From an uncultured Lachnospiraceae bacterium (GTDB lineage Bacteria > Bacillota > Clostridia > Lachnospirales > Lachnospiraceae), in NCBI GenBank assembly GCA_902792005.1, contig CADAXW010000006.1:59612-123611 (forward strand): DNA of 64,000 nt, written 5' to 3'. Shown here in pieces: positions 1 through 64,000 of the stretch (its first letter is position 1; each line of letters begins with the position of its first letter). The position numbers and the translations under genes were made by a program. A model generated the notes under the pieces. The model was given only the letters and a program-made list of their open reading frames with translations. It ran no database searches and was not told the origin of the DNA.

Positions 1-233
1 GTCAGTGCCTGCTGCAGACGTGTGTAGTATTCCGTCGTCTTATACTCATCGGAATAACGGCTCTTCTCTTCTGTTCCCTCCGGTTCTTCCGCAAATACTG
101 TCAGGGACTGCGACAGGCAGAGCGACAGAACCAGGATCAGAGAAAGGAGTCTTCTTCCTGCTCCCCTCCTCTTTCTTCCCGTTTTCATGCTTCCGGTTAT
201 ATTCTCTTCTATGTTCTTCCTTGCTTTTACCAT
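1..233 (-). CDS. Secreted protein, N-terminal part only (cut by window edge)
   Basis: The reading frame stays open from an ATG at 233 to the left edge, so only about 77 N-terminal residues are visible. An AGAGGGG ribosome site lies 9 bases before this ATG; an in-frame ATG at 188 has a poorer site. The protein begins with a basic stretch, then a hydrophobic core (LLSLILVLSLCLSQSL) and a likely signal-peptidase site after VFA, followed by an acidic, Tyr-rich region. This is a classical signal peptide, so the product should be exported. No functional domain is visible in this part and I cannot name a function. It is transcribed divergently from the next gene. Confidence 0.7.
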   Translation of the reverse strand, partial: MVKARKNIEENITGSMKTGRKRRGAGRRLLSLILVLSLCLSQSLTVFAEEPEGTEEKSRYSDEYKTTEYYTRLQQAL

Positions 234-296
234 ACGTTAATACCCCTCTGTAGATGATGTAAGATACGATTGATATTACAGCCAAAGTAATACCTT

Positions 297-367
297 ATTA
301 TATCATTTTTTTTCGTATAAATCTATCCCGGGAAGCACTGGAAAGGGGGAAGATTCTGTAGTAAAAT
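297..367. promoter_or_regulatory. Divergent promoter region between the secreted protein and the orphan gene
   Basis: On the plus strand TGGAAA (339-344), a 17-base spacer and TAAAAT (362-367) form a plausible sigma-A promoter 43 bases before the start at 410. On the minus strand a TATAAT (297-302) could serve the secreted-protein gene, but I see no good -35 for it. The rest of 234-409 holds nothing else I recognise. Confidence 0.45.
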
Positions 368-409
368 AGTCCTATGATTCCCACGTGTGCCATGGAAGGA
401 GGGATTGTC

Positions 410-1873
410 ATGTATAAGCCGAATAAAAGGAAACTGGCAAAGGGACGGATCACTGCCCGGGAGGACGGATTTCATTCCCATGTCTATGAGTATACCCTGT
501 ACTGCGAAGATCATGAGATCATCGCCAGACTCATGAGAGACTGGGTATCCACACTCAATAAGAATGTCTTTCGTTTCAAGAATCTGAGTGATGAAGTCGG
601 ATTTGTGATCCTGGTCGCAGGTGATGCCCGGTTCGAGTTCTATCAGAAACGAACAAAACAGGTACAGTTTGCCGATGGTTCGGTCCGTACTGCCGTTGAG
701 TATTATGGAATGTACACGGACTTTTGCTATTTTCCCCCTTACCTGCACTGGGGAGATGAAATGAATGAGATCATGACTACACTGGAAATGATCCTTATCG
801 GCGTGGATCCCCTGACCTGGATCCGGACCATTCCCATGCAGTGCCATAGGAAAAATGATCGGGGCGAAAAATGCGAACGCTGGGAGATCAAGAAGTTCGA
901 TCCTACCCTTTCCAGGGAGGAGGCTGCGCAGCGCCACATGCCGGAAGGATATCTTGCGGATCGGCTGAATGCCACCGGAATGAGTGTTTATGGCGGAACT
1001 CCCTATGCACAGACTGTCAGAGCCGGTGAAAACCCGCTGATCACGGAGCGGATCCAGCGGAACCTTAAGAAGGCAGAGGAAAGAAAAAATGCGCCAAAGG
1101 ACAATAAACCTGAGGAAAAGAGGGAGGAAGGCCTGAAGAAGTACCCCGGTTATTTCCTCGTATCCGTGGGAGAACCTCTGGATCCCTTTATTCATGCACA
1201 GATTGACAAGAGCAGGAATATCATAATGGAGCCTCAGGATCATCAGTTCATAGAGCTTCGGGCCAGTGGGATATCCATGAAGCGGCGTATGGCTGACTCC
1301 CAGACCTATATGCTGGAGTACGAGAATACCCACAGCTTTGATAATTATATCTACATCAGCGATTCCCGGATCGCCTTCATCAACAGAAAGTACAACCGGG
1401 ATGAGGCCGGTGGATGGATCGGTTTCGGAGGAGGCGGCGCTTATGTGTTTGCAGAAGCCATGAACCTTATGAGTAAAGGCGTAAAGGCTGCGCAGCGCCA
1501 CGATAAAGCCCTGGCCGGACATATCCGGTATGAGTGGCTGGGTATGGTGACCTATCGGCATAAATATAAAACCTTCGGCCATGAGCAGATCCAGTTTTAT
1601 TATAAAGACCAGGAAAAGAGCACCTGGGCGCTCACCGTGGATCTCCCCGGCGGTTCGGATGCAGAGGTCATAGCAAATGACATCGTAAAGAAGGCCTGCC
1701 ATTACAGACTTCGCATGTCGAAGGAGTATACGCAGGATGTGCAGGATATCCTGTTCGGTTATCTGAACGGAAAACCCATCGAGAAGGAGTCGGATCCCAG
1801 TGAATACTGCGCAGCACCCCTTCCCGGTCAGCTGTTTGCCTCCCTGGGAGAAAAGTACCGTCCACAGAACTGA
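410..1873 (+). CDS. Hypothetical protein, 487 residues, unrecognised family
   Basis: The start is chosen at 410 because GGAAGGAGGG (394-403) sits directly before it; the frame is open from 374 but without a ribosome site there. I do not recognise the family. Residues 1 to about 205 look like one folded, acidic/aromatic domain (many Tyr, Phe and Trp, including a PYLHWGDEM stretch). A lysine/glutamate-rich linker follows at about 215-245, then a second mixed alpha/beta domain with a glycine-rich turn (GWIGFGGGGAY) near residue 345. There is no signal peptide and no convincing membrane segment, so it is probably cytoplasmic. It stands alone on the plus strand, with its own promoter and a strong terminator, amid minus-strand genes. 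Confidence 0.8.
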   Translation: MYKPNKRKLAKGRITAREDGFHSHVYEYTLYCEDHEIIARLMRDWVSTLNKNVFRFKNLSDEVGFVILVAGDARFEFYQKRTKQVQFADGSVRTAVEYYGMYTDFCYFPPYLHWGDEMNEIMTTLEMILIGVDPLTWIRTIPMQCHRKNDRGEKCERWEIKKFDPTLSREEAAQRHMPEGYLADRLNATGMSVYGGTPYAQTVRAGENPLITERIQRNLKKAEERKNAPKDNKPEEKREEGLKKYPGYFLVSVGEPLDPFIHAQIDKSRNIIMEPQDHQFIELRASGISMKRRMADSQTYMLEYENTHSFDNYIYISDSRIAFINRKYNRDEAGGWIGFGGGGAYVFAEAMNLMSKGVKAAQRHDKALAGHIRYEWLGMVTYRHKYKTFGHEQIQFYYKDQEKSTWALTVDLPGGSDAEVIANDIVKKACHYRLRMSKEYTQDVQDILFGYLNGKPIEKESDPSEYCAAPLPGQLFASLGEKYRPQN

Positions 1874-1893
1874 TCTGCAGTTCATACAAAGAA

Positions 1894-1926
1894 AGGCGAT
1901 GACCATTTCCGGTCACCGCCTTTTTT
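1894..1926. terminator. Bidirectional rho-independent terminator
   Basis: AGGCGATGACC (1894-1904) pairs with GGTCACCGCCT (1911-1921) around a six-base loop, with one mismatch, and is followed by six T. Read from the other strand an A-tract becomes a T-tract, so it can end both the plus-strand gene at 1873 and the minus-strand operon ending at 1937. Confidence 0.85.
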
Positions 1927-1936
1927 CAAGTTTCAT

Positions 1937-2464
1937 TTATTGCATTCCGTTCGGTCCGCCTGGGTTGTTCTGCCCGTTTGGCGCATATGATCCGTTCGAA
2001 CTTGGATAGAGCTGATCGTACTTCTCGGCAAGTCCGTTCAGTTCCGCATTTCCGTAGGTATTCAGGGGCGTGCTCAGGGCCACGAGGGTTCTTGCATCCT
2101 CAATCTTTCTCTGCTGCGCCCTGTATCCCAGAATCCCCCAAAGGATAAATGCCGCACCGATCACAAGACCGGTCAGGATAAAAGCAATCTGAGGAAGATC
2201 ATGGTTCTCAGGCCTTGCAAAAATGCCGGCAATGATAAATGTAGCACCGATGGCACATTTTGCGATCACTGCTCCTACGCTGGGAGTCTTCTCAGCCGTC
2301 TCCCTGGCCCGCTGGATCCGCATCCGCATGGCATAATCCGAACCTGCCCCTGGCTGAAACAGCTGCTGTCCGGGCTGAATTACAGGCTGATTGCCGTACT
2401 GATTCATAGGCTGCTGTCCATACTGATTCCCCTGTGGGTTTGTTCCATATTGATTTGTTGGCAT
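1937..2464 (-). CDS. Gln/Asn/Gly-rich small membrane protein
   Basis: 175 residues with ATG at 2464 and a GAGGAGG site 8 bases upstream. Residues 1-40 are a low-complexity Gln/Asn/Gly/Tyr/Pro segment with repeated NQYG units. A basic amphipathic stretch follows (about 45-60), then two membrane segments (about 64-82 and 92-113) separated by a short polar hairpin, a soluble helix and another Asn/Gly/Pro-rich tail. No catalytic motif is visible and I do not recognise a family. It is the last gene of a three-gene operon behind the polytopic membrane protein and the membrane-anchored HNH protein (13-base gap), which suggests a shared membrane-associated role. It resembles in style the YGQQ-rich membrane protein at 54.8-55.9 kb, but no direct relation is evident. 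Confidence 0.8.
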   Translation of the reverse strand: MPTNQYGTNPQGNQYGQQPMNQYGNQPVIQPGQQLFQPGAGSDYAMRMRIQRARETAEKTPSVGAVIAKCAIGATFIIAGIFARPENHDLPQIAFILTGLVIGAAFILWGILGYRAQQRKIEDARTLVALSTPLNTYGNAELNGLAEKYDQLYPSSNGSYAPNGQNNPGGPNGMQ

Positions 2465-2477
2465 CAGAGTGTCCTCC

Positions 2478-3059
2478 TCAAAACAGTCCGTAGAGATAAT
2501 ACCCGGCCCAGATTCCCGCAGTGATCACGGCAGCCCGGAGAAGATATCTGAGAAACCAGATCCCGGGATGTCTTCCGATCCGTCCCCGCAGGATCCAGAG
2601 CCCAATTTTATCCGCCTTATTCTGATTGCAGCTATGGCAGGCGGCTACCATATTTCGAATGTCATTGATATTATGGATCCCCTTTCGCTCCAGCTTTTTC
2701 TGCAGCTTTACATCTCTGGATACCGGACCCACGGGATAGAGATGATCCACAGTGACCTTATCCTTCTTCAGCCATTTTCCGCAGTAAACACAGATATAAC
2801 GCTTTCCGATATCCGGCTTATGACCGGAAAAGAATCTCCGCCGATAGTCCGCCCGGCGCCGTCCCAGAGAATTGTTGATCCGGATCCGCAGCGGGGGAAC
2901 CTGCGCCTCTGCGAACTTTCTCAGTTTTTTCAGACGGTGTCCGGATACCTGTCCGGAATAATCGATGCCGTCCCAGGAAAGTCCCGCCCGGGTCAGAACC
3001 TTACTCTTCTCTTTCTCGTCCAGATGCGATCCGGAAACCGTGATGGGATATGTCTTCAT
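2478..3059 (-). CDS. HNH endonuclease-like protein with C-terminal membrane anchor
   Basis: 193 residues from ATG 3059; the frame extends further upstream but only through the end of the preceding gene. The stop of that gene lies 11 bases away and no clear ribosome site is seen, so translational coupling is likely. Residues 85-150 form an HNH zinc finger: CxxC at 90/93, DH at 105-106, Asn residues in the NINDIRN stretch (130-136) and CHSCN at 141-145 followed by K. This is the layout of HNH nucleases that cut DNA. The N-terminal 85 residues are basic and could bind nucleic acid. Residues 168-190 form a hydrophobic helix, so the domain would be tethered to the membrane. That is unusual for an HNH nuclease; competence-type or defence roles are possible but unproven. 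Confidence 0.75.
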   Translation of the reverse strand: MKTYPITVSGSHLDEKEKSKVLTRAGLSWDGIDYSGQVSGHRLKKLRKFAEAQVPPLRIRINNSLGRRRADYRRRFFSGHKPDIGKRYICVYCGKWLKKDKVTVDHLYPVGPVSRDVKLQKKLERKGIHNINDIRNMVAACHSCNQNKADKIGLWILRGRIGRHPGIWFLRYLLRAAVITAGIWAGYYLYGLF

Positions 3060-3070
3060 TCGGTGATCAG

Positions 3071-4045
3071 TTAAAACGAATCCTTTTCCTGAAGCTTTCT
3101 GAACTTCTTGGACTTGGATGTAAGTGCCTCGTAATCCTGCTCTGTTGTTTTTGTAGCCAGTCCGGCCTGTGTGAAGTTCCGGAGAACACCAACCAGGACG
3201 AAGGGACGTACGAAGGTACCGTGTACGATGGCCCACAGAATGATACCTACGATCACAGCAGCGATGAGCGCAAGATTTGTCGGATTGGTAAAGAATGCGT
3301 TGAGTGAGATATCATTTCTCGTGCATGCTTCCACCAGCTCATCCCTAAGTGATGTGAAGGTATCTGTCATGTTGCTGAAGATCAGGAAAAATACCCCTGA
3401 AAATGCGCCACCGATCAGAACAAGGGATGCAATTCCCATACCGAAGATACGGCCCATATTCCGAAGAAGTGTCTTGCCGTTCTTAAAGAAGATGGCTGCA
3501 CCCTGCAGAGTTGCCTTTAAAGCACTCTTATCCTTGCAATAGAACACCCATCCAAGACAGCAGTCACACAGGAAGCCGATCAGAACCTGAATTCCAATGT
3601 TGATGGTGGATGCGATGGCATTGCCGGCATCTCCACCGATGGCTTCTCCTGCCTTCGTAAGCAGATTACCGAGTTCACGGAAGATCGCTTTAATAGCATT
3701 CGTTGCTGCATAATAAATGGCAACGGTGGTAAAACGTTCCTTCACCATACGCTTTCCTTCCGCATATACATCATCCGGAAGAGTGCCCTCTGTCACTGCC
3801 CTGGTCATCATGGCGATCTGGCCTGCCTGGAAGGTGTAGGCAAAGAAATGCGCTACCACAGCAACTATGACAATGCCGAACAACACGCCGATGGCAAGAC
3901 CGATCAAACCTTTATCTGTCAGCTTATCCATCAGAATGAAGCCGCCCACAGCCAAAAGACCGACACCGATCAATGCACAGGTGTTAAAGAGGAAGCGATG
4001 AAGGGAAAAGGTTAACGTTTTTTTGTAGATTTCCTTGTTACTCAA
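3071..4045 (-). CDS. Polytopic membrane protein, unknown function
   Basis: 324 residues starting at a TTG (4043-4045) with an AGGAGGTG site directly upstream (4051-4058). About six membrane segments can be drawn: roughly residues 20-40, 46-70, 150-175, 205-230, 265-290 and a weaker one near 120. A cysteine-rich stretch (LCDCCLGWVFYC) lies mid-protein at the membrane surface, and the C-terminus is basic. The overall look resembles Firmicutes DUF975-like or YihY-like integral proteins, but I cannot assign it. It heads a three-gene operon with the HNH protein and the Gln-rich membrane protein, under the promoter at 4079-4107. Confidence 0.75.
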   Translation of the reverse strand: MSNKEIYKKTLTFSLHRFLFNTCALIGVGLLAVGGFILMDKLTDKGLIGLAIGVLFGIVIVAVVAHFFAYTFQAGQIAMMTRAVTEGTLPDDVYAEGKRMVKERFTTVAIYYAATNAIKAIFRELGNLLTKAGEAIGGDAGNAIASTINIGIQVLIGFLCDCCLGWVFYCKDKSALKATLQGAAIFFKNGKTLLRNMGRIFGMGIASLVLIGGAFSGVFFLIFSNMTDTFTSLRDELVEACTRNDISLNAFFTNPTNLALIAAVIVGIILWAIVHGTFVRPFVLVGVLRNFTQAGLATKTTEQDYEALTSKSKKFRKLQEKDSF

Positions 4046-4078
4046 TAAAACACCTCCTTTAACCTAAATCTGATAACA

Positions 4079-4107
4079 ATTATATCGATTTTTCCGAAAG
4101 ATAGCAA
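4079..4107 (-). promoter_or_regulatory. Sigma-A type promoter for the 3071-4045 operon
   Basis: On the minus strand TTGCTA (4102-4107), a 17-base spacer and a perfect TATAAT (4079-4084) lie 34 bases upstream of the TTG start. The rest of the 4046-4149 gap is AT-rich without further structure. Confidence 0.7.
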
Positions 4108-4149
4108 GAAAATATGCATTTTTTGCAGTATATTATCATTCTTTTCGTA

Positions 4150-5541
4150 TCACTCTTTTACAATATTTCGGATCCAGACACCCTTCTTCAGGAGGATGTA
4201 TCCGATGATACATTTCAGAAGATCCGCTACATGCACCAGGGCAAAGATCCAGACCACGGAAATGTCGGTAAATCGGCTGAGTACGTAGGCCAGCGGAACC
4301 GAAACGGCCATCATGAACACGCTGTCAAACAGGAAGGTGATGATGGTCTTTCCACCGGAACGAAGGGCAAAATAGCTGCAGTGCAGGAAGGAATCCTTCA
4401 GCATGGCCACCGCCTGGACCATGATAAATGCAGTTGCGATCTCCCGCGCAGTATCATTGGTATTATAGATCTGGGGGAACAATCCTGAGGTCATGAACAT
4501 GATGCTGCCCGTGACCAGCGCACTGAGCATTCCGGCAACGATCAGCTTCCGGGTCCAGTCCTTTGCCTTCTCCAGCTCTCCTGCTCCCAGGGCCTGCCCC
4601 ACCAGAATGGCCACGGCATCTCCCATGGCGATAAATACGATATTGAACAGGTTATTGATGGTATTGGCGATGTTCTGTCCGGCTACCACATTTAACCCTC
4701 TGGTGCTGTAGGCCTGTGCCAGAAGGGCCACACCCACGGACCAGAGTGCCTCATTGATCAGGATCGGCATACCGGTGAGGAAGAACTTCTTAACAAGGTT
4801 CCATGGCACCCGAAGGGTACGGTACAAGCCCTGGAAGTACTTATGACTGTGCTTGTGCCGGATGCTCCAGATGATAACAATGAACATTTCCACATATCTG
4901 GAAAGCACGGTTGCGATAGCCGCACCGATGACGCCCAGCTTCGGGCATCCCAGCTTTCCGAAGATCAGCAGATAGTTGAAGATCAGGTTGACTATGACGG
5001 CCACAACACTGGCGAACATGGGAACCTTGGTCTGCCCGCACTCCCGCAGGGTGCTGGAATACATCATGCTCACAAAGATCGCCGGCAGCGAGATCAGGAT
5101 CACCTTCAGATAATCCTCGCCATACATCTGGGCAGCTGCCAGGTCTCCCCCGTCCTCGCTTCCGCTGAGGTAGCTTTCGATCAGGGCGGATCCGAAGATC
5201 AGCAGCACAACAATGGCTGCAATGGCGATGATCAGCCCCAGCCAGAACTTATAGCGAAATGTATGCCGGATGCCCTCGTCATCCTTGTATCCGTAGTATT
5301 GCGCCGTGAAGATCCCGACGCCGGACATGCCTCCGAACATGCAGAGGAAGTAGATAAAGATCAGATTATTTACGATGGCAACGCCGGACATCTGCTCCGT
5401 GCCGATCTGCCCCACCATGATGTTGTCCAGCAGGCTCACAAAGTTTGAGATTCCGTTCTGGATCACAATGGGGACGGCGATGCCAAGTACCATTTTATAA
5501 AAATTCTTGTCTCCAAAATAACGACTCTTCGTTATACTCAT
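4150..5541 (-). CDS. MATE family multidrug/cation antiporter
   Basis: 463 residues with about 12 membrane segments. The N-terminal half carries the MATE signature: AVPIVIQNGISNFVSLLDNI followed by the MVGQIG motif near residues 42-50. The length is normal for MATE proteins. The family exports cationic drugs or metabolites using a Na+ or H+ gradient. The start at 5541 has a GGAGTGA site, and the stop of the CDF gene is only 5 bases upstream, so the two exporters are co-transcribed at the distal end of the long operon. Substrate cannot be told from sequence. Confidence 0.93.
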   Translation of the reverse strand: MSITKSRYFGDKNFYKMVLGIAVPIVIQNGISNFVSLLDNIMVGQIGTEQMSGVAIVNNLIFIYFLCMFGGMSGVGIFTAQYYGYKDDEGIRHTFRYKFWLGLIIAIAAIVVLLIFGSALIESYLSGSEDGGDLAAAQMYGEDYLKVILISLPAIFVSMMYSSTLRECGQTKVPMFASVVAVIVNLIFNYLLIFGKLGCPKLGVIGAAIATVLSRYVEMFIVIIWSIRHKHSHKYFQGLYRTLRVPWNLVKKFFLTGMPILINEALWSVGVALLAQAYSTRGLNVVAGQNIANTINNLFNIVFIAMGDAVAILVGQALGAGELEKAKDWTRKLIVAGMLSALVTGSIMFMTSGLFPQIYNTNDTAREIATAFIMVQAVAMLKDSFLHCSYFALRSGGKTIITFLFDSVFMMAVSVPLAYVLSRFTDISVVWIFALVHVADLLKCIIGYILLKKGVWIRNIVKE

Positions 5542-5546
5542 TCAAA

Positions 5547-6503
5547 TCACTCCGTTCGATGACGGTGACTGACGTCCTGGACAGGGTTCACGTGAACCAT
5601 CACGTGTTTGATCTCGGGAAATGTATTTTCCAGTGCGTCATGCACTCGTTCTGCAATATCATGTGCCTCGGTCAGTGACATGGCTCCGTCCACACAGATC
5701 TCCAGATCCACGTAGATCCGGGGCCCGAACATGCGTGTCTGCAGCATGTCCACTCCCTCGACGCCCCTCTGTTCCAGGGCACATTTACGTAAATGTTCCT
5801 CCACGGCATCATCACAACGATGATCCACCATCTGGTCGATGGAATTACGGAACACATCATAGGCTACTTTAAAAATAAATATACAAATGATCAGACTGGC
5901 GATGGGCTCAAGGATGGGAAGTCCCATTCTGGCGCCGGCGATACCGATCAGGGCACCGACGGAGGAAAGGGCATCGCTTCTGTGATGCCAGGCCTCTGCC
6001 TCCAGTGCCGTGGAATGGATCCGCTTTGCAGCGGCTCTGGTATACCAGTACATGGCCTCTTTGCCGACAATGGATACACAGGCTGTGATCATGGCAAAGA
6101 CACCGGGGATCTCGATACCGTCGCTTCCGGAACGGATCTTCGCTACGGCGGACTGGCCGATCTCCCAGCCGGCAATGGCCAGGATCAGCGCCAGGATCAG
6201 GGCAGCCACGCACTCGAAGCGCTCATGGCCGTAAGGGTGATCCTTATCGGCGGAACGTCCGGACATGCGAACGCCGATGATGACGATAAAGCTGCTGAAC
6301 ACGTCGGATGCAGAATGCACGGCATCACTGATCATTGCTCCGGAATTTGCAAAGATACCGGCAAGCAGCTTGATCACCGTAAGGATGATATTGCCGATGA
6401 TGCTGACAACAGAAACCCTTGTGGCAACGCTGCGAAACTCCCGGGTGATATCTTCCCCGGAGGTGTTCTTCTGATTCAGTTCGCTGGTATTTATGCCTGC
6501 CAT
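5547..6503 (-). CDS. Cation diffusion facilitator (CDF) metal exporter
   Basis: 318 residues. I chose ATG 6503 with a GAAGG site 8 bases upstream; a GTG at 6512 overlaps that site and is less likely. The membrane domain contains the metal-binding pairs typical of the YiiP/FieF group: DAVHSASD in helix 2 and HRSDAL in helix 5. The C-terminal cytoplasmic domain (from about residue 210) holds the His/Asp-rich metallochaperone-like fold, with HDIAERVHDAL and HVMVHVNP. CDF proteins export Zn2+, Fe2+, Mn2+ or Cd2+ in exchange for protons; the exact metal is not resolvable here. It lies between rluD and the MATE gene. Confidence 0.93.
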   Translation of the reverse strand: MAGINTSELNQKNTSGEDITREFRSVATRVSVVSIIGNIILTVIKLLAGIFANSGAMISDAVHSASDVFSSFIVIIGVRMSGRSADKDHPYGHERFECVAALILALILAIAGWEIGQSAVAKIRSGSDGIEIPGVFAMITACVSIVGKEAMYWYTRAAAKRIHSTALEAEAWHHRSDALSSVGALIGIAGARMGLPILEPIASLIICIFIFKVAYDVFRNSIDQMVDHRCDDAVEEHLRKCALEQRGVEGVDMLQTRMFGPRIYVDLEICVDGAMSLTEAHDIAERVHDALENTFPEIKHVMVHVNPVQDVSHRHRTE

Positions 6504-6525
6504 ATCAATCACCTTCGTTCGTCTC

Positions 6526-7461
6526 TTAGTTTTGCAAATGGCGCAGAATCTTTGTAAAATGCGCCGGCAGCTCGCTTGTAAACTCCATCTCTTCTCCGGT
6601 CACCGGATGTATAAACCCGAGGGTCCCTGCATGCAGAAGCTGTCCTTCCAGGTTGAAGGGACATTTCCGGGGACCATAGACCGGATCTCCCAGGATGGGA
6701 TGATGCAGAGATGCCATATGAACCCGGATCTGGTGTGTCCGTCCGGTTTCCAGGATGCATCGGATCAGAGTAAACTCCTGTTTCAGTGCTTCCACCGGTT
6801 CATAATGTGTTACCGCCCGTCTTCCGCCCTGCTGGATGGAGATCCGTTTTCGATCCTTTGGATCCCGGGCCAGCGGTGCGTCCACGGTACCGCCCTCCTG
6901 GATCCGTCCGTGACAGATGGCGGTGTAGATCCGATGAATACTATGCTCCGCAAATTGAAGTGCCAGGCCTCTGTGTGCCTGGTCGGATTTGCAGACCACA
7001 AGAAGTCCGCTGGTATCTTTATCAATACGATGTACAATGCCCGGCCGCTGGACTCCGTTGATGGAGGAAAGCGAGTCTCCGCAGTGATACATCAGAGCGT
7101 TGACCAGGGTTCCTGAGTCATGTCCTGCAGCAGGATGAACCACCATGCCCTGGGGCTTGTTTACCACCAGCAGATGGGGATCCTCATAAAGGATCTCCAG
7201 AGGCAGATCCTCCGGCTGGATCTCGAGCTTTTCGGTCTCGGGGATCACGATATGGACGAAGTCCCCACATTTTGCCTGATAGGATGCCTTCACAGCCTTT
7301 TCATTCACGGATACAGCACTGCTTTTGATCAGCTGCTGCAGATAGCTTCTGGAATACTCCGGCAGACTTTCGGCCAGGTATTTATCCAGACGCATTCCCT
7401 CCTGCTCCGGCTCCGGTGTCAGCTCTATGAAATTGTGTGTCTCTTCCATCCGGGTATCCAT
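6526..7461 (-). CDS. rluD: RluD-type 23S rRNA pseudouridine synthase
   Basis: 311 residues with an AAAGG site 9 bases before ATG 7461. An N-terminal S4 RNA-binding domain (MRLDKYLAE..., about 20-75) is followed by the RluA-family catalytic domain with HRIDKDTSGLLV, whose Asp is the nucleophile, and the GRTHQIRVHM motif. The family isomerises uridines in 23S rRNA. It lies directly after lspA (18-base gap), the lspA-rluD pairing being common in Firmicutes. The assignment to RluD rather than another RluA paralogue rests on this context and the full-length S4 domain. Confidence 0.9.
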   Translation of the reverse strand: MDTRMEETHNFIELTPEPEQEGMRLDKYLAESLPEYSRSYLQQLIKSSAVSVNEKAVKASYQAKCGDFVHIVIPETEKLEIQPEDLPLEILYEDPHLLVVNKPQGMVVHPAAGHDSGTLVNALMYHCGDSLSSINGVQRPGIVHRIDKDTSGLLVVCKSDQAHRGLALQFAEHSIHRIYTAICHGRIQEGGTVDAPLARDPKDRKRISIQQGGRRAVTHYEPVEALKQEFTLIRCILETGRTHQIRVHMASLHHPILGDPVYGPRKCPFNLEGQLLHAGTLGFIHPVTGEEMEFTSELPAHFTKILRHLQN

Positions 7462-7479
7462 ATTTGATCACCTTTAAAT

Positions 7480-8082
7480 CTACTTGTCATTATCAGTATC
7501 TTCTGCTGTTACAGCGTCTTTCGCTTTTTCAGTTTTTTCTGACTTTCCTGTTCTTTTCTCAACATAGCTTCCGTCCTCCAGCCGGATCTTATCTCCCAGG
7601 AGAACGTCCAGATCCTTCCACTTGTACTTGAAAATAAGCAGGATCAAAATCAGGATCACGCTGACGGTTACAAAGATATCCGCCACATTGAATATGGGGA
7701 AATTTATCAGTTTAAAGTACAGGAAATCTACGACATAGCCCAGACGGATCCGGTCAATGAGATTTCCGATGGCCCCGCCGATGATGCAGCCGATCAGGAT
7801 CCGGAGCGGCAGGTAATATCTGGATCCGATGATGTTATGATAGACATAGATCAGTCCTGCCATCAGCACGATGCTGAAGATGGCCAGAAGCCAGGTCTTA
7901 TTCGATAACATCCCCCAGGCCATTCCGGTGTTTTCAAGGTACTGGAATTCAAAAACCCCCTCGATCACAGGCTTGCTTTCGCCCAGGGCCAGATTGTTAA
8001 CAACGATTATCTTCGTCAGCTGATCAAATAAAACGATCAGGAGGACGCCAAGTGTCAATATGAAATATTTTTTCTTATGCAT
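7480..8082 (-). CDS. lspA: Lipoprotein signal peptidase (signal peptidase II)
   Basis: 200 residues with four membrane segments. The two catalytic Asp motifs are visible: GAIGNLIDR and FNVADIFV. LspA cleaves the signal peptide of prolipoproteins at the membrane after lipidation. The C-terminus has an extra charged tail of about 45 residues (KWKDLDVLLGDKIRLEDGS... rich in Lys, Glu and Thr), longer than the usual 150-170 residue family length. An AAGGA site lies 8 bases before ATG 8082. A hairpin at 8113-8139 separates it from divIVA. Confidence 0.95.
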   Translation of the reverse strand: MHKKKYFILTLGVLLIVLFDQLTKIIVVNNLALGESKPVIEGVFEFQYLENTGMAWGMLSNKTWLLAIFSIVLMAGLIYVYHNIIGSRYYLPLRILIGCIIGGAIGNLIDRIRLGYVVDFLYFKLINFPIFNVADIFVTVSVILILILLIFKYKWKDLDVLLGDKIRLEDGSYVEKRTGKSEKTEKAKDAVTAEDTDNDK

Positions 8083-8106
8083 GTCAGTATTCCTTTTTTG
8101 AAAAAT

Positions 8107-8139
8107 AACACAGGGGACAGTTCTGCTGAAACTGTCCCC
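8107..8139 (-). terminator. Hairpin downstream of divIVA, possible partial terminator
   Basis: On the minus strand GGGGACAGTT and AACTGTCCCC (8113-8122 and 8130-8139) form a 10-bp stem with a 7-base loop, followed by the impure T-tract TGTGTTATTTTTC. It lies between the divIVA stop and the lspA start, so it may attenuate rather than end the transcript. Confidence 0.5.
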
Positions 8140-8163
8140 GTGGCATTGATCATCTAATATATG

Positions 8164-8859
8164 CTACATTCCTCCGAAGGGATCGATTCCCTTACCGCCA
8201 AGCACAGACCCATATACATTGGTTGCACTGCTGCGGCGCTCGTCCCTGGACTGACCGATACCTCCGCCGCCTCCGAGTCCGCCTTCTCCTGACGAAGGAC
8301 CATCGGTAAACTGGAAACCATAATCTCCATCCATACCGCCGAGTCCGCCGCCGCGGCCAAAGGTATCCTCCTGCTTCGGTTGTTCTTTCGGTGCTCTTGT
8401 AGACATATCATTTTCGGGATCAAAGTCCCACTCACCCAGTTGACGCAAATGGTCCCGGATCGTATCCGTAAACCTCTGCTTATATTCAGCATACTGATCA
8501 CGGAGCTCCTCCATGCGCTGCTCCATATAGGCAAGCTGTGCCTGTGCATCCTTTACGATCTCATTGGCACGGCTGCGTGCTTCCGCCTCGATGTTTCTGG
8601 CTTCCCGCTGCGCATTGGTCTTCTGCTCCTCTGTGGTCTTCTCAGCGATCATGAGAGACTTCTGAAGATTGTCCTCTGTAGCCTTATAATGCTGCAGAGT
8701 ATCGGTCATGGTGATGACCTTCTCCTTCAGATCTGCATTCGATCGATACAACTCCTCATAGCTGACAGATACTTCATGGAAGAACTGATTCACATCATCC
8801 TTGTTGTAACCAAGCCCGGATTTAAATTTTTTCTGTTGAATATCAACCGGTGTAAGCAT
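8164..8859 (-). CDS. divIVA: DivIVA-domain cell division/polarity protein
   Basis: 231 residues, GAGGGG site before ATG 8859. The N-terminal lipid-binding DivIVA motif is clear (LTPVDIQQKKF, GYNKDDVNQFF), followed by a long coiled coil at about residues 30-140. The C-terminal 90 residues are glycine-rich and disordered. DivIVA recognises negatively curved membrane at the septum and poles and recruits division or wall-synthesis proteins. It sits next to sepF and yggS as in the classical division cluster of Gram-positives. A second DivIVA-domain gene lies at 48964-49473. Confidence 0.92.
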   Translation of the reverse strand: MLTPVDIQQKKFKSGLGYNKDDVNQFFHEVSVSYEELYRSNADLKEKVITMTDTLQHYKATEDNLQKSLMIAEKTTEEQKTNAQREARNIEAEARSRANEIVKDAQAQLAYMEQRMEELRDQYAEYKQRFTDTIRDHLRQLGEWDFDPENDMSTRAPKEQPKQEDTFGRGGGLGGMDGDYGFQFTDGPSSGEGGLGGGGGIGQSRDERRSSATNVYGSVLGGKGIDPFGGM

Positions 8860-8901
8860 GTACGACTACCCCTCTAAAAAACAATTCCTGTGATATGATC
8901 T

Positions 8902-9564
8902 TTAATACTTTCCAAGCTGAGGTGACAAGGTGGACTCATTCAGTATCTCGTCTCTCAGATCTCCGGACACCTCGATATTATGGGGTGCTGCGATGAAGAT
9001 ATTGGAAGAGATCGCTCTCAGGTCACCGCCAAGACCATAGCATGCACCGCCGATAAAGTCGATGATGCGCTGTGCGGGATCCAGCTGGATTCCTTCCATG
9101 TTGATCACGATGGTCTTTCCATCCTTCAGAAAATCGGATACGGTCTGTGCATCATCGAATTCCTGAGGCTTGATCACGTATACCTCACTGCTGGGTTTAT
9201 AGTTTGAACGCTTTTGATTATCAAAGGAAACCAATTTGCTATCCTCCGGTCTTGAAGTTTTCTTACGACTTGTGGATGCTGCAGTATAATTCCCGGTAGC
9301 TGCAGACGACTGATATGCAGGTTGATATGCAGGCTGTCTCTGCGCCGCAGCCGGTGTGGGCTGTGAATATTGTGGGCGCGGAGCCGGCTGAGGTGCTGGC
9401 TTCTGTGCAGCAGGCTTCTTATCTTTCCTCTTTTTGATGAACGAAAATCCCTCTTCATCATCATCTTCTTCATCAAAGAGATCGTCGTTATCCTCATCGT
9501 AATCGTCATCGTCAGCTTCGCTTACACGGAAATAATCCAGAAAGCTCTTTCTACCTTTCGCCAT
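8902..9564 (-). CDS. sepF: Cell division protein SepF
   Basis: 220 residues. The N-terminal helix (MAKGRKSFLDYFRV) matches the membrane-binding end of SepF. Next comes a very acidic run (about 17-40) and a disordered Pro/Gln/Ala-rich linker to about residue 125. The C-terminal 90 residues are the SepF fold (VYVIKPQEFDDAQTVSDFL, VINMEG, RIIDFIGGACYGLGG), which polymerises and binds FtsZ. A GGGAG site precedes ATG 9564. The yggS-sepF-divIVA order is standard in Firmicutes; the ylmG (YggT) gene usual in that cluster is absent here. Confidence 0.95.
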   Translation of the reverse strand: MAKGRKSFLDYFRVSEADDDDYDEDNDDLFDEEDDDEEGFSFIKKRKDKKPAAQKPAPQPAPRPQYSQPTPAAAQRQPAYQPAYQSSAATGNYTAASTSRKKTSRPEDSKLVSFDNQKRSNYKPSSEVYVIKPQEFDDAQTVSDFLKDGKTIVINMEGIQLDPAQRIIDFIGGACYGLGGDLRAISSNIFIAAPHNIEVSGDLRDEILNESTLSPQLGKY

Positions 9565-9618
9565 TCTTTTTCTCCCTTTTTCTTTTTCCCTTTTACTCTT
9601 TTATAATATTCATAAAAG

Positions 9619-10314
9619 TTATATCGTACCATAGTCCCGGGCGCCGAAGATCGCAGTGCCCACGCGTACCATGGTCGCGCCCTCTTCGATGGCAACCTCA
9701 TAATCATTGGTCATTCCCATCGAGAGCACACTCATGTCTACATTATCTATTCTTTGTGATTTTATGTCAAGTAATAATTGTTTCATCGCACGGAAAACCG
9801 GACGGTTTTCTTCCGGATCGTCCACAAAGGGCGCGATCGTCATAAGCCCCCGGATCTTCACATTCGGAAGCTGGCTGATCTCCCGTACCAGCTGGGGCGC
9901 TTCGGCGATGGTGATTCCGAACTTTGTCTCCTCTTCTGCCGCATTTACCTCGATCAGCACCTCTGCGGTGATTCCCCGTTTCTCCGCTTCCTTCTGGATC
10001 TGCTCCGCCAGATGCATGGAGTCCACGGAATGGATCAGGACCGCCTTGTCGATGATGTACTTCACCTTGTTGGTCTGTAAGTGTCCGATCTGATGAAAAT
10101 GTACCGGCGTGGATACCGCCTCATACTTGCTTTTTAGCTCCTGCGGCTTGTTCTCTCCGAATTCCCGGACACCGATGGCGATGAGCTGCTCTATGTCCTC
10201 CAGGGGCTTCGTCTTTGATACGGCAATGAGGGTGACCTCCTCGGGTGCTCTTCCGGCGCGTACCGCTGCTGCCCGTACCTTTGCTTCCACTTCTTTGTAG
10301 TTCTCAGTGATCAT
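9619..10314 (-). CDS. YggS/PipY family PLP-homeostasis protein
   Basis: 231 residues, a single PLP-binding TIM barrel. The lysine that holds PLP is in TLIAVSKTKP near residue 34, and the glycine-rich phosphate-binding segment (SMGMTNDYEVAIEEGATMVRVGTAIFG) closes the barrel. The family buffers intracellular pyridoxal phosphate and affects amino-acid balance rather than catalysing a known reaction. AAGG lies 9 bases before ATG 10314. It is the usual upstream neighbour of sepF. Confidence 0.93.
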   Translation of the reverse strand: MITENYKEVEAKVRAAAVRAGRAPEEVTLIAVSKTKPLEDIEQLIAIGVREFGENKPQELKSKYEAVSTPVHFHQIGHLQTNKVKYIIDKAVLIHSVDSMHLAEQIQKEAEKRGITAEVLIEVNAAEEETKFGITIAEAPQLVREISQLPNVKIRGLMTIAPFVDDPEENRPVFRAMKQLLLDIKSQRIDNVDMSVLSMGMTNDYEVAIEEGATMVRVGTAIFGARDYGTI

Positions 10315-10362
10315 TTGATTAAACCTTCTTTTTGCTGATTATTGCTAAAATATGCTAAAAAA

Positions 10363-11784
10363 CTAATATATGATCTGGTTCTCCGTTACCTGGGAAGAAT
10401 CCATGACTATATTATCAAACTGACGGAGCCGGTCCTTCGTATCCACGATGGTAAACTCCTCGCCCTCCTTGATGACATTGATCTTGGAGAACTCCGCAAC
10501 GCCCTTGTTTGCGATGAAAACGCCCTTCAGTGTCGTATGCTCCAGCTTGGATACCTGCAGGGTGTCCTTGGAGTCCGGCTTGATGAGGACATCGGAATCC
10601 GAGAAGGAAACCGGATCCACATAGATGAATTTCTCATCCTTCTGATAGATGGTGGTATCTGCTTCCTTTACGGTTGCATTGCCCTCTTCATCGGTGGACT
10701 GGACATAAAGCTTGTTGCTGGCGGTCTCATCTCCTCCGGCCGTCAGATACTCAATGGGAACCTTGTATACCTGCTTTTCAATGATAGCTGAGTTCGGGAC
10801 CTTGAGTCCTTCATACTGATCCAGGATGATCTCCACGGAAAGGAAGCGCTCATCCACATAATCGATCATGTACTTTTCCAGCGGAAGTACAAGGATATAT
10901 CCGTTCTCGGTGCGGATCATATCGTACTTGGAGCTGATCTCCGCATCAGAATTGTTGATGGAATAGATCAGAGAGTTCTCATCTGCCAGAGTATTCGCCT
11001 GGTCGATGGTGATATAACAGCAGACACTCCAGGACTCGCTGGAGATCAGCTTGTAAATGGTACTGCCGGATTCCACGATCTCACCGCTCTTCAGGGATTT
11101 CCTGGTATATTTGGTCTTGTCAAAGTCAGATTCCTGAAGGGTCTCCGGCGTCAGCTTCTCATAGCCGTCCGTGAAATAGGTAATGATCCCGCTTTCGGGG
11201 GCTGTCATATTTCGAACCGTGGTCTTTGCTGTGGAGCCCTGTGCGGAATACTCCTTCATGATCAGCTGGTTCGCCATTTCCATGACCTTGCTCTCGATGG
11301 TGTTACGGAAGTTGTATACCTGATAGAACTCCGTATCGGAGTAGCTGGTCTTGAAGGTATCGATGGTGGAACGAATCTCCAGATAATCCGAGCTGCTGAA
11401 CTTGGCGTCGTCCGCGTCCTTCTTCTCTACAGACTGGATCAGGCTTCCGGTCTCATCCACGGTACAGACGGCCGCATTTTTGGAGACCTTGTCTCCGTCA
11501 CGTACGAAGTAGCAGACATAGCCGGACTTATCCGAGCTGATCTCCTTCTCCTGCCGGAGTGCGATACCATCACAGATGATATTGTTGTTGATGTTGCTGG
11601 CATTGACCTTATAAGTGGTGATGGGTTCCTTCCGAAGGGACAAAATAACACTCATCACAACGTAAAGCAGAATGATACCGAAGATGATCAGCGCTGAGTT
11701 GATCTGGATCCTTTTTGTCATCCGGACCACTTTTCTGTTCTTATTCTTTTTTCGATCCATTTTACGATCCATTTTACGATCCAT
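10363..11784 (-). CDS. HlyD-like membrane-fusion protein with lipoyl/biotinyl-like domain
   Basis: 473 residues with one N-terminal membrane segment (about 27-48) and a large extracytoplasmic part. Residues 60-105 (NNIICDGIALRQEKEISSDKSGYVCYFVRDGDKVSK) read as a biotinyl-lipoyl-like beta hairpin of HlyD proteins, with a coiled coil and a second half-hairpin (APESGIITYF) after it. The N-terminus begins with three MDRK units made by a 12-base direct repeat around 11760-11795; each unit offers an ATG, so the exact start is uncertain. The gene sits between dacA and yggS in a cell-wall/division operon, so a structural envelope role is more likely than type I secretion, and no ABC transporter partner is nearby. 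Confidence 0.78.
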   Translation of the reverse strand: MDRKMDRKMDRKKNKNRKVVRMTKRIQINSALIIFGIILLYVVMSVILSLRKEPITTYKVNASNINNNIICDGIALRQEKEISSDKSGYVCYFVRDGDKVSKNAAVCTVDETGSLIQSVEKKDADDAKFSSSDYLEIRSTIDTFKTSYSDTEFYQVYNFRNTIESKVMEMANQLIMKEYSAQGSTAKTTVRNMTAPESGIITYFTDGYEKLTPETLQESDFDKTKYTRKSLKSGEIVESGSTIYKLISSESWSVCCYITIDQANTLADENSLIYSINNSDAEISSKYDMIRTENGYILVLPLEKYMIDYVDERFLSVEIILDQYEGLKVPNSAIIEKQVYKVPIEYLTAGGDETASNKLYVQSTDEEGNATVKEADTTIYQKDEKFIYVDPVSFSDSDVLIKPDSKDTLQVSKLEHTTLKGVFIANKGVAEFSKINVIKEGEEFTIVDTKDRLRQFDNIVMDSSQVTENQIIY

Positions 11785-11863
11785 TTTCTGATCCGTTCTC
11801 CGATCCTGTTTCTTAGTTCAAAAATGATTCTTATGTTTCTGTCAGATTCCTGTCAGATACCTG

Positions 11864-12850
11864 TCAGTCCGCCATGTTAAAGAGTACGCTGTATTTCTGA
11901 TACAGGTCGTCCTTGGATATCTTGTCCGATACCATCATGGTATAGCTTTTATTATTGATCAGCACATTCATGGTAAGGCAGTTGCCGGCACCGGTGGTGG
12001 TTCCGGTCTTCCATGCGCGGATCTCAATGTTGGACGGCAGGGTTCCCTGCTCCGAGATGAAGTGGTTGGTGGCAGTTGCGGTATCCTCCCAGGTGTTGCC
12101 GGCACCGTCTTCATAGGAGTAGGTGTAATCCTTATACTTGTCAATCTCCTGCAGGATCTCATACTCCTCAGCTGCATTGACGATGAGGTACATGTCATAG
12201 GCAGTGGTATAATGATCCAGGTCATCCAGACCGTGGGGATTGGTAAAATGTGTGTTCGTTGCGCCGATGGCTCTGGCCTTTTCATTCATGCGCTTTGCAA
12301 AGCCCTCCACGCTTCCGCCGATCCGCTCTGCCAGGATGATGGCATAATCGTTGTAGGAGGAAAGCATGAGTGCAGTCAGCAGATTCCGGACGGAGATCTT
12401 GCTTCCGCTGGAAAGTGAACTCTGAACGGCAAGTGTATCATCAAACTGGATATCGTGTCCCACCTCAATGATCTCATCCATGCTGATCTCGCCTGCTTCT
12501 ATGGCATCACACACAACAATCCCGGTCAACAGCTTTGTCATACTGGCCGGGTAGATCCTCTCATGCACATTGTGTGCCACGAGACACTCTTTTGTTTCGT
12601 TATTTACCATGATGGCTGCAAAGGTGCTGTCTGCAAAATCCTCTGCATTTATCTCCTCATTCTCCGCGATTACGGCATAACGTGAAGAAAACCCGGGCAG
12701 GGGCGATGTGGAAAGACCCTTCATATCGCCGGAAATGTCCACATTTCCGGTGTATGCATCCTCAAAGGAACGGCTTCGGAAGAAACTCCAGAGCATGAGT
12801 CCGATCGTCAGTGCCAGGATAAAGATGATATAAATTACGCCTTTTTTCAT
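11864..12850 (-). CDS. dacA: D-alanyl-D-alanine carboxypeptidase (peptidase S11)
   Basis: 328 residues, with an N-terminal membrane anchor/signal segment (about 5-22). The three penicillin-binding motifs are in order: SMTK (Ser103, Lys106), SYN (165-167) and KTG in AWKTGTT near residue 285. The enzyme trims the terminal D-Ala of peptidoglycan stem peptides outside the membrane. The C-terminal domain found in full-length DacA is short or absent, so this is a compact DacF/DacB-like form. The start follows the mgsA stop by 2 bases, implying translational coupling. Confidence 0.92.
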   Translation of the reverse strand: MKKGVIYIIFILALTIGLMLWSFFRSRSFEDAYTGNVDISGDMKGLSTSPLPGFSSRYAVIAENEEINAEDFADSTFAAIMVNNETKECLVAHNVHERIYPASMTKLLTGIVVCDAIEAGEISMDEIIEVGHDIQFDDTLAVQSSLSSGSKISVRNLLTALMLSSYNDYAIILAERIGGSVEGFAKRMNEKARAIGATNTHFTNPHGLDDLDHYTTAYDMYLIVNAAEEYEILQEIDKYKDYTYSYEDGAGNTWEDTATATNHFISEQGTLPSNIEIRAWKTGTTTGAGNCLTMNVLINNKSYTMMVSDKISKDDLYQKYSVLFNMAD

Positions 12851-12852
12851 AA

Positions 12853-13251
12853 TCAGTGCTTATACAAATCACGCCAGTCAAGATCTCCGCGCTCCAGGGA
12901 CTTGATCATAAGCTCCGCTGTGGCAAGATTTGTGGCAATGGGAATATTGTGAACGTCACATAAGGTGCAGATGTTCACAAAGTCATTAGTTGCTGTCATA
13001 TGCATCATCGGATCCCTCATAAAGATGACCAGATCCATCTGATTGCTTTCAATCTGTGTTCCGATCTGTTGTACGCCTCCGAGATGGCCCGCCAGAAACT
13101 TATGCACGTTCAGGCCGGACACCTCTTCAACCAGTCTGCCGGTTGTTTCGGTTGCATACAAAGTGTGATGACTCAGGATCCCGCGATAGGCGATACAGAG
13201 ATTCTGCATCAGCTTCTTCTTCGGATCATGAGCGATTAGTACAACGTTCAT
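12853..13251 (-). CDS. mgsA: Methylglyoxal synthase
   Basis: 132 residues, the usual length of compact MgsA. The phosphate-binding and catalytic features are visible: IAHD at the N-terminus, the AGHLGGVQQIG loop, the Asp of MRDPM and the His of CDVHNIPIATN. It converts dihydroxyacetone phosphate to methylglyoxal plus phosphate, a bypass relieving sugar-phosphate stress. GGGGGATAATGT before ATG 13251 is a good ribosome site. Location between rodA and dacA is typical of Clostridia. Confidence 0.95.
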   Translation of the reverse strand: MNVVLIAHDPKKKLMQNLCIAYRGILSHHTLYATETTGRLVEEVSGLNVHKFLAGHLGGVQQIGTQIESNQMDLVIFMRDPMMHMTATNDFVNICTLCDVHNIPIATNLATAELMIKSLERGDLDWRDLYKH

Positions 13252-13276
13252 ACATTATCCCCCAAATTGATAAGTA

Positions 13277-14389
13277 TCAGTACCTCTCCGGCTGCATTCC
13301 CACATTCAGAACCACTCCGATCAAAATGGCGGAACTGAGCAGTGAAGTCAGTCCGTAACTGATGAACGGAAGCGGGATTCCGGTGTTCGGAAGCACCGCG
13401 GTTGCCACTCCGATATTGATAAATGACTGAATGGCAAAAAGACATGCAGCTCCCCCGGCTAACAACATGCCTCCGGTATCCTTCGCCCTTCTGGATACCC
13501 TTATACATTGTAACACTATGAGCAGAATGATTGCAATAACGAATATGCTTCCCACAAAGCCGAAGGACTCGCCGATGACCGAGAAAATAAAGTCAGTCTG
13601 CTGCTCTGAGATCATGCGGGAACTGGACACCGTGACCACATCCGGACCGGGGTTCAGACCCTTGCCCCAAAGCTGCCCTGAACCGATGGCCATGACGGAA
13701 TTCAGCTGCTGCAGGTTGTTCTCGATATAGTCCGACGGGTTGATGAAGGACATGATACGCTCTACCTGATAGGGGTTCAGAAGCTTCTGATCCGGCTGCT
13801 GGATATACCAGATAAAGATGCTGGCTGCAGGGATCAGGATCAGAAGTGCGATGAAGATCACCTTATAGCTGAGGCCGGCCAGGTAAAGCATCAGGATCAT
13901 GACGATCACAAGACAAAGGGTCGTGGAAAGGTCCGGCTGTCGGAAAATAAGAAATGTGGGGACCGCCACGCTTCCTGCAAACAGCAGAAGTCCCTTGATG
14001 CGGGATACCTTATCCTCTTCCACCAGCCGCTGCAGCAGGGCCGCCATGAAGATGATCATGGCCGGCTTTGCCAGCTCCGAGGGCTGGAAGGTGATACCGC
14101 CCAGGGTGAACCAGCGGGTTGCGTTATTCACGGTATTTCCGAAGAAAAGAACGGCAAGCAGGAAGAATATCCCGACTCCGTAGACCAGCAGGTAGAGATT
14201 CAGCCACAGGTGATAATCCACCAGGGAAACCACGATGATGATGACCACAGCCATGGCTACACCGACGGCCTGCTTAATGGTGAACGAGGAATCCGCACTG
14301 TTGATCAGGAAAACACCCAGAACCATCAGTACGATCACCGAAAGAGCAAGTATGAAATTGAAGTCCCGTAATTTATACTTCTTAAACAT
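13277..14389 (-). CDS. rodA: RodA/FtsW-family peptidoglycan polymerase
   Basis: 370 residues with about ten membrane segments. ATG 14389 has an AAAGG site; the frame extends to 14440 but only across the end of pbp2. Family motifs include GGITFQPSELAKPAMIIF, FRQPDLSTTL, the ARG-like KGLNPG loop and the C-terminal TGIPLPFISYG. SEDS proteins polymerise lipid II into glycan strands with a partner class B PBP; here that partner is the PBP2 encoded immediately upstream. mreC and mreD follow the same transcript, so it is the elongasome RodA; a second SEDS gene lies at 42872-44485. Confidence 0.93.
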   Translation of the reverse strand: MFKKYKLRDFNFILALSVIVLMVLGVFLINSADSSFTIKQAVGVAMAVVIIIVVSLVDYHLWLNLYLLVYGVGIFFLLAVLFFGNTVNNATRWFTLGGITFQPSELAKPAMIIFMAALLQRLVEEDKVSRIKGLLLFAGSVAVPTFLIFRQPDLSTTLCLVIVMILMLYLAGLSYKVIFIALLILIPAASIFIWYIQQPDQKLLNPYQVERIMSFINPSDYIENNLQQLNSVMAIGSGQLWGKGLNPGPDVVTVSSSRMISEQQTDFIFSVIGESFGFVGSIFVIAIILLIVLQCIRVSRRAKDTGGMLLAGGAACLFAIQSFINIGVATAVLPNTGIPLPFISYGLTSLLSSAILIGVVLNVGMQPERY

Positions 14390-14417
14390 AAGGATCCTTT
14401 CGGAATTTAGTCGGAGT

Positions 14418-17267
14418 TTAGTCGGACAGGGAACCTGCACCGGTCAGCTGTGAGTTGGCCAGAGCCTCCTTGTCATACATATAAGCGTAAATGAAACCGG
14501 TCAGCTCCGCTGCATTGGAGGAAGCATAGCCGTTCTGGATGACCGTTGTGACGGAAACCTCCGGTGAGTCAAAGGGTGCGTAGGAAACGAACAGACCGTG
14601 GGACGGATCGTTCTTATTCTCCTGCGCCGTTCCCGTTTTACCGGCCACCTCAACCTTGATCCCGTTCAGCATCTTGTCGCTTTCCAGGTCATCCGTTACA
14701 ACAAGACGCATACCTTCCTTGACCTTGCCCCATAGGGCTTCCGGTATTTCAACGGTGGAATGGACATTGTGCTTGTTGGTCCGCACCACCTTGCCATTGC
14801 CGTCCTCGATCCGGTCCAGAATGGTGAAATCATAGCAGGTTCCACCGTTTGCTATGGTGGATACATACCGGGACAACTGAATGGGCGCAAAGGAGTTCTT
14901 ACCCTGTCCAATGGCTGAGATAACCGCATCATTATCGGAGATGTGCGGTGAGATCTCATCCAGCTCGATTCCGGTCTTTGCATCCAGACCGAACTTTGCC
15001 GCATACTTGGCAAGGGCCTTGATACCCTCCGAGTCCACATATTTACCGCTCTTTGTGGAAAGGCGGTAGCCCAGTACGTAATAGAAATAGTTACAGGAAA
15101 CATCCAGAGCCTTGGGAATATCCACATTTCCGTGAGTGTCTCCGTTCTTGTTATAAAGCCAGCAGGCCGGCTTGGTATATACCTTATCGAAGATACCCTC
15201 ATCCCGGATCTCTTCCTCCAGGAGGATACCTTCTTCCTGAACACCGGCAATGGAGGATATCATTTTGAATGTGGAACCCGGCGCTGTCCGGGTGGTAAGT
15301 GCGCGGTTGATCAGCGGCATGGTCTGATCATCCAGCAGCTTCTGATAATAATCATTATCCACATAGTTCGTCAGATAATTGTTGTCATAGCTGGGATAGC
15401 TGACCAGTGCCCGGACCTCTCCGTTCCTTACGTCGGTTACGACCACGGAGCCTGAACAGGGCTTCAGAGCCAGCATGGCAGGGGTAATGTCCAGCTTCTT
15501 GATCTTCATCAGCATAAAGTCATAGGAGCTGTAAGCGCCTGCGGAATAATCCTTGTATTCCTGATCCTTTTCCTTATCAAGTACACCCTGCTCATAAAGC
15601 AGGTCGATCACGTCTTTTCCGGAGATGGTATCTCTCTGGATCATGACACGGATCATCATTTTCGCGAAGCTGGAATCCGTATCCAGATATTCCAGAATGA
15701 ACTTATAAAGGATCTGGTAGATCTCCTCGGAATCATAGTAGGTATCTTCCTTCTCGATGGATGCGACATCCACGGCTTCGATACTGATCAGATACCGGAG
15801 ATAATTCTGAAGACTGAGCTTTCCGTTTACATAGCTGACGAAGGTGGCATCGGTATCACTTACCTTCTCCCGGTCATATAAGCCTTCCTTTGCCAGCATC
15901 TCACAGATATACTCCATATAATCCTGATATTCTCTGGAAAGGCCGCCTACGGCTGTGGGGGAATTCGTGAATTCACCCTTCAGTGTGCTGAGAACATCCG
16001 ATTTATATCGTTCGATCAGCTTGTAAATGTACTTTTCATGATCCGTTGCGGTGGGTTCCGTCATCCGGTCCAGACGGATCTGGTTATTCCCGAAGAGGGC
16101 TGCATATACATCCGTAATCGGGATGATGTTGGTCTCATTAAACTCCGGAGCCTCGGAATAGTTATTGATGTGGGCAACAAGAATGGATGCGATCTCCTTC
16201 TCCAGCATGTCGTAGCAGTATTTGGTGAGATCGGCATCAATGGTCAGGTATACATCCTGTCCGGCTTCGGCGGCACGGGTTTCCGTGATCTCCATGACCT
16301 TACCCAGGTTATCTACCAGCATGGTCTCGCTTCCGTCCCGGCCGTGAAGCTCTGCCTCGTAGATCTGCTCGATCCCGGTCTTGCCCACCACATCATTTTC
16401 CGTATACTGGAGCGCAGCATCCGGCGTGTTGAGACGGGCCAGATCCTCATCGGAGGCCTTGCCCACGTAGCCGATGATATGCGCAAAGTATTTTGCATCC
16501 TTATACTCCCGTTCCGAATCCACGGAGATATCCATGCCCAGAAGGCGGTCCTGATGCTCCAGGATGGTGGAACGGCTCTTTTCGGAAATGTCCTGTGCGA
16601 TCTCAACAGGCACATACTGCTTAAAACGATTCAGCCACAGCATATAGCGGCAGCCCAGGATCTGAAGCTCTTTTGTTCCCTGATATTCATCGGAAAGCTC
16701 GAAGCGTTCCTTTAATACATCCATGACCTGGGTTGCAGTACTGCGCTTCTCTTCTTCTGTCAGTTCATCATAGGAGCTGGCACCATAGACATCACGAAGG
16801 AAGCCCTCCTTTGAGGCTTCATTTATCGTATAGCTGTAGGTATTATGCTTATACTCAATGGGGAAGTCCAGACGAAGCTTATCTCCCTGGGTCTCCAGGA
16901 TCTGAATGGTATCGGCGATGATCCCGTTTTTCAGTTCATTTTCGGAGACACCCATCTCCTCCGCTTTTTTGGAAAGCTGGGAATCATTTCCAAAGGTCAG
17001 GTTGTAGGTCATCTTGCTCCCGGCCAGAAGCTTTCCGTTCCTGTCGTAGATATTGCCACGGATGGAGGGGATCGTCAGAGTTTTTTCCGTCCGTACCACC
17101 AGATCATCCGTATAGGTCTCACCCTGCCGGATCTGAAGGTAGAACAGGCGGTTCACAAGGATGATCATGAGCACGAAAAACAGAATCGTAACCGGAAAGA
17201 TACGACTCTTGATATACTCTACAAAGAGGTCCTTTATATAGATCAAAAACTCCTTAAACAGCTTCAA
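14418..17267 (-). CDS. mrdA: Penicillin-binding protein 2 (class B transpeptidase) with large insertion
   Basis: 949 residues, well above the 600-700 usual for PBP2. One N-terminal membrane segment (about 20-42) is followed by the PBP dimerisation domain (RGNIYDRNGKLLA). The transpeptidase motifs are all present: GSTFKM around Ser665, SCN around 722 and KTGT around 876. The extra length lies mainly between about residues 345 and 600, an acidic, Tyr- and Glu-rich mainly helical insert placed before the Ser-x-x-Lys region. The enzyme cross-links wall stem peptides during elongation together with RodA. Its ATG overlaps the mreD stop by 4 bases (ATGA). Confidence 0.93.
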   Translation of the reverse strand: MKLFKEFLIYIKDLFVEYIKSRIFPVTILFFVLMIILVNRLFYLQIRQGETYTDDLVVRTEKTLTIPSIRGNIYDRNGKLLAGSKMTYNLTFGNDSQLSKKAEEMGVSENELKNGIIADTIQILETQGDKLRLDFPIEYKHNTYSYTINEASKEGFLRDVYGASSYDELTEEEKRSTATQVMDVLKERFELSDEYQGTKELQILGCRYMLWLNRFKQYVPVEIAQDISEKSRSTILEHQDRLLGMDISVDSEREYKDAKYFAHIIGYVGKASDEDLARLNTPDAALQYTENDVVGKTGIEQIYEAELHGRDGSETMLVDNLGKVMEITETRAAEAGQDVYLTIDADLTKYCYDMLEKEIASILVAHINNYSEAPEFNETNIIPITDVYAALFGNNQIRLDRMTEPTATDHEKYIYKLIERYKSDVLSTLKGEFTNSPTAVGGLSREYQDYMEYICEMLAKEGLYDREKVSDTDATFVSYVNGKLSLQNYLRYLISIEAVDVASIEKEDTYYDSEEIYQILYKFILEYLDTDSSFAKMMIRVMIQRDTISGKDVIDLLYEQGVLDKEKDQEYKDYSAGAYSSYDFMLMKIKKLDITPAMLALKPCSGSVVVTDVRNGEVRALVSYPSYDNNYLTNYVDNDYYQKLLDDQTMPLINRALTTRTAPGSTFKMISSIAGVQEEGILLEEEIRDEGIFDKVYTKPACWLYNKNGDTHGNVDIPKALDVSCNYFYYVLGYRLSTKSGKYVDSEGIKALAKYAAKFGLDAKTGIELDEISPHISDNDAVISAIGQGKNSFAPIQLSRYVSTIANGGTCYDFTILDRIEDGNGKVVRTNKHNVHSTVEIPEALWGKVKEGMRLVVTDDLESDKMLNGIKVEVAGKTGTAQENKNDPSHGLFVSYAPFDSPEVSVTTVIQNGYASSNAAELTGFIYAYMYDKEALANSQLTGAGSLSD

Positions 17268-17767
17268 CTTTCCGCCGCCTTTCTGCGCAGGTGCCGGTTG
17301 ATACGAAGGTATATCCTGTACACAAGCACGGTGAGAAGTACATCATAAAGCAGCTGCGGCAGCATGTGGTGAACGAACATATAGCCCAGATTCACGCGGT
17401 TGCGCAGCAGGAAATTGCCGATAAATGTGATCATATCCAGTACCAGCTGGTCCACGATGATGATCAGTACGGGAAGACTGATATCTTCCATCAGATATTT
17501 CTTGTGGAATCGACCGTTCAGATAGCCGATGGTCATGTAGACAAAAGCATAGATACCCAGATAGGACCCGAAAAACAGGTCATAAAGAAGACCGGAGAAA
17601 AAGCCGGTCAGCAGACCTTCCTTTCTGCCTCGCATGATACCAAAGGACATGGTGAGGATCAGCGTCAGGTTCGGCGCAGGTCCTGTCAGATCATGCAGGG
17701 AGAAAACCGTTGTCTGAAGCAGGAAGGAAAGGATCAGTAAGATTGTGAGAACTGCGACTCTACGCAT
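17264..17767 (-). CDS. mreD: Rod-shape determining protein MreD
   Basis: 167 residues with five or six membrane helices and the MreD-like stretch LTGPAPNLTLILTMSFGIMRGRKEGLLTGFFSGLLYDLFFG. MreD is the integral membrane partner linking MreC, RodA and PBP2. It lies between mreC (2-base gap) and pbp2 (4-base overlap). The C-terminus is basic. No mreB gene is visible in the window. Confidence 0.9.
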   Translation of the reverse strand: MRRVAVLTILLILSFLLQTTVFSLHDLTGPAPNLTLILTMSFGIMRGRKEGLLTGFFSGLLYDLFFGSYLGIYAFVYMTIGYLNGRFHKKYLMEDISLPVLIIIVDQLVLDMITFIGNFLLRNRVNLGYMFVHHMLPQLLYDVLLTVLVYRIYLRINRHLRRKAAES

Positions 17768-17769
17768 TT

Positions 17770-18621
17770 TTAATACGTCACTTCCTGTTTTCTGTCTGTG
17801 ATCACAAGTACATCCCGGACGGAGCTGAAATCAACAGCCGTCTTGATCCTTGCGGTAACCGTCAGGTTATTGGGATCCGGGATGATCTCTGTTACATAGC
17901 CGATAGTGAGACCATAGAGGAAACGATCGGATACATTTGATGTGATCACCCTGTCTCCCACGCTGACCTTTGCCTCTTTATCGATATCCGTGGCGATCAG
18001 GTATCCCTGCTCATAATTGGTCAGACTTCCCTCAATGGTACAAAGCGCACTGCTCGGGCCGATGGAGCCGGTCACCTTGGACCGGTCATCCACAATGGCC
18101 ATTACCCGTGCATAGCTGTCATAGGACTCGGTGACGATGCCCAGAAGACCGCCGTCATAAAGAACGTTGCAGTCCTTATAGACCCCGTCATTCAGCCCCT
18201 TGTTGATGTAGAATTCATTAAACCAGCCGGTATTCTCCACAGAGAAGATCCGGGCGGCTGTGGTATTATAATCCGGATACATCTGATCCAGCTGATACAG
18301 GGCGCGAAGCTCTGCCAGCTCGGTCAGCTCTGCCTGATTCTTGGCGATCTGATCCTCCAGTTCTTCATTCCGCTTTTTCAGCGTATCATTTTCCTTCCGG
18401 AGCTCCTTCACGTCCCCAAATACCAGGAAACGATCCTCCACCCATTCTCCGATACCGCTGACGCCCTCCTGCATGGGCGCGATAAAGTTGCCGAAGGTTT
18501 CCTTCAGCTTCAGCACAAGAGAATCGGAAAACAGGGACAATCCGAGAAGAATGATGCAGATCACGGAAAGTGCCAGGAACAGATACTTGGGAGATATATC
18601 TTTTTTCGGATTAAACTTCAT
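17770..18621 (-). CDS. mreC: Rod-shape determining protein MreC
   Basis: 283 residues: a membrane segment at about 12-32, a coiled coil at about 70-105 (KELRKENDTLKKRNEELEDQ) and the beta-rich MreC domain with VENTGWFNEFYINKG and the glycine-rich turn around DGGLLGIV. MreC scaffolds the elongation complex outside the membrane. The start overlaps the end of radC by 11 bases, so the two genes are translationally coupled. Confidence 0.93.
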   Translation of the reverse strand: MKFNPKKDISPKYLFLALSVICIILLGLSLFSDSLVLKLKETFGNFIAPMQEGVSGIGEWVEDRFLVFGDVKELRKENDTLKKRNEELEDQIAKNQAELTELAELRALYQLDQMYPDYNTTAARIFSVENTGWFNEFYINKGLNDGVYKDCNVLYDGGLLGIVTESYDSYARVMAIVDDRSKVTGSIGPSSALCTIEGSLTNYEQGYLIATDIDKEAKVSVGDRVITSNVSDRFLYGLTIGYVTEIIPDPNNLTVTARIKTAVDFSSVRDVLVITDRKQEVTY

Positions 18622-19312
18622 CTAACAAACCTCGTTCGGAGAAGCTGACGTAGCTGCTTCCCCCTATGATGATATGATCCAGCAGCGTGATGCCGAGGAT
18701 GGCACCGGCGCTCTTAAACCGCCGGGTCAGCTCCAGATCTGCAGCGCTGGGTTCGCAATCACCCGAAGGATGATTGTGCAACAGGATCAGGTTCACGGCT
18801 CCGCATCGGAGGGCTTCCTGAAATACCTCTCTCGGTGATACCAGGGAACGGTTCACGGTTCCCTCCGAGATCAGAACATCCCGGATCAGGTAACAGGCCG
18901 AGTTAAAGAAAAGCGCATAGACACGTTCCTTTTCCAGGTAACGGACCTCTTCCCGGAAGTAATCGGCAATGGTCTCCGGCTGGTTCAGCCGGACCTGCTC
19001 TCTTGTCTTTTCCCGTGAGATCCGCCGGGACAGCTCAGTCACGGCCCGGATCTGGACCGCCTTCACGTTTCCGATGCCCGGGATCTCCGTCAGCTCCTCC
19101 ATACTGAGATAATTCAGTCCCACAAGGCCCTTATGGACCGGATGGGAGGACAGGATCTGCTCTGCCAGATGGATCACGTTGACATCTTTCGTTCCGGTTC
19201 GAAGGATCACTGCCAGGAGCTCCGCATCGCTGAGGGATCGGATCCCGTACTGTACTGCCTTTTCATATGGTTTATTTGTCTCTGCCATATCAGAGATTCT
19301 TACGTGTGACAT
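18611..19312 (-). CDS. radC: RadC/JAB-domain DNA repair-associated protein
   Basis: 233 residues. The N-terminal part holds a helix-hairpin-helix (LTEIPGIGNVKAVQI) and the C-terminal MPN/JAB domain has the full metal motif HNHPSGDCEPSAAD. RadC is linked to repair by name only; its biochemical role remains unclear. ATG 19312 has GGAAAGGA 9 bases upstream. That site can pair with an upstream TGATTCC (TGATTCC/GGAATCA), which might modulate translation. The radC-mreC adjacency is typical in Firmicutes. Confidence 0.93.
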   Translation of the reverse strand: MSHVRISDMAETNKPYEKAVQYGIRSLSDAELLAVILRTGTKDVNVIHLAEQILSSHPVHKGLVGLNYLSMEELTEIPGIGNVKAVQIRAVTELSRRISREKTREQVRLNQPETIADYFREEVRYLEKERVYALFFNSACYLIRDVLISEGTVNRSLVSPREVFQEALRCGAVNLILLHNHPSGDCEPSAADLELTRRFKSAGAILGITLLDHIIIGGSSYVSFSERGLLDEV

Positions 19313-19363
19313 GTGTCTGATTCCTTTCCGCCTCTTCGGGAATCATACAGTCAACTAATTATT

Positions 19364-20659
19364 TTACCATTCTATCAGCTTTTTTTCTACCATTTTCTGC
19401 AAAGAACACATGATACCGAACTTTGCATGGGGATAGGTAAGACCACCCTGGAAATAAACTGCGTAGGGTTCCTTCATAGGCGCGTCTGCGGAAAGCTCTA
19501 TGGACGCTCCGGAGATAAATGCGCCGGCTGCCATGATCACTTCGCTGTCATACCCGGGCATTGCCCAGGGGATGGGCTTTACAAAGCTGTCCACCGGTGC
19601 CGCTGCCTGGATCCCTTCGCAGAAGGCCTGGATCAGCTCCGGTTTGCCGAACTCCACAGCCTCGATGATATCGTAGCGTTCTTCGGTTGCATTGGGAATG
19701 GCATGAAAACCAAGGCGCTCATATACATTTGCGGCGAAGATAGCTCCCTTCAGAGCAGAGGCCGTCACCGTGGGTGCCAGGAACAGGCCCTGTGCGAACT
19801 GCCTTGTCACGCCAAGGGAGGCGCCAACCTCCTTCTCCAGACCCGGAGTTGTCAGACGGGCCGCTGCCTGCCGTACGCACTCCTTTGTACCGCAGATATA
19901 ACCACCGATGGGTGCCAGCCCGCCGCCGGGATTCTTGATCAGGGAACCTACCACCATGTCGGCTCCCAGATCTGAGGGCTCGATGGTTTCCACAAATTCC
20001 CCGTAGCAGTTGTCAACGAGACAGATCACTTCAGGCTTCAGCTTCTTCACAAAGGCGATGGCTTCACCGATCTGCTCTACCGAAAGAGACGGACGGGTGT
20101 CATAGCCCTTGGATCTCTGGATATGTACGATCTTCGTTTCCGGCCGGACCGCCTCCCGGATCCCGTCAAAGTCCCATCCTCCGTCGGGGGTGAGCTGAAC
20201 CTCACGGTAGGTGATGCCGAATTCCGAAAGGGCACCCGGTTCGGGACGGATCCCGATGACACCCTGCAGAGTATCATATACCTTGCCGGCGATGGAAAGG
20301 ATCTCATCTCCCGGCCGAAGGTTTCCGGCGAGGGCGATGGAAAGGGCGTGGGTTCCGCAGGTGATCTGCTGACGCACCAGCGCATCCTCTGTCCGGAACA
20401 CGTCCGCATAAATCTCCTCCAGAGCTGTACGGCCGCTGTCATTATAGCCGTAGCCCGTGGTCCCGTACAAATGTGACTCCTCCAGCCGTGCCTTCTGCAT
20501 TGCCTTGATCACCTTGACCTGATTCTGCTCTGCGATCTCATCTATGGCGGAAAAGCGTTCCGAGAGACCGGCCTCGATCTCCTCGCAGAGATCATAAACC
20601 TTCTCGTCGATCCCCAGTTCCAGATAGTATTTTTTTCTTGTTTCGGTAGTGTTATTCAT
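19364..20659 (-). CDS. ynbB: YnbB-type PLP enzyme (methionine gamma-lyase family / aluminium-resistance protein)
   Basis: 431 residues. It has the fold-type I PLP layout: the THALSIALAGNLRPGDEILS segment, a Tyr/Asp-rich middle and the lysine in VGSLIKNPGGGLAP that would bind PLP. It matches the Firmicutes YnbB family annotated as methionine gamma-lyase-like or aluminium resistance protein. Actual substrate is not known for most members. Its ATG overlaps the stop of miaA by 4 bases, an arrangement conserved in Bacillus and Clostridia. Confidence 0.9.
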   Translation of the reverse strand: MNNTTETRKKYYLELGIDEKVYDLCEEIEAGLSERFSAIDEIAEQNQVKVIKAMQKARLEESHLYGTTGYGYNDSGRTALEEIYADVFRTEDALVRQQITCGTHALSIALAGNLRPGDEILSIAGKVYDTLQGVIGIRPEPGALSEFGITYREVQLTPDGGWDFDGIREAVRPETKIVHIQRSKGYDTRPSLSVEQIGEAIAFVKKLKPEVICLVDNCYGEFVETIEPSDLGADMVVGSLIKNPGGGLAPIGGYICGTKECVRQAAARLTTPGLEKEVGASLGVTRQFAQGLFLAPTVTASALKGAIFAANVYERLGFHAIPNATEERYDIIEAVEFGKPELIQAFCEGIQAAAPVDSFVKPIPWAMPGYDSEVIMAAGAFISGASIELSADAPMKEPYAVYFQGGLTYPHAKFGIMCSLQKMVEKKLIEW

Positions 20660-21648
20660 ATTATTTTCATGCCTTTCGTATTCATCAGGATCAGCCGCAG
20701 AAGCTCCTCGTCAGAGGGATGCTCTGTCCGGTCCAGCCAGATCACATCTCGTTCCCTGCGGAACCAGGTGAGCTGACGCTTGGCAAAATGTCTGGTATTT
20801 TGTTTCAGAGTACTCACGGCAGTTTCCAGATCTAAGCGGCCGTTCAGATATTCCAGGATCTCCTTATATCCGATGCCCTGCATGGATATGTGGCTTTCGT
20901 TCAGGCCTTCGTCCTTCAGCTGCTGCACCTCGGAGACAAGTCCTTCCTCCAGCATTTCATCCACACGCTGTTCGATCCTGCTGTACAGGCGGGCCCGATC
21001 GTCCGTAAGGACAAAATACCTGCTGTTATAGGCAGAGGTCTTCTGCCGTTCGGTCTCATTATGCCTGGAAATGGGACTGCCATGCATCCGGTAGAATTCC
21101 ACCGCCCGGATCACCCGCTTCAGATTATTCGGATGAATGGTATTCAGTGCTTCCGGATCCACCTTTTTCAGCTCCTCGATCAGAGCCAGACGGCCCTCTT
21201 CCGTTTCGGCCTGCTTTTCCAGCCTGGCTCGAAGCTCGGTATCCGTTTCTTCCGTAAAATCGATATCGTAAAGCAGGGCCTGGATATAGAAGCCGGTTCC
21301 TCCCACAACAATGGGCATATGCCCCCGCTCCAGGATCTCACGTATGGCATTTTTGCCTCGCTCCTGAAACTGAACCACATCAAAGGGTTCCGTAGGCTCC
21401 AGGATATCGATGAGATGATGCGGAACTCCCTGCATCTCCTCCGGCCGGATCTTTGCGGTCCCTATATTCATCCGTTTATAGACCTGCATGGAGTCTGCTG
21501 AAATGACCTCTCCATCCAATGCCTTAGCCAATGCGATGGACAGGCCGGTCTTTCCGACAGCCGTAGGACCTGTCAGGATGATAAGGGGAGGTTTGATCCG
21601 AAGATCCATAGCTGTGTCTTTCTGATCTTTATTCATATCAGTATCCAA
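20656..21648 (-). CDS. miaA: tRNA dimethylallyltransferase MiaA
   Basis: About 330 residues. The P-loop GPTAVGKT is near residue 25-32 and the catalytic Asp is in ISADSMQVYKRMNIGTAK. MiaA adds a dimethylallyl group to A37 of tRNAs reading UNN codons, the substrate for MiaB, which is encoded upstream in the same operon. The start is a choice: GGAGG lies 8 bases before a TTG at 21648, while an ATG at 21633 is 20 bases from it and a GTG at 21684 has no site. It overlaps the next gene by 4 bases. Confidence 0.93.
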   Translation of the reverse strand: MDTDMNKDQKDTAMDLRIKPPLIILTGPTAVGKTGLSIALAKALDGEVISADSMQVYKRMNIGTAKIRPEEMQGVPHHLIDILEPTEPFDVVQFQERGKNAIREILERGHMPIVVGGTGFYIQALLYDIDFTEETDTELRARLEKQAETEEGRLALIEELKKVDPEALNTIHPNNLKRVIRAVEFYRMHGSPISRHNETERQKTSAYNSRYFVLTDDRARLYSRIEQRVDEMLEEGLVSEVQQLKDEGLNESHISMQGIGYKEILEYLNGRLDLETAVSTLKQNTRHFAKRQLTWFRRERDVIWLDRTEHPSDEELLRLILMNTKGMKII

Positions 21649-21684
21649 CCTTTGATCCTCCGATTCCTTAATCCTCTGAGTCAC

Positions 21685-23697
21685 TTACTCTACAATTCTC
21701 TTGAACCGTTTGTCAAGTTCCTCTTTCGTGATCCGCACGATGGTAGGTCTTCCGTGGGGACAGGTATATGGATTGTCCAGAGTCATCAGCTCCCGAAGCA
21801 GCTGCTCAACCTCAGGCACCGTGATGTGCTGGTTTCCCTTGATGGCGCTCTTACAGCCCATGGTAGCAAGCTTATGAACGAAGATATCCTCCGTTACGCC
21901 GGATACACCCTTCGACAGGTAGGCTGCAAACTCCAGGAAGATATCCTCTCCTGAAAGACCCAGCAGATTGACCGGAAGTGCAGAGAGCCGGATCTCATTT
22001 CCTCCGAAGTCCTCCAGTTCAAATCCAGCCTCCGTAAAGCTGTCCAGATGATCCAGCACGGCTGCCTTATCCGGTGCGGTAAGCGTGATCAGCTTCGGCG
22101 GAAAGATCCTCTGGCTGTGTACGGAGCGGGTTTTGAATTCTTTCAGGAACCGCTCATAGTTCACCTTTTCATGGGCCGCATGCTGATCCATATAATACAG
22201 ATTGTCGCCATACTGGGTGATCCAGTAGGTGTTGAAGACCTGTCCGATGACTTTTACATCCGGGCCGGCCTCCTTTGACAGATAGTTTTCATCCGTAAGC
22301 TTTGCCTGCTCATACTTCTCATTCTGAACAGCTGCTGCCGCTTCTTCTGTCTCTTTTTCCTCCGCCAGGATGGCCTGTTCCTTTTCAGCCTTTTCCTTCA
22401 GCTGTTCACGGAAGGCCTTTGGCATTAAGGCTTCCAGGATCTGATAGGAACCATTTCCTGCGGCAGGCTTTGATACGGACCGGCCATAGGAAGACTCTTC
22501 CCGTACCCCGGATACGGTGCCGGAAGCAGGGGCAGCAGATGTCGGCCTGTCCGGAGTGAAAGACGGACGCTCCACTGGTCTGTCCGTTGTGACACTGGGC
22601 CGCTCCATGGACTGTGCAGGCATAGATGATACAGGTCTGTTCGGTTGAGTGGATGCCGCCGGTGTGAACTGCTTCTGCCTGGTCCCGTAATCCTCACTTA
22701 CATCCGGGATCATCGTCTTATCCGCCAGCGCATTTGCGACAGCATGAAAGACGGAGGAGAACAGCTCCTTTTCCTTCTGATACTTGAATTCACGCTTGGT
22801 AGGATGCACATTTACGTCACACTCTTCTTTTGGAAGATCCAGGAATAATACGGTGAACGGGAACCTGTGCTGCATGATATAGGTTTTATATGCTTCTTCA
22901 ATGGCGCGGTTGATCACCGGTGACTTGATATAACGCCCGTTGACGAAATAGTTTTCAAAGCTCCGGGTGCCTCTTGCCAGGAAAGGCTTTCCGATAAAAC
23001 CGGTCACCTTGATCTCACCGGCTTCGTAGTCAACCGGCAGCAGACTTCCAGCGATATCCCGGCCGTACAGTGTATAGACAGTGTCCTTCAGATTGCCGTT
23101 TCCGCTGGTATCCACAATGGTTTTTCCATTGCTGATCAGTGTCACGGAAACCTCGGGATGGGATAAGGCGATATGGGACATCAGATCATTGATATAGGAC
23201 CCCTCGGTCATATTTGATTTCAGGAACTTCAGACGTGCGGGGGTATTAAAGAAGATATTCCTGCAAAGAATGGTGGTCCCGTCGGGGGCTCCGATTTCCT
23301 TACATTCCACTTCCGTTCCGCCGTGGATCACATACTTGATCCCGGTAAGGGCTGTTGCGGTCTTGGTGATCATTTCCGCCTGTGTCACTGCGGAAATGGT
23401 GGACAGAGCCTCGCCTCGGAAGCCCAGGGTCTCCACGCCCACAAGATCCTCTGCGGTTTCCAGTTTGGAGGTGGCATGCCGCAGAAACGCAGTTTTCACC
23501 TCTTCTGCCGGGATCCCCTTTCCGTTATCCGTGACGCGGATCAGTGTGGTCCCTCCGTCCCGGATCTCCACGGTGACACGGCTGGCACCGGCGTCAATGG
23601 AATTCTCCACCAGCTCCTTAACTACGGATGCAGGACGCTCGATCACTTCACCTGCCGCGATCTTATCGATGGTTTTCTGGTCTAAAACATGGATCAT
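21685..23697 (-). CDS. mutL: DNA mismatch repair protein MutL
   Basis: 670 residues. The N-terminal GHKL ATPase is complete (IAAGEVIERPASVVKELVEN, the DNGKGI and GFRGEALSTI motifs). A disordered Pro/Ser/Thr-rich linker spans about 335-420. The C-terminal domain carries the endonuclease motif DQHAAHEKVNYE and CPHGRPT, as in MutL proteins that nick the daughter strand in organisms lacking MutH. ATG 23697 overlaps the mutS stop (ATGA), with AAGGAG inside mutS serving as ribosome site. Confidence 0.96.
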   Translation of the reverse strand: MIHVLDQKTIDKIAAGEVIERPASVVKELVENSIDAGASRVTVEIRDGGTTLIRVTDNGKGIPAEEVKTAFLRHATSKLETAEDLVGVETLGFRGEALSTISAVTQAEMITKTATALTGIKYVIHGGTEVECKEIGAPDGTTILCRNIFFNTPARLKFLKSNMTEGSYINDLMSHIALSHPEVSVTLISNGKTIVDTSGNGNLKDTVYTLYGRDIAGSLLPVDYEAGEIKVTGFIGKPFLARGTRSFENYFVNGRYIKSPVINRAIEEAYKTYIMQHRFPFTVLFLDLPKEECDVNVHPTKREFKYQKEKELFSSVFHAVANALADKTMIPDVSEDYGTRQKQFTPAASTQPNRPVSSMPAQSMERPSVTTDRPVERPSFTPDRPTSAAPASGTVSGVREESSYGRSVSKPAAGNGSYQILEALMPKAFREQLKEKAEKEQAILAEEKETEEAAAAVQNEKYEQAKLTDENYLSKEAGPDVKVIGQVFNTYWITQYGDNLYYMDQHAAHEKVNYERFLKEFKTRSVHSQRIFPPKLITLTAPDKAAVLDHLDSFTEAGFELEDFGGNEIRLSALPVNLLGLSGEDIFLEFAAYLSKGVSGVTEDIFVHKLATMGCKSAIKGNQHITVPEVEQLLRELMTLDNPYTCPHGRPTIVRITKEELDKRFKRIVE

Positions 23698-26435
23698 TTA
23701 CTCAATTTCTCCTTTAACTGGAGCAGTGTCAATAATGCTGCGATGGGAGTCATGGCATTGGGATCCACATCCCGAAGCTCTGCCAGAACCTCCTTTTCCT
23801 TTGATGTCAGACGCTTTTCCGCCTTTTCATTCATTTTGTCATTTGACTTTTCATCCAGCTTTGGCTGGGTTGTCTGGAATTCCTCGGCAGCAGCCTCTCC
23901 TTTTACGCGGAGAAGACGGATATTTCCGGTCAGATCCTCCTCTGCCAAAAGCTCGGAGATCACCCTTGCCCGGTTGGTCACTGCTGCGGGAACGCCTGCC
24001 AGCTGGGCCACCTCGATACCGTAGGACCGGTCTGCACCTCCGGGGATGATCTTCCGGAGAAATGCGATCCCGTCGGATGTCTGCTTGATGGCGATACAGA
24101 AGTTCTGTACTCCCGCCAGCTTTCCTTCCAGCTCGGACAGCTCATGGTAATGGGTTGCAAAGAGTGTCTTTGCACCCAGGATCTTCTGATCTGCGATGTA
24201 CTCCACCACGGCCCATGCGATGGAAAGTCCGTCAAATGTGGACGTTCCCCTTCCAATCTCATCCAGAATGATCAGGGAATTCCTGGTGGCATTTCTGAGG
24301 ATGGAGGCAACCTCACTCATTTCCACCATAAATGTAGACTGGCCCTGGGCCAGATCATCACTTGCTCCGACCCGGGTGAAGATGCGGTCACTGATGCAGA
24401 TATCCGCCTGATCCGCAGGGACAAAGCTTCCGATCTGTGCCATCAGTGCGATGAGGGCTACCTGCCGCATATAAGTGGACTTTCCGGCCATGTTGGGGCC
24501 GGTAATGATGGCGATCCGGTTTACCTCATGATCCAGCTTCGTATCATTGGGAACGAAGGAGTCATTTGCCAGCACCCGTTCAACCACCGGATGTCGTCCT
24601 CCGGATATGGAAATTGTGGAGGCTTCGTTAATGGACGGCCGTACATAGTGATACTTTACGGCAGCCACGGAAAGGGATGCCAGAGCATCGATCTCGGCAA
24701 CGATACCGGCCATATGCTGGACGCGGCGTACATTTTCGGCCAGCTTCTCCCGAAGCTCTACGTAAAGTCGGTATTCCAGAGCGAAAAGCCGGTCCTCTGC
24801 ATTGAGGATCATGTCTGACAGGTTATTCAACTCCTCTGTGGTATAACGCTCCGCATTGGTCAGTGTCTGTTTCCTTATGAAGTAGTCCGGCACCAGATTC
24901 TTGAAGGAATTGGTTACCTCCAGATAGTATCCGAACACTTTATTGTATTTCACGTGCAGGTTGCGGATGCCGGTAGCCTCTGCCTCCTTTGCCTCGAGAT
25001 CTGCAAGCAGCTGCTTCGAGTTGGCCTTTTTCTCCTTGAAATCGTCGATATCCGCATGATATCCCGGCCGGAAGATCCCGCCCTCCTTGATGGTGATGGG
25101 AGCATCCTCGTCGATGGACTCCTCCAGCATCTGATATAGATCCGACAGATCATCATATTCATCCAGCATACGCTGAAAGATCTTCAGTTCCGGATGATCC
25201 GTGAGATAACTGCGCAGCTGTGTGCGGATGCCGGGCAGATAGTATATGGACTGCTTAAACGCCAGAAGGTCTCTGGGGTTCGCGGTACGAAGAGAGATCC
25301 TGGTCATCAGACGCTCCAGGTCGTAGATGGCATTCAGATACTCCCGGATCTCATCCCGGTCACTGGTATTGGAAGAAAGAACCTGGATCACATCCAGCCG
25401 TTCTTCGATGGCATCCTTCCGGAGCAGGGGCTGCTCCACCCAGGAGCGAAGCTTTCTCGCACCCATGGCTGTTTTTGTATGGTCCAGAACCCAGAGGAGA
25501 GATCCTCTCTTCTGCTTCTCCCGCATGGTCTCACAAAGCTCCAGATTTCTCCGGGTTGAAGAGTCCAGTACCATGTACTGATCCGTAAAGTATAACTGCA
25601 GATGATTGATCTGCTCAGCCTCGGTCATCTGTGTATCGGAGATATACTGCAGCAGGGCGCCTGCAGCTACCACGGTTTCCGGATAGTCATGCAGACCAAG
25701 TCCCTCCACGGACATGACATGAAACTGACGGAGCAGGGAGTCCCTGGCGGTTTCGTATGCAAAATAATGATTCGGTGCTTTTGTTTCAGAGATATGCAGC
25801 CGGACCGCGATCTCGTCCATGGCCTGCAGATCCTCCACAGGAACACTGTCCGGGATCAGTTCCATTTCGCCGGAACCCTTCTGGGGATACAGGCTCTGCG
25901 GAAGCACCAGCTCGCAGGGCTCATACTTGATGATCTCGTCCAGCACCTGCGCCCAGCGCTGAACCCGGGTACAGAGAAATGCGCCGGTTGAGATATCCGT
26001 TACTGCAATGCCATAGGTCCCACGGCTCTCGGAAAGACACATCATATAATGATTCTTGTCCTCCTCCAGAGACTGCTCCGCCATATTGGTTCCCGGAGTC
26101 ACGATACGGATGACCTTGCGTTCCACCAGTCCCTTTGCCTGCTTCGGATCCTCCACCTGCTCGCAGATTGCCACCTTATAGCCTTTATCGATCAACCGGG
26201 TGATATAGGTGTCTGCAGCATGGAACGGGATCCCGCACATGGGTGCGCGCTCCTCCAGTCCGCAGTCCTTTCCGGTCAGGGTCAGCTCCAGTTCTCTTGC
26301 AACCAGCTGAGCATCATCAAAGAACATTTCATAGAAATCTCCCAGACGGTAGAACAGGATGGTCTCTCCCACCTCGTCCTTGGTCTTCAGATAATGCTGC
26401 ATCATCGGTGATACTTTCGTTCTATCTATTTCCAC
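23694..26435 (-). CDS. mutS: DNA mismatch repair protein MutS
   Basis: 913 residues from a GTG start. The mismatch-binding domain opens with YLKTKDEVGETILFYRLGDFYEMFFDDA, whose FYE motif inserts at mismatches. The ATPase has GPNMAGKST, the Walker B ILDEIGRGTSTFDG and the TLFATHYHELSEL segment. The C-terminus is extended by a charged Lys/Glu stretch before the final short helix. MutS recognises mismatches and recruits MutL, encoded directly downstream. The gene follows miaB after 24 bases. Confidence 0.96.
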   Translation of the reverse strand: MEIDRTKVSPMMQHYLKTKDEVGETILFYRLGDFYEMFFDDAQLVARELELTLTGKDCGLEERAPMCGIPFHAADTYITRLIDKGYKVAICEQVEDPKQAKGLVERKVIRIVTPGTNMAEQSLEEDKNHYMMCLSESRGTYGIAVTDISTGAFLCTRVQRWAQVLDEIIKYEPCELVLPQSLYPQKGSGEMELIPDSVPVEDLQAMDEIAVRLHISETKAPNHYFAYETARDSLLRQFHVMSVEGLGLHDYPETVVAAGALLQYISDTQMTEAEQINHLQLYFTDQYMVLDSSTRRNLELCETMREKQKRGSLLWVLDHTKTAMGARKLRSWVEQPLLRKDAIEERLDVIQVLSSNTSDRDEIREYLNAIYDLERLMTRISLRTANPRDLLAFKQSIYYLPGIRTQLRSYLTDHPELKIFQRMLDEYDDLSDLYQMLEESIDEDAPITIKEGGIFRPGYHADIDDFKEKKANSKQLLADLEAKEAEATGIRNLHVKYNKVFGYYLEVTNSFKNLVPDYFIRKQTLTNAERYTTEELNNLSDMILNAEDRLFALEYRLYVELREKLAENVRRVQHMAGIVAEIDALASLSVAAVKYHYVRPSINEASTISISGGRHPVVERVLANDSFVPNDTKLDHEVNRIAIITGPNMAGKSTYMRQVALIALMAQIGSFVPADQADICISDRIFTRVGASDDLAQGQSTFMVEMSEVASILRNATRNSLIILDEIGRGTSTFDGLSIAWAVVEYIADQKILGAKTLFATHYHELSELEGKLAGVQNFCIAIKQTSDGIAFLRKIIPGGADRSYGIEVAQLAGVPAAVTNRARVISELLAEEDLTGNIRLLRVKGEAAAEEFQTTQPKLDEKSNDKMNEKAEKRLTSKEKEVLAELRDVDPNAMTPIAALLTLLQLKEKLSK

Positions 26436-26459
26436 GTGTCGTTACTCTCTTTCTGTCTA

Positions 26460-27941
26460 TCAAACCTTCACCGGTTCTCCGGTATAGTAAAAGCCGTGCG
26501 CCTTTGTGAGTGAAACCTGAACCATCGTTCCGATCTGGGAGGGATCTCCGGGAAAATGTACCAGCAGGTTGTTTCCCATCCGTCCGGTCAGCAGGCCGGG
26601 ATCCTGTGCGTTCTGTTCTTCTGCCAGAACCTCAGCGGTGGTTCCTTCAAATCGTCCGCAGCGACGGTGAGCGATCTCATTTACCACCTCCAGCAGGCGG
26701 TTGAACCGATCCTTTACGACATCATCCGGAACCTGTTCCCACTCGGCAGCCGGTGTTCCGGTTCTTCGGCTGTAGATAAAGGTATAGGCCTGGTCGAACT
26801 CGGCCTTTCGAACAACATCCAGCGTATCCTGAAAATCTTCCTCTGTTTCCCCCGGAAAACCTACCATGATATCCGTTGTCAGAGAAATGTCGGGAAGGGA
26901 AGCCCGGATCCGTTCCACCAGAGCCAGGTACTGCTCCTTTGTGTAGCGTCGGTTCATTTTACGAAGAACCTCAGTGGAGCCGGATTGCATGGGCAGATGG
27001 ATATGGCGGCAGATCTTGGGATTCCTCTGGATCACCTGGATCAGCCGGTCGGACAGATCCTTGGGATGACTGGTCATAAAACGCACCCGGTCAATTCCCG
27101 GCAGCTGACAAACATCCTCCAGCAGCTCCGGAAAACTGTATTCGGGATTCGCGGCTATGATCTCGCTTGGCTCCATGAAGTTTGTTCCGTAGGAATTCAC
27201 ATTCTGTCCCAGAAGCATGATCTCTCTTACTCCGTCCTCTGCAAGGGAACGTACATCCTTCAGGATGTCCTCCGGAGTACGGCTCCGCTCCCTGCCACGT
27301 ACATAGGGTACGATGCAATAGGTACAGAAATTGTTGCAGCCATACATGATATTGACGCCGGATTTGAAGGGGAACTTGCGCTTGGCTCCCTTAATTTCCA
27401 CATGCTCCTTCGGCTCAGGAAGGATCTCGATGGCATGCTTCTCTTCATAAAGACGAACATAAAGCAGTTCAGGAAGACGATGGAGATTGTAGGTTCCAAA
27501 CAGAATATCCACGAAGGAGAAGGACTTCCGGATATAGGCAACAATCTCCGGCTGCTGCATCATGCATCCGCAGATCCCGATGATCATGTTGCGATTCTGC
27601 TGCTTCAGAGGCTTCAGCTGTCCCAGATGTCCATATAAACGCTGGTTTGCATTTTCCCGGACGGTACAGGTGTTGAAGATCACCAGGTCCGCCTCCTCTT
27701 CCGGAGCCTCCTCATAACCCATCTGCTCAAGTAACCCCTTCATACGCTCAGAGTCATATGCATTCATCTGGCAGCCAAATGTCACGATGGCATAGCGAAG
27801 AGACCGGCCTTCTGCCCGGTTCTGTTCTACATAGGTATGTATCCGCTCCAGAAAAAATGCCTGCCGCTCCGGTTCCGTGACGGGAATGTCCTCGGCAACA
27901 TGATATTCTTCCGGAATATTCGAAATGATTCTCTGATCCAT
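26460..27941 (-). CDS. miaB: tRNA-i6A37 methylthiotransferase MiaB
   Basis: About 493 residues from ATG 27941, which has TAGGAG 5 bases upstream; a GTG 33 bases earlier overlaps the promoter -10 and is unlikely. The N-terminal MTTase domain has TFGCQMNAYDSE, and the radical-SAM cluster motif CNNFCTYC follows in mid-protein. The C-terminal TRAM domain ends the protein. MiaB adds the 2-methylthio group to i6A37 made by MiaA. As in many Clostridia the protein has an extra N-terminal segment of about 40 residues. It is the first gene of the long mutS-mutL-miaA operon. Confidence 0.95.
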   Translation of the reverse strand: MDQRIISNIPEEYHVAEDIPVTEPERQAFFLERIHTYVEQNRAEGRSLRYAIVTFGCQMNAYDSERMKGLLEQMGYEEAPEEEADLVIFNTCTVRENANQRLYGHLGQLKPLKQQNRNMIIGICGCMMQQPEIVAYIRKSFSFVDILFGTYNLHRLPELLYVRLYEEKHAIEILPEPKEHVEIKGAKRKFPFKSGVNIMYGCNNFCTYCIVPYVRGRERSRTPEDILKDVRSLAEDGVREIMLLGQNVNSYGTNFMEPSEIIAANPEYSFPELLEDVCQLPGIDRVRFMTSHPKDLSDRLIQVIQRNPKICRHIHLPMQSGSTEVLRKMNRRYTKEQYLALVERIRASLPDISLTTDIMVGFPGETEEDFQDTLDVVRKAEFDQAYTFIYSRRTGTPAAEWEQVPDDVVKDRFNRLLEVVNEIAHRRCGRFEGTTAEVLAEEQNAQDPGLLTGRMGNNLLVHFPGDPSQIGTMVQVSLTKAHGFYYTGEPVKV

Positions 27942-27977
27942 AGCTGCTCCTATCCTTGTTTTTACCCAATCCACAAG

Positions 27978-28006
27978 ATTATAACATAAAATCGGTCATC
28001 TTTAAA
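27978..28006 (-). promoter_or_regulatory. Promoter of the miaB-mutS-mutL operon
   Basis: On the minus strand TTTAAA (28001-28006), a 17-base spacer and a perfect TATAAT (27978-27983) lie 36 bases before the miaB start. The -35 is weak. Confidence 0.5.
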
Positions 28007-28014
28007 CAGAAAGA

Positions 28015-28049
28015 AAATCCTAAGTATCCCGGGAAGATACTTAGGATTT
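28015..28049 (-). terminator. Rho-independent terminator after the LysM gene
   Basis: AAATCCTAAGTATC (28015-28028) and its exact complement (28036-28049) form a 14-bp stem with a 7-base loop. Read on the minus strand it is followed by TCTTTCTGTTT. It ends the LysM transcript just before the miaB promoter. Confidence 0.75.
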
Positions 28050-28084
28050 CTAAATGAGAATGAGAAAAAGAAAAAGTCAGTTGT

Positions 28085-28594
28085 CTAACGATAAACAGGG
28101 ATAAACAGATATGCTCCGTAGGTGATCTTGTCCCCGTCCAGGTGATTGATGTTCTGTACTTCCTTGATAAATACATCATAATCCTGATAACGGGCACCGT
28201 ACTCCTCTGCCAGTGACCAAAGTGTATCACCGCTCTTTACACGGATACTGGTATAGTATTTCTCCTGTACGGTAGCAGCCTCAACGTCGGAGGGAGCATT
28301 CGAGCTTCCCATGAAAAGAACTGCTGCACCGATCAAAAGCAAGGCCAGACCTACAACGATCAGGGCAAAACGGGAGCCCAATCTGTTTCGAACTGTAGTT
28401 ACAGACCGGCCTCCGCGCCGAGTTGTGTGCCGGTCTGTATTTCGAACGGTATGCACCCCTGTCTTTTGTTCTGTCTTCTGAGCTGTCTTCTGTGCTGTCT
28501 TCTGTCCTGTATACTGTCTTGCAGCAGAATCTGCTGATCTTTGAACCGGATATAACTGAAGTCCTGTATTTGATACTCTTGCTGTTTCGTACAT
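28085..28594 (-). CDS. LysM-domain membrane protein, YneA-like SOS cell-division inhibitor
   Basis: 169 residues from ATG 28594, with GAGGAG 7 bases upstream. A cytoplasmic N-terminus with QKTAQKT repeats is followed by one membrane segment (about 75-97) and a C-terminal extracytoplasmic LysM domain (IRVKSGDTLWSLAEEYG...GAYLFIPV). The layout, one membrane pass plus LysM, is that of YneA, which delays division during DNA damage in Bacillus. The cytoplasmic part is longer than in Bacillus YneA. The promoter is overlapped by a near-consensus LexA box and a second box lies in the leader, strongly supporting SOS control. No lexA gene is seen in this window. Function as a division inhibitor is inferred. 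Confidence 0.8.
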   Translation of the reverse strand: MYETARVSNTGLQLYPVQRSADSAARQYTGQKTAQKTAQKTEQKTGVHTVRNTDRHTTRRGGRSVTTVRNRLGSRFALIVVGLALLLIGAAVLFMGSSNAPSDVEAATVQEKYYTSIRVKSGDTLWSLAEEYGARYQDYDVFIKEVQNINHLDGDKITYGAYLFIPVYR

Positions 28595-28607
28595 ATCATC
28601 ACTCCTC

Positions 28608-28621
28608 AAAACGTGTGTTCG
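28608..28621 (-). promoter_or_regulatory. Second candidate LexA (SOS) box in the leader of the LysM gene
   Basis: AAAACGTGTGTTCG fits the Bacillus LexA consensus CGAACRNRYGTTYG at 12 of 14 positions; the two mismatches are in the first two bases. It lies between the promoter and the start codon. Confidence 0.5.
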
Positions 28622-28635
28622 ATTACTGTGATAAT

Positions 28636-28664
28636 AATATACCAAACCTTTGTTCGAATGTCAA
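28636..28664 (-). promoter_or_regulatory. Strong sigma-A promoter of the LysM (yneA-like) gene
   Basis: On the minus strand a perfect TTGACA (28659-28664), a 17-base spacer and TATATT (28636-28641) precede the LysM gene by 42 bases. The spacer is occupied by a LexA box, so repression in the uninduced state is expected. Confidence 0.8.
28643..28656 (-). promoter_or_regulatory. LexA (SOS) box overlapping the promoter
   Basis: CGAACAAAGGTTTG on the minus strand matches the Gram-positive consensus CGAACRNRYGTTYG at 13 of 14 positions. It lies between the -35 and -10 elements, the expected place for a LexA operator. Confidence 0.75.
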
Positions 28665-28667
28665 TAG

Positions 28668-28701
28668 AAAACTCGAACATTTTTCAGGATGTTCGAGTTT
28701 T
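28668..28701. terminator. Perfect 13-bp hairpin terminator
   Basis: AAAACTCGAACAT (28668-28680) and ATGTTCGAGTTTT (28689-28701) pair perfectly around an 8-base loop. It lies just beyond the stop of the Hsp70/GrpE-like gene (minus strand) and upstream of the LysM promoter, so it most likely ends the former's transcript. Confidence 0.75.
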
Positions 28702-28738
28702 CGTTCGGTTCTGTATGATAATCGGTATGATAATCGGC

Positions 28739-30124
28739 TTAATTTGCAACAATGACCTGGGCAGTACGAAGGACCTTGCCCTGATACATATACCCGGCCT
28801 GCATTACCTGCTTCACGGTATTCTCCGGCAGGTCTCCGTCTGCCACATGGGCCACCGCATTCTGGAGGTTGAAATCAAAGGGCTCTCCCTCTCCTGTGAT
28901 ACGGACCACACCCTTTTGCTCCAGGATCTCCACTGCCTTCTGGTAGGACTGCAGGATCCCCCGGGCATACGGGTTCGTATCGTCCTCAGCATATTTCGCG
29001 GCATATTCCAGATTATCGATGATGGGAAGAATGCTCTCGATAAAATCGGTGATGCTTTCCTCCTTCCCCGTATTCGTTCCTTCGGATGCTTCGGTTCCGG
29101 AAAGAAGGAATCGGTAGCCGCTCTCCTTATCCTGAATAAATACCTTAACTCCCTCTTCTCCGGTCTCCAGACCGATACGTACCGGGCGCCTGCGGAATGC
29201 GGCGATCTTCTCTTCACCGGGATACCATTTTGCGACCGCCTGGAAACGATTCTTACGTTCCTCATATAAGATCACTGAGTCTCTTCCGCCTTCCGGCTCA
29301 GGAAAATGTTCCACGCTAAGGGAGGCTTCTCCGGAAGCCAGATCCGATGGAGCAAACCGGAGGATCTCCTGATCCACGGCGATCCCCAGGGGATATACGC
29401 TTACTGCATCCTTCAGCAAAAAGCCTTCCGCCACGGGACGCTTCTCCAGATTGCCACACAGGAAGCCGAGCCCCTGGATCAGAGTTCCGGAGTCCAGCAT
29501 CTTTACATCCACGCCGCTTCGTCCCACGCCTGCCGCTGCCGCCTGCTCAAAGGTCATTCCTGCATTAAAGCCGCCGGTAAAGAATACGGCATCCGGCATA
29601 TGTTCGAACAGAAGCTTCGGACCGGCCTTTCTCACATAATTCAGAACATTTTCATCCCCTGCCTGTTCTGTTACAAGGATGGTATCCAGGCGCCGGATCG
29701 TATCTCCCATTTCATAGCTGGCCGCGCTCACCCGGTCATCACTTGCAAAGGCGGAAATGATGGTAACCCCGTTTTCCACCCGGAATTCCTGATTTACATA
29801 GGTGGCAAGTGCAGCCGTTTCACGGAAGGTGCGTACTACATTTACGGAGCAGTTCTCTGCCATTTTCTGCAGCTGCTGTACCTCCGAAAGCCCCAGATCA
29901 TCCGGAACGGCAAGGACCACATCAAAGTCCCCCACTCCCATATTCTCCTGCATATGAGCCCGGATCTTTTCGAAGGCCAGGCGGAATGCATTTTCATCCT
30001 TCAGAACATTTGCATTTCGGATGGACATGGGAAGCTCCATGGCATCGGTGTATATGTTATAGTCATCGCAAATACAGATATTTGCTTTCTTATCCCAGAA
30101 ATGTACCCCAACTATATTCTTCAT
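28739..30124 (-). CDS. Degenerate Hsp70 ATPase-like protein fused to a GrpE domain
   Basis: 461 residues from ATG 30124 (AAGGAG 5 bases upstream; 4-base overlap with the nadE stop). Residues 1-250 follow the Hsp70 nucleotide-binding plan: DVVLAVPDDLGLSEVQQLQKMAE...RTFRETAALATYV mirrors the VPAYFN...INEPTAAALAYG region of DnaK, and FFTGGFNAGM...LIQGLGFLCGNL mirrors the VGGSTRIP...AIGAAIQGG region. But the first phosphate loop (DLGTT in DnaK) reads VHFWDKK, so ATP hydrolysis is doubtful. Residues 250-350 are beta-rich. Residues 360-461 are a clear GrpE head domain (ILPIIDNLEYA, GEPFDFNLQNAVA, NTVKQVMQAGY). GrpE normally is the separate nucleotide exchange factor of DnaK. The combination is unusual; a client- or DnaK-regulating role is my inference. 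Confidence 0.8.
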   Translation of the reverse strand: MKNIVGVHFWDKKANICICDDYNIYTDAMELPMSIRNANVLKDENAFRLAFEKIRAHMQENMGVGDFDVVLAVPDDLGLSEVQQLQKMAENCSVNVVRTFRETAALATYVNQEFRVENGVTIISAFASDDRVSAASYEMGDTIRRLDTILVTEQAGDENVLNYVRKAGPKLLFEHMPDAVFFTGGFNAGMTFEQAAAAGVGRSGVDVKMLDSGTLIQGLGFLCGNLEKRPVAEGFLLKDAVSVYPLGIAVDQEILRFAPSDLASGEASLSVEHFPEPEGGRDSVILYEERKNRFQAVAKWYPGEEKIAAFRRRPVRIGLETGEEGVKVFIQDKESGYRFLLSGTEASEGTNTGKEESITDFIESILPIIDNLEYAAKYAEDDTNPYARGILQSYQKAVEILEQKGVVRITGEGEPFDFNLQNAVAHVADGDLPENTVKQVMQAGYMYQGKVLRTAQVIVAN

Positions 30125-32097
30125 TTGCTCTCCTTCTCCAACATGGCAAGCCATTCTTTTACGGATGCGTCACTGGGCATCCTCCAGTCCCCTCTGGGAG
30201 ACATGGCCACGGAACCCACTTTTACGCCGTCCGGCATACAGCTGCGCTTGAACTGCTGTGAGAAGAAGCGCTTCGTAAACATGGTCTGCCACTTCATGAT
30301 CACGTCCGGTGTGTAGATATCCTTAAATGCGCGGTTTGCCAGGAAGTTGATCTTATCCGGCGCATATCCGTAACGAAGGGTATAGTACAGGAAGAAGTCA
30401 TGCAGCTCGTAGGGGCCCACACTGTCCTCCGTCTTCTGGGTGATCTGTCCGTTTTCATCCGGCGGAAGAAGCTCGGGACTGATGGGTGTGTCCAGGATGT
30501 CCCGGAGAACGCCAGTGCTCTTCGGGAAGATCTCCGTTTCTGCCACGGTGTCGATCATCCAGCGGACCAGAGTTTTTGGTATGCTTCCGTTCACCCCATA
30601 CATGGCCATCTGGTCTCCGTTGTAGGTGCACCAGCCGAGAGCAAGCTCAGACAGGTCACCGGTACCAACCACAAGGCCTCCATGCATGTTGGCATAATCC
30701 ATAAGGATCTGCGTCCGTTCTCTTGCCTGTGTATTCTCATAGGTAATGTCCTTTGTTTCACCGTCATGCCCCAGATCCGAAAGATGCTGGATGCAGGCAG
30801 CTTTTATATCGATGATCACCGGTTCGGTTCCGAGGCTTCGGATCAGCTCCAGGGAATTCTCGTAGGTTCGATTGGAGGTTCCGAAGGCCGGCATGGTAAT
30901 AGCGATGAGATCCGAAGCCGGACGGTTCATTTTCTGCAGAGCCTGGGCCGAAACCAGCAGGGCCAGCGTGGAATCCATACCACCGGAAACACCAACCACC
31001 GGTTTTCCGTTGGTCACCTGAAGACGTTTCACCAGACCGCCTACCTGCATTTCAAAGATGTCGCTGCAGCGTTCCTTCAGCTTGCTTTTTGTGCCGGGGA
31101 TGAAGGGATGCTTTCTGAGGGGACGAAGGGTTCCGTCACTTTCGGGAAGCTGGGGAGATGCTTCGGTCACCACACGGCTGCGGGCGGTAAGCCCCCGGTA
31201 ATGGTCTGCCGCATCACCGAAGGACTTCATTTTCATACGTTCACTGCGTAAAAGCTCCAGATCCAGGTCGGCATAGAGAACGCCTTCTTCCTCGATACAG
31301 CCGGAGCTTTCGGTAAGAAGGGTTCCATTCTCTGCGATCATGCCATGACCGGAGAATACCACATCCTGTGTGGATTCACCCGCACCTGCGGAAACATACA
31401 GATAATCACAGACCAGAGATGCAGAGGTCTGGGTCACAAGATTTCTTCGGTAGGCACGCTTTGCGATCAGCTCATTGGAGGCTGAGATATTTACGATGAG
31501 TTCAGCCCCGGCCAGTGCCATGACGGAGGACGGCGGGATGGGTGCCCAGAGATCCTCACAGATCTCCACACCGAATTTCAGTTTTCCGTCCAGGTCGTAG
31601 ATCAGATGACTTCCGATGGGAACACTGTAATCTTCTACATCCTCGTCATCATATGTGATCCCAAGCTCGCTGAGATAGATGTCTTTTACCGGAAGGGCAT
31701 CTGCACTGTTGAACCAGCGTTTCTCATAGAATTCATGATAGTTGGGAAGGAAGGTCTTTACCGTAACGCCCATCAGCTTTCCGTCCAGCATGACATAGGC
31801 CGCGTTATACAGCTGACCGAGAACGAGTGCCGGCGCACCGACAATAACTGCGGATTCATGTCCGGAGGTTGCGGAAAGGATCCTGGAAAGTCCCTCTCCT
31901 GCGGCCCGGATCAGTGCCTGCTGGAAAAAAAGATCCTGACAGCTGTAGCCGGTGACTGCAAGCTCCGGAAATGCGATGACCGCCACATTTTCCTGATATG
32001 CGTCCTCCAGCTTCTTCAGAATCTCATCTACGTTATAGGATGCATCCGCAACCATAACCTTTGGGCAGATCGCTGCCACACGATAAAAATCAAACAT
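30121..32097 (-). CDS. nadE: Glutamine-dependent NAD+ synthetase
   Basis: 658 residues. The N-terminal nitrilase-type amidase has its Glu-Lys-Cys triad in FPELAVTGYSCQD, KTFLPNYHEFYE and VEICEDLW. The C-terminal synthetase has the SGGMDSTLALLVS PP-loop, and the GDLSELALGWCTYNGDQM segment. It makes NAD+ from nicotinate adenine dinucleotide, ATP and glutamine-derived ammonia. GGGGG lies 7 bases before ATG 32097. It overlaps the Hsp70/GrpE-like gene by 4 bases. Confidence 0.96.
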   Translation of the reverse strand: MFDFYRVAAICPKVMVADASYNVDEILKKLEDAYQENVAVIAFPELAVTGYSCQDLFFQQALIRAAGEGLSRILSATSGHESAVIVGAPALVLGQLYNAAYVMLDGKLMGVTVKTFLPNYHEFYEKRWFNSADALPVKDIYLSELGITYDDEDVEDYSVPIGSHLIYDLDGKLKFGVEICEDLWAPIPPSSVMALAGAELIVNISASNELIAKRAYRRNLVTQTSASLVCDYLYVSAGAGESTQDVVFSGHGMIAENGTLLTESSGCIEEEGVLYADLDLELLRSERMKMKSFGDAADHYRGLTARSRVVTEASPQLPESDGTLRPLRKHPFIPGTKSKLKERCSDIFEMQVGGLVKRLQVTNGKPVVGVSGGMDSTLALLVSAQALQKMNRPASDLIAITMPAFGTSNRTYENSLELIRSLGTEPVIIDIKAACIQHLSDLGHDGETKDITYENTQARERTQILMDYANMHGGLVVGTGDLSELALGWCTYNGDQMAMYGVNGSIPKTLVRWMIDTVAETEIFPKSTGVLRDILDTPISPELLPPDENGQITQKTEDSVGPYELHDFFLYYTLRYGYAPDKINFLANRAFKDIYTPDVIMKWQTMFTKRFFSQQFKRSCMPDGVKVGSVAMSPRGDWRMPSDASVKEWLAMLEKESK

Positions 32098-32150
32098 AAT
32101 CTATCCCCCTGTCTCTATTTCTCCTCTTCGTCCTCTTCTTCCTGTTCTTC

Positions 32151-32702
32151 CTATTCTTTCTTTTCATTCGTCTCCCGCTGCCGGAGATCCTCCTCGAGAC
32201 CAAGCAGATACGGGACCAGAGCTCCGCCCTTTGGCGTCAGGAAGAATTCATCCGAGAGCTCCATATATTTTACATTGTTGGGATGCCCCTCCTTCACCCG
32301 GTCAAGAAAGGCTCGTAGCTGTTCGAATGGCATATAGTACAGATCGTTCCGCATGGTGAAATGCAGCATGACGAAGGCCACGCCTCCCTGGGCTTCAAAG
32401 TCCTTCATGAATTCGAACTGATGCGGATGGATGTTCCGAAGCGAAAATGTATCGGTTTTACTTTCCTTCGCATCAAAGCATACAGGGATGCCCTGTACCA
32501 CACCGATATAGTCTACGGTAGAGTCCTTCTCGAAATAAGCATCCGTGATACGCCGCTGTTCCTTGTCAAACTTCACCGGTGTGATGGGCGTCGGGATCTT
32601 CTGTACCAGCGCCAGCCCATGCTTTCGGTAATATTCATTTGTTGCATTGATCAGATCCTCCAGGCCGCTTCCCCGGAGTCCTCTGGAATTCCATGTTGCC
32701 AC
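32151..32702 (-). CDS. recU: RecU-type Holliday junction resolvase
   Basis: 183 residues from a GTG with GAGG 7 bases upstream. The RecU pattern is visible: NSRGLRGSGLEDLINATNEYY, KIPTPITPVKF, STVDYIGVVQGIPVCFDAKES (the metal-binding D...E/D-x-K) and NIHPHQFEFMKDF. RecU cuts Holliday junctions during recombination in Firmicutes. The gene stops at a TAG, beyond which the same frame continues with eleven acidic codons to another TAG (see findings). Bacillus recU is paired with a PBP1 gene; here it stands between nadE and an rluA-family gene. ruvA and ruvB lie 16 kb away in the same window. Confidence 0.88.
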   Translation of the reverse strand: MATWNSRGLRGSGLEDLINATNEYYRKHGLALVQKIPTPITPVKFDKEQRRITDAYFEKDSTVDYIGVVQGIPVCFDAKESKTDTFSLRNIHPHQFEFMKDFEAQGGVAFVMLHFTMRNDLYYMPFEQLRAFLDRVKEGHPNNVKYMELSDEFFLTPKGGALVPYLLGLEEDLRQRETNEKKE

Positions 32703-32733
32703 GGGCTTACCTCATATGTTTTCATTAATGCTG

Positions 32734-33774
32734 CTATCCCTGAGTGATCCGACGGATCCGCTCTGCCGCCTTCTCTCGGGCATCCGGGAAGTATTTCAGG
32801 ATCCGGTCCGGTATGGGAGAACGTACCACGGTCTCATTCGGCAGACGCAGCTGATAGGCATGCAGAAGCTGCCCCCGGAGCTCCGGATCCAGCCGCCGGT
32901 TTCTCGTTTCATCCCCGTATTTCGTGTCCCCGGCCACCGGATATTTATAGTGCTTCATGGTGACACGGATCTGGTGGGACTTTCCTGTGTGGAGCCTGCA
33001 GAGCATAAGGCTCACATCCTTTTTGCTGTTATAATCCAGCGGATAAACCTCTGTCCAGATCTGTACCGGCTCTCCGTAGATCAGAGTTTCCGGGGGACGT
33101 TTTCCGCCCCGCATCCAGACATAGGCCTGATTTCCGTTCTTTGATTTCACATAGTTCAGGCGGTCGAAATGTCCCTTCAGGGTACATTTTCCATGGACCA
33201 CCGCAAGATAGATCTTCTGCGTGGAACGTCCGTCGGTTTCACCAAACAGCCGGAACAGCTCTCTTGCGCCCTGTTTGGACTTGGATGCCGCAACGATGCC
33301 GCTGGTATTGCGGTCCAGACGGTTGCATACCGAGGGACGAAAGGTGGAGAGACTCTCCTCCGTCACTTCCTTTTTATCCAGAAGATATGCGATCAGCGCG
33401 TCATTTACGGAACGGTCCTTTGCCGTTCCCTTCTGGGTTAGGACACCGAAGGGCTTGTCCAGTACGATGATATCCGGGTCCTCATAAAGCACCGTTTTCT
33501 CGGTGAACCAGGGATAGTCCGAAAGCTTGGGAAGCTTTTTCTTTGTTTCCGCTTCCTTCCGGAGCTCCTCGAAGGCACTCTCCGAAAAGTACAGCTGCAC
33601 CCGGTCTCCCTCTGTCAGGATCTCATCACCGGTGGCTTTTTTATCATTCAGCAGGATATTCTTTTTTCGAAGCATTTTGAAGGTGAAGCTCTGAGGCACA
33701 CCCTTGAAATAATAAAAACAGAATTTCTTTAGTCTCTGCCCGGCCTCATTCTTACCGACTGTGATCTCACGCAT
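32734..33774 (-). CDS. RluA-family rRNA/tRNA pseudouridine synthase
   Basis: 346 residues. An S4-like N-terminal domain (GQRLKKFCFYYFKGVPQSFTFKMLRKKNILLNDKKA) precedes the catalytic domain with NRLDRNTSGIV, holding the nucleophilic Asp, and the KSHQIRVTM motif. The target uridine cannot be told; by resemblance it is of the RluC type. It is a paralogue of the RluD-type gene at 6526-7461. The start follows the stop of the next upstream gene by one base (TAATATG), so translation is coupled. Confidence 0.92.
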   Translation of the reverse strand: MREITVGKNEAGQRLKKFCFYYFKGVPQSFTFKMLRKKNILLNDKKATGDEILTEGDRVQLYFSESAFEELRKEAETKKKLPKLSDYPWFTEKTVLYEDPDIIVLDKPFGVLTQKGTAKDRSVNDALIAYLLDKKEVTEESLSTFRPSVCNRLDRNTSGIVAASKSKQGARELFRLFGETDGRSTQKIYLAVVHGKCTLKGHFDRLNYVKSKNGNQAYVWMRGGKRPPETLIYGEPVQIWTEVYPLDYNSKKDVSLMLCRLHTGKSHQIRVTMKHYKYPVAGDTKYGDETRNRRLDPELRGQLLHAYQLRLPNETVVRSPIPDRILKYFPDAREKAAERIRRITQG

Positions 33775-33775
33775 A

Positions 33776-34342
33776 TTAAAACCCCAATTCCAAAAGTCGT
33801 TCGGCGATCTTCACATCCGCCCGGAGCTGGTCCTCCTTCGGGGGCGTCAGACGGTCCAGTTCCCTGCCCATATCCTTCAGGGACTCCACCACCACAACTC
33901 TCGGCTTCGTGGGCGGCCCCTCCTGAACCTTCTTCAGATAGGTGACGAGGTCCTTTTTCTTCTGGTTCTGTCCGGCCTGCCCAAGACCGATCACGTTATT
34001 GTTATAGATCGCAACGCAGGGATAAAACAGAACTCCCTGGGTATCCGTTATGGATATATCATACGCAAATGTGGTCCCGCGTTTTTCTTCCAGTTTCTTT
34101 GCTTCCTCATACTCCTCCGGCTTCAGCGGCTCGTACTTGATCAGCATCAGATAGCCGATCAGATTCTTTGCGAAGGGAATGGCCATTACACAGGCCACCA
34201 CAACGAAGAGGGTCTTCTTCGTCTGAAAGAATATAAGACTGATCAGAACATCCGCAAGAATAAATGCAAAGCAGGCCAGCATCAGCAGGAGTCTTCTCCG
34301 CTTCAGCGACTTTGCATATCCATAGTCTCCTTTTGCAACCAT
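33776..34342 (-). CDS. Small membrane protein, unknown function
   Basis: 188 residues from ATG 34342, which overlaps the upstream stop by one base (TAATG) and has GGAGG 8 bases before it. Two membrane segments at about 20-42 and 45-65 form a hairpin, followed by a soluble C-terminal domain of about 120 residues (KYEPLKPEEYEEAKKLEEKRG...DISITDTQGVLFYPCVAIYNNNVIGLG). I do not recognise a family; the position between an rsmF-like gene and an rluA-family gene suggests only co-regulation. Confidence 0.8.
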   Translation of the reverse strand: MVAKGDYGYAKSLKRRRLLLMLACFAFILADVLISLIFFQTKKTLFVVVACVMAIPFAKNLIGYLMLIKYEPLKPEEYEEAKKLEEKRGTTFAYDISITDTQGVLFYPCVAIYNNNVIGLGQAGQNQKKKDLVTYLKKVQEGPPTKPRVVVVESLKDMGRELDRLTPPKEDQLRADVKIAERLLELGF

Positions 34343-35766
34343 TAAGTCATCCTCCAACCCGGCAGATACTTATTCTTGATCTGACCGTTTTTTGCCTTTC
34401 CGAAGCCCAGGGGCAGCTGGTCAGCAGTGATGAGGACCCAGCCGTCCTTTGCCTCTCCGGCATCATACTCCAGGGTTTCTCCCCGAAGATATCTAAGTAC
34501 ACGTTCGTCATCCATAGACAGGTTCAGACAGTTATCAAAGGTTTCCGGTGATAATGTCATGGCCAGCGCCTGGGACGGTTCGAACCGGTTTTTCTTAACC
34601 TCTCCGAGAAAGAGACCTCTTCTCATGACACGGAGACTCCGCAGCTCCTTAAACTTCTTTTCTGCGGGAACATAGGACAGATATCCGTTCTGATTCACAA
34701 GACGGTCCGGATCGATCCCGGTTTTGATCTGTTTTGCAAATTCAGCAAATTCCGGATGCTTTTTCCGGATCAGAAGCGCAGCATTTTCGGAAGCCGTCGG
34801 CGCCTGCTCTGCTCCTGCCTCTTTGGGAAGCTCACTCTTCAGAAGAGCTACAAAATGTCCCTCGCCCCTTACTCTGTGCGGGATCAAATGTACCGTCTTT
34901 TTCAGTGCCTCACTGCCTTCCGGGATCCAGTCCGGATTTCCCGGAAGAAAACCATCCACCATGGGAATGTCTGCGACCGTCAGCTGTTTCTCCTTTGCCT
35001 CCGGCAGATCAAGCAGGAACTGTACGGATCCCTCATCCTCCACCGGCGCATAGGTACAGGTAGAATAAAGGATCATTCCGCCGGGACGCAGCATGCGAAG
35101 GGCATGAGGCAGGATGGAACGCTGGATCTCAGCATATTCCAGCTGTTTTTCCTCCGTCCAGTCCGTGATCATGGAAGCGGACTTCCGAAACATGCCTTCC
35201 CCGGAACAGGGAGCATCGATCAGTATCTTGTCAAAATAATCCGGAAATGCGCCTGCGAGACGTTCCGGTTCTTCTGCGGTTACCACCGCATTTGTCACAC
35301 CGAACAGCTCCAGATTCTTGATCAGAGCCTTTGCACGGCTGGGTGAAATATCATTGCAGAGGAGAACTCCTTTCCCCTTCAGCTTTTCAGCCAGAGCTGT
35401 GGACTTTCCTCCGGGAGCGGCACAGAGATCCAGCACCCGGTCACCCGGGTTCACCGGAAGCGTGGCAGCCGGAAGCATGGCACTGGGCTCCTGCAAATAG
35501 TAGAGTCCTGCGTAATAGTACGGACTTTTGGACGGTGGATCCTCTGCAGCATCCTCGGACAGATAAAACCCGCTCTCGCACCAGGGAATCTGCTCCAGCT
35601 TCCAGGGGGATATCTTCAGAAATCTCTCTGTAGTCATTCGTCCGGTATTTACCCGGAGACCATGCTGCAGCGGTTCAAGAAGGCATGCTTCATACCGGAG
35701 ATACTCCTCTTCTCCGAGCATCGCCGTCATTTTCTGTCTGAAGCTGTCTGGAAGTTTTTTACTCAT
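34342..35766 (-). CDS. rsmF: RsmF/RsmB-like (NOL1/NOP2/Sun) rRNA cytosine-C5 methyltransferase
   Basis: 474 residues from ATG 35766; the open frame upstream is only a basic artefact crossing the TPR gene. Motif I is LDLCAAPGGKSTALAEKL and the catalytic cysteines are in IDAPCSGEGMF and STCTYAPVEDE. The C-terminal 150 residues form the extra domains seen in RsmF (PUA-like). These enzymes methylate cytosines of 16S rRNA. The start overlaps the end of the TPR gene by 8 bases. Confidence 0.9.
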   Translation of the reverse strand: MSKKLPDSFRQKMTAMLGEEEYLRYEACLLEPLQHGLRVNTGRMTTERFLKISPWKLEQIPWCESGFYLSEDAAEDPPSKSPYYYAGLYYLQEPSAMLPAATLPVNPGDRVLDLCAAPGGKSTALAEKLKGKGVLLCNDISPSRAKALIKNLELFGVTNAVVTAEEPERLAGAFPDYFDKILIDAPCSGEGMFRKSASMITDWTEEKQLEYAEIQRSILPHALRMLRPGGMILYSTCTYAPVEDEGSVQFLLDLPEAKEKQLTVADIPMVDGFLPGNPDWIPEGSEALKKTVHLIPHRVRGEGHFVALLKSELPKEAGAEQAPTASENAALLIRKKHPEFAEFAKQIKTGIDPDRLVNQNGYLSYVPAEKKFKELRSLRVMRRGLFLGEVKKNRFEPSQALAMTLSPETFDNCLNLSMDDERVLRYLRGETLEYDAGEAKDGWVLITADQLPLGFGKAKNGQIKNKYLPGWRMT

Positions 35767-36298
35767 CCTGATACTCTTCCTGTGTTTCGTCTGATCCCTG
35801 GTCCTGTGTCTCGTCCTGTGTTTCTTCCTGCGTCTCTTCCGGTTCGGGCTCCGGCTCCGGTTCCGGCTCAGGTTCCGGTGTATAATCCTGGGAAGGTGAG
35901 TCATGAAGCAGTGCATCCGACTCCGGATTCACCGGGGTGGTATGCAAATTCACGCGGGTATAAAGGAAATCATATTCCTTCTTCATCGCTGCATTTTCAG
36001 GGTACTGTTTCAGAAGCGCCTCTACGGCATTTAATGCCTCCTCATACTGTCCGTCTACTTCCATCAGAACGATCTCATTAAAACGAAGCAGGTCGGTAAA
36101 GCTGGAATCACCGGAAGCAAGTCCCTTCTCGATCATGTCCTTCGCTTCGCTGTACTTCTTCTCATTCAGGTAAGCGGTGGAAAGCTCATAAGCCACATAG
36201 GTGTTCAGCGGTCTCTGGGACAGATAGGAATTCAGTGCCGTCCTGGCATGGAGCTCATCCCCGCGGTCGATATAGATGGAGGCAAGGCTGAGATACAT
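35759..36298 (-). pseudogene. TPR-repeat protein, C-terminal part after a frameshift
   Basis: This frame begins with MYLSLASIYIDRGDELHARTA, the middle of a TPR helix pair, and continues with TPR repeats to about residue 120. It then ends in an acidic tail of EPEPEP units and ETQ/EEY repeats. It lacks an N-terminal domain or ribosome site and aligns end to end with the product of 36232-36735 if one base is restored. I treat both as one gene split by a -1 frameshift near 36298-36310. Confidence 0.75.
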
Positions 36299-36735
36299 AT
36301 AAGGCTATTGATCTCCCCGCTTTGCTGCATCCGCATGACCTCAAGCTCGTTCATGGCTGCAGCGGTTTCCTTCAGCCCGCGAAGAAGATCTCTGTCCACG
36401 TCTCCGGGATCCTTTTCCACCTGGCCATATACTACCTCGGCATCCGAATAACGTCCCTGTCTCAGGTAGCATGCTCCCAGGTACATACGGGTATCGGTAT
36501 CCGTGTTGCCGGTAAACCATTGTTTTTCCTCAAGACTCCGCTCAAAATTCACAGCCGCTTCATCAAACTGTCCCTTCTGAAATGCCTCGATCCCGAGATT
36601 TCTGTACTTTCCCTTGTCGGAATTGGTATTGATCAGAAATACGGCGATGACGGCGGCAGCGATCAGCGTCACTATGGTATAAGCAATGATCAGCTGCTGA
36701 AGTCTCTGTTTATTGATTCGTCTTTTCTTTGCCAA
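36232..36735 (-). pseudogene. TPR-repeat membrane protein, N-terminal part before a frameshift
   Basis: The protein starts at a TTG (36733-36735) with GAGGTG upstream. It has one membrane segment (about 14-35) and TPR-like helices (KYRNLGIEAFQKGQFDEAAVNFERSLEE...MYLGACYLRQGRYSDAEVVYG). After about residue 143 the sequence stops looking like TPR (ICISALPPSIS) and ends. The TPR pattern continues in the -1 frame at 36298. Either a true mutation, a sequencing error, or ribosomal slippage; no classical slippery heptamer is seen. The intact protein would be a membrane-anchored TPR scaffold of about 325 residues, next to galE. Confidence 0.75.
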
Positions 36736-36756
36736 AATAACACCTCGATCTGTGAA

Positions 36757-37767
36757 TTACCCATTTTCTTTTTCATAGGCCTGCGCAAACCTCCAGGAAT
36801 CCTGGCACATCCGCTTCAGATCAAACTTTGCTTCCCAGCCCAGCTCTTCCTTCGCCTTTGTGGGGTTGGCGTAGCACATGGCGATATCACCGGGACGGCG
36901 GGCTTTGATCTGATAAGGGATCTTAACGCCGTTTGCATCCTCAAAGGCATGAACGATATCAAGAACACTGTAACCGGTTCCGGTACCCAGATTGTAGATA
37001 TTGGTACCCTCCGTACTCATTACTTTATCCACGGCACATACATGTCCCTTTGCAAGGTCCACTACATGGATATAGTCACGGACACCGGTTCCGTCAGGAG
37101 TATCATAATCATCACCGAACACGCCCAGCTCGGGAAGCTTGCCCACAGCCACCTGCATGATATAGGGCATCAGATTGTTGGGGATGCCGTTGGGTACTTC
37201 CCCGAGAAGTCCGCTTTCATGGGCCCCGATGGGATTGAAGTAACGAAGCAGCACCACACTCCACTCCGGATCGGCTACGGTGAAATCGGTCAGGATCTGC
37301 TCCAGCATCAGCTTTGTGGAGCCGTAGGGATTGGTGGTGGAAAGCGGGAAATCCTCTGTGATGGGCACGGTCTTGGGTGCACCGTACACAGTTGCCGAGG
37401 AAGAGAAAATGATACGCTTCACATTAAACTCATTCATCAGCTTGCAGAGGTTCAGTGTTCCGGCAATATTGTTCTCATAATACATCAATGGCTTTGCCAC
37501 CGACTCGCCCACTGCCTTAAGACCGGCAAAATGGATCACGCAGTCAAAGGTATGCTCCTCAAAGATCCTGCGCATGGAGTCCGGGTCCAGCATATCAGCC
37601 TTGTAAAATGTGACGTCTTTTCCGGTGATGTTTTTGATCCGATCCACCACATCTTCCTTTGAGTTGTAGAGATTATCAAAGATCACCACCTCGTGACCGC
37701 TCTGAAGCAGTTCCACACAGGTATGGGATCCGATGTAACCGGTTCCTCCGCTGACTAATATTTTCAT
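36757..37767 (-). CDS. galE: UDP-glucose 4-epimerase
   Basis: 336 residues, the normal length; ATG 37767 has AGGAGGA upstream, and the frame further upstream is non-coding. The NAD-binding GGTGYIGSH opens the protein, the Ser of FSSSATVYG and the YGSTK pair form the SDR active site. It interconverts UDP-glucose and UDP-galactose in the Leloir pathway. galT lies 22 bases upstream; no galK is in the window. Confidence 0.95.
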
Positions 37768-37789
37768 GATATATCCTCCTGAATATGAT

Positions 37790-39295
37790 TTACAGATTTT
37801 TTGTAAAGTTGATAAAGGCTTCCTTTCCCCGGGGATCCCGTTTGAAGACACCCGCATCCTCAAGAACGCCCACGAATACATTTCCGACCTCCTGCATCAG
37901 AAGGGCGTCAATGGTCTTTTCGTCAAATGTTCCGTATTTTGCCCTCAGCTCTCCGGCCCATGCAGCATGCGCCTGAAGGGAATCCGTCGCTGTAAGGTCA
38001 CCGTCGGTCAGCAGTGCTTCCCGAAGCTCTTCAAAGATCTCCTTCTTCAGCCGGGCGGGAAGGATCGCAAGTCCCATGACCTCGATCAGTCCGATGTTCT
38101 CCTTCTTGATATGGTGATACTTCGGTCCCGGATGGAACAGGCCAAGAGGCCGGTCTTCTGTGGTCCGGTTATTCCGAAGGGTTAAATCAAGCTCGAAGAC
38201 GCCGTCCCTGCAGCGGGCAATGGGCGTGATGGTGTTGTGCGGCACTCCGGCGGTTTCCGAAAGCACATCCACGGAGGGATCACTGTAGGAACGCCACTTT
38301 GCCAGGATATGATCTGCCAGATCCACCAGACGAGGGATCTCCTTTGACCGGATACGGATCACGGAAAGGGGCCAACGGACGATGCCTGCCTCCACATCCT
38401 CATAACCCGGGATCACGATCTCGTGCTCCATGGGAGCCTCTGCCATGGGGAAGGTATAATGTCCGCCCTGATAATGGTCATGAGACAAAATGGATCCGCC
38501 GACAATGGGGAGGTCCGCATTGGATCCCATCAGATAGTGGGGAAACTGTCTTACAAAGTCAAGAAGCTTTCGAAATGTATTCTTTTCGATCTTCATGGGC
38601 ACATGCGACTGATTCAGCAGGATGCAGTGCTCATTATAATATACATAGGGAGAATACTGCAGTCCCCATGCAGTACCGTTCACGGTTAAGGGGATGATCC
38701 TGTGGTTTCCGCGGCCGGGATGATTGACGCGGCCGGCATAGCCCTCATTTTCCACGCAAAGCAGACACTTCGGATATCCGGAGCTTTTTGCCTTTCCGGC
38801 AGCGGCGATGGCCTTGGGATCCTTCTCCGGCTTGGACAGGTTGATGGAAATGTCGATCTTGCCATATTCACTGTCCACCTTCCATCGAAGATCCTTCTTC
38901 ACCCGGTAGGTACGGATATAATCAGAGGCCTGGCTGAAGGAATAATAAAAGTCCGTTGCTTCCTTGGGAGAACTCTGATACTTTTCCCAGAAGATCCGTG
39001 ACACCTCGGAGGGCCTAGGCAGAAGCAGATTCATCATCTCCGCATCAAAGAGGTCGCGGTAGGTGCCGGAATCCTGGACCAGTCCCCGCTCTACGGCAAT
39101 ATCAAGCAGTGCCTTCAGGATCTGTTCCAGATCCTCGCAGGGCTCTGCAGAGCCTCCTTCGGGTGCAAAGTATTCATCTTCTTTGAATATTGCAAGCAAC
39201 CGGTTTGTGGTATAGATCCGGTCCTCTTCTGTCAGCAGCTGCTTCCTGATCCCATAGGTAACCAGAGCTTCGATCCATCTGCTTAATTCCTGCAT
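37790..39295 (-). CDS. galT: Galactose-1-phosphate uridylyltransferase, type II
   Basis: 501 residues, the Firmicutes type II length, with AGGAGGACACGGC before ATG 39295. The catalytic His motif appears as [16 protein letters not shown]. It moves UMP from UDP-glucose to galactose-1-phosphate; with GalE it completes galactose entry into glycolysis or supplies UDP-galactose for envelope sugars. It is followed by galE in the same transcript. Confidence 0.95.
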
Positions 39296-39311
39296 GCCGT
39301 GTCCTCCTTAT

Positions 39312-39539
39312 TTAATATGTCCGCTTGAAGTTTTTGATATCCTGCTCAAAATGTTCGATCAGTCCGGTCAGCTCTTCCTTCTCCTTCGGCTTCAGCTTTC
39401 CCTCCTGATCTGCGGCCTCGGTTTCCTGCTTCAGACGCTTCAGATTCTCTACCGCATTGTCCTTGTAATTGTTCGCAAGATCCACCCGGATCTGCTTTAT
39501 TACGTTCTCCAGTTCCTTACGTTTCCTGCTTTGAAACAT
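39312..39539 (-). CDS. Small charged helical protein, 75 residues
   Basis: ATG 39539 has GAGGGG 8 bases before it; the longer open frame upstream crosses the tRNA gene and is not coding. The protein is almost entirely charged helix (SRKRKELENVIKQIRVDL, NLKRLKQETEAADQEGKL), probably a coiled coil or helical hairpin. I do not recognise a family. It is the first gene before galT (16-base gap). Its start lies within the divergent tRNA promoter. Confidence 0.7.
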   Translation of the reverse strand: MFQSRKRKELENVIKQIRVDLANNYKDNAVENLKRLKQETEAADQEGKLKPKEKEELTGLIEHFEQDIKNFKRTY

Positions 39540-39568
39540 TTGACATTCCCCTCTTCCTATGATAGAAT
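39540..39568 (+). promoter_or_regulatory. Promoter of tRNA-Leu
   Basis: A perfect TTGACA (39540-39545), a 17-base spacer and TAGAAT (39563-39568) lie 18 bases before the mature tRNA 5' end. Confidence 0.75.
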
Positions 39569-39586
39569 TCCATAGTGTTCTAAACC

Positions 39587-39670
39587 GCCGGCATGTCGGA
39601 ACTGGCAGACGAGACAGACTCAAAATCTGTTACGGGTAACCGTGTGTGGGTTCGATTCCCACTGCCGGCA
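39587..39670 (+). tRNA. tRNA-Leu (anticodon CAA)
   Basis: 84 bases with a class II long variable arm. The acceptor stem GCCGGCA pairs with TGCCGGC; the anticodon stem ACAGA/TCTGT encloses CTCAAAA, giving anticodon CAA (codon UUG). The T-arm reads GTGGG-TTCGATT-CCCAC. No CCA is encoded. It is alone, with its own promoter and terminator. Confidence 0.95.
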
Positions 39671-39684
39671 CAAGGATATGAATG

Positions 39685-39709
39685 GGACGTTCGAAAGAGC
39701 GTCCTTTTT
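39685..39709 (+). terminator. Terminator of tRNA-Leu
   Basis: GGACGTTC (39685-39692), a GAAA tetraloop and GAGCGTCC (39697-39704) form an 8-bp stem (one G-T pair) followed by TTTTT and a further T-run. Confidence 0.85.
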
Positions 39710-39749
39710 GATTTTTTTTTGCAAATCACTTCGTGCGAATCGCACCGTG

Positions 39750-40703
39750 CTAATCGATCCGTTTTGCAACCACAACGAAACGCTTTCCCTCGCTGGCTCC
39801 GCTGTTCTCACAGGTGGACAGCGTTATGAGATGATCTCCGAATTCGGCCGTGGTCGGTATCTGATAGGTGCAGCGGCTCTTGATCTCGCTTATGTAGGTA
39901 TCAAACTCCTCCGCTGAGGCTGCATCATAGAAGTCATAATAACGGAAGCCCTCTTCTCCCACGTTCAGCACCTGACCCGGAAAGGCAGCGATCACCTCAT
40001 AGGTGCCGTTTCCCTCCAGGGTGTCAAACCGGATCCGCTTATGCTCCTGATAGAAGGACTCATCCTTATAGCTGAGAAGGTCGGAGAACATACTTCCGTC
40101 CTTCATGTTATGACCGTAAATGATCACATTTGTCGTAGGCTTAAAGGGATCGGAGGCAGCGGCAATGAAAAGGGTTCCTGCCAGTGCATAATCTCCGTCA
40201 AAATTCTTCCGGAGATACTTCTGTTCCTGATCCGGCGTATACATCACCGGGAAATCGATATTGGTCCCTTCCACGGTGAGCCAGCCTACGAAGTCATTGT
40301 TTTTTTCATAGAGGGCACGGAACTTCCGCTGTATCCTTCGGTCTCCCACAGTCACAAACTCCGGAACCTTAGCATTGCTGGGCTTATAGTTGGGCGATGA
40401 GGGATCATCCGAACCGGACCCGTCATCCTCGATCATTTCCTTCAGACTGCTCACAAGCTTCTTGTTCTGCTTGGAGTCATAGTAGTATTTAAAGAGATAA
40501 ACCCCGGATATGATAAAGACTGCAGCAAAAAAAACCAGGAGAAGGTTCAGGATCAAATTCCGGTGTGTCCGCCGTCTGGGAGTGACACTACGCCGATCAT
40601 CAGCTTCCTCTGTTTTCTTTTTTTGTTCTTCTTTTAACTGATCCTCTGCTTGCTGTGCACGTATCTGGGCAAGCAGTTCATCAATTTCTTCATCTGTCAT
40701 CAT
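39750..40703 (-). CDS. Class B sortase
   Basis: 317 residues. A charged cytoplasmic N-terminus (1-48), one membrane segment (about 50-71) and an extracellular sortase domain are visible. The active-site triad is His198 (IIYGHNMKDG), Cys298 (LSTCENS) and Arg308 (GKRFVVVAKR). The helical insert and the S-T-C context fit sortase B, which anchors a small set of proteins to peptidoglycan. No protein with a sorting signal is encoded in the window, so its substrates lie elsewhere. AAAGGA precedes ATG 40703. A small hairpin (39734-39746) follows the stop without a T-tract. Confidence 0.93.
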   Translation of the reverse strand: MMTDEEIDELLAQIRAQQAEDQLKEEQKKKTEEADDRRSVTPRRRTHRNLILNLLLVFFAAVFIISGVYLFKYYYDSKQNKKLVSSLKEMIEDDGSGSDDPSSPNYKPSNAKVPEFVTVGDRRIQRKFRALYEKNNDFVGWLTVEGTNIDFPVMYTPDQEQKYLRKNFDGDYALAGTLFIAAASDPFKPTTNVIIYGHNMKDGSMFSDLLSYKDESFYQEHKRIRFDTLEGNGTYEVIAAFPGQVLNVGEEGFRYYDFYDAASAEEFDTYISEIKSRCTYQIPTTAEFGDHLITLSTCENSGASEGKRFVVVAKRID

Positions 40704-40749
40704 AGGTCGTTATCCTTTGGCCGGCTTTTTCTTGTGTGAGTCATAGCAA

Positions 40750-40770
40750 GAGCCCGGTGATCCCGGGCTC
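40750..40770 (-). terminator. GC-rich hairpin after the Nudix gene
   Basis: GAGCCCGG (40750-40757) and CCGGGCTC (40763-40770) form an 8-bp stem with a 5-base loop. No strong T-tract follows on the minus strand, so sortase may receive read-through. Confidence 0.5.
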
Positions 40771-40775
40771 ATTGC

Positions 40776-41228
40776 CTAATAATACTTTTTGCTTCCCCAG
40801 AGATTCGCATTTCTTAGCGACAGATACTCACTGTATGCCTGCTCCAGGATCTGCTTCTCATTCGGGAACTTTAAGAGGTGGTATGCTTCATGATACTTGT
40901 AATAACCGGAATCACAAAAGTATTCTTCACGCTGAGGCTTGCTGTAATAACTGTCTGCCATCATCAGATACCAATGAACTTCTTTATTGATCAGATCATT
41001 TGATGTGCTGAAGGAATATGTGGTCTTGCCAACATACTTCATGATCTGTGCGGTGACACCGGATTCTTCCTTCACCTCACGCAGAGCAGTCTCATTGTAG
41101 CTTTCTCCTTCTTCTACCGTTCCTTTCGGTAAAACCCAGCCCTCATACTTATTCCTGTAATTCTTATACAGTAACAGGATCTTTCCTCGAAAGATTACCA
41201 CACCACCACAGCTCGTTGCATTTGTCAC
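40776..41228 (-). CDS. Nudix hydrolase
   Basis: 150 residues from a GTG with GGGAGGA 7 bases upstream. The Nudix box is complete: G-TVEEG-E...REVKEESGV, with the REVKEE metal-binding core near residue 50-56. Nudix enzymes cleave nucleoside diphosphates linked to other groups; the substrate here is unknown. It has its own promoter and is probably co-transcribed with sortase through a weak hairpin. Confidence 0.9.
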   Translation of the reverse strand: MTNATSCGGVVIFRGKILLLYKNYRNKYEGWVLPKGTVEEGESYNETALREVKEESGVTAQIMKYVGKTTYSFSTSNDLINKEVHWYLMMADSYYSKPQREEYFCDSGYYKYHEAYHLLKFPNEKQILEQAYSEYLSLRNANLWGSKKYY

Positions 41229-41274
41229 GGCCGCGTCCTCCCAACTCTTATGGTGTGTGAATATACTTGTTAAA

Positions 41275-41303
41275 ATTATAACAAGGACAGGGCCTCAAAT
41301 CAA
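41275..41303 (-). promoter_or_regulatory. Promoter of the Nudix gene
   Basis: On the minus strand TTGATT (41298-41303), a 17-base spacer and a perfect TATAAT (41275-41280) lie 47 bases before the GTG start, after the stop of the PBP gene. Confidence 0.7.
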
Positions 41304-41331
41304 GGAGAACTTTGGCTCATTTAGGTACCTT

Positions 41332-43059
41332 TTAGGGGTAATATGTCTCAAAAATTGCGCCGGCAACCTGTACGCCGGATAATCCGTCGCTGGTGGAATC
41401 CTCGATGACAACGCTGACCACGATGTCGGGGTCCTCCGGATTGGAATAACCTACAAACCAGGAGTTGCAGTGACCTGCATTATCATACTCGGCAGTACCG
41501 GTCTTTCCCACGATCTTATGTCGGTAATTCTTGAACTTCCAGGATGATGTACCATACTCTGCCGGTGCCTCCAGAAGCTTTGCCAGTGTTGCAGCCTCAC
41601 TTGTGGTCATGATGGATTTTACAGAGGAGCTCTTATACTCGCGTACCGTATCTCCCGCCACATTTTGTATGGACTCCACGAGATATGGCTTCATCATGAC
41701 GCCGCCGTTTGCAATAGCTGACATGATCATGGCATTGTGCAGCGGAGTGATCTGTGTATCTCCCTGTCCGATGACGGTCTGGGGAATGATATCCCTGGAT
41801 GTGGAATCGTCCACCTCGAAGCTGGACTTGTTGCAGCCTCCTTCATAGGGAATCTCCGTATTGAAGTATAGATCCTCTGCTGTCTTGCGAAGGCCGCTCA
41901 TTTTGATCTCATTGACGCCGATATTTGCGAAACTGGTATTGCAGGAATAACCGATGGAATGCTCCAGGTCCACCTCACCGTGTTTTCTGTGATCATAACA
42001 GATGATCTTAACGCCGTTAAAGGAGTCTTCTCCCTTGCAGGTATAGGTATAACCGGAATCTGCGCCGTGTTCACGGATGTATTCAAGTGCCGTAACCACC
42101 TTAAATGTGGATCCGGGGGCATATAATCCCTGGGTCGCCCGGTTCAGGAGCACCGTGCTGGATGCACCCTCCTCCGTATGAATCTCTTCCCATACCCGGT
42201 CCATATCGTTGGGATCAAAGCCGGGCTTGGAGACCATGGCCAGGATCTTACCGGTATCCGGTTCCATGACCACAACAGCCCCCTTATGATTTCCCAGAGC
42301 CTTGGAGGCGGCTGCCTGAAGCTTGTAGTTCAGCGTGGTGACCACCGTATCTCCGGCTTTCTTTCTTCCCTTGATATCGTCCTTTACCTGCTGGATGATC
42401 TCTTCATTTGTGCTCAGGAGCTGGAAATTCATGGCCAGCTCGATACCGGAACGGCCGTAATCATTATAACCTACCACATGACTGAACAGTTCGCCGTAGG
42501 GATAGACACGTACATCCTTGCCGTCCTTATTCTCGGTCTTAGCAAGAACCACTCCGTCAGAGGATACAATATCTCCCCGGGTTACCATTTCTGCCATGAT
42601 ATCCTGTCTCCGGTTTCCGACATTGGCAACGATCCGCTCGGACTCAGCCACTTGAAAATAGATGATATAACCGAACATGCCTAAGAAAAGCAGAACGAAT
42701 ACATAGGTAAGTAAGACGATCGGCCTGTTTTTTCTTTTGTTTTTTTCTTCTTTTTGCTGCTTTCGAAGCAGAAATGCCTCCAGCGGATCATCCGGGATCT
42801 CTGTGGGGCCGTTGTCCGGAGGACGACGTTCCCAGTTGATCCGTCTACCGTCTGCCGTTTTCTTCGGATCTTTATTTCGGCCCGTTTCCGCCTCTACGTT
42901 CCTGCGGTCTGCCGGTCTCCTGCGGACCTCCGGGCCGTCTTGCATTCTCTCTCGCCTCGGGTCTTCCTGCATTCTCCCGCGTCTCGGGTCTTCCTGCATT
43001 TTCCGGCGCCTCGGATCTTCTCGGTCCCGATCGTCTCGGTCCGGGTTCCGCGGCGGCAT
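41332..43059 (-). CDS. Penicillin-binding protein, class B transpeptidase (FtsI/PbpA-like)
   Basis: 575 residues from ATG 43059, the only candidate with a strong site (GAGGGGG, 9 bases upstream); a TTG at 43176 opens the frame but has none. The first 110 residues are Arg/Asp/Pro-rich and contain MQEDPRR repeats. One membrane segment follows (near 115-135), then the transpeptidase with GSTFKV, YSCN and GKTGTAEYD. The enzyme cross-links septal or elongation peptidoglycan with the SEDS protein encoded just upstream. Its first 188 bases overlap the 3' end of that gene in another frame. Confidence 0.9.
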   Translation of the reverse strand: MPPRNPDRDDRDREDPRRRKMQEDPRRGRMQEDPRRERMQDGPEVRRRPADRRNVEAETGRNKDPKKTADGRRINWERRPPDNGPTEIPDDPLEAFLLRKQQKEEKNKRKNRPIVLLTYVFVLLFLGMFGYIIYFQVAESERIVANVGNRRQDIMAEMVTRGDIVSSDGVVLAKTENKDGKDVRVYPYGELFSHVVGYNDYGRSGIELAMNFQLLSTNEEIIQQVKDDIKGRKKAGDTVVTTLNYKLQAAASKALGNHKGAVVVMEPDTGKILAMVSKPGFDPNDMDRVWEEIHTEEGASSTVLLNRATQGLYAPGSTFKVVTALEYIREHGADSGYTYTCKGEDSFNGVKIICYDHRKHGEVDLEHSIGYSCNTSFANIGVNEIKMSGLRKTAEDLYFNTEIPYEGGCNKSSFEVDDSTSRDIIPQTVIGQGDTQITPLHNAMIMSAIANGGVMMKPYLVESIQNVAGDTVREYKSSSVKSIMTTSEAATLAKLLEAPAEYGTSSWKFKNYRHKIVGKTGTAEYDNAGHCNSWFVGYSNPEDPDIVVSVVIEDSTSDGLSGVQVAGAIFETYYP

Positions 43060-44485
43060 ACGCAGTTGCCCCCTCGAGTCCGGCGAACTGGACCGCTGTC
43101 CCGAGCCTTGCATTTGCTTCGGCGGCTGCCCTGAGGGCTCGTTCCTCTTCTTCAAGTGCTTCACCTTCTTTACCAACTAATATATAGACAAACTGCACCA
43201 TGGAGAACATGATGAGTGTACTGAACACACTGCTGATTCCGTAGCTGACCAGTGGCAGCGTCACTCCGGTGGATGGTATGAATTTCGTAACACCACCGAT
43301 ATTCAGGAATACCTGAACGATATAACTGATCGCAAATCCGAAGGTCATGTATTTATAGAACGGAGATTTGCACTTCATCGCTATATTTGACATGGCAATG
43401 AAGCCGCTGACATATACCAGGATGAGGCAGAGACCGAATACAAGCCCCAGCTCCTCGCAGATGGCGGAGAATATGAAATCACTTTCCGCCACAGGGATGT
43501 AATAGGGCATTCCCTTGCCGAGTCCCAGTCCCGTGAAGCCTCCGGTTCCGATGGCAAACAGAGACTCGGACAGCTGATAACCGCCGCCGTCCCGGAATGC
43601 GAAGGGATCCTTCCATGCCTCAACACGTACGGATATATGGTAGAACAGACTGTCCTTGAACAGGATGTATCCCAGCACCACGGCTCCCACCACCAGGACG
43701 ATACCGCCGATCAGGAAGATCGGTCTGGAGGTAGCCAGATAAACCATACATATATAAGCCAGATAGAAAATGGCGATGGCTCCGAAGTCCTTCTCCACCG
43801 CAAGCACAGCCATAAAGGCAGCGGCGATGATTGCATTGATGGTCACGTCCTTCAGTGTTGACGCCTTGACAAGCCCGCTGGCCACAAACAGAACGAAAAT
43901 GATCTTGACGAACTCCATGGGCTGCAGGGATATGCTGCCGATGGAGATCCAGTTTCTGGCTCCGTAGATGCTGACACCGATGCCCGGAACGAAAACCGTG
44001 AGCAGCACCATGATACCGGCGATACCATATAGCACCGTCCAGTTTCGCATGTTCTTCATTTTCCCCATGATGGCGGGAATGAAACTGGAAATGAACAGAC
44101 AGACGGTTGCCAGGATGAACTGCCGGACGGCCAGCTTCTGATCCAGACGGGTCAGCATGGTATAGCCGATCAGCATCAGGAAAGTGATGTTATTGATGAG
44201 CAGCCTGGACGCCTTTGGATAAACCGCATGGAAAATGGTGATATACAGGATCGCGATCAGGATCTGTATCGGATAGTATGCCAGGATCAGCTTGTCGTCC
44301 GTATTAAAGAACAGCATGACATGACAAAGAAAATGTATCGCAAAGATATAGAATACCTGCAGATTCAGATTCCATTTCCTTCGTTTCTGGTTTTTGGCCG
44401 TGAAGTAGGAAAAACATTTTATGGTGTACAGAGCCATAAAAACCATAACCATATATTTAGATGCTGTACAGATCAGATTTGTCAT
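42872..44485 (-). CDS. FtsW/RodA/SpoVE-family SEDS protein with disordered C-terminal tail
   Basis: 537 residues; ATG 44485 overlaps the stop of the U32 peptidase gene by 4 bases. About ten membrane helices cover residues 10-440, with SEDS features ARNWISIGSISLQPMEFVKI, VEKDFGAIAIF, the KGMPYYIPVAESDFIFS loop and TGVTLPLVSYG. A 95-residue cytoplasmic tail follows, ending in RENAGRPE-type 9-residue repeats rich in Arg, Gly and Pro. SEDS proteins polymerise glycan strands with a class B PBP, encoded next. This pair is separate from rodA-pbp2 at 13-17 kb and may serve division (FtsW) or sporulation (SpoVE). Confidence 0.9.
   Translation of the reverse strand: MTNLICTASKYMVMVFMALYTIKCFSYFTAKNQKRRKWNLNLQVFYIFAIHFLCHVMLFFNTDDKLILAYYPIQILIAILYITIFHAVYPKASRLLINNITFLMLIGYTMLTRLDQKLAVRQFILATVCLFISSFIPAIMGKMKNMRNWTVLYGIAGIMVLLTVFVPGIGVSIYGARNWISIGSISLQPMEFVKIIFVLFVASGLVKASTLKDVTINAIIAAAFMAVLAVEKDFGAIAIFYLAYICMVYLATSRPIFLIGGIVLVVGAVVLGYILFKDSLFYHISVRVEAWKDPFAFRDGGGYQLSESLFAIGTGGFTGLGLGKGMPYYIPVAESDFIFSAICEELGLVFGLCLILVYVSGFIAMSNIAMKCKSPFYKYMTFGFAISYIVQVFLNIGGVTKFIPSTGVTLPLVSYGISSVFSTLIMFSMVQFVYILVGKEGEALEEEERALRAAAEANARLGTAVQFAGLEGATAYAAAEPGPRRSGPRRSEAPENAGRPETRENAGRPEARENARRPGGPQETGRPQERRGGNGPK
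42943..43023. repeat. Three 27-base tandem repeats within two overlapping genes
   Basis: Units at 42943-42969, 42970-42996 and 42997-43023 share CATT...CTCGG.TCTTC.. with a few differences. The 27-base period keeps both overlapping frames intact. In the PBP frame each unit reads MQEDPRR plus two residues; in the FtsW frame each reads a form of RENAGRPEA. Confidence 0.9.
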
Positions 44486-46833
44486 ATGAGTCCCTGATGT
44501 CGGATGCCCTTCGGAAGCTCTCCCGAAAGGATCCGGTCCATTGTCTCCTTATCTTCTGTCGTAAATCGATATGCGGATATGCCCTGCCCCGCATCCTGCA
44601 GCACAGGCCGGCCGCTTAAAAGAATATTATAGCACAGATCCGCATTTGAATAAAGCATGAGGCTTTCTCCCGTGCGGTCCCTTAGTATTTCGGGCTTTTG
44701 TCCCGTCCTCTGCATGGTAAGCATCAGCGGAAGTCTGCCGTACACCGTGGTGAATCGAAGTGCATCGGAGGGAACCTGGATTTTTCCAATCTCCTCGGAA
44801 CTCAGTTCATAAGGTGCTTCCATCAGCAGATGATCGCACTGTGCTCTCGCTGCCTTATAAAAATGTTCCGCCGCCCGGTCATTATATCCGTACAGCGCTG
44901 CGCCAAGAACCAGATTCTTTACCCGGATCCCATGGTTCAGGAACCAGGCAAGGCTGTCAATTCCGGAGATATATGCACCGTCCAGACATTCAGCCAGTTT
45001 TCCAAGGGCTTCCATCCGTTCTGCAGGGATCAGGGTCCGGTAGATATAGGGGAACCCGATGAGCAGGGAAGAACCCTCTCCGGCAAGATCCCGGATCCTG
45101 GATAAGTTCTCTATCGAAAGGCTATCCGTGGAAAACCCGGTCTTTCCCGAGATCCCGGCCATACCCAGGTCATAGATCACAAACCGCTTTCCTGCCTTAA
45201 GCAAAGCCTCTGTCTGTTCCCGGGATGCGGCAAAGCAGATGGTTTTCACGGGCATGGCAGTTGCCTCGGAAATCGGAAGTTTGTCGGCCGTCGCTACATT
45301 TTCAAAAGTTTCCGGAGCCCGATCGTTGATCCTTTCATTTGGCAGTTCTCTTCGGTACTGCTGAAGGATCCTGTCCGTAAGCCCGGCCAGAACATCTCTT
45401 CTGCACTGCTTGATCACAGAGATCGACAGGAAGCTCTTCTGGTCATTTTCTATGGTGATCCGTTCAGGAACGAAACCGGTCCCTGACAGAGTCCCGATCT
45501 TCTTTTGGATCATGGAGTCCTCCACCGGTTTGCCCTCGGCCGGTTCGGTCACAGGTCCTTCCACAGAAAAGGAAGTTGCTTTTGTTCGTGCCGTAATACG
45601 GAAGGGTTCACCCGAGATCACACGAACCTCCAGATCGACGGGAGTTACGGGTTCCTTCTCCAGAATATTCTGTTCCAGTTCCCGGGTCAGGGCCGCATTT
45701 CTGACACGGATCACGGTGGTTCCCGGTGTGATGCTGCGGGACCTTGGGGCATTGAGCTCGGCTTTCTTTCCGGATGAAATGTCCTCCGGAGCGGTAAGCT
45801 TTACCGGCTTATCTTCTTCGGAAATGGGGATTTCCAGGGAGTCTCCCGCATTGATAGGCTTTGTAACACGGAGTTCCACGGTGCCATGACCGGCACGGAT
45901 CACCTCAGCGACAGGGATGCCTGCCCGTCCGGGCATATTTTCATCCAGCATATCCGGGCCTCCGGTCTGATTTAGATATCCCCGGGTAAAACCACCGCGA
46001 TGAAAGACCTCTGCCAGCCGTTCCCGGTAGGAAGCGGCTTTCTTTTCGGAAAATACGCCCTGGGCGTAGTCCTCCGTCATCTGTTTATAGGCATCCACAC
46101 AGGCAGCCACATAATATTCATTCTTCATCCGGCCTTCGATCTTCAGCGAGTCGATGCCGGCATCCATAAGCGCCGGAACATCCTCCAGCGTACAAAGATC
46201 CTTCATGGACAGCAGATATTTACCGTTATACTTCTGCCTGCAGGGCTGAGCGCATCGTCCGCGGTTCCCGCTCCGTCCCCCTGCAAAGGAGGACAGATAA
46301 CATCTGCCGCTGTAGCAGACGCACATGGCGCCGTGCACAAAGGCCTCCACCTCGATGTCGGCAAGGTCCCGGATGTCCTTAAGTTCCCGGATGGTCAGCT
46401 CACGGGCCGGGACAACTCTGGAAAAGCCCAGTCGCTTTACATAGAGTGCCCCTTCCGGAGAACAAAGATTCATCTGTGTGCTGGCATGCAGCGGAAGCTC
46501 CGGAAAGCATTCCTTCAGAAGCTCTGCAACACCCAGATCCTGTACAAGCACAGCATCCAGCCCCTCCCGGTAGAGAGGCATGATCATCTCCGGGAGTTCC
46601 TGCAGTTCCTCATTTTTCAATAATGTATTCAGTGTCAGGTACACCTTCATATCATGCAAATGAGCCTCTTCAAGTGCATGAAGAAGCTCATCTTGCTGGA
46701 AATTCCCTGCATAGGCACGGGCACCGTAGCGGTTCAGTGCCAGATACACGGCATCGGCACCCGCCGAAAGCGCCGCATGAAAAGCGGCGGGATTTCCGCA
46801 GGGCGCTAAGATTTCCGGTTTTTTATTTGTCAT
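44482..46833 (-). CDS. U32 family peptidase with DUF3656-type C-terminal region
   Basis: 783 residues from ATG 46833 (AAAGGA 8 bases upstream, start inside the end of zapA). The N-terminal barrel has ILAPCGNPAAFHAALSAGADAVYL and the U32 signature EAFVHGAMCVCYSGRCYLSSF...GRCAQPCR, whose cysteines may hold an iron-sulphur cluster. LKIEGRMKNEYYVA completes the motif. The long C-terminal region is typical of one U32 branch in Clostridia. U32 proteins are named peptidases but several act with tRNA or cofactor hydroxylation, so the reaction is unknown. Confidence 0.9.
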   Translation of the reverse strand: MTNKKPEILAPCGNPAAFHAALSAGADAVYLALNRYGARAYAGNFQQDELLHALEEAHLHDMKVYLTLNTLLKNEELQELPEMIMPLYREGLDAVLVQDLGVAELLKECFPELPLHASTQMNLCSPEGALYVKRLGFSRVVPARELTIRELKDIRDLADIEVEAFVHGAMCVCYSGRCYLSSFAGGRSGNRGRCAQPCRQKYNGKYLLSMKDLCTLEDVPALMDAGIDSLKIEGRMKNEYYVAACVDAYKQMTEDYAQGVFSEKKAASYRERLAEVFHRGGFTRGYLNQTGGPDMLDENMPGRAGIPVAEVIRAGHGTVELRVTKPINAGDSLEIPISEEDKPVKLTAPEDISSGKKAELNAPRSRSITPGTTVIRVRNAALTRELEQNILEKEPVTPVDLEVRVISGEPFRITARTKATSFSVEGPVTEPAEGKPVEDSMIQKKIGTLSGTGFVPERITIENDQKSFLSISVIKQCRRDVLAGLTDRILQQYRRELPNERINDRAPETFENVATADKLPISEATAMPVKTICFAASREQTEALLKAGKRFVIYDLGMAGISGKTGFSTDSLSIENLSRIRDLAGEGSSLLIGFPYIYRTLIPAERMEALGKLAECLDGAYISGIDSLAWFLNHGIRVKNLVLGAALYGYNDRAAEHFYKAARAQCDHLLMEAPYELSSEEIGKIQVPSDALRFTTVYGRLPLMLTMQRTGQKPEILRDRTGESLMLYSNADLCYNILLSGRPVLQDAGQGISAYRFTTEDKETMDRILSGELPKGIRHQGLI

Positions 46834-47233
46834 TATTTCTATCCTTTTCCGCTTCCAGCTGAACGATCTTTCTCTGAAGGGCGTTGATCTGTTCCTTATA
46901 CTCTTCAACAAGCTTCAGAGCTGCTTCGTGTTTGATCTGGGCTTCGATCACTTCATGTCTCAGATCATAGAGCTGCTGCTCCTTCTCTGTGTCATCCTTT
47001 GCGATCTCATCTGCCTTATCCTTTGCCTTGAAATAATCATCGGCGATATTCAGCGCCAGAAGAACGCCCTGATACTCGGTATTCATGCGGCGATACTGCT
47101 CCGATGTCTTGCACTCGGCAATCTTTCCATTGATATAGGTCGCGATGTTCTGAAGATAATCTTCTCCCTCATAACCGCTTAATGTATAAACCTTTCCGCC
47201 GATCACAACAGGAATGTCAATTTTCTGTGCCAT
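46823..47233 (-). CDS. zapA: Cell division protein ZapA
   Basis: 136 residues from ATG 47233 with AGGAGGAGG upstream. The N-terminal ZapA globular part ([34 protein letters not shown]) is followed by a long coiled coil (about 70-136). ZapA bundles FtsZ filaments. Its start lies inside the end of ruvB (17-base overlap), and its end overlaps the U32 gene. Confidence 0.9.
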
Positions 47234-48248
47234 TTCCTCCTCCTTGTCCTGTAAGCATGCTTTCCAAACCCAGCTGCCGGTAAGCCTGCTCGGAAGCAAC
47301 ACGTCCGCGCGGTGTCCGGTGAATGAAGCCGTTCTTGATCAGATACGGCTCATAAACATCCTCGATGGTGCCCGAGTCCTCTCCGATGGCAGCTGCCAGT
47401 ACCTCAAGGCCAACAGGTCCGCCGTGGAACTGCTTGATGATGGTTCCCAGGATGTTCCGATCGGTCTGATCGAGTCCTGCGCTGTCCACATCCAGCTGGT
47501 CCAATGCACGCTTTGCAATAGTATAATCGATTTTGCCGCAATGTTCAACCTCTGCAAAATCCCGTACCCGTTTCAACAGCCGGTTTGCCAGACGCGGCGT
47601 GCCTCTGGAGCGTTTTGCGATCTCCAGCGAACCCTCATCATCAATGGAAATATTCAGTACGGATGCCGAACGCATGATGATCCGCATCAGATCCGGAACG
47701 GAATAGAACTCCAGTCGATCCACAACACCGAAACGATCCCGGAGCGGCGCCGAAAGCATACCCGCTCTTGTAGTTGCTCCCACAAGCGTAAAATGTGGCA
47801 GCTGCAGCCGTATGGATCTGGCGCTTTCGCCCTTTCCGATCATGATATCGATGGCGTAATCCTCCATGGCCGGATAAAGCACCTCCTCCACCTGCTTGTT
47901 CAGACGGTGGATCTCATCGATAAAAAGCACATCACCCTCGGAAAGGTTGTTCAGGATCGCTGCGATCTCCCCCGGCTTTTCGATGGCCGGTCCGCTGGTG
48001 ACCTTCATCTGCACACCCATTTCCTCGGCAATAATGCCCGCCAGTGTGGTCTTGCCCAGCCCCGGAGGTCCGTAAAGCAGAACATGATCCAGAGATTCCT
48101 TCCGCTTTTTCGCAGCCTGGATGAAAACACTCAGGTTGTTCTTCACCTTATCCTGTCCGATATATTCTTTAAAACTGGTGGGACGAAGCCCCGCTTCTGC
48201 CTTGGCTTCCTCCGGTGTAACATCCGTTGTAATGATTCTTCGTTCCAT
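47217..48248 (-). CDS. ruvB: Holliday junction branch migration ATPase RuvB
   Basis: 343 residues from ATG 48248 (AAGGA 9 bases upstream). Walker A is GPPGLGKTT, Walker B is [11 protein letters not shown], sensor 1 is [18 protein letters not shown] and the C-terminal winged helix has the TPRGRVA segment. RuvB drives branch migration with RuvA, encoded upstream after 50 bases. A perfect 16-base palindrome (48261-48276) lies in that gap. Confidence 0.96.
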
Positions 48249-48260
48249 ATACAATCATCC

Positions 48261-48276
48261 TTGTCTGTACAGACAA
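48261..48276. repeat. Perfect 16-base palindrome upstream of ruvB
   Basis: TTGTCTGTACAGACAA is an exact palindrome just upstream of the ruvB ribosome site. It is not a LexA box. It could be an operator or a small hairpin affecting ruvB translation. Confidence 0.5.
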
Positions 48277-48298
48277 ATGCTCTTATATCATATTTACA

Positions 48299-48892
48299 TC
48301 ATAGTTTCTTTAATGCCTGAGAAAGCAGCTGCTCCACGGTCATGGTTTCTGCATTCTCTACCTTGCGGATCGCACGGAGAGCGTCCGTATTGGAATAACC
48401 CAGTGCTGTGAGAGCTTCTGCCGTCTCACTGATGACATTTGAAGACTCGGAACCGCTGAAGCTGTCTGCCTCGATTTCTTCCATACCGACCTTAATGGAG
48501 TCCTTCAGGTCCACAACGATGCGCTGTGCTGTTTTTGCGCCAACATTCTGCGCTTTGGCTATCGCCTTATAATCTTCGGAACGGATGGCAAAGAACAGTT
48601 CTTCCACTGTCATGATGTTTAAAATCGCAAGTGCAGCCTTCGGTCCCACACTGTTGACCGAGATCAGCTGACGAAATACACGGATGTCCGAACGATCCGG
48701 AAAACCGTAGAGTGTCCATTCGTCCTCCCGTATCTGCATGTGGGTGTAGAAGGTAACCTCCTCTTTTCCCTGCAGGATCAGAGACTGAAGTACCCGGCCG
48801 GTGGTATAGATCTCATAGCCGATGCCGTGACACTCCAGGATCACGCTGTCGGTTCCAACCTCGATCAATTGTCCTTTGATATAATGTATCAT
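48299..48892 (-). CDS. ruvA: Holliday junction binding protein RuvA
   Basis: 197 residues. Two starts are possible; ATG 48892 (MIHYIKGQLI) suits the family and lies 9 bases from GAGGA, while ATG 48898 is nearer to the site. The OB-fold domain, helix-hairpin-helix pairs (VNSVGPKAALAIL, AQNVGAKTAQRIVVDLKD) and the C-terminal RuvB-contact domain (ALTALGYSNTDALRAI) are all present. RuvA holds the four-way junction for RuvB. Confidence 0.95.
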   Translation of the reverse strand: MIHYIKGQLIEVGTDSVILECHGIGYEIYTTGRVLQSLILQGKEEVTFYTHMQIREDEWTLYGFPDRSDIRVFRQLISVNSVGPKAALAILNIMTVEELFFAIRSEDYKAIAKAQNVGAKTAQRIVVDLKDSIKVGMEEIEADSFSGSESSNVISETAEALTALGYSNTDALRAIRKVENAETMTVEQLLSQALKKL

Positions 48893-48906
48893 ACTCATAC
48901 TTCCTC

Positions 48907-48939
48907 AGAAAAAGAGTGCCACACTGCTGCAGCACTCTT
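48907..48939 (-). terminator. Terminator between the DivIVA-like gene and ruvA
   Basis: AAGAGTGC and GCACTCTT (48912-48919 and 48932-48939) form an 8-bp stem; on the minus strand five T follow. It should end most of the short DivIVA transcript, with read-through into ruvAB possible. Confidence 0.7.
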
Positions 48940-48963
48940 CTTTCATTCCATATAGGCTTCTTT

Positions 48964-49473
48964 TTACAGGAACTCGAAGTCGTCGCCTTCGCCCTCTTCG
49001 CCGTCGCCGATCATTGCCTTACCCGGCTTACGTGCTTCTTCAATCTCACCTACAAAGACTTCATCGTCATCACCACCGACAACCGTTGTCTCTTCAGCTT
49101 GCTTAATAAACTTGGAAGCTGCGGAGTCATCTTTCTTTTTGCCATCCTTGATGCCGGAATCCTTAAGGGGAACATCTTCGAACTTCGAACCACCCTTCTT
49201 AGGCTCTTCCTTCCCTTCCTTCTTGGGAGCTTCCTTCTTCGGAGTATCCTTAGTGGAACTCTGAAGCTGCTTCTCAAGCTCATGAATCTTAAGATTGTTG
49301 TCACCAACTACTTTGTTGAGGCGCTCATTTTCTTCCTTCAGCTTTGCATTCTCATTAAAAGCTTCCTCGTACGCCCGCGCAACAGTGCTGACAAACTCAT
49401 CTACATCCCCAGGTTTATAGCCAAATAACCCTTTCTTGAACTTCTGTGTCTTGATGTCAAGTGGTTGAATCAT
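48964..49473 (-). CDS. DivIVA-domain protein, second paralogue
   Basis: 169 residues from ATG 49473 with GGAGGAAGG upstream. The N-terminus matches the DivIVA motif (QPLDIKTQKFKKGLFGYKPGDVDEFVSTV), followed by a coiled coil to about residue 75. A Lys/Glu-rich linker and a very acidic tail (GDGEEGEGDDFEFL) end the protein. Acidic tails often dock partner proteins; the partner is unknown. It is distinct from the sepF-linked DivIVA at 8164-8859, which has a Gly-rich tail. Confidence 0.88.
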   Translation of the reverse strand: MIQPLDIKTQKFKKGLFGYKPGDVDEFVSTVARAYEEAFNENAKLKEENERLNKVVGDNNLKIHELEKQLQSSTKDTPKKEAPKKEGKEEPKKGGSKFEDVPLKDSGIKDGKKKDDSAASKFIKQAEETTVVGGDDDEVFVGEIEEARKPGKAMIGDGEEGEGDDFEFL

Positions 49474-49510
49474 GCTGCCTTCCTCCATAAAACAAAATTT
49501 TCTCTCTAAA

Positions 49511-49560
49511 ATTATATCACATTTTGAAATAGTTTCAATATCAAAAAATCGTGATATAAT
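49511..49560. promoter_or_regulatory. Symmetric divergent promoter between divIVA-like and yprB-like genes
   Basis: ATTATATCAC (49511-49520) and GTGATATAAT (49551-49560) form a 10-base inverted repeat; each arm contains a TATAAT -10 pointing outwards. A central TTTCAA/TTGAAA (49533-49538) lies 16 bases from both -10 elements and could act as the -35 for either direction. Confidence 0.65.
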
Positions 49561-49596
49561 GATTCTATCATAATTTACAGAAAAAAGGTACACATA

Positions 49597-50610
49597 ATGT
49601 TAATATTTGACGAAAAAATTTCATCGGATTCGGTCCCCGCATGGGACCATCTGGCTGAAAAACACGGCCGTGAAAAGGTACTCATGTTTGACCTTGAGAC
49701 CACCGGCTTCTCGCCGGTGAACTCATTTATATATATCATCGGTATCAACCTCTGGAAGGAGGATTCCTGGCACATCATCCAGCTCTTCAATGATGACGGA
49801 AAAAGTGAACCGGAAATGATCGCACATTTCATGGAATTACTGGAGAATAAGACGACACTGTTCCATTTTAACGGAGACCGCTTTGATATCCCCTTTGTCC
49901 TGGGACGTATGGAGAAAATTAAAAACAGTCTGAAGATTTCCATTCCCGACCGAATGAGCCCCCTGGACTCTGTAGATTTTTTCAAGGAGATCAAACCCTT
50001 CAAGTACGCCCTCGGTCTTCCGAATGTGAAACAGAAAACCGTGGAGAAGTATCTCGGGATCTACCGGGAGGATCAGTATGACGGCGGTCAGCTGATCAAT
50101 GTGTATCTGTCCTACCTTTCCTCCGGTAGTAAAAGAAACCGGGATCTGGTGCTCCTTCATAACCGGGACGATATGGAGGGGATGTATCACCTGGCCCGGA
50201 TCAGGGCACTGACGGACCTCTGTGACGGGGCCTTTCAGGTTGGCGATCTTTCCATGCTTTCAAAGGGAAGGCTTCTGTTTCTGGAGCTTTCCCTCGCGGC
50301 GGAGACTTCTCTCCCTACATCGCTTGTCACAACCGGCTTCGGCGCAACCCTGCGTGGTGAGGCCGCAAATGTACTGCTTCAGCTTCCGATCCATGCCGGC
50401 TGCTGTACCTGCTGCATCACCAAAGATACCGAGGAGGGATACTTCCTGCCGGATGCAGGCTTCACCGGAACGCCCCTTTTTCATGATCCCGCATCAAAGA
50501 AGACCACTTATATAGCAGCCAATGATACACTGCTCGGCAATGCAGAGCATTTAAAGGAATATGCGGCATGCTGTATCCGGGCGTTATTGAAGCCGAAAAG
50601 AAATAAATAA
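49597..50610 (+). CDS. YprB-type RNase H-like exonuclease domain protein
   Basis: 337 residues, AAAAAAGG site before ATG 49597. The DEDD-type exonuclease motifs can be read: MFDLETTGF, FHFNGDRFDIPF and LLHNRDDMEGMYHLA. The segment KYALGLPNVKQKTVEKYLGIYREDQYDGGQLI is characteristic of the YprB family. The activity (DNA or RNA 3'-5' exonuclease) is inferred from the fold. In Bacillus yprB is linked to the yprA helicase, which is not present here. It is transcribed alone on the plus strand. Confidence 0.85.
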   Translation: MLIFDEKISSDSVPAWDHLAEKHGREKVLMFDLETTGFSPVNSFIYIIGINLWKEDSWHIIQLFNDDGKSEPEMIAHFMELLENKTTLFHFNGDRFDIPFVLGRMEKIKNSLKISIPDRMSPLDSVDFFKEIKPFKYALGLPNVKQKTVEKYLGIYREDQYDGGQLINVYLSYLSSGSKRNRDLVLLHNRDDMEGMYHLARIRALTDLCDGAFQVGDLSMLSKGRLLFLELSLAAETSLPTSLVTTGFGATLRGEAANVLLQLPIHAGCCTCCITKDTEEGYFLPDAGFTGTPLFHDPASKKTTYIAANDTLLGNAEHLKEYAACCIRALLKPKRNK

Positions 50611-50613
50611 AAG

Positions 50614-50655
50614 GCTCCTCGGCCTTGCCGTTCGATCCCCGCCAGCCCATAAAAA
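50614..50655. repeat. 42-base direct repeat, copy 1
   Basis: Identical to 50746-50787. It contains TTCGATCCCCGCCAGCCCATAAAAA, an imperfect inverted copy of the tmRNA 3' end. It is directly followed by GGAGCTGGCGGGAATC (50656-50671), an exact copy of the tmRNA 3' terminus at 50816-50831. Confidence 0.85.
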
Positions 50656-50671
50656 GGAGCTGGCGGGAATC

Positions 50672-50745
50672 CCACCGGCGGCATAGCCGCCTTTCAGGCC
50701 GGGCTTCGGCTCGAAGGACCCACCGGGTCCTTCTCTCGTCGCTCT
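50672..50745. repeat. Short hairpin-rich spacer between the two 42-base repeats
   Basis: It contains GGCGGC-ATA-GCCGCC and AAGGACCC-ACC-GGGTCCTT stems. No coding sense is apparent. It looks like a small GC-rich repetitive element, possibly of the intergenic REP type. Confidence 0.5.
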
Positions 50746-50787
50746 GCTCCTCGGCCTTGCCGTTCGATCCCCGCCAGCCCATAAAAA
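50746..50787. repeat. 42-base direct repeat, copy 2
   Basis: Exact second copy of 50614-50655. With the tmRNA terminator and acceptor arm it forms one long imperfect palindrome, 50762-50835. Confidence 0.85.
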
Positions 50788-50807
50788 AAGCAGCCATGAA
50801 TGGCTGC
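50783..50807 (-). terminator. Terminator of tmRNA
   Basis: On the minus strand GCAGCCA (pairing 50790-50796 with 50801-50807) forms a 7-bp stem with a 4-base loop, followed by seven T (50783-50789) and preceded by an A-run that lengthens the stem. Confidence 0.85.
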
Positions 50808-50814
50808 TTTTTTA

Positions 50815-51160
50815 TGGAGCTGGCGGGAATCGAACCCGCGTCCAAAGACTCTTCCATGCCGGTATCTTCCATCATAGTCTTTGTTTTAAGATTCCCTCAC
50901 AGAGACGTCCAAAGACAGACTTGACTGATCAGTAGCTTCATGATTCGTTTCAACCCGCAAAGCTTAGGGAGGAACGTTCTCCGCCTGTTTTGATGCCGGA
51001 CTCCGGGAGCAGCGGATGACTCACGGGCCGACAGCTGCCCTTAGGCAGCAACTGCTAAATGATTATCTTCAGCGTTTATTTTTTTCCGACTTTTAACGTG
51101 GATCCGGACCACGGATGGCTGCCGGGACTTCTAAATCCCTGTCGAAACCAGTACAACCCC
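50815..51160 (-). ncRNA. ssrA: Transfer-messenger RNA (tmRNA)
   Basis: 346 bases. The 5' end reads GGGGTTGTACTGGTTTCGACAG and pairs with the 3' CAGCTCC plus discriminator A; the 3' T-arm has GGGTTCGATTCCC. The encoded tag can be read as AEDNHLAVAA followed by TAA (stop at 51041-51043), preceded by Lys-Lys-Ile-Asn in the same frame. The usual resume signal AGTC lies just before, but in that phase the seven-A run gives a TAA after three codons (see findings). tmRNA with SmpB frees stalled ribosomes and tags the unfinished protein for proteolysis. smpB lies 0.6 kb upstream. No CCA is encoded. Confidence 0.93.
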
Positions 51161-51189
51161 TGGTTTATGCGCGAGCGCTTTGCGCCCGA

Positions 51190-51639
51190 CTATTGTGCCT
51201 GATCTCCGGATACTGCATCTGCAGGAGCAGTGGTTGCTGCTTCTGTTGTCTTCTCTGCAGTTGCCTGTTCTTCTGTTGCCTCCTTGATGGGATCTCCGGT
51301 TCCTGTGGTTCCTTCCGGAATATCGGAGGTTCCCTCAGGAGCGCCCTCGGAAGCAGATTCTGATGCAACCTCTGATCCGGTATAGAGATCGGCATAATTA
51401 TCTACCCAGTACTTGTTAAACCAATCCTCATAGGTGTTAGCCGCCATGAAGATCTCTTCCTTATCCTGGTGTTCCTGTCTGTAATTATAATACCAACGTC
51501 CAAGAGGAAAACCGATCAATGCACCGATCACCAGTGCAACCAGAAAGATGCCTAAAATCTTTTTGACTTTATTCTTCTTTTTGATCTTATCTCTGTTCTT
51601 TTTTTCCTCTTTATAACGATCTACTTTTTCCTGGCTCAT
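51190..51639 (-). CDS. Small membrane-anchored protein with Glu/Thr/Ala-rich tail
   Basis: 149 residues from ATG 51639 (GAAGG 7 bases upstream). A strongly basic cytoplasmic start (KEEKKNRDKIKKKNKVKK) is followed by one membrane segment (about 28-48), a short folded part (EEIFMAANTYEDWFNKYWVDNYADLY) and a disordered tail rich in Glu, Ala and Thr. I do not recognise a family. It has its own strong promoter and ends 30 bases before tmRNA, so that promoter may also transcribe tmRNA. Confidence 0.75.
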   Translation of the reverse strand: MSQEKVDRYKEEKKNRDKIKKKNKVKKILGIFLVALVIGALIGFPLGRWYYNYRQEHQDKEEIFMAANTYEDWFNKYWVDNYADLYTGSEVASESASEGAPEGTSDIPEGTTGTGDPIKEATEEQATAEKTTEAATTAPADAVSGDQAQ

Positions 51640-51676
51640 ATCCTGACCTTCTTTCTCATGTTGCTGTAACGAAACT

Positions 51677-51705
51677 ATTTTAATCAATCAGGAAAACAAA
51701 ATCAA
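51677..51705 (-). promoter_or_regulatory. Promoter of the 149-residue protein and possibly tmRNA
   Basis: On the minus strand TTGATT (51700-51705), a 17-base spacer and TAAAAT (51677-51682) lie 38 bases before ATG 51639. I see no separate good promoter directly before tmRNA. Confidence 0.65.
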
Positions 51706-51710
51706 GTTAA

Positions 51711-51743
51711 AAATGTGTGACCGGGCGGTTAACAAAGCGGTCA
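51711..51743 (-). terminator. Terminator of smpB
   Basis: TGACCG/CGGTCA (51738-51743 and 51718-51723) form a stem that includes the smpB stop codon; on the minus strand ACATTTTTAAC follows. Confidence 0.6.
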
Positions 51744-52208
51744 TCGCAGATTTCTGACCTTGAAATCCCGTTCTGCTTCCCGCTTCTGGTCCTTTTTCGC
51801 GATATCGGCTCTCTTATCATAGAGCTTTTTACCCTTTGCCAGTCCGATGGCAACCTTGGCGCGGCCGTTTTTAAAATAGACCTTCAGAGGCATGATGGTG
51901 TAGCCCTCGGCGGAGGCAGCACCCTCCAGCTTGCGGATCTCTGACTTGTGAAGAAGGAGTTTTCTTGTACGGAGAGGGTCTTTATTGAAGATATTTCCCT
52001 TTTCGTAGGGATTGATGTGCATGTGATAGATGTACATCTCTCCTGCCTCCACGCCCACATATGCCTCTTTGATGCTGCATTGTCCCATCCTAAGAGACTT
52101 CACCTCCGTACCCGCCAGGGCGATCCCTGCCTCGTAGGTTTCTTCGATGAAGTAGTCATGATAAGCCTTTTTATTATTGGCGATCAGTTTTTCAGGTTCG
52201 TTTTTCAT
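51741..52208 (-). CDS. smpB: SsrA-binding protein SmpB
   Basis: 155 residues, the normal length. Conserved features are [29 protein letters not shown] near the start, the beta-barrel [17 protein letters not shown] and the basic C-terminal tail ([15 protein letters not shown]) that enters the ribosomal A site. It delivers tmRNA to stalled ribosomes. It follows rnr by 2 bases and is near ssrA. Confidence 0.96.
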
Positions 52209-52210
52209 GT

Positions 52211-54358
52211 TTATTCATCCTTTTTTGTCTCTGTATCCTTATCGTAAAAACGGAATTGGATACGTCGTTCCGCCTTGTCGGTGCTGACAACCTGAATGCT
52301 TACCGGATCCCCGAGATGATATGTCTTCTTCGTCCGGTTTCCGATCATCTGGAAGAGGTCCTCCCGATACTCATAAAAATCGTCCGTCAGACTTCCCAGG
52401 GGGATCACACCCTCTATGGTATTGGGAAGCTCTACGAAAATGCACTGAGCGTTGAATCCGGAAATGATGCCGTCATAGCATTCTCCCAGGTGATCCTCCA
52501 TATATTCGATCTGTTTCAGCTTGTCCACATCCCGTTCGGCATCATCTGCCCTGCGTTCCTTTGCAGAATTATCTGCAGCAACCTCCGGCAGGATATGTTC
52601 ATAATGAGAGATCCGCTTTTCATCCAGAGTTCCATGCAGATTCTCCTTTAAGATCCGATGGATCTGCAGATCCGGATACCGGCGGATGGGGGATGTAAAG
52701 TGACAGTAGTACTTGGCGGCAAGGCCGAAATGTCCCGTACAGACGGTACCGTAACGCGCCTGCTGCATGGTCCGTAGCGTCAGCTTTGAGATCATGGCTT
52801 CGTAGGGCTGACCTTCGATCTCCGACAGGATCCGCTGGAATTCCTTGGGGTGAACCGCTTCTCTTCCGCCATGAAGATAAAGCTTAAATGCGCGAAGGAT
52901 CATTTTCAATGCCTCCACCTTCCGCTCATCCGGCGCCTCATGAACACGGTATTCAAATGGGATCTCCTGCCAGAAGGCATCCTCGGCAATGGTCTCATTT
53001 GCGGCCAGCATAAAGTCTTCGATCAGCTTGGTTGCCACATTTCTGTCATGGGCACGGATCTCTGTGGGACGTCCGTCCTCACCCACTACGATCTCGGTTT
53101 CCTGTATGTCAAAATCAACGGAGCCTCTTGCGTGGCGGCGTTCTCTCAGGATGCCGGAAAGCCGGGCCATCCGCTGAAAGAGGGGGATCAGCTCCCTGTA
53201 CTTCTCCCGGGGTGCATCCTCCGTATCTTCGATCAGCTTATATACATCCGTATAGGTCATCCGTGCATTGGAATGGATCACGCCTTCGCAGATTTCATGC
53301 GCGATGATCTGGCCGTCTCCATCAATATCCATAAGGCAGGACAGCACCAGCCGGTCCTTTCCCTCCTGCAGAGAGCAGATTCCGTTGGATAACTGGTGCG
53401 GAAGCATGGGAACCACGGTATCTGCCAGATAAACACTGGTTCCACGCCGCAGGGCTTCCTTGTCCAGTGGACTTCCTTCTCTTACATAATGGGAGACATC
53501 TGCGATATGTACACCCAGACGATAGATGCCGTCCTCTTCTGTCAGGGTAATGGCATCGTCAAAATCCTTTGCGGTTTCACCGTCAATGGTAACGGTCACC
53601 CAGTCTCGGAAGTCTCTCCGGCCCTCTATATCCGACTCGGAAACATGATCCGGAACCTCGGAAAGCTGTCGGATGACATCCTCCGGGAAGTCCTCTGGGA
53701 TGTTAAATGCGCGCACAACCGCCAGAACATCATCCTTCGGATCATCTATATGCCCGAGGATCTCAACGATACGGCCTTCCGGCGCACCACCTCCGGTGTC
53801 ATACCGTTCCAGTTCTGCAACTACGATATTTCCGTCCACCGCCTTCATGTCTTTTCCGGTGGGAACATAGACATCGGTTCCAAGCTTTTTATTTCCGGTG
53901 GTGATAAAGCCGATCCCATCCCGCAGCCGGTAGGTTCCGGTCACGGTGGTAATTCCACGGGCCAGGATACGGACTACCTCCGCCTCTGTCCGGGGCCCAC
54001 GATTCACCGTACTGAGACGGATCATAACCCGGTCTCCCTGGAAGGCACCGTTCACCCCATGCTCTGGGATGAAGAAATCTTCTTCATAGCCGGCAACCCG
54101 GACAAAGCCGTAGCCCTTTCGACTTCCCATATAGTCGCCGGTAAGCATATCCTTCGGCAGCGGCATATATCGGTTGTTCTTTGTCCGAACGATCTCGCCC
54201 TGGGCCTCCATATCGTTCAGAAGCTGTAGAAACTCATCTCTGTCCTCTGATGTGATCTCCATCAGGAAGCAGAGTTCCTTCAGTCGCATGGGTTTATATT
54301 CTTTTGCGTGAAGAAAGGCCTGCAGGCGTTCCTTCCATTCGTCAAAACGCTCCTCCAT
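52211..54358 (-). CDS. rnr: Ribonuclease R
   Basis: 715 residues from ATG 54358 (GGGGG 8 bases upstream). Order of domains: N-terminal winged helix, two cold-shock domains, RNB catalytic domain with [10 protein letters not shown] (metal-binding Asp residues) and C-terminal S1 domain ([27 protein letters not shown]). RNase R degrades structured RNA 3' to 5' and removes the defective mRNA from tmRNA-rescued ribosomes. The secG-rnr-smpB order is the standard one. Confidence 0.96.
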
Positions 54359-54379
54359 ACATTTCACCCCCTTATTCTG

Positions 54380-54419
54380 AAAAATAAAAGGTGCTTCGAA
54401 GGAATATTCAAAGCACCTT
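54380..54419 (-). terminator. Terminator of secG
   Basis: AAGGTGCTT (54388-54396) and AAGCACCTT (54411-54419) form a 9-bp stem; on the minus strand TTATTTTTC follows. rnr probably depends on read-through or a promoter not obvious to me. Confidence 0.75.
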
Positions 54420-54454
54420 GAATCTGATCAATCCGAATAATTCGATCAATTCGA

Positions 54455-54691
54455 TCAATCAATGAATTTAGAGCTGAGCGCACCGGCAAGTAAAAAGAAC
54501 AGTACAGCCAGTACTACTGTGATCTTACGCATCACAGCATCCTTTGAACGCCCTTTATTCTTAGACCAGTATGTATCAGCACTTCCGGTCAAGGTACCGG
54601 TAAGTCCGTTTTCTTTTCCTTCCTGCATAAGCACAACGATCATAAGTGCTACAGAAACTATAATAAATACAATAGTAAGTGCGGTTCTCAC
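54455..54691 (-). CDS. secG: Protein translocase subunit SecG
   Basis: 78 residues from a GTG with AGGAGG 7 bases upstream. Two membrane segments (about 3-23 and 54-73) flank the conserved LMQEGKENGLTG.LTGSADTYW loop. SecG assists SecYE in protein export. Standard neighbour of rnr and smpB. Confidence 0.95.
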   Translation of the reverse strand: MRTALTIVFIIVSVALMIVVLMQEGKENGLTGTLTGSADTYWSKNKGRSKDAVMRKITVVLAVLFFLLAGALSSKFID

Positions 54692-54732
54692 GACGAAACC
54701 TCCTTATTCGTTATCTAAAATCATACCAAACG

Positions 54733-54761
54733 AATATATCATATCCTCTCATATTTTGCAA
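54733..54761 (-). promoter_or_regulatory. Promoter of secG
   Basis: On the minus strand TTGCAA (54756-54761), a 17-base spacer and TATATT (54733-54738) lie 41 bases upstream of the secG start. Confidence 0.6.
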
Positions 54762-54769
54762 CAGTTTTT

Positions 54770-55906
54770 TTATGGCATGATATACCATTTTCCATCAACC
54801 TTATAGAGCTTTACGCTATCTGTTTTTGTTTTGGAGGAACCGGAATAATCGTCGTCATCGTAATCATCATAATCCTCATCATCCGAGGATCCTTCCACCG
54901 TATATTTGATCCGGACTCTTTTTGCCGCATCGATCTTTACTTCGACATGGATATTGGATCTAAACTCCTTTTCCAGATCCTTCAGGTCTGAAGAATCGTA
55001 GTCTTCTCGCACCTCAAAGGCCACATACGTCCGTTTATCTTCGAAATCATCATCATACTTCATGGTGTTTTCCAGATAATCCGCACCATCCATCCCGAAT
55101 CTGTTCTTGCAGTAATCATCAAACTCAGAGCGTGCAGAGGAAGGAACCAGCATATCAAGCATTTTTCCTCCGTCTTTATTATTGATGGCTTCGATATATG
55201 CCTTGCAGACCTCTTCCTCTGTATTGTAGCCGCCGCCGGAGCGGAAAACCACGAGTACCAGAACGAGTACAATTGCGATCACTGCAGCGGAAATGGAACA
55301 GATGATAGCGATCTTCTTCCCCTTTCCGGATCCCGGAGGCTTGGGGCCGCTGTACATGGCCGGATCATATCCGGGCTGACCATATCCGGACTGGCCATAA
55401 CTCGGCTGAGGGTTGTAACTCGGCTGGCCATAGTTCTGCTGGCCATATCCCTGCTGGCCGTAACCCGACTGAGGGTTGTAGCTCGGCTGGCCATATCCCT
55501 GCTGGCCGTAACCTGGCTGAGGATTGTTGCCCTGCTGACCGTAACCCGGCTGAGGGCTGTTACTCTGCTGGCCATAGTTTTGCTGGTTGTACCCCTGTTG
55601 GCCATAATTCTGCTGGCTATATCCCTGCTGACCATAACCTTGCGGACCGTATCCCTGCTGACCGTAATACTGCTGACCATATCCCTGCGGAGCATAGCCT
55701 TGTTGCCCATAACCTTGTGGACCATAACCCTGCTGGCCATAGTACTGCTGGCCGTACCCCTGCTGATTATAAACCGGTCCTCTGTAGATCTGCAGCTCAT
55801 AGCTGGGCTGTTGATATGCTGCCTGGTCGCTGCTCTGCGGCTCATTACTCTGCTGACCGTAAGCAGGCTGGTTCTCGGGGTTCATGGGATTCTGATTGCT
55901 TTCCAT
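54770..55906 (-). CDS. YGQQ-repeat (prion-like) membrane protein
   Basis: 378 residues from ATG 55906 (AAAGGA 6 bases upstream). Residues 1-185 are a low-complexity domain of YGQQ, YGPQ, YNPQ and NYGQ units, almost without charge, resembling eukaryotic FUS-type prion-like domains in composition. A Gly/Lys link precedes one membrane segment (about 200-222). The extracellular part (about 228-378) begins [26 protein letters not shown] and ends with an Asp/Tyr-rich stretch before a short [14 protein letters not shown] strand; it resembles DUF4878/SnoaL-like secreted domains. The cytoplasmic side is therefore the repeat domain. Function unknown. Confidence 0.8.
55345..55790. repeat. Degenerate tandem repeats encoding YGQQGYGQQ units
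   Basis: The minus strand encodes about 30 variants of a 12-15 base unit (TATGG.CAGCAGGG and similar). Codon variation suggests selection on the protein rather than recent DNA expansion. Confidence 0.85.
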
Positions 55907-55933
55907 CACATTTCCTTTCTTAAATAAAACAAT

Positions 55934-56983
55934 TTAAAACAGTTTCTTCAATCCTGGAATCTGTTTAATAATTATCATAGTGATCAAAGAACAGATATAT
56001 ACGCCGACAGCAATTACCGGCAGCATCCAAATACCATATTCAAATGGATTGAAATCGATGACCTTGATCAATGTTCGTAAAAAGATCAAATGTATCAGAT
56101 AAATGCCAAAGGAATATTTATCAAAGAAACCCCAGACACTGCAGGCTTTACTGCCCTCATCATACGTCCTGTCTGTATTGTAAAACAGGCCAAACAATCC
56201 AACACTTAAGATAAGGATCGGGAGGAAGGCAGTATTCCCTAATAGTTTTTCGATCTGCTCCTGTTTTTCTCCGAAGTTAATTACTGATAATAATACGATC
56301 AATAAAGCACCCGCCAGGATAAGAAGAATACACATCCGCAGACTCGTGTTGAGGATCTTATTATGTATCATATATCCCAGGAATAAATAGACCGGAAAGA
56401 TCGTTGTAATGCCGATCGTAAAACCAATGGACAGATCGGTTATGGTTTCAATAAACGGGATCACGGACACAAAGATAACTACAACCAGACATATGTATCT
56501 CATTGTCGTGGCATCCATATGCTTTGCGATCACCCGATATAACGGGAGTAATAGATAGATCCCGATCAGCAAATAGATATACCACAAATGTGCCCAGCTG
56601 CCGTCTTCTACTATCTTTTTCCAGATCTCAGGAATATCGCTCCATTCAAACGGATCGTGATTTGTCAGCTTATCTACGATATAGAATACCGTGATCATGA
56701 GTATCAGCACGATCAGCATTCGCAGGATATATTTTTTAAAGATCTTTTTGATCGGCATTTCCCTGTTCTGGTCCAGTAAGAGAACACCGGACACCATTAA
56801 AAAGCAGGGAACTGCCCACAGCATCAGCCACGGAATCAGTTTTGTAACATAATTTTCCGTGGCAGATAATGTGTCCTTATAAACGATGTTATACATCGTA
56901 AACGTATGAAGAACGATAATGGCAAAACTTGATACGGCTCTTAATTTTTGCAGGTATAGGATTTTTCTAGTATACGATTTCAT
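55934..56983 (-). CDS. Acyltransferase family 3 membrane protein
   Basis: 349 residues with about ten membrane helices. The start ATG 56983 lies inside the end of the wall-binding gene (17-base overlap) and lacks a strong ribosome site, so coupling is likely. The family signs are the helix-1 histidine in FAIIVLHTF, WAVPCFLMVSGVLL and SWAHLWYIYLLIGIYLLLPLY. Such proteins acetylate or otherwise acylate extracellular sugars, for example O-acetylation of peptidoglycan or polysaccharides. No attached SGNH domain is present. Its target is likely an envelope polymer handled with the two genes upstream. Confidence 0.88.
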   Translation of the reverse strand: MKSYTRKILYLQKLRAVSSFAIIVLHTFTMYNIVYKDTLSATENYVTKLIPWLMLWAVPCFLMVSGVLLLDQNREMPIKKIFKKYILRMLIVLILMITVFYIVDKLTNHDPFEWSDIPEIWKKIVEDGSWAHLWYIYLLIGIYLLLPLYRVIAKHMDATTMRYICLVVVIFVSVIPFIETITDLSIGFTIGITTIFPVYLFLGYMIHNKILNTSLRMCILLILAGALLIVLLSVINFGEKQEQIEKLLGNTAFLPILILSVGLFGLFYNTDRTYDEGSKACSVWGFFDKYSFGIYLIHLIFLRTLIKVIDFNPFEYGIWMLPVIAVGVYICSLITMIIIKQIPGLKKLF

Positions 56984-58352
56984 ATTGATCTTTATACATC
57001 CAGGTGCCCTTTTGTCCATATTGGAACATGTATGCATTATTCCAGCCTAACTGATGAAGTCCTGCCGGATCACATACATAAGTCTTTCCGCCCTTCTTGA
57101 TCTCTACCCAGGAATGATTATTTCCCCAGCCCCAGGAAAGACGGATAGAACCTCTCACCTGATGTGCATCATAGCCCATGGCATAAGCCAGTTCGGTAAA
57201 TACTGCGGCATATACATAACAGTTGCCGGAATGATTGGAAATACCATAGTTGGCCAGTTTATAGGTTCCCCAGGAATCCGTAAATGTATTTCTGCCCGAA
57301 TAGGTAAGCCCGCCGGCATATTTCATAGCCGCAGCCAGATTGCATCCCAAACTGTCTGCAACCCGTGCGGCCGCCTGATTTCTGAGAAGCTCGCCTTTGC
57401 CGGAAGGACGCATATAATAATACTTCCCGTTGTATTTTGCCAGTTTATTGATGGTGAGGACTCCGTTGTCACCCACTAAATAAACCTTACCGTTTTCCTT
57501 ATACCATCCCTTTTTGGTAATGATCGCGCCGCTTTTCGAGGCATAGTACAGTTTCTTTCCAACGGTGATCACCTTACAGGAAACCATTTTCCCGTTTTTA
57601 TTAAAATAATAGTACTTTGATTTGATCTTGACCTTCTTACTCTTGATCATCTTCCCCTGGGAATTCACTCTGTACCGGTGACCCCTGTGTTTGATCCATG
57701 CATTTGTCTGCTTTCGACCCTTACTGTCCACATGATACCATGTATTCTTATAGTAGACCCAATGATCGGTAAGAAGTTTTCCGGTGCCGGGAGTAAAATA
57801 ATAACTATACTTCCCGATCTTCTTCCACATTTTCACCTGTTTACCGGTGGAGTCTAAATAATAACGACTGCCGTTATAGTCAAGCCAGCCTTTTTTTATA
57901 TGGCCTTTCGCGTCTATAAAATAGCGATTGTTTTTATAAGTGACCCACTTATTATAGACCTGTCTGCCGGTGTTCGGGCTGAAATAAAGCTTTTTATCAT
58001 TATAATTGACCCATTCCGTCTGCATGACGCCCTTATTATTAAAATAATAATTATAGTTGGGTCCTTTATAATATCCCCTGATCGGCAGTCCTTCGGCTGT
58101 AATATAGAAATGCTTATTCTTCAATTCTACCCAGCCGATATGACCTTTCAATTCTGCCTTGCTGAGGCCCTGATTTTTGTTTGTATCCAAAGAAAGAATA
58201 TAATTATACAGATCCTGATCTTTATAATTTGTTTTATTGATCTTTACAATGCTGTCATCTTTTTCAGCAGGCTCTGCAGCATATACAGCACCTGTCGTGC
58301 CAAGAACAGCAACCAGAATGGAACCGATGATAAGTGACTTAAGTATTCTCAT
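56967..58352 (-). CDS. Secreted wall-binding-repeat protein with transglutaminase-like domain
   Basis: 461 residues; GGAG lies 9 bases before ATG 58352. A signal peptide (1-26) is followed by an EF-hand-like loop DTNKNQGLSKAE (about 56-67). Residues 70-320 hold about ten aromatic-rich glucan/choline-binding type repeats (for example KKGWLDYNGSRYYLDSTGK). The C-terminal 130 residues are a transglutaminase-like domain with a Cys-His-Asp triad: Cys378 (HSGNCYVYA), His413 (NNHSWVEI) and Asp428 (YVCDPAG). This layout suggests a surface protease or cross-linker that binds wall polymers. It is co-transcribed with the lipoprotein upstream and the acyltransferase downstream. Confidence 0.85.
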   Translation of the reverse strand: MRILKSLIIGSILVAVLGTTGAVYAAEPAEKDDSIVKINKTNYKDQDLYNYILSLDTNKNQGLSKAELKGHIGWVELKNKHFYITAEGLPIRGYYKGPNYNYYFNNKGVMQTEWVNYNDKKLYFSPNTGRQVYNKWVTYKNNRYFIDAKGHIKKGWLDYNGSRYYLDSTGKQVKMWKKIGKYSYYFTPGTGKLLTDHWVYYKNTWYHVDSKGRKQTNAWIKHRGHRYRVNSQGKMIKSKKVKIKSKYYYFNKNGKMVSCKVITVGKKLYYASKSGAIITKKGWYKENGKVYLVGDNGVLTINKLAKYNGKYYYMRPSGKGELLRNQAAARVADSLGCNLAAAMKYAGGLTYSGRNTFTDSWGTYKLANYGISNHSGNCYVYAAVFTELAYAMGYDAHQVRGSIRLSWGWGNNHSWVEIKKGGKTYVCDPAGLHQLGWNNAYMFQYGQKGTWMYKDQYEIVY

Positions 58353-58366
58353 AGCTGTCTTCTCCC

Positions 58367-58783
58367 CTACCAAACTAAGGCGTCATCACCGATACAGGAG
58401 TCATCCGGTGTTTCCTCCTTCTTCTCTTCCTTTTTCTCTACTTTCTTTTCTTCCTTCTTCTTTTCTGTTTTCTTTTCTGTCTTCTTCTCTGTCTTTTCCT
58501 CTTTCTGTTCTGTCGTCTGTTTTTTCGGAGCCTCCGTAGTCGCTGCTTCTGTAACCTTTACAGCAGTCGTCGCTTCAACTGTGGCTGCTTCCGTTGTAGG
58601 TTTCTCTGTGATCTTTTCAGTGGTGATCTTTTTTTCAGTCTTTTTTTCAGTCTCTTTCTCAGTCTTTTTTTCTGTCACATTTGACTGCTCCTCCGATGAG
58701 CCTGCATTATCATTTTTAGAACCGCAGCCACACATACAAATCGCGAGACACATAATCAGAAAACCGCAAGTAATCTTCTTCAT
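58367..58783 (-). CDS. Small lipoprotein with Lys/Glu/Thr repeats
   Basis: 138 residues from ATG 58783 (AAGGGG upstream); the longer frame upstream crosses the promoter. The N-terminus KKITCGFLIMCLAICMCGCGS is a lipoprotein signal peptide with several candidate Cys. The mature part is a low-complexity chain of EKKTEK and EATTA units with no folded domain except a short C-terminal DDSCIGDDALVW. Probably a disordered surface stalk. It is the first gene of the transglutaminase/acyltransferase operon. Confidence 0.75.
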   Translation of the reverse strand: MKKITCGFLIMCLAICMCGCGSKNDNAGSSEEQSNVTEKKTEKETEKKTEKKITTEKITEKPTTEAATVEATTAVKVTEAATTEAPKKQTTEQKEEKTEKKTEKKTEKKKEEKKVEKKEEKKEETPDDSCIGDDALVW

Positions 58784-58865
58784 TTTTTCCCCTTTCTCAT
58801 ATGCTGAAATGCCAGGCATACTGCCTGTAAAACATATCCTGTCGTACGATTTTTTATATAGAGAC

Positions 58866-58894
58866 ATTTTATCATTTTCGTTCTATACCGTCAA
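58866..58894 (-). promoter_or_regulatory. Promoter of the lipoprotein-transglutaminase-acyltransferase operon
   Basis: On the minus strand TTGACG (58889-58894), a 17-base spacer and TAAAAT (58866-58871) lie about 83 bases before ATG 58783. On the plus strand a TAAAAT (58907-58912) could be a -10 for the murT-like gene, but without a clear -35. Confidence 0.75.
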
Positions 58895-59000
58895 CGAAGG
58901 ATGTGGTAAAATAGAGCAGGATTCCCGCCTCCTAAATGTGGTCGACAAGGCCGAAAAAACGAAAATCTGCGGGAACGGAACTAAGGAAAGGATGAATCAT

Positions 59001-60332
59001 ATGTCTCGACTTATAGGAACATTTCTTGGGAAATCTATTCTTCTGGCGGAGCGAGTTCTCCATAAGGATGGGAGTACATTTCCTGGAAAATTCGTGATCA
59101 AGTTATTCCCCAAATATCTGTCTAAGCTTAAATACCCGAAGGATGTGATCATGGTCACCGGAAGCAGCGGCAAGGGTTCCACCACAAAGATCATTGCCAA
59201 TATGCTCCGGAACTGCGGAAAAACCGTGTGCCATAATCTGGAGGGTTCCAATATGATCCGCGGGATCGCGTCCACCATGCTGAAGCATGTAACCTGGGGC
59301 GGAAAGATCCCGGAGGATGTGATTGTTCTTGAGGTGGATGAACGTTATCTGAAGGAGGTGACGAAATACATCACTCCCAGCCTCATCGTCCTGAACAATC
59401 TGACCAGGGACCAGCCGCCACGTCAGGGCAATTATGACCTGGTTTACCGCGAGATCGAAAAAGGAATCACGGACTCCGCAGAGCTGCTCTGCAACGGGGA
59501 TGATCCCATCACCAGACAGGTGGTTCTGAAGCATCCGGAGAAGTTCCATTCCTTTGGGATCAACCGGCTGGACACGGATTTCGATGACCTTCCCACTGCA
59601 GTGAAGGACTGCGCTTACTGCCCGAAATGTGGCAAACGCATGAATTACGGCTGGTACCATTACGGAACTGTGGGTGATTTCTCCTGTCCTTCCTGCGGAT
59701 ACAGTCGTGGAACCGTGGATTATGCTGTCACAGCGGCCGACACAAAGGCCGGAACCGTAACTCTGAACGAAAAGCTTAAGATATGCGTGAATCCACCGCT
59801 CCTCTTCCATATGTACAATCTTGCAGCGGCCTATGGCGTTGCCGATCTGATGCAGCTTTCGCCGGAGAAGGTGGCTGAATCTCTGAATGTGGAAGTGATC
59901 TCTGAGAAGATCTATAACCGTCTGGAAAAGAAGGGACGTACCTTTGTCTCCATCAGCTGTAAGGCAGAGAACAATGCAACCTACAATCTGGCCCATTATT
60001 ATACGCTGAAGCAGCCCGGCGAGAAGGTGCTTGTCATGGGACTTCGAGAGATCAGCCGACGCTACAGCCATTTCGATCTTTCCTGGATCTACGATCTGGA
60101 TATGGAGGCATTAAATGTACCGGAGGTTCAGGAGGTGATCTGTGCCGGCCCCTATGCGGCGGACTTCGCGCTCCGTTGTAAGCTGGCAGGCTTTGCGCCT
60201 GAGAAGATAAAGACCATGGAGACGCTGGAGGGCCTGGCAAAGGAACTGAAGCGTACCACCGGCGATGTGTACGGCATCCTTAATTTTGATTATATCCCGC
60301 CCTTCCTGGAGGAGGTGAATCAGTACAAATGA
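59001..60332 (+). CDS. murT: MurT-like Mur ligase (lipid II isoglutaminyl synthase subunit)
   Basis: 443 residues; ATG 59001 has AAAGG 9 bases upstream (ATG 58992 is an alternative). The Mur-ligase P-loop reads VTGSSGKGSTT (52-62). A four-Cys zinc ribbon, CPKCGKR...CPSCGYSR, is inserted at about 195-230, as in MurT. The C-terminal DUF1727 domain has HFDLSWIYDLD, matching the D-x-SW-x-x-D of MurT, but the N...DG residues usually just before it read ISRRYSH. MurT amidates the D-Glu of lipid II with ammonia from GatD; here both subunits diverge, so the reaction should not be assumed. It overlaps the gatD-like gene by 4 bases. Confidence 0.85.
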   Translation: MSRLIGTFLGKSILLAERVLHKDGSTFPGKFVIKLFPKYLSKLKYPKDVIMVTGSSGKGSTTKIIANMLRNCGKTVCHNLEGSNMIRGIASTMLKHVTWGGKIPEDVIVLEVDERYLKEVTKYITPSLIVLNNLTRDQPPRQGNYDLVYREIEKGITDSAELLCNGDDPITRQVVLKHPEKFHSFGINRLDTDFDDLPTAVKDCAYCPKCGKRMNYGWYHYGTVGDFSCPSCGYSRGTVDYAVTAADTKAGTVTLNEKLKICVNPPLLFHMYNLAAAYGVADLMQLSPEKVAESLNVEVISEKIYNRLEKKGRTFVSISCKAENNATYNLAHYYTLKQPGEKVLVMGLREISRRYSHFDLSWIYDLDMEALNVPEVQEVICAGPYAADFALRCKLAGFAPEKIKTMETLEGLAKELKRTTGDVYGILNFDYIPPFLEEVNQYK

Positions 60333-61024
60333 AACTAAAACTCGGTTTTTTCTATTACGACTTAATGAATCTATACGGAGACAGCGGAAATGTAACGATC
60401 CTTGCCCATCATCTTGCTAAGCAGGGAATCGAGGTTACCGTGGACCGGCTCAGTCTTTCGGATCCGAAGGATATCGCATCCTACGACTGGATCTACATGG
60501 GCAGCGGCATTGAACGCAGTATGATCCTTGCCCTTACGGATATCAGGAAATACAAGGATCAATTTGCAGAGGCGATTGAGAACGGAACCCATATCCTGGC
60601 AACCGGCAATTCCTTTGAGCTCTTCGGAAAAGAGATTCGGATGCCCTCAAAGTCCTATAAAGGGCTGGGGCTCCTGGACTTTTCCACAGAATATAAGATC
60701 CGTACGGTCCATGATCTTCTGATCCCTTACGGAGAGCACCAGCTGGTTGGCTTTGAAAACCATTCCGGGCAGACCATAGAGAATAACGAAACCCCGTTCC
60801 TGTCCGGTGAAGACCGTACGGAGGGCGTAAAAAAGAAGAATCTGATCGGTACCTATACCATCGGCCCCCTTCTCGTCCGGAATCCCTTCTTCCTGAAGGA
60901 ATATATGGAGTCCATCCTGAAGAAAAAAGATCCGTCCTATCAGATGAAACCAATGGATCTTGCGCTGGAGGATGCAGCCTATGCTTCATCCCTTAAGGCA
61001 ATGACAGAAATGCACCTGACTTAG
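60329..61024 (+). CDS. GatD-like class I glutamine amidotransferase homologue lacking the catalytic Cys and His
   Basis: 231 residues. The fold and length match GatD: DLMNLYGDSGNV near the start, the LKGLGLLDF-like KGLGLLDFSTEYK and VGFENHSGQT in the middle. At the nucleophile elbow, where GatD has ICGGYQ, this protein reads ATGNSFELFG (91-100), with Thr in place of Cys. In the region GTYLHGP the His is replaced: GTYTIGP (174-180). The whole protein contains no cysteine, so it cannot be a normal Cys-dependent glutaminase. It is translated from an ATGA overlap with the MurT-like gene. Confidence 0.85.
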   Translation: MKLKLGFFYYDLMNLYGDSGNVTILAHHLAKQGIEVTVDRLSLSDPKDIASYDWIYMGSGIERSMILALTDIRKYKDQFAEAIENGTHILATGNSFELFGKEIRMPSKSYKGLGLLDFSTEYKIRTVHDLLIPYGEHQLVGFENHSGQTIENNETPFLSGEDRTEGVKKKNLIGTYTIGPLLVRNPFFLKEYMESILKKKDPSYQMKPMDLALEDAAYASSLKAMTEMHLT

Positions 61025-61042
61025 TCAGGTGCATCGTTCTTT
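61011..61042 (+). terminator. Terminator overlapping the gatD-like stop codon
   Basis: TGCACCTGAC (61011-61020) and GTCAGGTGCA (61024-61033) form a perfect 10-bp stem with a TTA loop, followed by TCGTTCTTTTA. The hairpin includes the stop codon. Confidence 0.7.
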
Positions 61043-63669
61043 TATTCGCTGAGATAGTTCTCGCGGATATACTCTTTTTTTGTCCGGACCATCTCACGAA
61101 GGTCTCTTGCTGACCAGACCCGTGCATCCGCACCTCGGATGATCAGCTGGATCATTCCGTCTGAGGTAGCCACGGTGATATCATACTTCTTACTGTGTTC
61201 CAGACTGAATCTGGCGATATACTTATCTGCGGTTTCGGCTTCTTTTGTAAAGACCACATGAAGGTTCTGATAATCCATGATCTCCGTTCGGTGCCCGGGA
61301 ACACGGTAGGCATCGAAAACCACGATGATCTCAGGTTCCGTTACCGCCCGGTATTCCGTCAGCATATCAAGCAGGATCCCTCTGGCTGCGTCCAGATTCT
61401 GATTTACGATCCCCTTTGTTTCCTCCCAGGCATGGATGATATTATATCCATCCACCAGCAGATACTTTTTCGGCGATTCTTTTCTGGCGGTTGCAGGCTT
61501 AGAGGAACTCCTTCTGTGATTTGCGGAAGACCAGCGGTTTCTCCGCTCTTTTGAATTCTCTCCGGACTGGTTCGCATGTCCGGCCTTCTGCAGGATCTGA
61601 TCGATCTCATCGGTACCGATGGATTCCAGTCGTTCAGAAAGAGAGGCAGGGGCTTTCTTCTTATGAGGAGCATCCGATTGCTCCGGATCCTCTTCCATTC
61701 CGTCCTCCGGATAAAACCGGAAGAATCGGGATTCCAAATGCATTCGTTCTGGTGCTTCGTCCCATGGCACAAAATCAGCCGTGCCATGACTCACAAAGAC
61801 AGATCCGGCGGGTTTTTCCAAATCTGCATCCGGCTGGTAACCGATATCATCCACAACCTGCTCCTGGTCAGGGCACACATCATAGCCGTCATATACCATT
61901 CGAAACAGGCCTTCCCCATGTGTATAGGTTCGGACCTCAGCGATATAGTTTCGAAGCTTTGATATGGCACCTCTCCCGGAGACCGTGGTCTGCTCTTCCG
62001 TCTGTTCTGTAATACCGCTTTCAGACGCCAGCTGGTCCATATCAAACAGTGCCTTGCCCGCAGCAGCCTGCGGAACCGTAAGCTGAAACCGTACATAGGG
62101 TTCCAGGAGGATACATTCAGCGGACATAAGCCCCTGACGCAGAGCCCGGAGAGCTGCTTCTCTGAAATCTCCGCCCTCCGTATGCTTTTTATGCGATCTT
62201 CCGGCTACAAGCGTGATCTTCAGATCCGTCAGCTTTGAATCCGTAAGAACCCCGGTGAGCCGTTCCTGTTCCAGTGCATTCAGTATGGTCTGCTGCCAGT
62301 TCCGGTCCAGTTCGTCGGTGGACAGCCTGCTTTCCAGGATAAGACCTGATCCCCTGGGCATGGGCTCCAGCAGCAAATGCGCCTCCGCGTAGTGCCGCAG
62401 CGGCTCAAAATGTCCCATTCCATAGGCCGGTTCAGCAATGGTTTCCTGATAAACCACTGTTCCTTCTCCAAGAGCAGCCTGGATCCCGAAGCGTTCCCTG
62501 ATCCGTTCCAGCAGGATCTCCGACTGTACCTCGCCATAGAGCTCAACCTCGATCTCTTCCCTGTCCGGGATCCAGTCGATGGAAAGTGTATCCTCTTCCT
62601 CCTCCAAAAGCCGAAGCTTCGGCAGGAATAACCGGGGATCCACGCCCTCCGGAAGGATCAGCTTATAACGCAGCATGGGACGGCTTACCTCAGGCTTCAG
62701 GGAGGGCGCAGCGCCTAGTCCGCATCCCGCATAGGTGGCTGTAAGTCCTGCCACCGCCACGATATCACCCGCATCAGCCCGGGATATTTCTTCAAATCCG
62801 GATCCGTCATAGGCCCGGATCCGGGTGATTTTTTCGTTTATATCATCGGTTTCTCCGGATCGTGCCGGATAGGAAACCATATCTCTTACTTCCACAGAAC
62901 CACTCAGGATCTTCAGGAAGCTCAGACGCTCTCCGCTTTCCCCATGAAGGATCTTGTAGCAGTAAGCGCCAAAAGGCTCCGGCGCATCTGTCTGCGATTC
63001 CGTAAACAGATGCGTGAGTAACTGCAGAAGAGCATCTGTTCCATCCCCCTGCAGGGCAGCTCCGAAGCAGCAGGGATGGAGCTTTCCTCTTCGGAAGAGC
63101 CGACCAAGAATACTTTCATCCAGTTCACCTTTGGAAAGAAACAATTCCAGCAGATTCTCATCCAGTACTGCCGCTTCTTCGGATCTCTTTGCGGGATCTC
63201 CGTACCAGTCCACGATCCCTTCTCCCAGGGCTGTGCCTGCAATCTCGAGAAGTTCCTCCTTCTTCGGGACCGGGAGATCCATTTTATTAAAGAAGATCAC
63301 GGTAGGGATGCTCCGTTCCTTTAATAAGCTGAACAGATACTGTGCATGGGCCGGGATCCTCTGTCCGGCTCCTATCACAAGGATTGCTGCATCAAGAACA
63401 GGCAGAACCCTTTCGGATTCTGCCATGAAATCAACATGTCCCGGTGTATCCATCAGGATGAACGGATATCCATCCACTGTGATACGGCACATTTTCGATG
63501 TAATTGTGATCCCTCTTGCTCTTTCCTGCGCATCCGTGTCAAGAAATGCAGTCCCATGATCAACACGGCCTGCTTCCTTCTTCTTGCCGGAAGCCACCAG
63601 CAGCTGTTCGATCAGGGTGGTCTTTCCTGCATCCACGTGTGCCAGGATTCCAATGGTATACTTCTTCAT
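61042..63669 (-). CDS. TetM-like ribosomal GTPase fused to a Rae1/YacP-type NYN ribonuclease domain
   Basis: 875 residues, longer than TetM (about 640). Residues 1 to about 640 are an EF-G/TetM-type GTPase: P-loop AHVDAGKT (10-17), RARGITI (50-56), DTPGHVDF (74-81), NKMD (128-131), and a domain V ending SKLRNYIAEVRTYTHGEGLF. A charged linker (about 660-730) leads to the NYN/PIN-like domain (734-875): LLVDGYNIIH with Asp740, VVFDAYRVPG with Asp786, ETADKYI with Asp815 and ATSDGMIQ with Asp837. This matches YacP/Rae1, a nuclease that cuts mRNA in the ribosomal A site. The GTPase might bring the nuclease to stalled ribosomes; that is inference. Tetracycline resistance should not be assumed. Confidence 0.88.
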   Translation of the reverse strand: MKKYTIGILAHVDAGKTTLIEQLLVASGKKKEAGRVDHGTAFLDTDAQERARGITITSKMCRITVDGYPFILMDTPGHVDFMAESERVLPVLDAAILVIGAGQRIPAHAQYLFSLLKERSIPTVIFFNKMDLPVPKKEELLEIAGTALGEGIVDWYGDPAKRSEEAAVLDENLLELFLSKGELDESILGRLFRRGKLHPCCFGAALQGDGTDALLQLLTHLFTESQTDAPEPFGAYCYKILHGESGERLSFLKILSGSVEVRDMVSYPARSGETDDINEKITRIRAYDGSGFEEISRADAGDIVAVAGLTATYAGCGLGAAPSLKPEVSRPMLRYKLILPEGVDPRLFLPKLRLLEEEEDTLSIDWIPDREEIEVELYGEVQSEILLERIRERFGIQAALGEGTVVYQETIAEPAYGMGHFEPLRHYAEAHLLLEPMPRGSGLILESRLSTDELDRNWQQTILNALEQERLTGVLTDSKLTDLKITLVAGRSHKKHTEGGDFREAALRALRQGLMSAECILLEPYVRFQLTVPQAAAGKALFDMDQLASESGITEQTEEQTTVSGRGAISKLRNYIAEVRTYTHGEGLFRMVYDGYDVCPDQEQVVDDIGYQPDADLEKPAGSVFVSHGTADFVPWDEAPERMHLESRFFRFYPEDGMEEDPEQSDAPHKKKAPASLSERLESIGTDEIDQILQKAGHANQSGENSKERRNRWSSANHRRSSSKPATARKESPKKYLLVDGYNIIHAWEETKGIVNQNLDAARGILLDMLTEYRAVTEPEIIVVFDAYRVPGHRTEIMDYQNLHVVFTKEAETADKYIARFSLEHSKKYDITVATSDGMIQLIIRGADARVWSARDLREMVRTKKEYIRENYLSE

Positions 63670-63675
63670 CTGAGA

Positions 63676-64000
63676 TTATGATTCCTTCCAATGGAGAAAC
63701 TCATCCAGGGGAAGCGGTTTCGCATAAAAATATCCCTGAAAGCTCTGAACATGGAATTTCTGAAGGATGTCCCGCATTCCGTCGGTCTCAACACCCTCTA
63801 CGCAGACCTTGGCGCCAAAGGTGGACGCCAGTCCGGAGAAGTGCTGGATCAGCTCACGTTCCATATCGTCCTTTTCGATCTGCTGTACAAATGTTCTGTC
63901 GATCTTAATGATATCAAAGGGCAGCGTCTTGATCAGACCTACGGAAGAAAAACCGGTTCCGAAATCATCCAGAGCGATCTTTACGCCACGGGATTTCAGA
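63676..64000 (-). CDS. EAL-domain protein, C-terminal part (cut by window edge)
   Basis: The frame is open from the right edge to the stop at 63676, giving about 107 residues. EAL-domain motifs are visible: ALDDFGTGFSS, DIIKIDR, VCVEGVET and the final FQGYFYAKPLP. EAL domains hydrolyse the second messenger c-di-GMP. The active-site EAL/ExL motif itself lies beyond the window, so activity cannot be judged; GGDEF or sensory domains may precede it. It ends 6 bases before the GTPase-NYN gene, so the two are probably co-transcribed. Confidence 0.9.
   Translation of the reverse strand, partial: LKSRGVKIALDDFGTGFSSVGLIKTLPFDIIKIDRTFVQQIEKDDMERELIQHFSGLASTFGAKVCVEGVETDGMRDILQKFHVQSFQGYFYAKPLPLDEFLHWKES

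Follow-up and report, generated by a model that had tools for sequence, protein, structure and literature searches.

A predicted pseudo-Hsp70-GrpE fusion protein in one genus of Lachnospiraceae

Related systems and the fusion gene

Pseudo-enzymes that have turned into regulators are well known for kinases. Among the Hsp70s, the clear case is the eukaryotic Hsp110, and a passage of PMC12305717 states that the evolutionary steps from Hsp70 to the Hsp110 exchange factor 'remain unsolved'. The holdase role of Hsp110 is disputed, one section of that paper being headed 'Sse1 by itself cannot prevent MlucV aggregation' (PMC12305717). For GrpE, the passages on DnaK contacts place its wing and short helices on IB and IIB of DnaK (PMC10803776, PMC10825016), and its stalk on IA, the linker and the SBD (PMC10803776, PMC10825016, PMC12915176, PMC12987570). 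Gly122 of E. coli GrpE is needed for the interaction with DnaK, according to passages of PMC10825016 and PMC12915176. In the mutant section of PMC10803776, DnaK binding, exchange and viability all required a stalk patch of Mtb GrpE (Mut-1), whereas patches in the helix and the wing (Mut-2 and Mut-3) were dispensable for viability and binding, although Mut-2 lowered the exchange rate and modestly reduced refolding. The long IIB hairpin goes with GrpE use and the shorter type with other Hsp70 subfamilies, as stated in a part of PMC10825016.

We analyzed a 64,000-nucleotide stretch of an uncultured Lachnospiraceae genome (contig CADAXW010000006.1), referred to here as the window. The gene at 28739..30124 on the minus strand encodes a protein of 461 residues (ORF plus stop; 35 distinct members aligned) that joins a pseudo-Hsp70 to a GrpE head. 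Like GrpE (PF01025), its C-terminal head has short dimer helices, a beta-wing and the counterpart of Gly122; unlike GrpE, it carries a 343-residue pseudo-Hsp70 instead of the disordered tail and coiled-coil stalk, and its gene does not lie beside dnaK and is additional to the grpE of the operon. The order and fold of DnaK and other Hsp70s (PF00012) are followed in an actin-like core, a linker region and an SBD-beta-like domain, but the fusion is without DLGTT, IB and the lid, has little or no IIB and is missed by the Pfam model. The comparison with Hsp110/Grp170 (Sse1) holds for the idea only, that of an Hsp70 relative as would-be exchange factor and possibly holdase (parts of PMC12987570 and PMC12305717). 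In Hsp110 the NBD is kept and the Hsp70 body itself does the exchange, whereas the exchange module of the fusion would be the GrpE head, so the fusion resembles Hsp110 in a logic reached by gene fusion, with no common descent implied. Another atypical Hsp70 that acts as a helper is Ssz1 of the ribosome-associated complex (Foldseek matches 6sr6, 7x3k and 5mb9), but it pairs with a J-protein in the account given in part of PMC8476630 and has no GrpE part. A literature search, with subscription papers mostly outside its scope, yielded no described Hsp70-GrpE fusion or degenerate bacterial Hsp70, and the words 'fusion' and 'fused' are absent from a 2025 GrpE review. Both building blocks are known, but neither their combination nor an Hsp70 core so trimmed and apparently ATP-dead appears in the literature searched. 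Because the Pfam annotation of the fusion reads 'GrpE' alone, such proteins are easily overlooked.

The frame opens with an ATG at 30124 and its stop ends at 28739, with all parts described below on the same minus strand. A mechanical ORF list opens it 10 codons earlier (ATG at 30154, 471 residues); we favour the start at 30124, as the starts of the relatives indicate. This start overlaps the stop of the upstream nadE, identified by Pfam, in an ATGA (30121..30124). In a neighbour count over 56 loci, several with short flanks, nadE adjoined the fusion in nine (five other genomes), and the order nadE-fusion-LysM gene-miaB was confined to this clade near the window, with an extra stretch in AC2029. 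In 15 other loci that we read, the fusion stood beside unrelated, differing genes, and no neighbour gene was conserved across the genus. We therefore dropped guilt-by-association within an operon as a guide to its function. Promoter and terminator scans did no better than shuffles, and an Rfam scan of 20000-52000 returned a tmRNA and one tRNA and nothing else. The LysM-domain gene that comes after the fusion (window 28085-28645, minus strand), which we take to be YneA-like, is separated from it by several GTTCG/CGAAC repeats (28613-28710) that by eye have the look of LexA-type boxes.

Domains of the fusion

The identity of the C-terminal part as GrpE is certain from its profile match. Pfam GrpE matched residues 353-460 to profile positions 55-164 of 165 at E 3e-28, passing the cut-off, which bears out the head that a sequence-only reading of this DNA had placed at 360-461; we delimit it to residues 358-461 (28742..29053), with short dimer helices and a beta-wing, the most conserved part of the protein. 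In NCBIfam, the 25 listed of 26 matches were GrpE models, each under its own equivalog cut-off. Profile positions 1-54 were unmatched, indicating that the head alone is present, without the coiled-coil stalk and disordered N-terminal tail; in their place is a variable linker (residues 344-357, 29054..29095; mean identity 0.20), and the low-confidence predicted model has no long helix just before residue 358. The earlier reading of a GrpE-type domain needs correcting in that the stalk, which Mtb GrpE needs for DnaK binding (PMC10803776), is absent. Gly389 (28958..28960) is taken as the counterpart of E. coli GrpE Gly122. Its column held Gly in 35/35 fusions, 9/9 GrpEs of the genus and 11/11 GrpEs of other genera. 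We read the equivalence from the equal 16-residue spacing to the next Gly-Val in the fusion, the GrpE of the same genome and 1dkg; the HMMER alignment sets its gap beside Gly389. The member from genome G013 (L054, G013:C10:19000-31000; fusion 5232-6830, minus strand) has about 50 Ser/Gly/Thr/Ala-rich residues inserted between the two short helices of the head.

Profile intermediates and predicted models indicate that residues 1-343 derive from an Hsp70, as a trimmed ATPase core followed by a beta substrate-domain-like part, and we consider the pseudo-Hsp70-GrpE architecture as such highly probable. Pfam HSP70 gave no match at E up to 10 to the window protein or to any of 21 N-termini of the family; a PDB profile search with the fusion returned no Hsp70 chain, and an NCBIfam search gave no direct Hsp70 detection. 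Aligned directly with a profile of 32 Hsp70s of the genus, the fusion was collinear over 279 columns and scored 32.9, against a mean of 16 and a maximum of 31.9 for 160 decoys (probability 12%); an earlier profile comparison with three Hsp70s had given a probability of 4%. As the direct alignment taken alone is borderline, the homology rests on intermediates and models. The fusion N-terminus aligned with the standalone pseudo-Hsp70s of the genus (described below) at a profile-profile E of 3e-9 and a score of 71.7, with 160 shuffled-column decoys scoring at most 23.5, and the standalone forms aligned with true Hsp70s at E 1e-12, a pair run without decoys.

AlphaFold2 models built from five sequences reached low-to-medium confidence, with a pLDDT of 46 for the full length and, for residues 1-348, a pLDDT of 60.5 and a pTM of 0.58 (block means 61-91 over residues 1-100, under 50 over 106-239 and 74-91 over 241-340). 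Foldseek against the PDB gave 52 matches for the full-length model and 84 for the 1-348 model at E <= 1e-3, the best E being 1.4e-8 and 1.4e-7, and the query-normalised TM-scores were low to moderate (at most 0.30 and 0.52). Among the 50 matches listed per model, 48 were titled Hsp70, Hsp110, BiP, Ssz1/RAC or complexes containing them, Sse1 among them. The titles of the other two, 7sqc_Z0 and 7n6g_6K, name a ciliary complex only, which presumably includes an Hsp70. The structure prediction proposed in the sequence-only reading as a check on the N-terminal part therefore came out Hsp70-like by Foldseek.

The pseudo-NBD (residues 1-238, 29411..30124) would comprise the actin/Hsp70 core (IA and IIA) with IB and IIB deleted, as judged from alignment, model and Foldseek, so that an Hsp70-type NBD is present in part only; residues 3-113 were modelled as three strands followed by alternating helices and strands. 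The deletions were delimited in the standalone form. Compared with the DnaK of the window's genome, two segments are missing from it, one of about 47 residues that lies after the phosphate loop and before residue 94, and one of about 72 residues at 193-205 and 219-277; by the usual domain limits we take these to be IB and IIB, respectively. The fusion is collinear with this form, no gap exceeding six residues, and shares both losses. The DLGTT phosphate loop is replaced by the motif IVGVHFW (residues 4-10, 30095..30115; alignment of 35 members); the loop reads VGVHFWD, HFW and two further residues standing for DLGTT. His8 occupies the Asp position in 35/35 members, F or Y follows at residue 9 in 35/35, and W10 is found in 32/35, consistent with the loss of DLGTT noted earlier. 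The ATP loop was intact in 0/35 family members, contrary to the intact ATP site in close homologues that the sequence-only reading had named as grounds for rejecting it, and ATP binding and hydrolysis are predicted to be absent. Outside the head, D75, G78, E102, A107, G184, G218 and E288 were also invariant in 35/35; of the invariant non-head residues checked, E288 alone lies in the SBD part and the others, including H8, in the pseudo-NBD.

The predicted SBD-beta-like domain (residues 239-343, 29096..29410) has eight predicted strands and no lid in the models, and aligns to about residues 365-475 of DnaK. The fusion follows the order of actin-like core and then SBD-beta, according to the profile intermediates and the medium-confidence models, and further support comes from a related fusion, L043, whose SBD part is matched by Pfam HSP70. 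The earlier description, a degenerate Hsp70 ATPase domain fused to GrpE, thus stands for the architecture and is too narrow for the Hsp70 part, which is not an ATPase domain alone and continues as SBD-beta-like sequence to about residue 343.

Distribution, conservation and relatives in the genus

The first search covered 61 genomes, 37 of the genus and 24 of other families of the order, and found the whole fusion in 23, all in the genus (22 full-length, and G013 with its insertion). Identity to the window fusion was 31-67% outside its own genome, with full-length retention down to 33%. A profile of the N-terminal 344 residues (21 rows, from strongly matching genomes) matched 40 of 61 genomes of the genus. 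The match was strong in 37 (416-525 bits), whereas G017, G035 and G575 gave only weak matches, in shorter proteins. The fusion is therefore counted in 37/61 genus genomes and was not found in 24/61. With the count restricted to genomes of at least 90% completeness and no more than 5% contamination, 21 of 31 matched the profile, one of them (G017) weakly; since it was not found in part of these near-complete genomes, the fusion is dispensable. Beyond the genus, the profile found the window's own genome alone among 250 genomes of the family (249 genera; 0/248 other genera, one genome each) and alone among 398 genomes of the phylum. GrpE-head matches listed outside the genus in the 250 family genomes were frames of 152-360 residues, with none of fusion size among the matches listed. 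The order-wide GrpE search listed the strongest matches only, and truncated-head fusions elsewhere may escape it. A contig search returned four named records, one of strain AC2029 and three of uncultured Lachnospiraceae, which are the same DNA as the loci of G582, G025, G011 and G002.

Conservation was measured over the 35 distinct aligned members (461-515 residues). Mean pairwise identity was 0.70 in the GrpE head, 0.41 in the pseudo-NBD, 0.30 in the SBD-like part (minimum 0.11) and lowest in the linker. Values of dN/dS were 0.00-0.21 in the NBD, SBD and GrpE parts (8 of 595 pairs were close enough and unsaturated), no internal stop occurred in any of 37 fusion rows, and the gene is under purifying selection. 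Fusion distances tracked DnaK distances (r 0.65, 0/2000 permutations, n=14 genomes with both proteins), which suggests mainly vertical inheritance; horizontal spread was set aside on the same grounds. None of the 55 records returned by a plasmid search reached 80% coverage of the query, and the 8 shown cover at most 43%. In a tree of heads, those of the fusion grouped as a single clade (ultrafast bootstrap 75), and L043 was the next to join it (83). The host genus is a gut-type Lachnospiraceae, in which the fusion is a conserved extra gene.

Several relatives of the fusion occur in the genus. Standalone pseudo-Hsp70s of about 352 residues, without GrpE and with SBD-beta kept, are present in genus genomes with and without the fusion, and their loop reads DLTGD, DFSGD or DFTGD instead of DLGTT. 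Six were delimited: L116 (3734-4789, minus strand), L117 (5979-7043, plus), L118 (4529-5692, minus), L119 (1246-2304, minus), L120 (3679-4752, minus) and L048 (4987-6099, minus), the last in the genome of AC2029. Pfam HSP70 matched five of the six at 2e-9 to 2e-4, four above the curated cut-off and L118 just under it; L116 had no match. L043 is a second fusion in the genome of AC2029, with GrpE at 1e-21, HSP70 at 8e-6 over the substrate-domain part and a match to the fusion profile at 3.5e-33. The longer fusions L044 (711-2771, plus strand) and L045 (3937-5961, plus strand), of 674-686 residues, carry a GrpE head and a long acidic linker; their N-terminus has diverged in a different way, is Hsp70-like by eye and has no Pfam HSP70 match. 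Their heads pair (100) outside the main fusion clade, and this type was found in 2/61 genus genomes, both without the main fusion. One genus genome has two adjoining Hsp70-type frames of 545 and 719 residues (G564:C23:58921-62091, plus strand).

The check for a separate operon, also proposed in the sequence-only reading, located an intact hrcA-grpE-dnaK-dnaJ in the window's genome on another contig than the fusion. Two GrpE domains were found in this genome, that of the operon and that of the fusion. A further GrpE was present in 15 of the 23 fusion-bearing genomes of the first search, the remaining eight being 58-87% complete, and in 13/13 of those at least 88% complete, although in G016 it is just a 50-residue piece. 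The IIB hairpin of DnaK is six residues longer than in the two other Hsp70s of the genome in a sequence alignment, where the placing of the gap in this hairpin is our own mapping.

Candidate roles of the fusion

A putative role as DnaK regulator or holdase, as first suggested for this protein, is plausible. To call the GrpE domain the protein's own exchange factor is misleading, since with IB and IIB gone the pseudo-NBD offers little of the usual docking surface. Because these are the subdomains where GrpE contacts DnaK, the target of the head should be another Hsp70, on which it probably acts, and action in trans on DnaK would be the most economical reading. Our leading proposal, which we hold tentatively and at somewhat below an even chance, is that the fusion serves the DnaK of the same cell as a nucleotide-independent co-chaperone, engaging and opening it. 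The head, in which the Gly122 counterpart and much of the wing are invariant, would pair into a dimer, dock on the NBD of DnaK and loosen the cleft or hold it open. Two bulky pseudo-Hsp70 bodies would then be presented where the stalk and tail of GrpE would touch the DnaK linker and SBD; there they could take up the client on its release, use the conserved HFW surface to bring in a partner, or make the DnaK-client complex bulkier. The points in favour are the GrpE match of the head, the Hsp70 origin of the rest, the loss of IB and IIB, the head identity of 0.70, the Gly122 counterpart in 35/35 members, the low dN/dS, the canonical operon with the further GrpE in most fusion-bearing genomes and the long IIB hairpin of DnaK. 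The missing stalk is the main counter-evidence: given the need of Mtb GrpE for its stalk, the fusion might bind DnaK weakly or not at all, and it may exchange poorly and work rather as an adaptor. The SBD-like part, as the least conserved domain, gives no impression of a maintained peptide groove. The disputed holdase role of Hsp110, the differing gene neighbours and the dispensability of the fusion also count against the proposal.

A bolder form of the proposal, which we regard as doubtful, would make the fusion the bacterial equivalent of Hsp110. In this view an Hsp70 relative gave up its nucleotide machinery, took a GrpE head in place of its lid and so turned into a DnaK exchange factor and client catcher, a single invention in one Lachnospiraceae genus, next to core-only pseudo-Hsp70s that radiated more widely. 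If true, this would be an independent bacterial route from Hsp70 to exchange factor, with graded relatives in living species, namely standalone pseudo-Hsp70s, fusions with a short linker and fusions with a long acidic one. It would also put to the GrpE field the question of whether a GrpE head can work without the stalk that Mtb GrpE needs in the part of PMC10803776 concerned.

The absent stalk feeds the strongest alternative, that the head is a dimer and DnaK-docking module without productive exchange, through which the fusion would act as a competitor of GrpE or deliver DnaK to a specific partner selected by the conserved pseudo-NBD surface. The loss of exchange and binding in the Mtb stalk mutant (described in part of PMC10803776) and the position of most checked invariant non-head residues in the pseudo-NBD agree with such an adaptor or inhibitor. 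However, drift of the wing and the Gly122 counterpart would be expected if exchange had been lost, and both are highly conserved; nor do the neighbours, which differ among loci, point to a partner. We consider this alternative rather unlikely, though a serious candidate.

An intramolecular action of the head, or one on the pseudo-Hsp70 moiety of another copy, would make a self-contained or autoinhibited unit. This reading is prompted by the covalent fusion of the two partners and by the related fusions L043 and L044/L045, but the pseudo-NBD has IB and most of IIB, the contact surfaces of GrpE, deleted and offers no recognisable nucleotide site to empty, and we find this improbable. We give similarly little credence to a role of the fusion in nucleotide exchange on the genus's other Hsp70s, those encoded beside J-domain-TPR proteins. 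The genome has two such Hsp70s against only two GrpE domains found there; yet their IIB hairpin is six residues shorter than that of DnaK, a type tied to other subfamilies in a part of PMC10825016, and Hsp70 matches of similar score occur in genomes without the fusion. A decaying chimera without function, as the lost ATP loop, the poorly conserved SBD-like part and the 24/61 genomes in which the fusion was not found might suggest, is strongly disfavoured and very improbable, in view of the dN/dS of 0.00-0.21, the 37 rows without an internal stop, the invariant His in the former phosphate loop and the genus-wide retention down to 33% full-length identity.

The two extra Hsp70s of the window's genome lie on its contigs C2 and C4 (L049, 2968-8345, and L050, 3429-8190, both on the plus strand). 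Each overlaps the end of a protein of 1025-1230 residues that has a J-like N-terminus followed by many TPR repeats, and the DnaJ match of these J-like N-termini had an E of about 2e-5, just below the cut-off.
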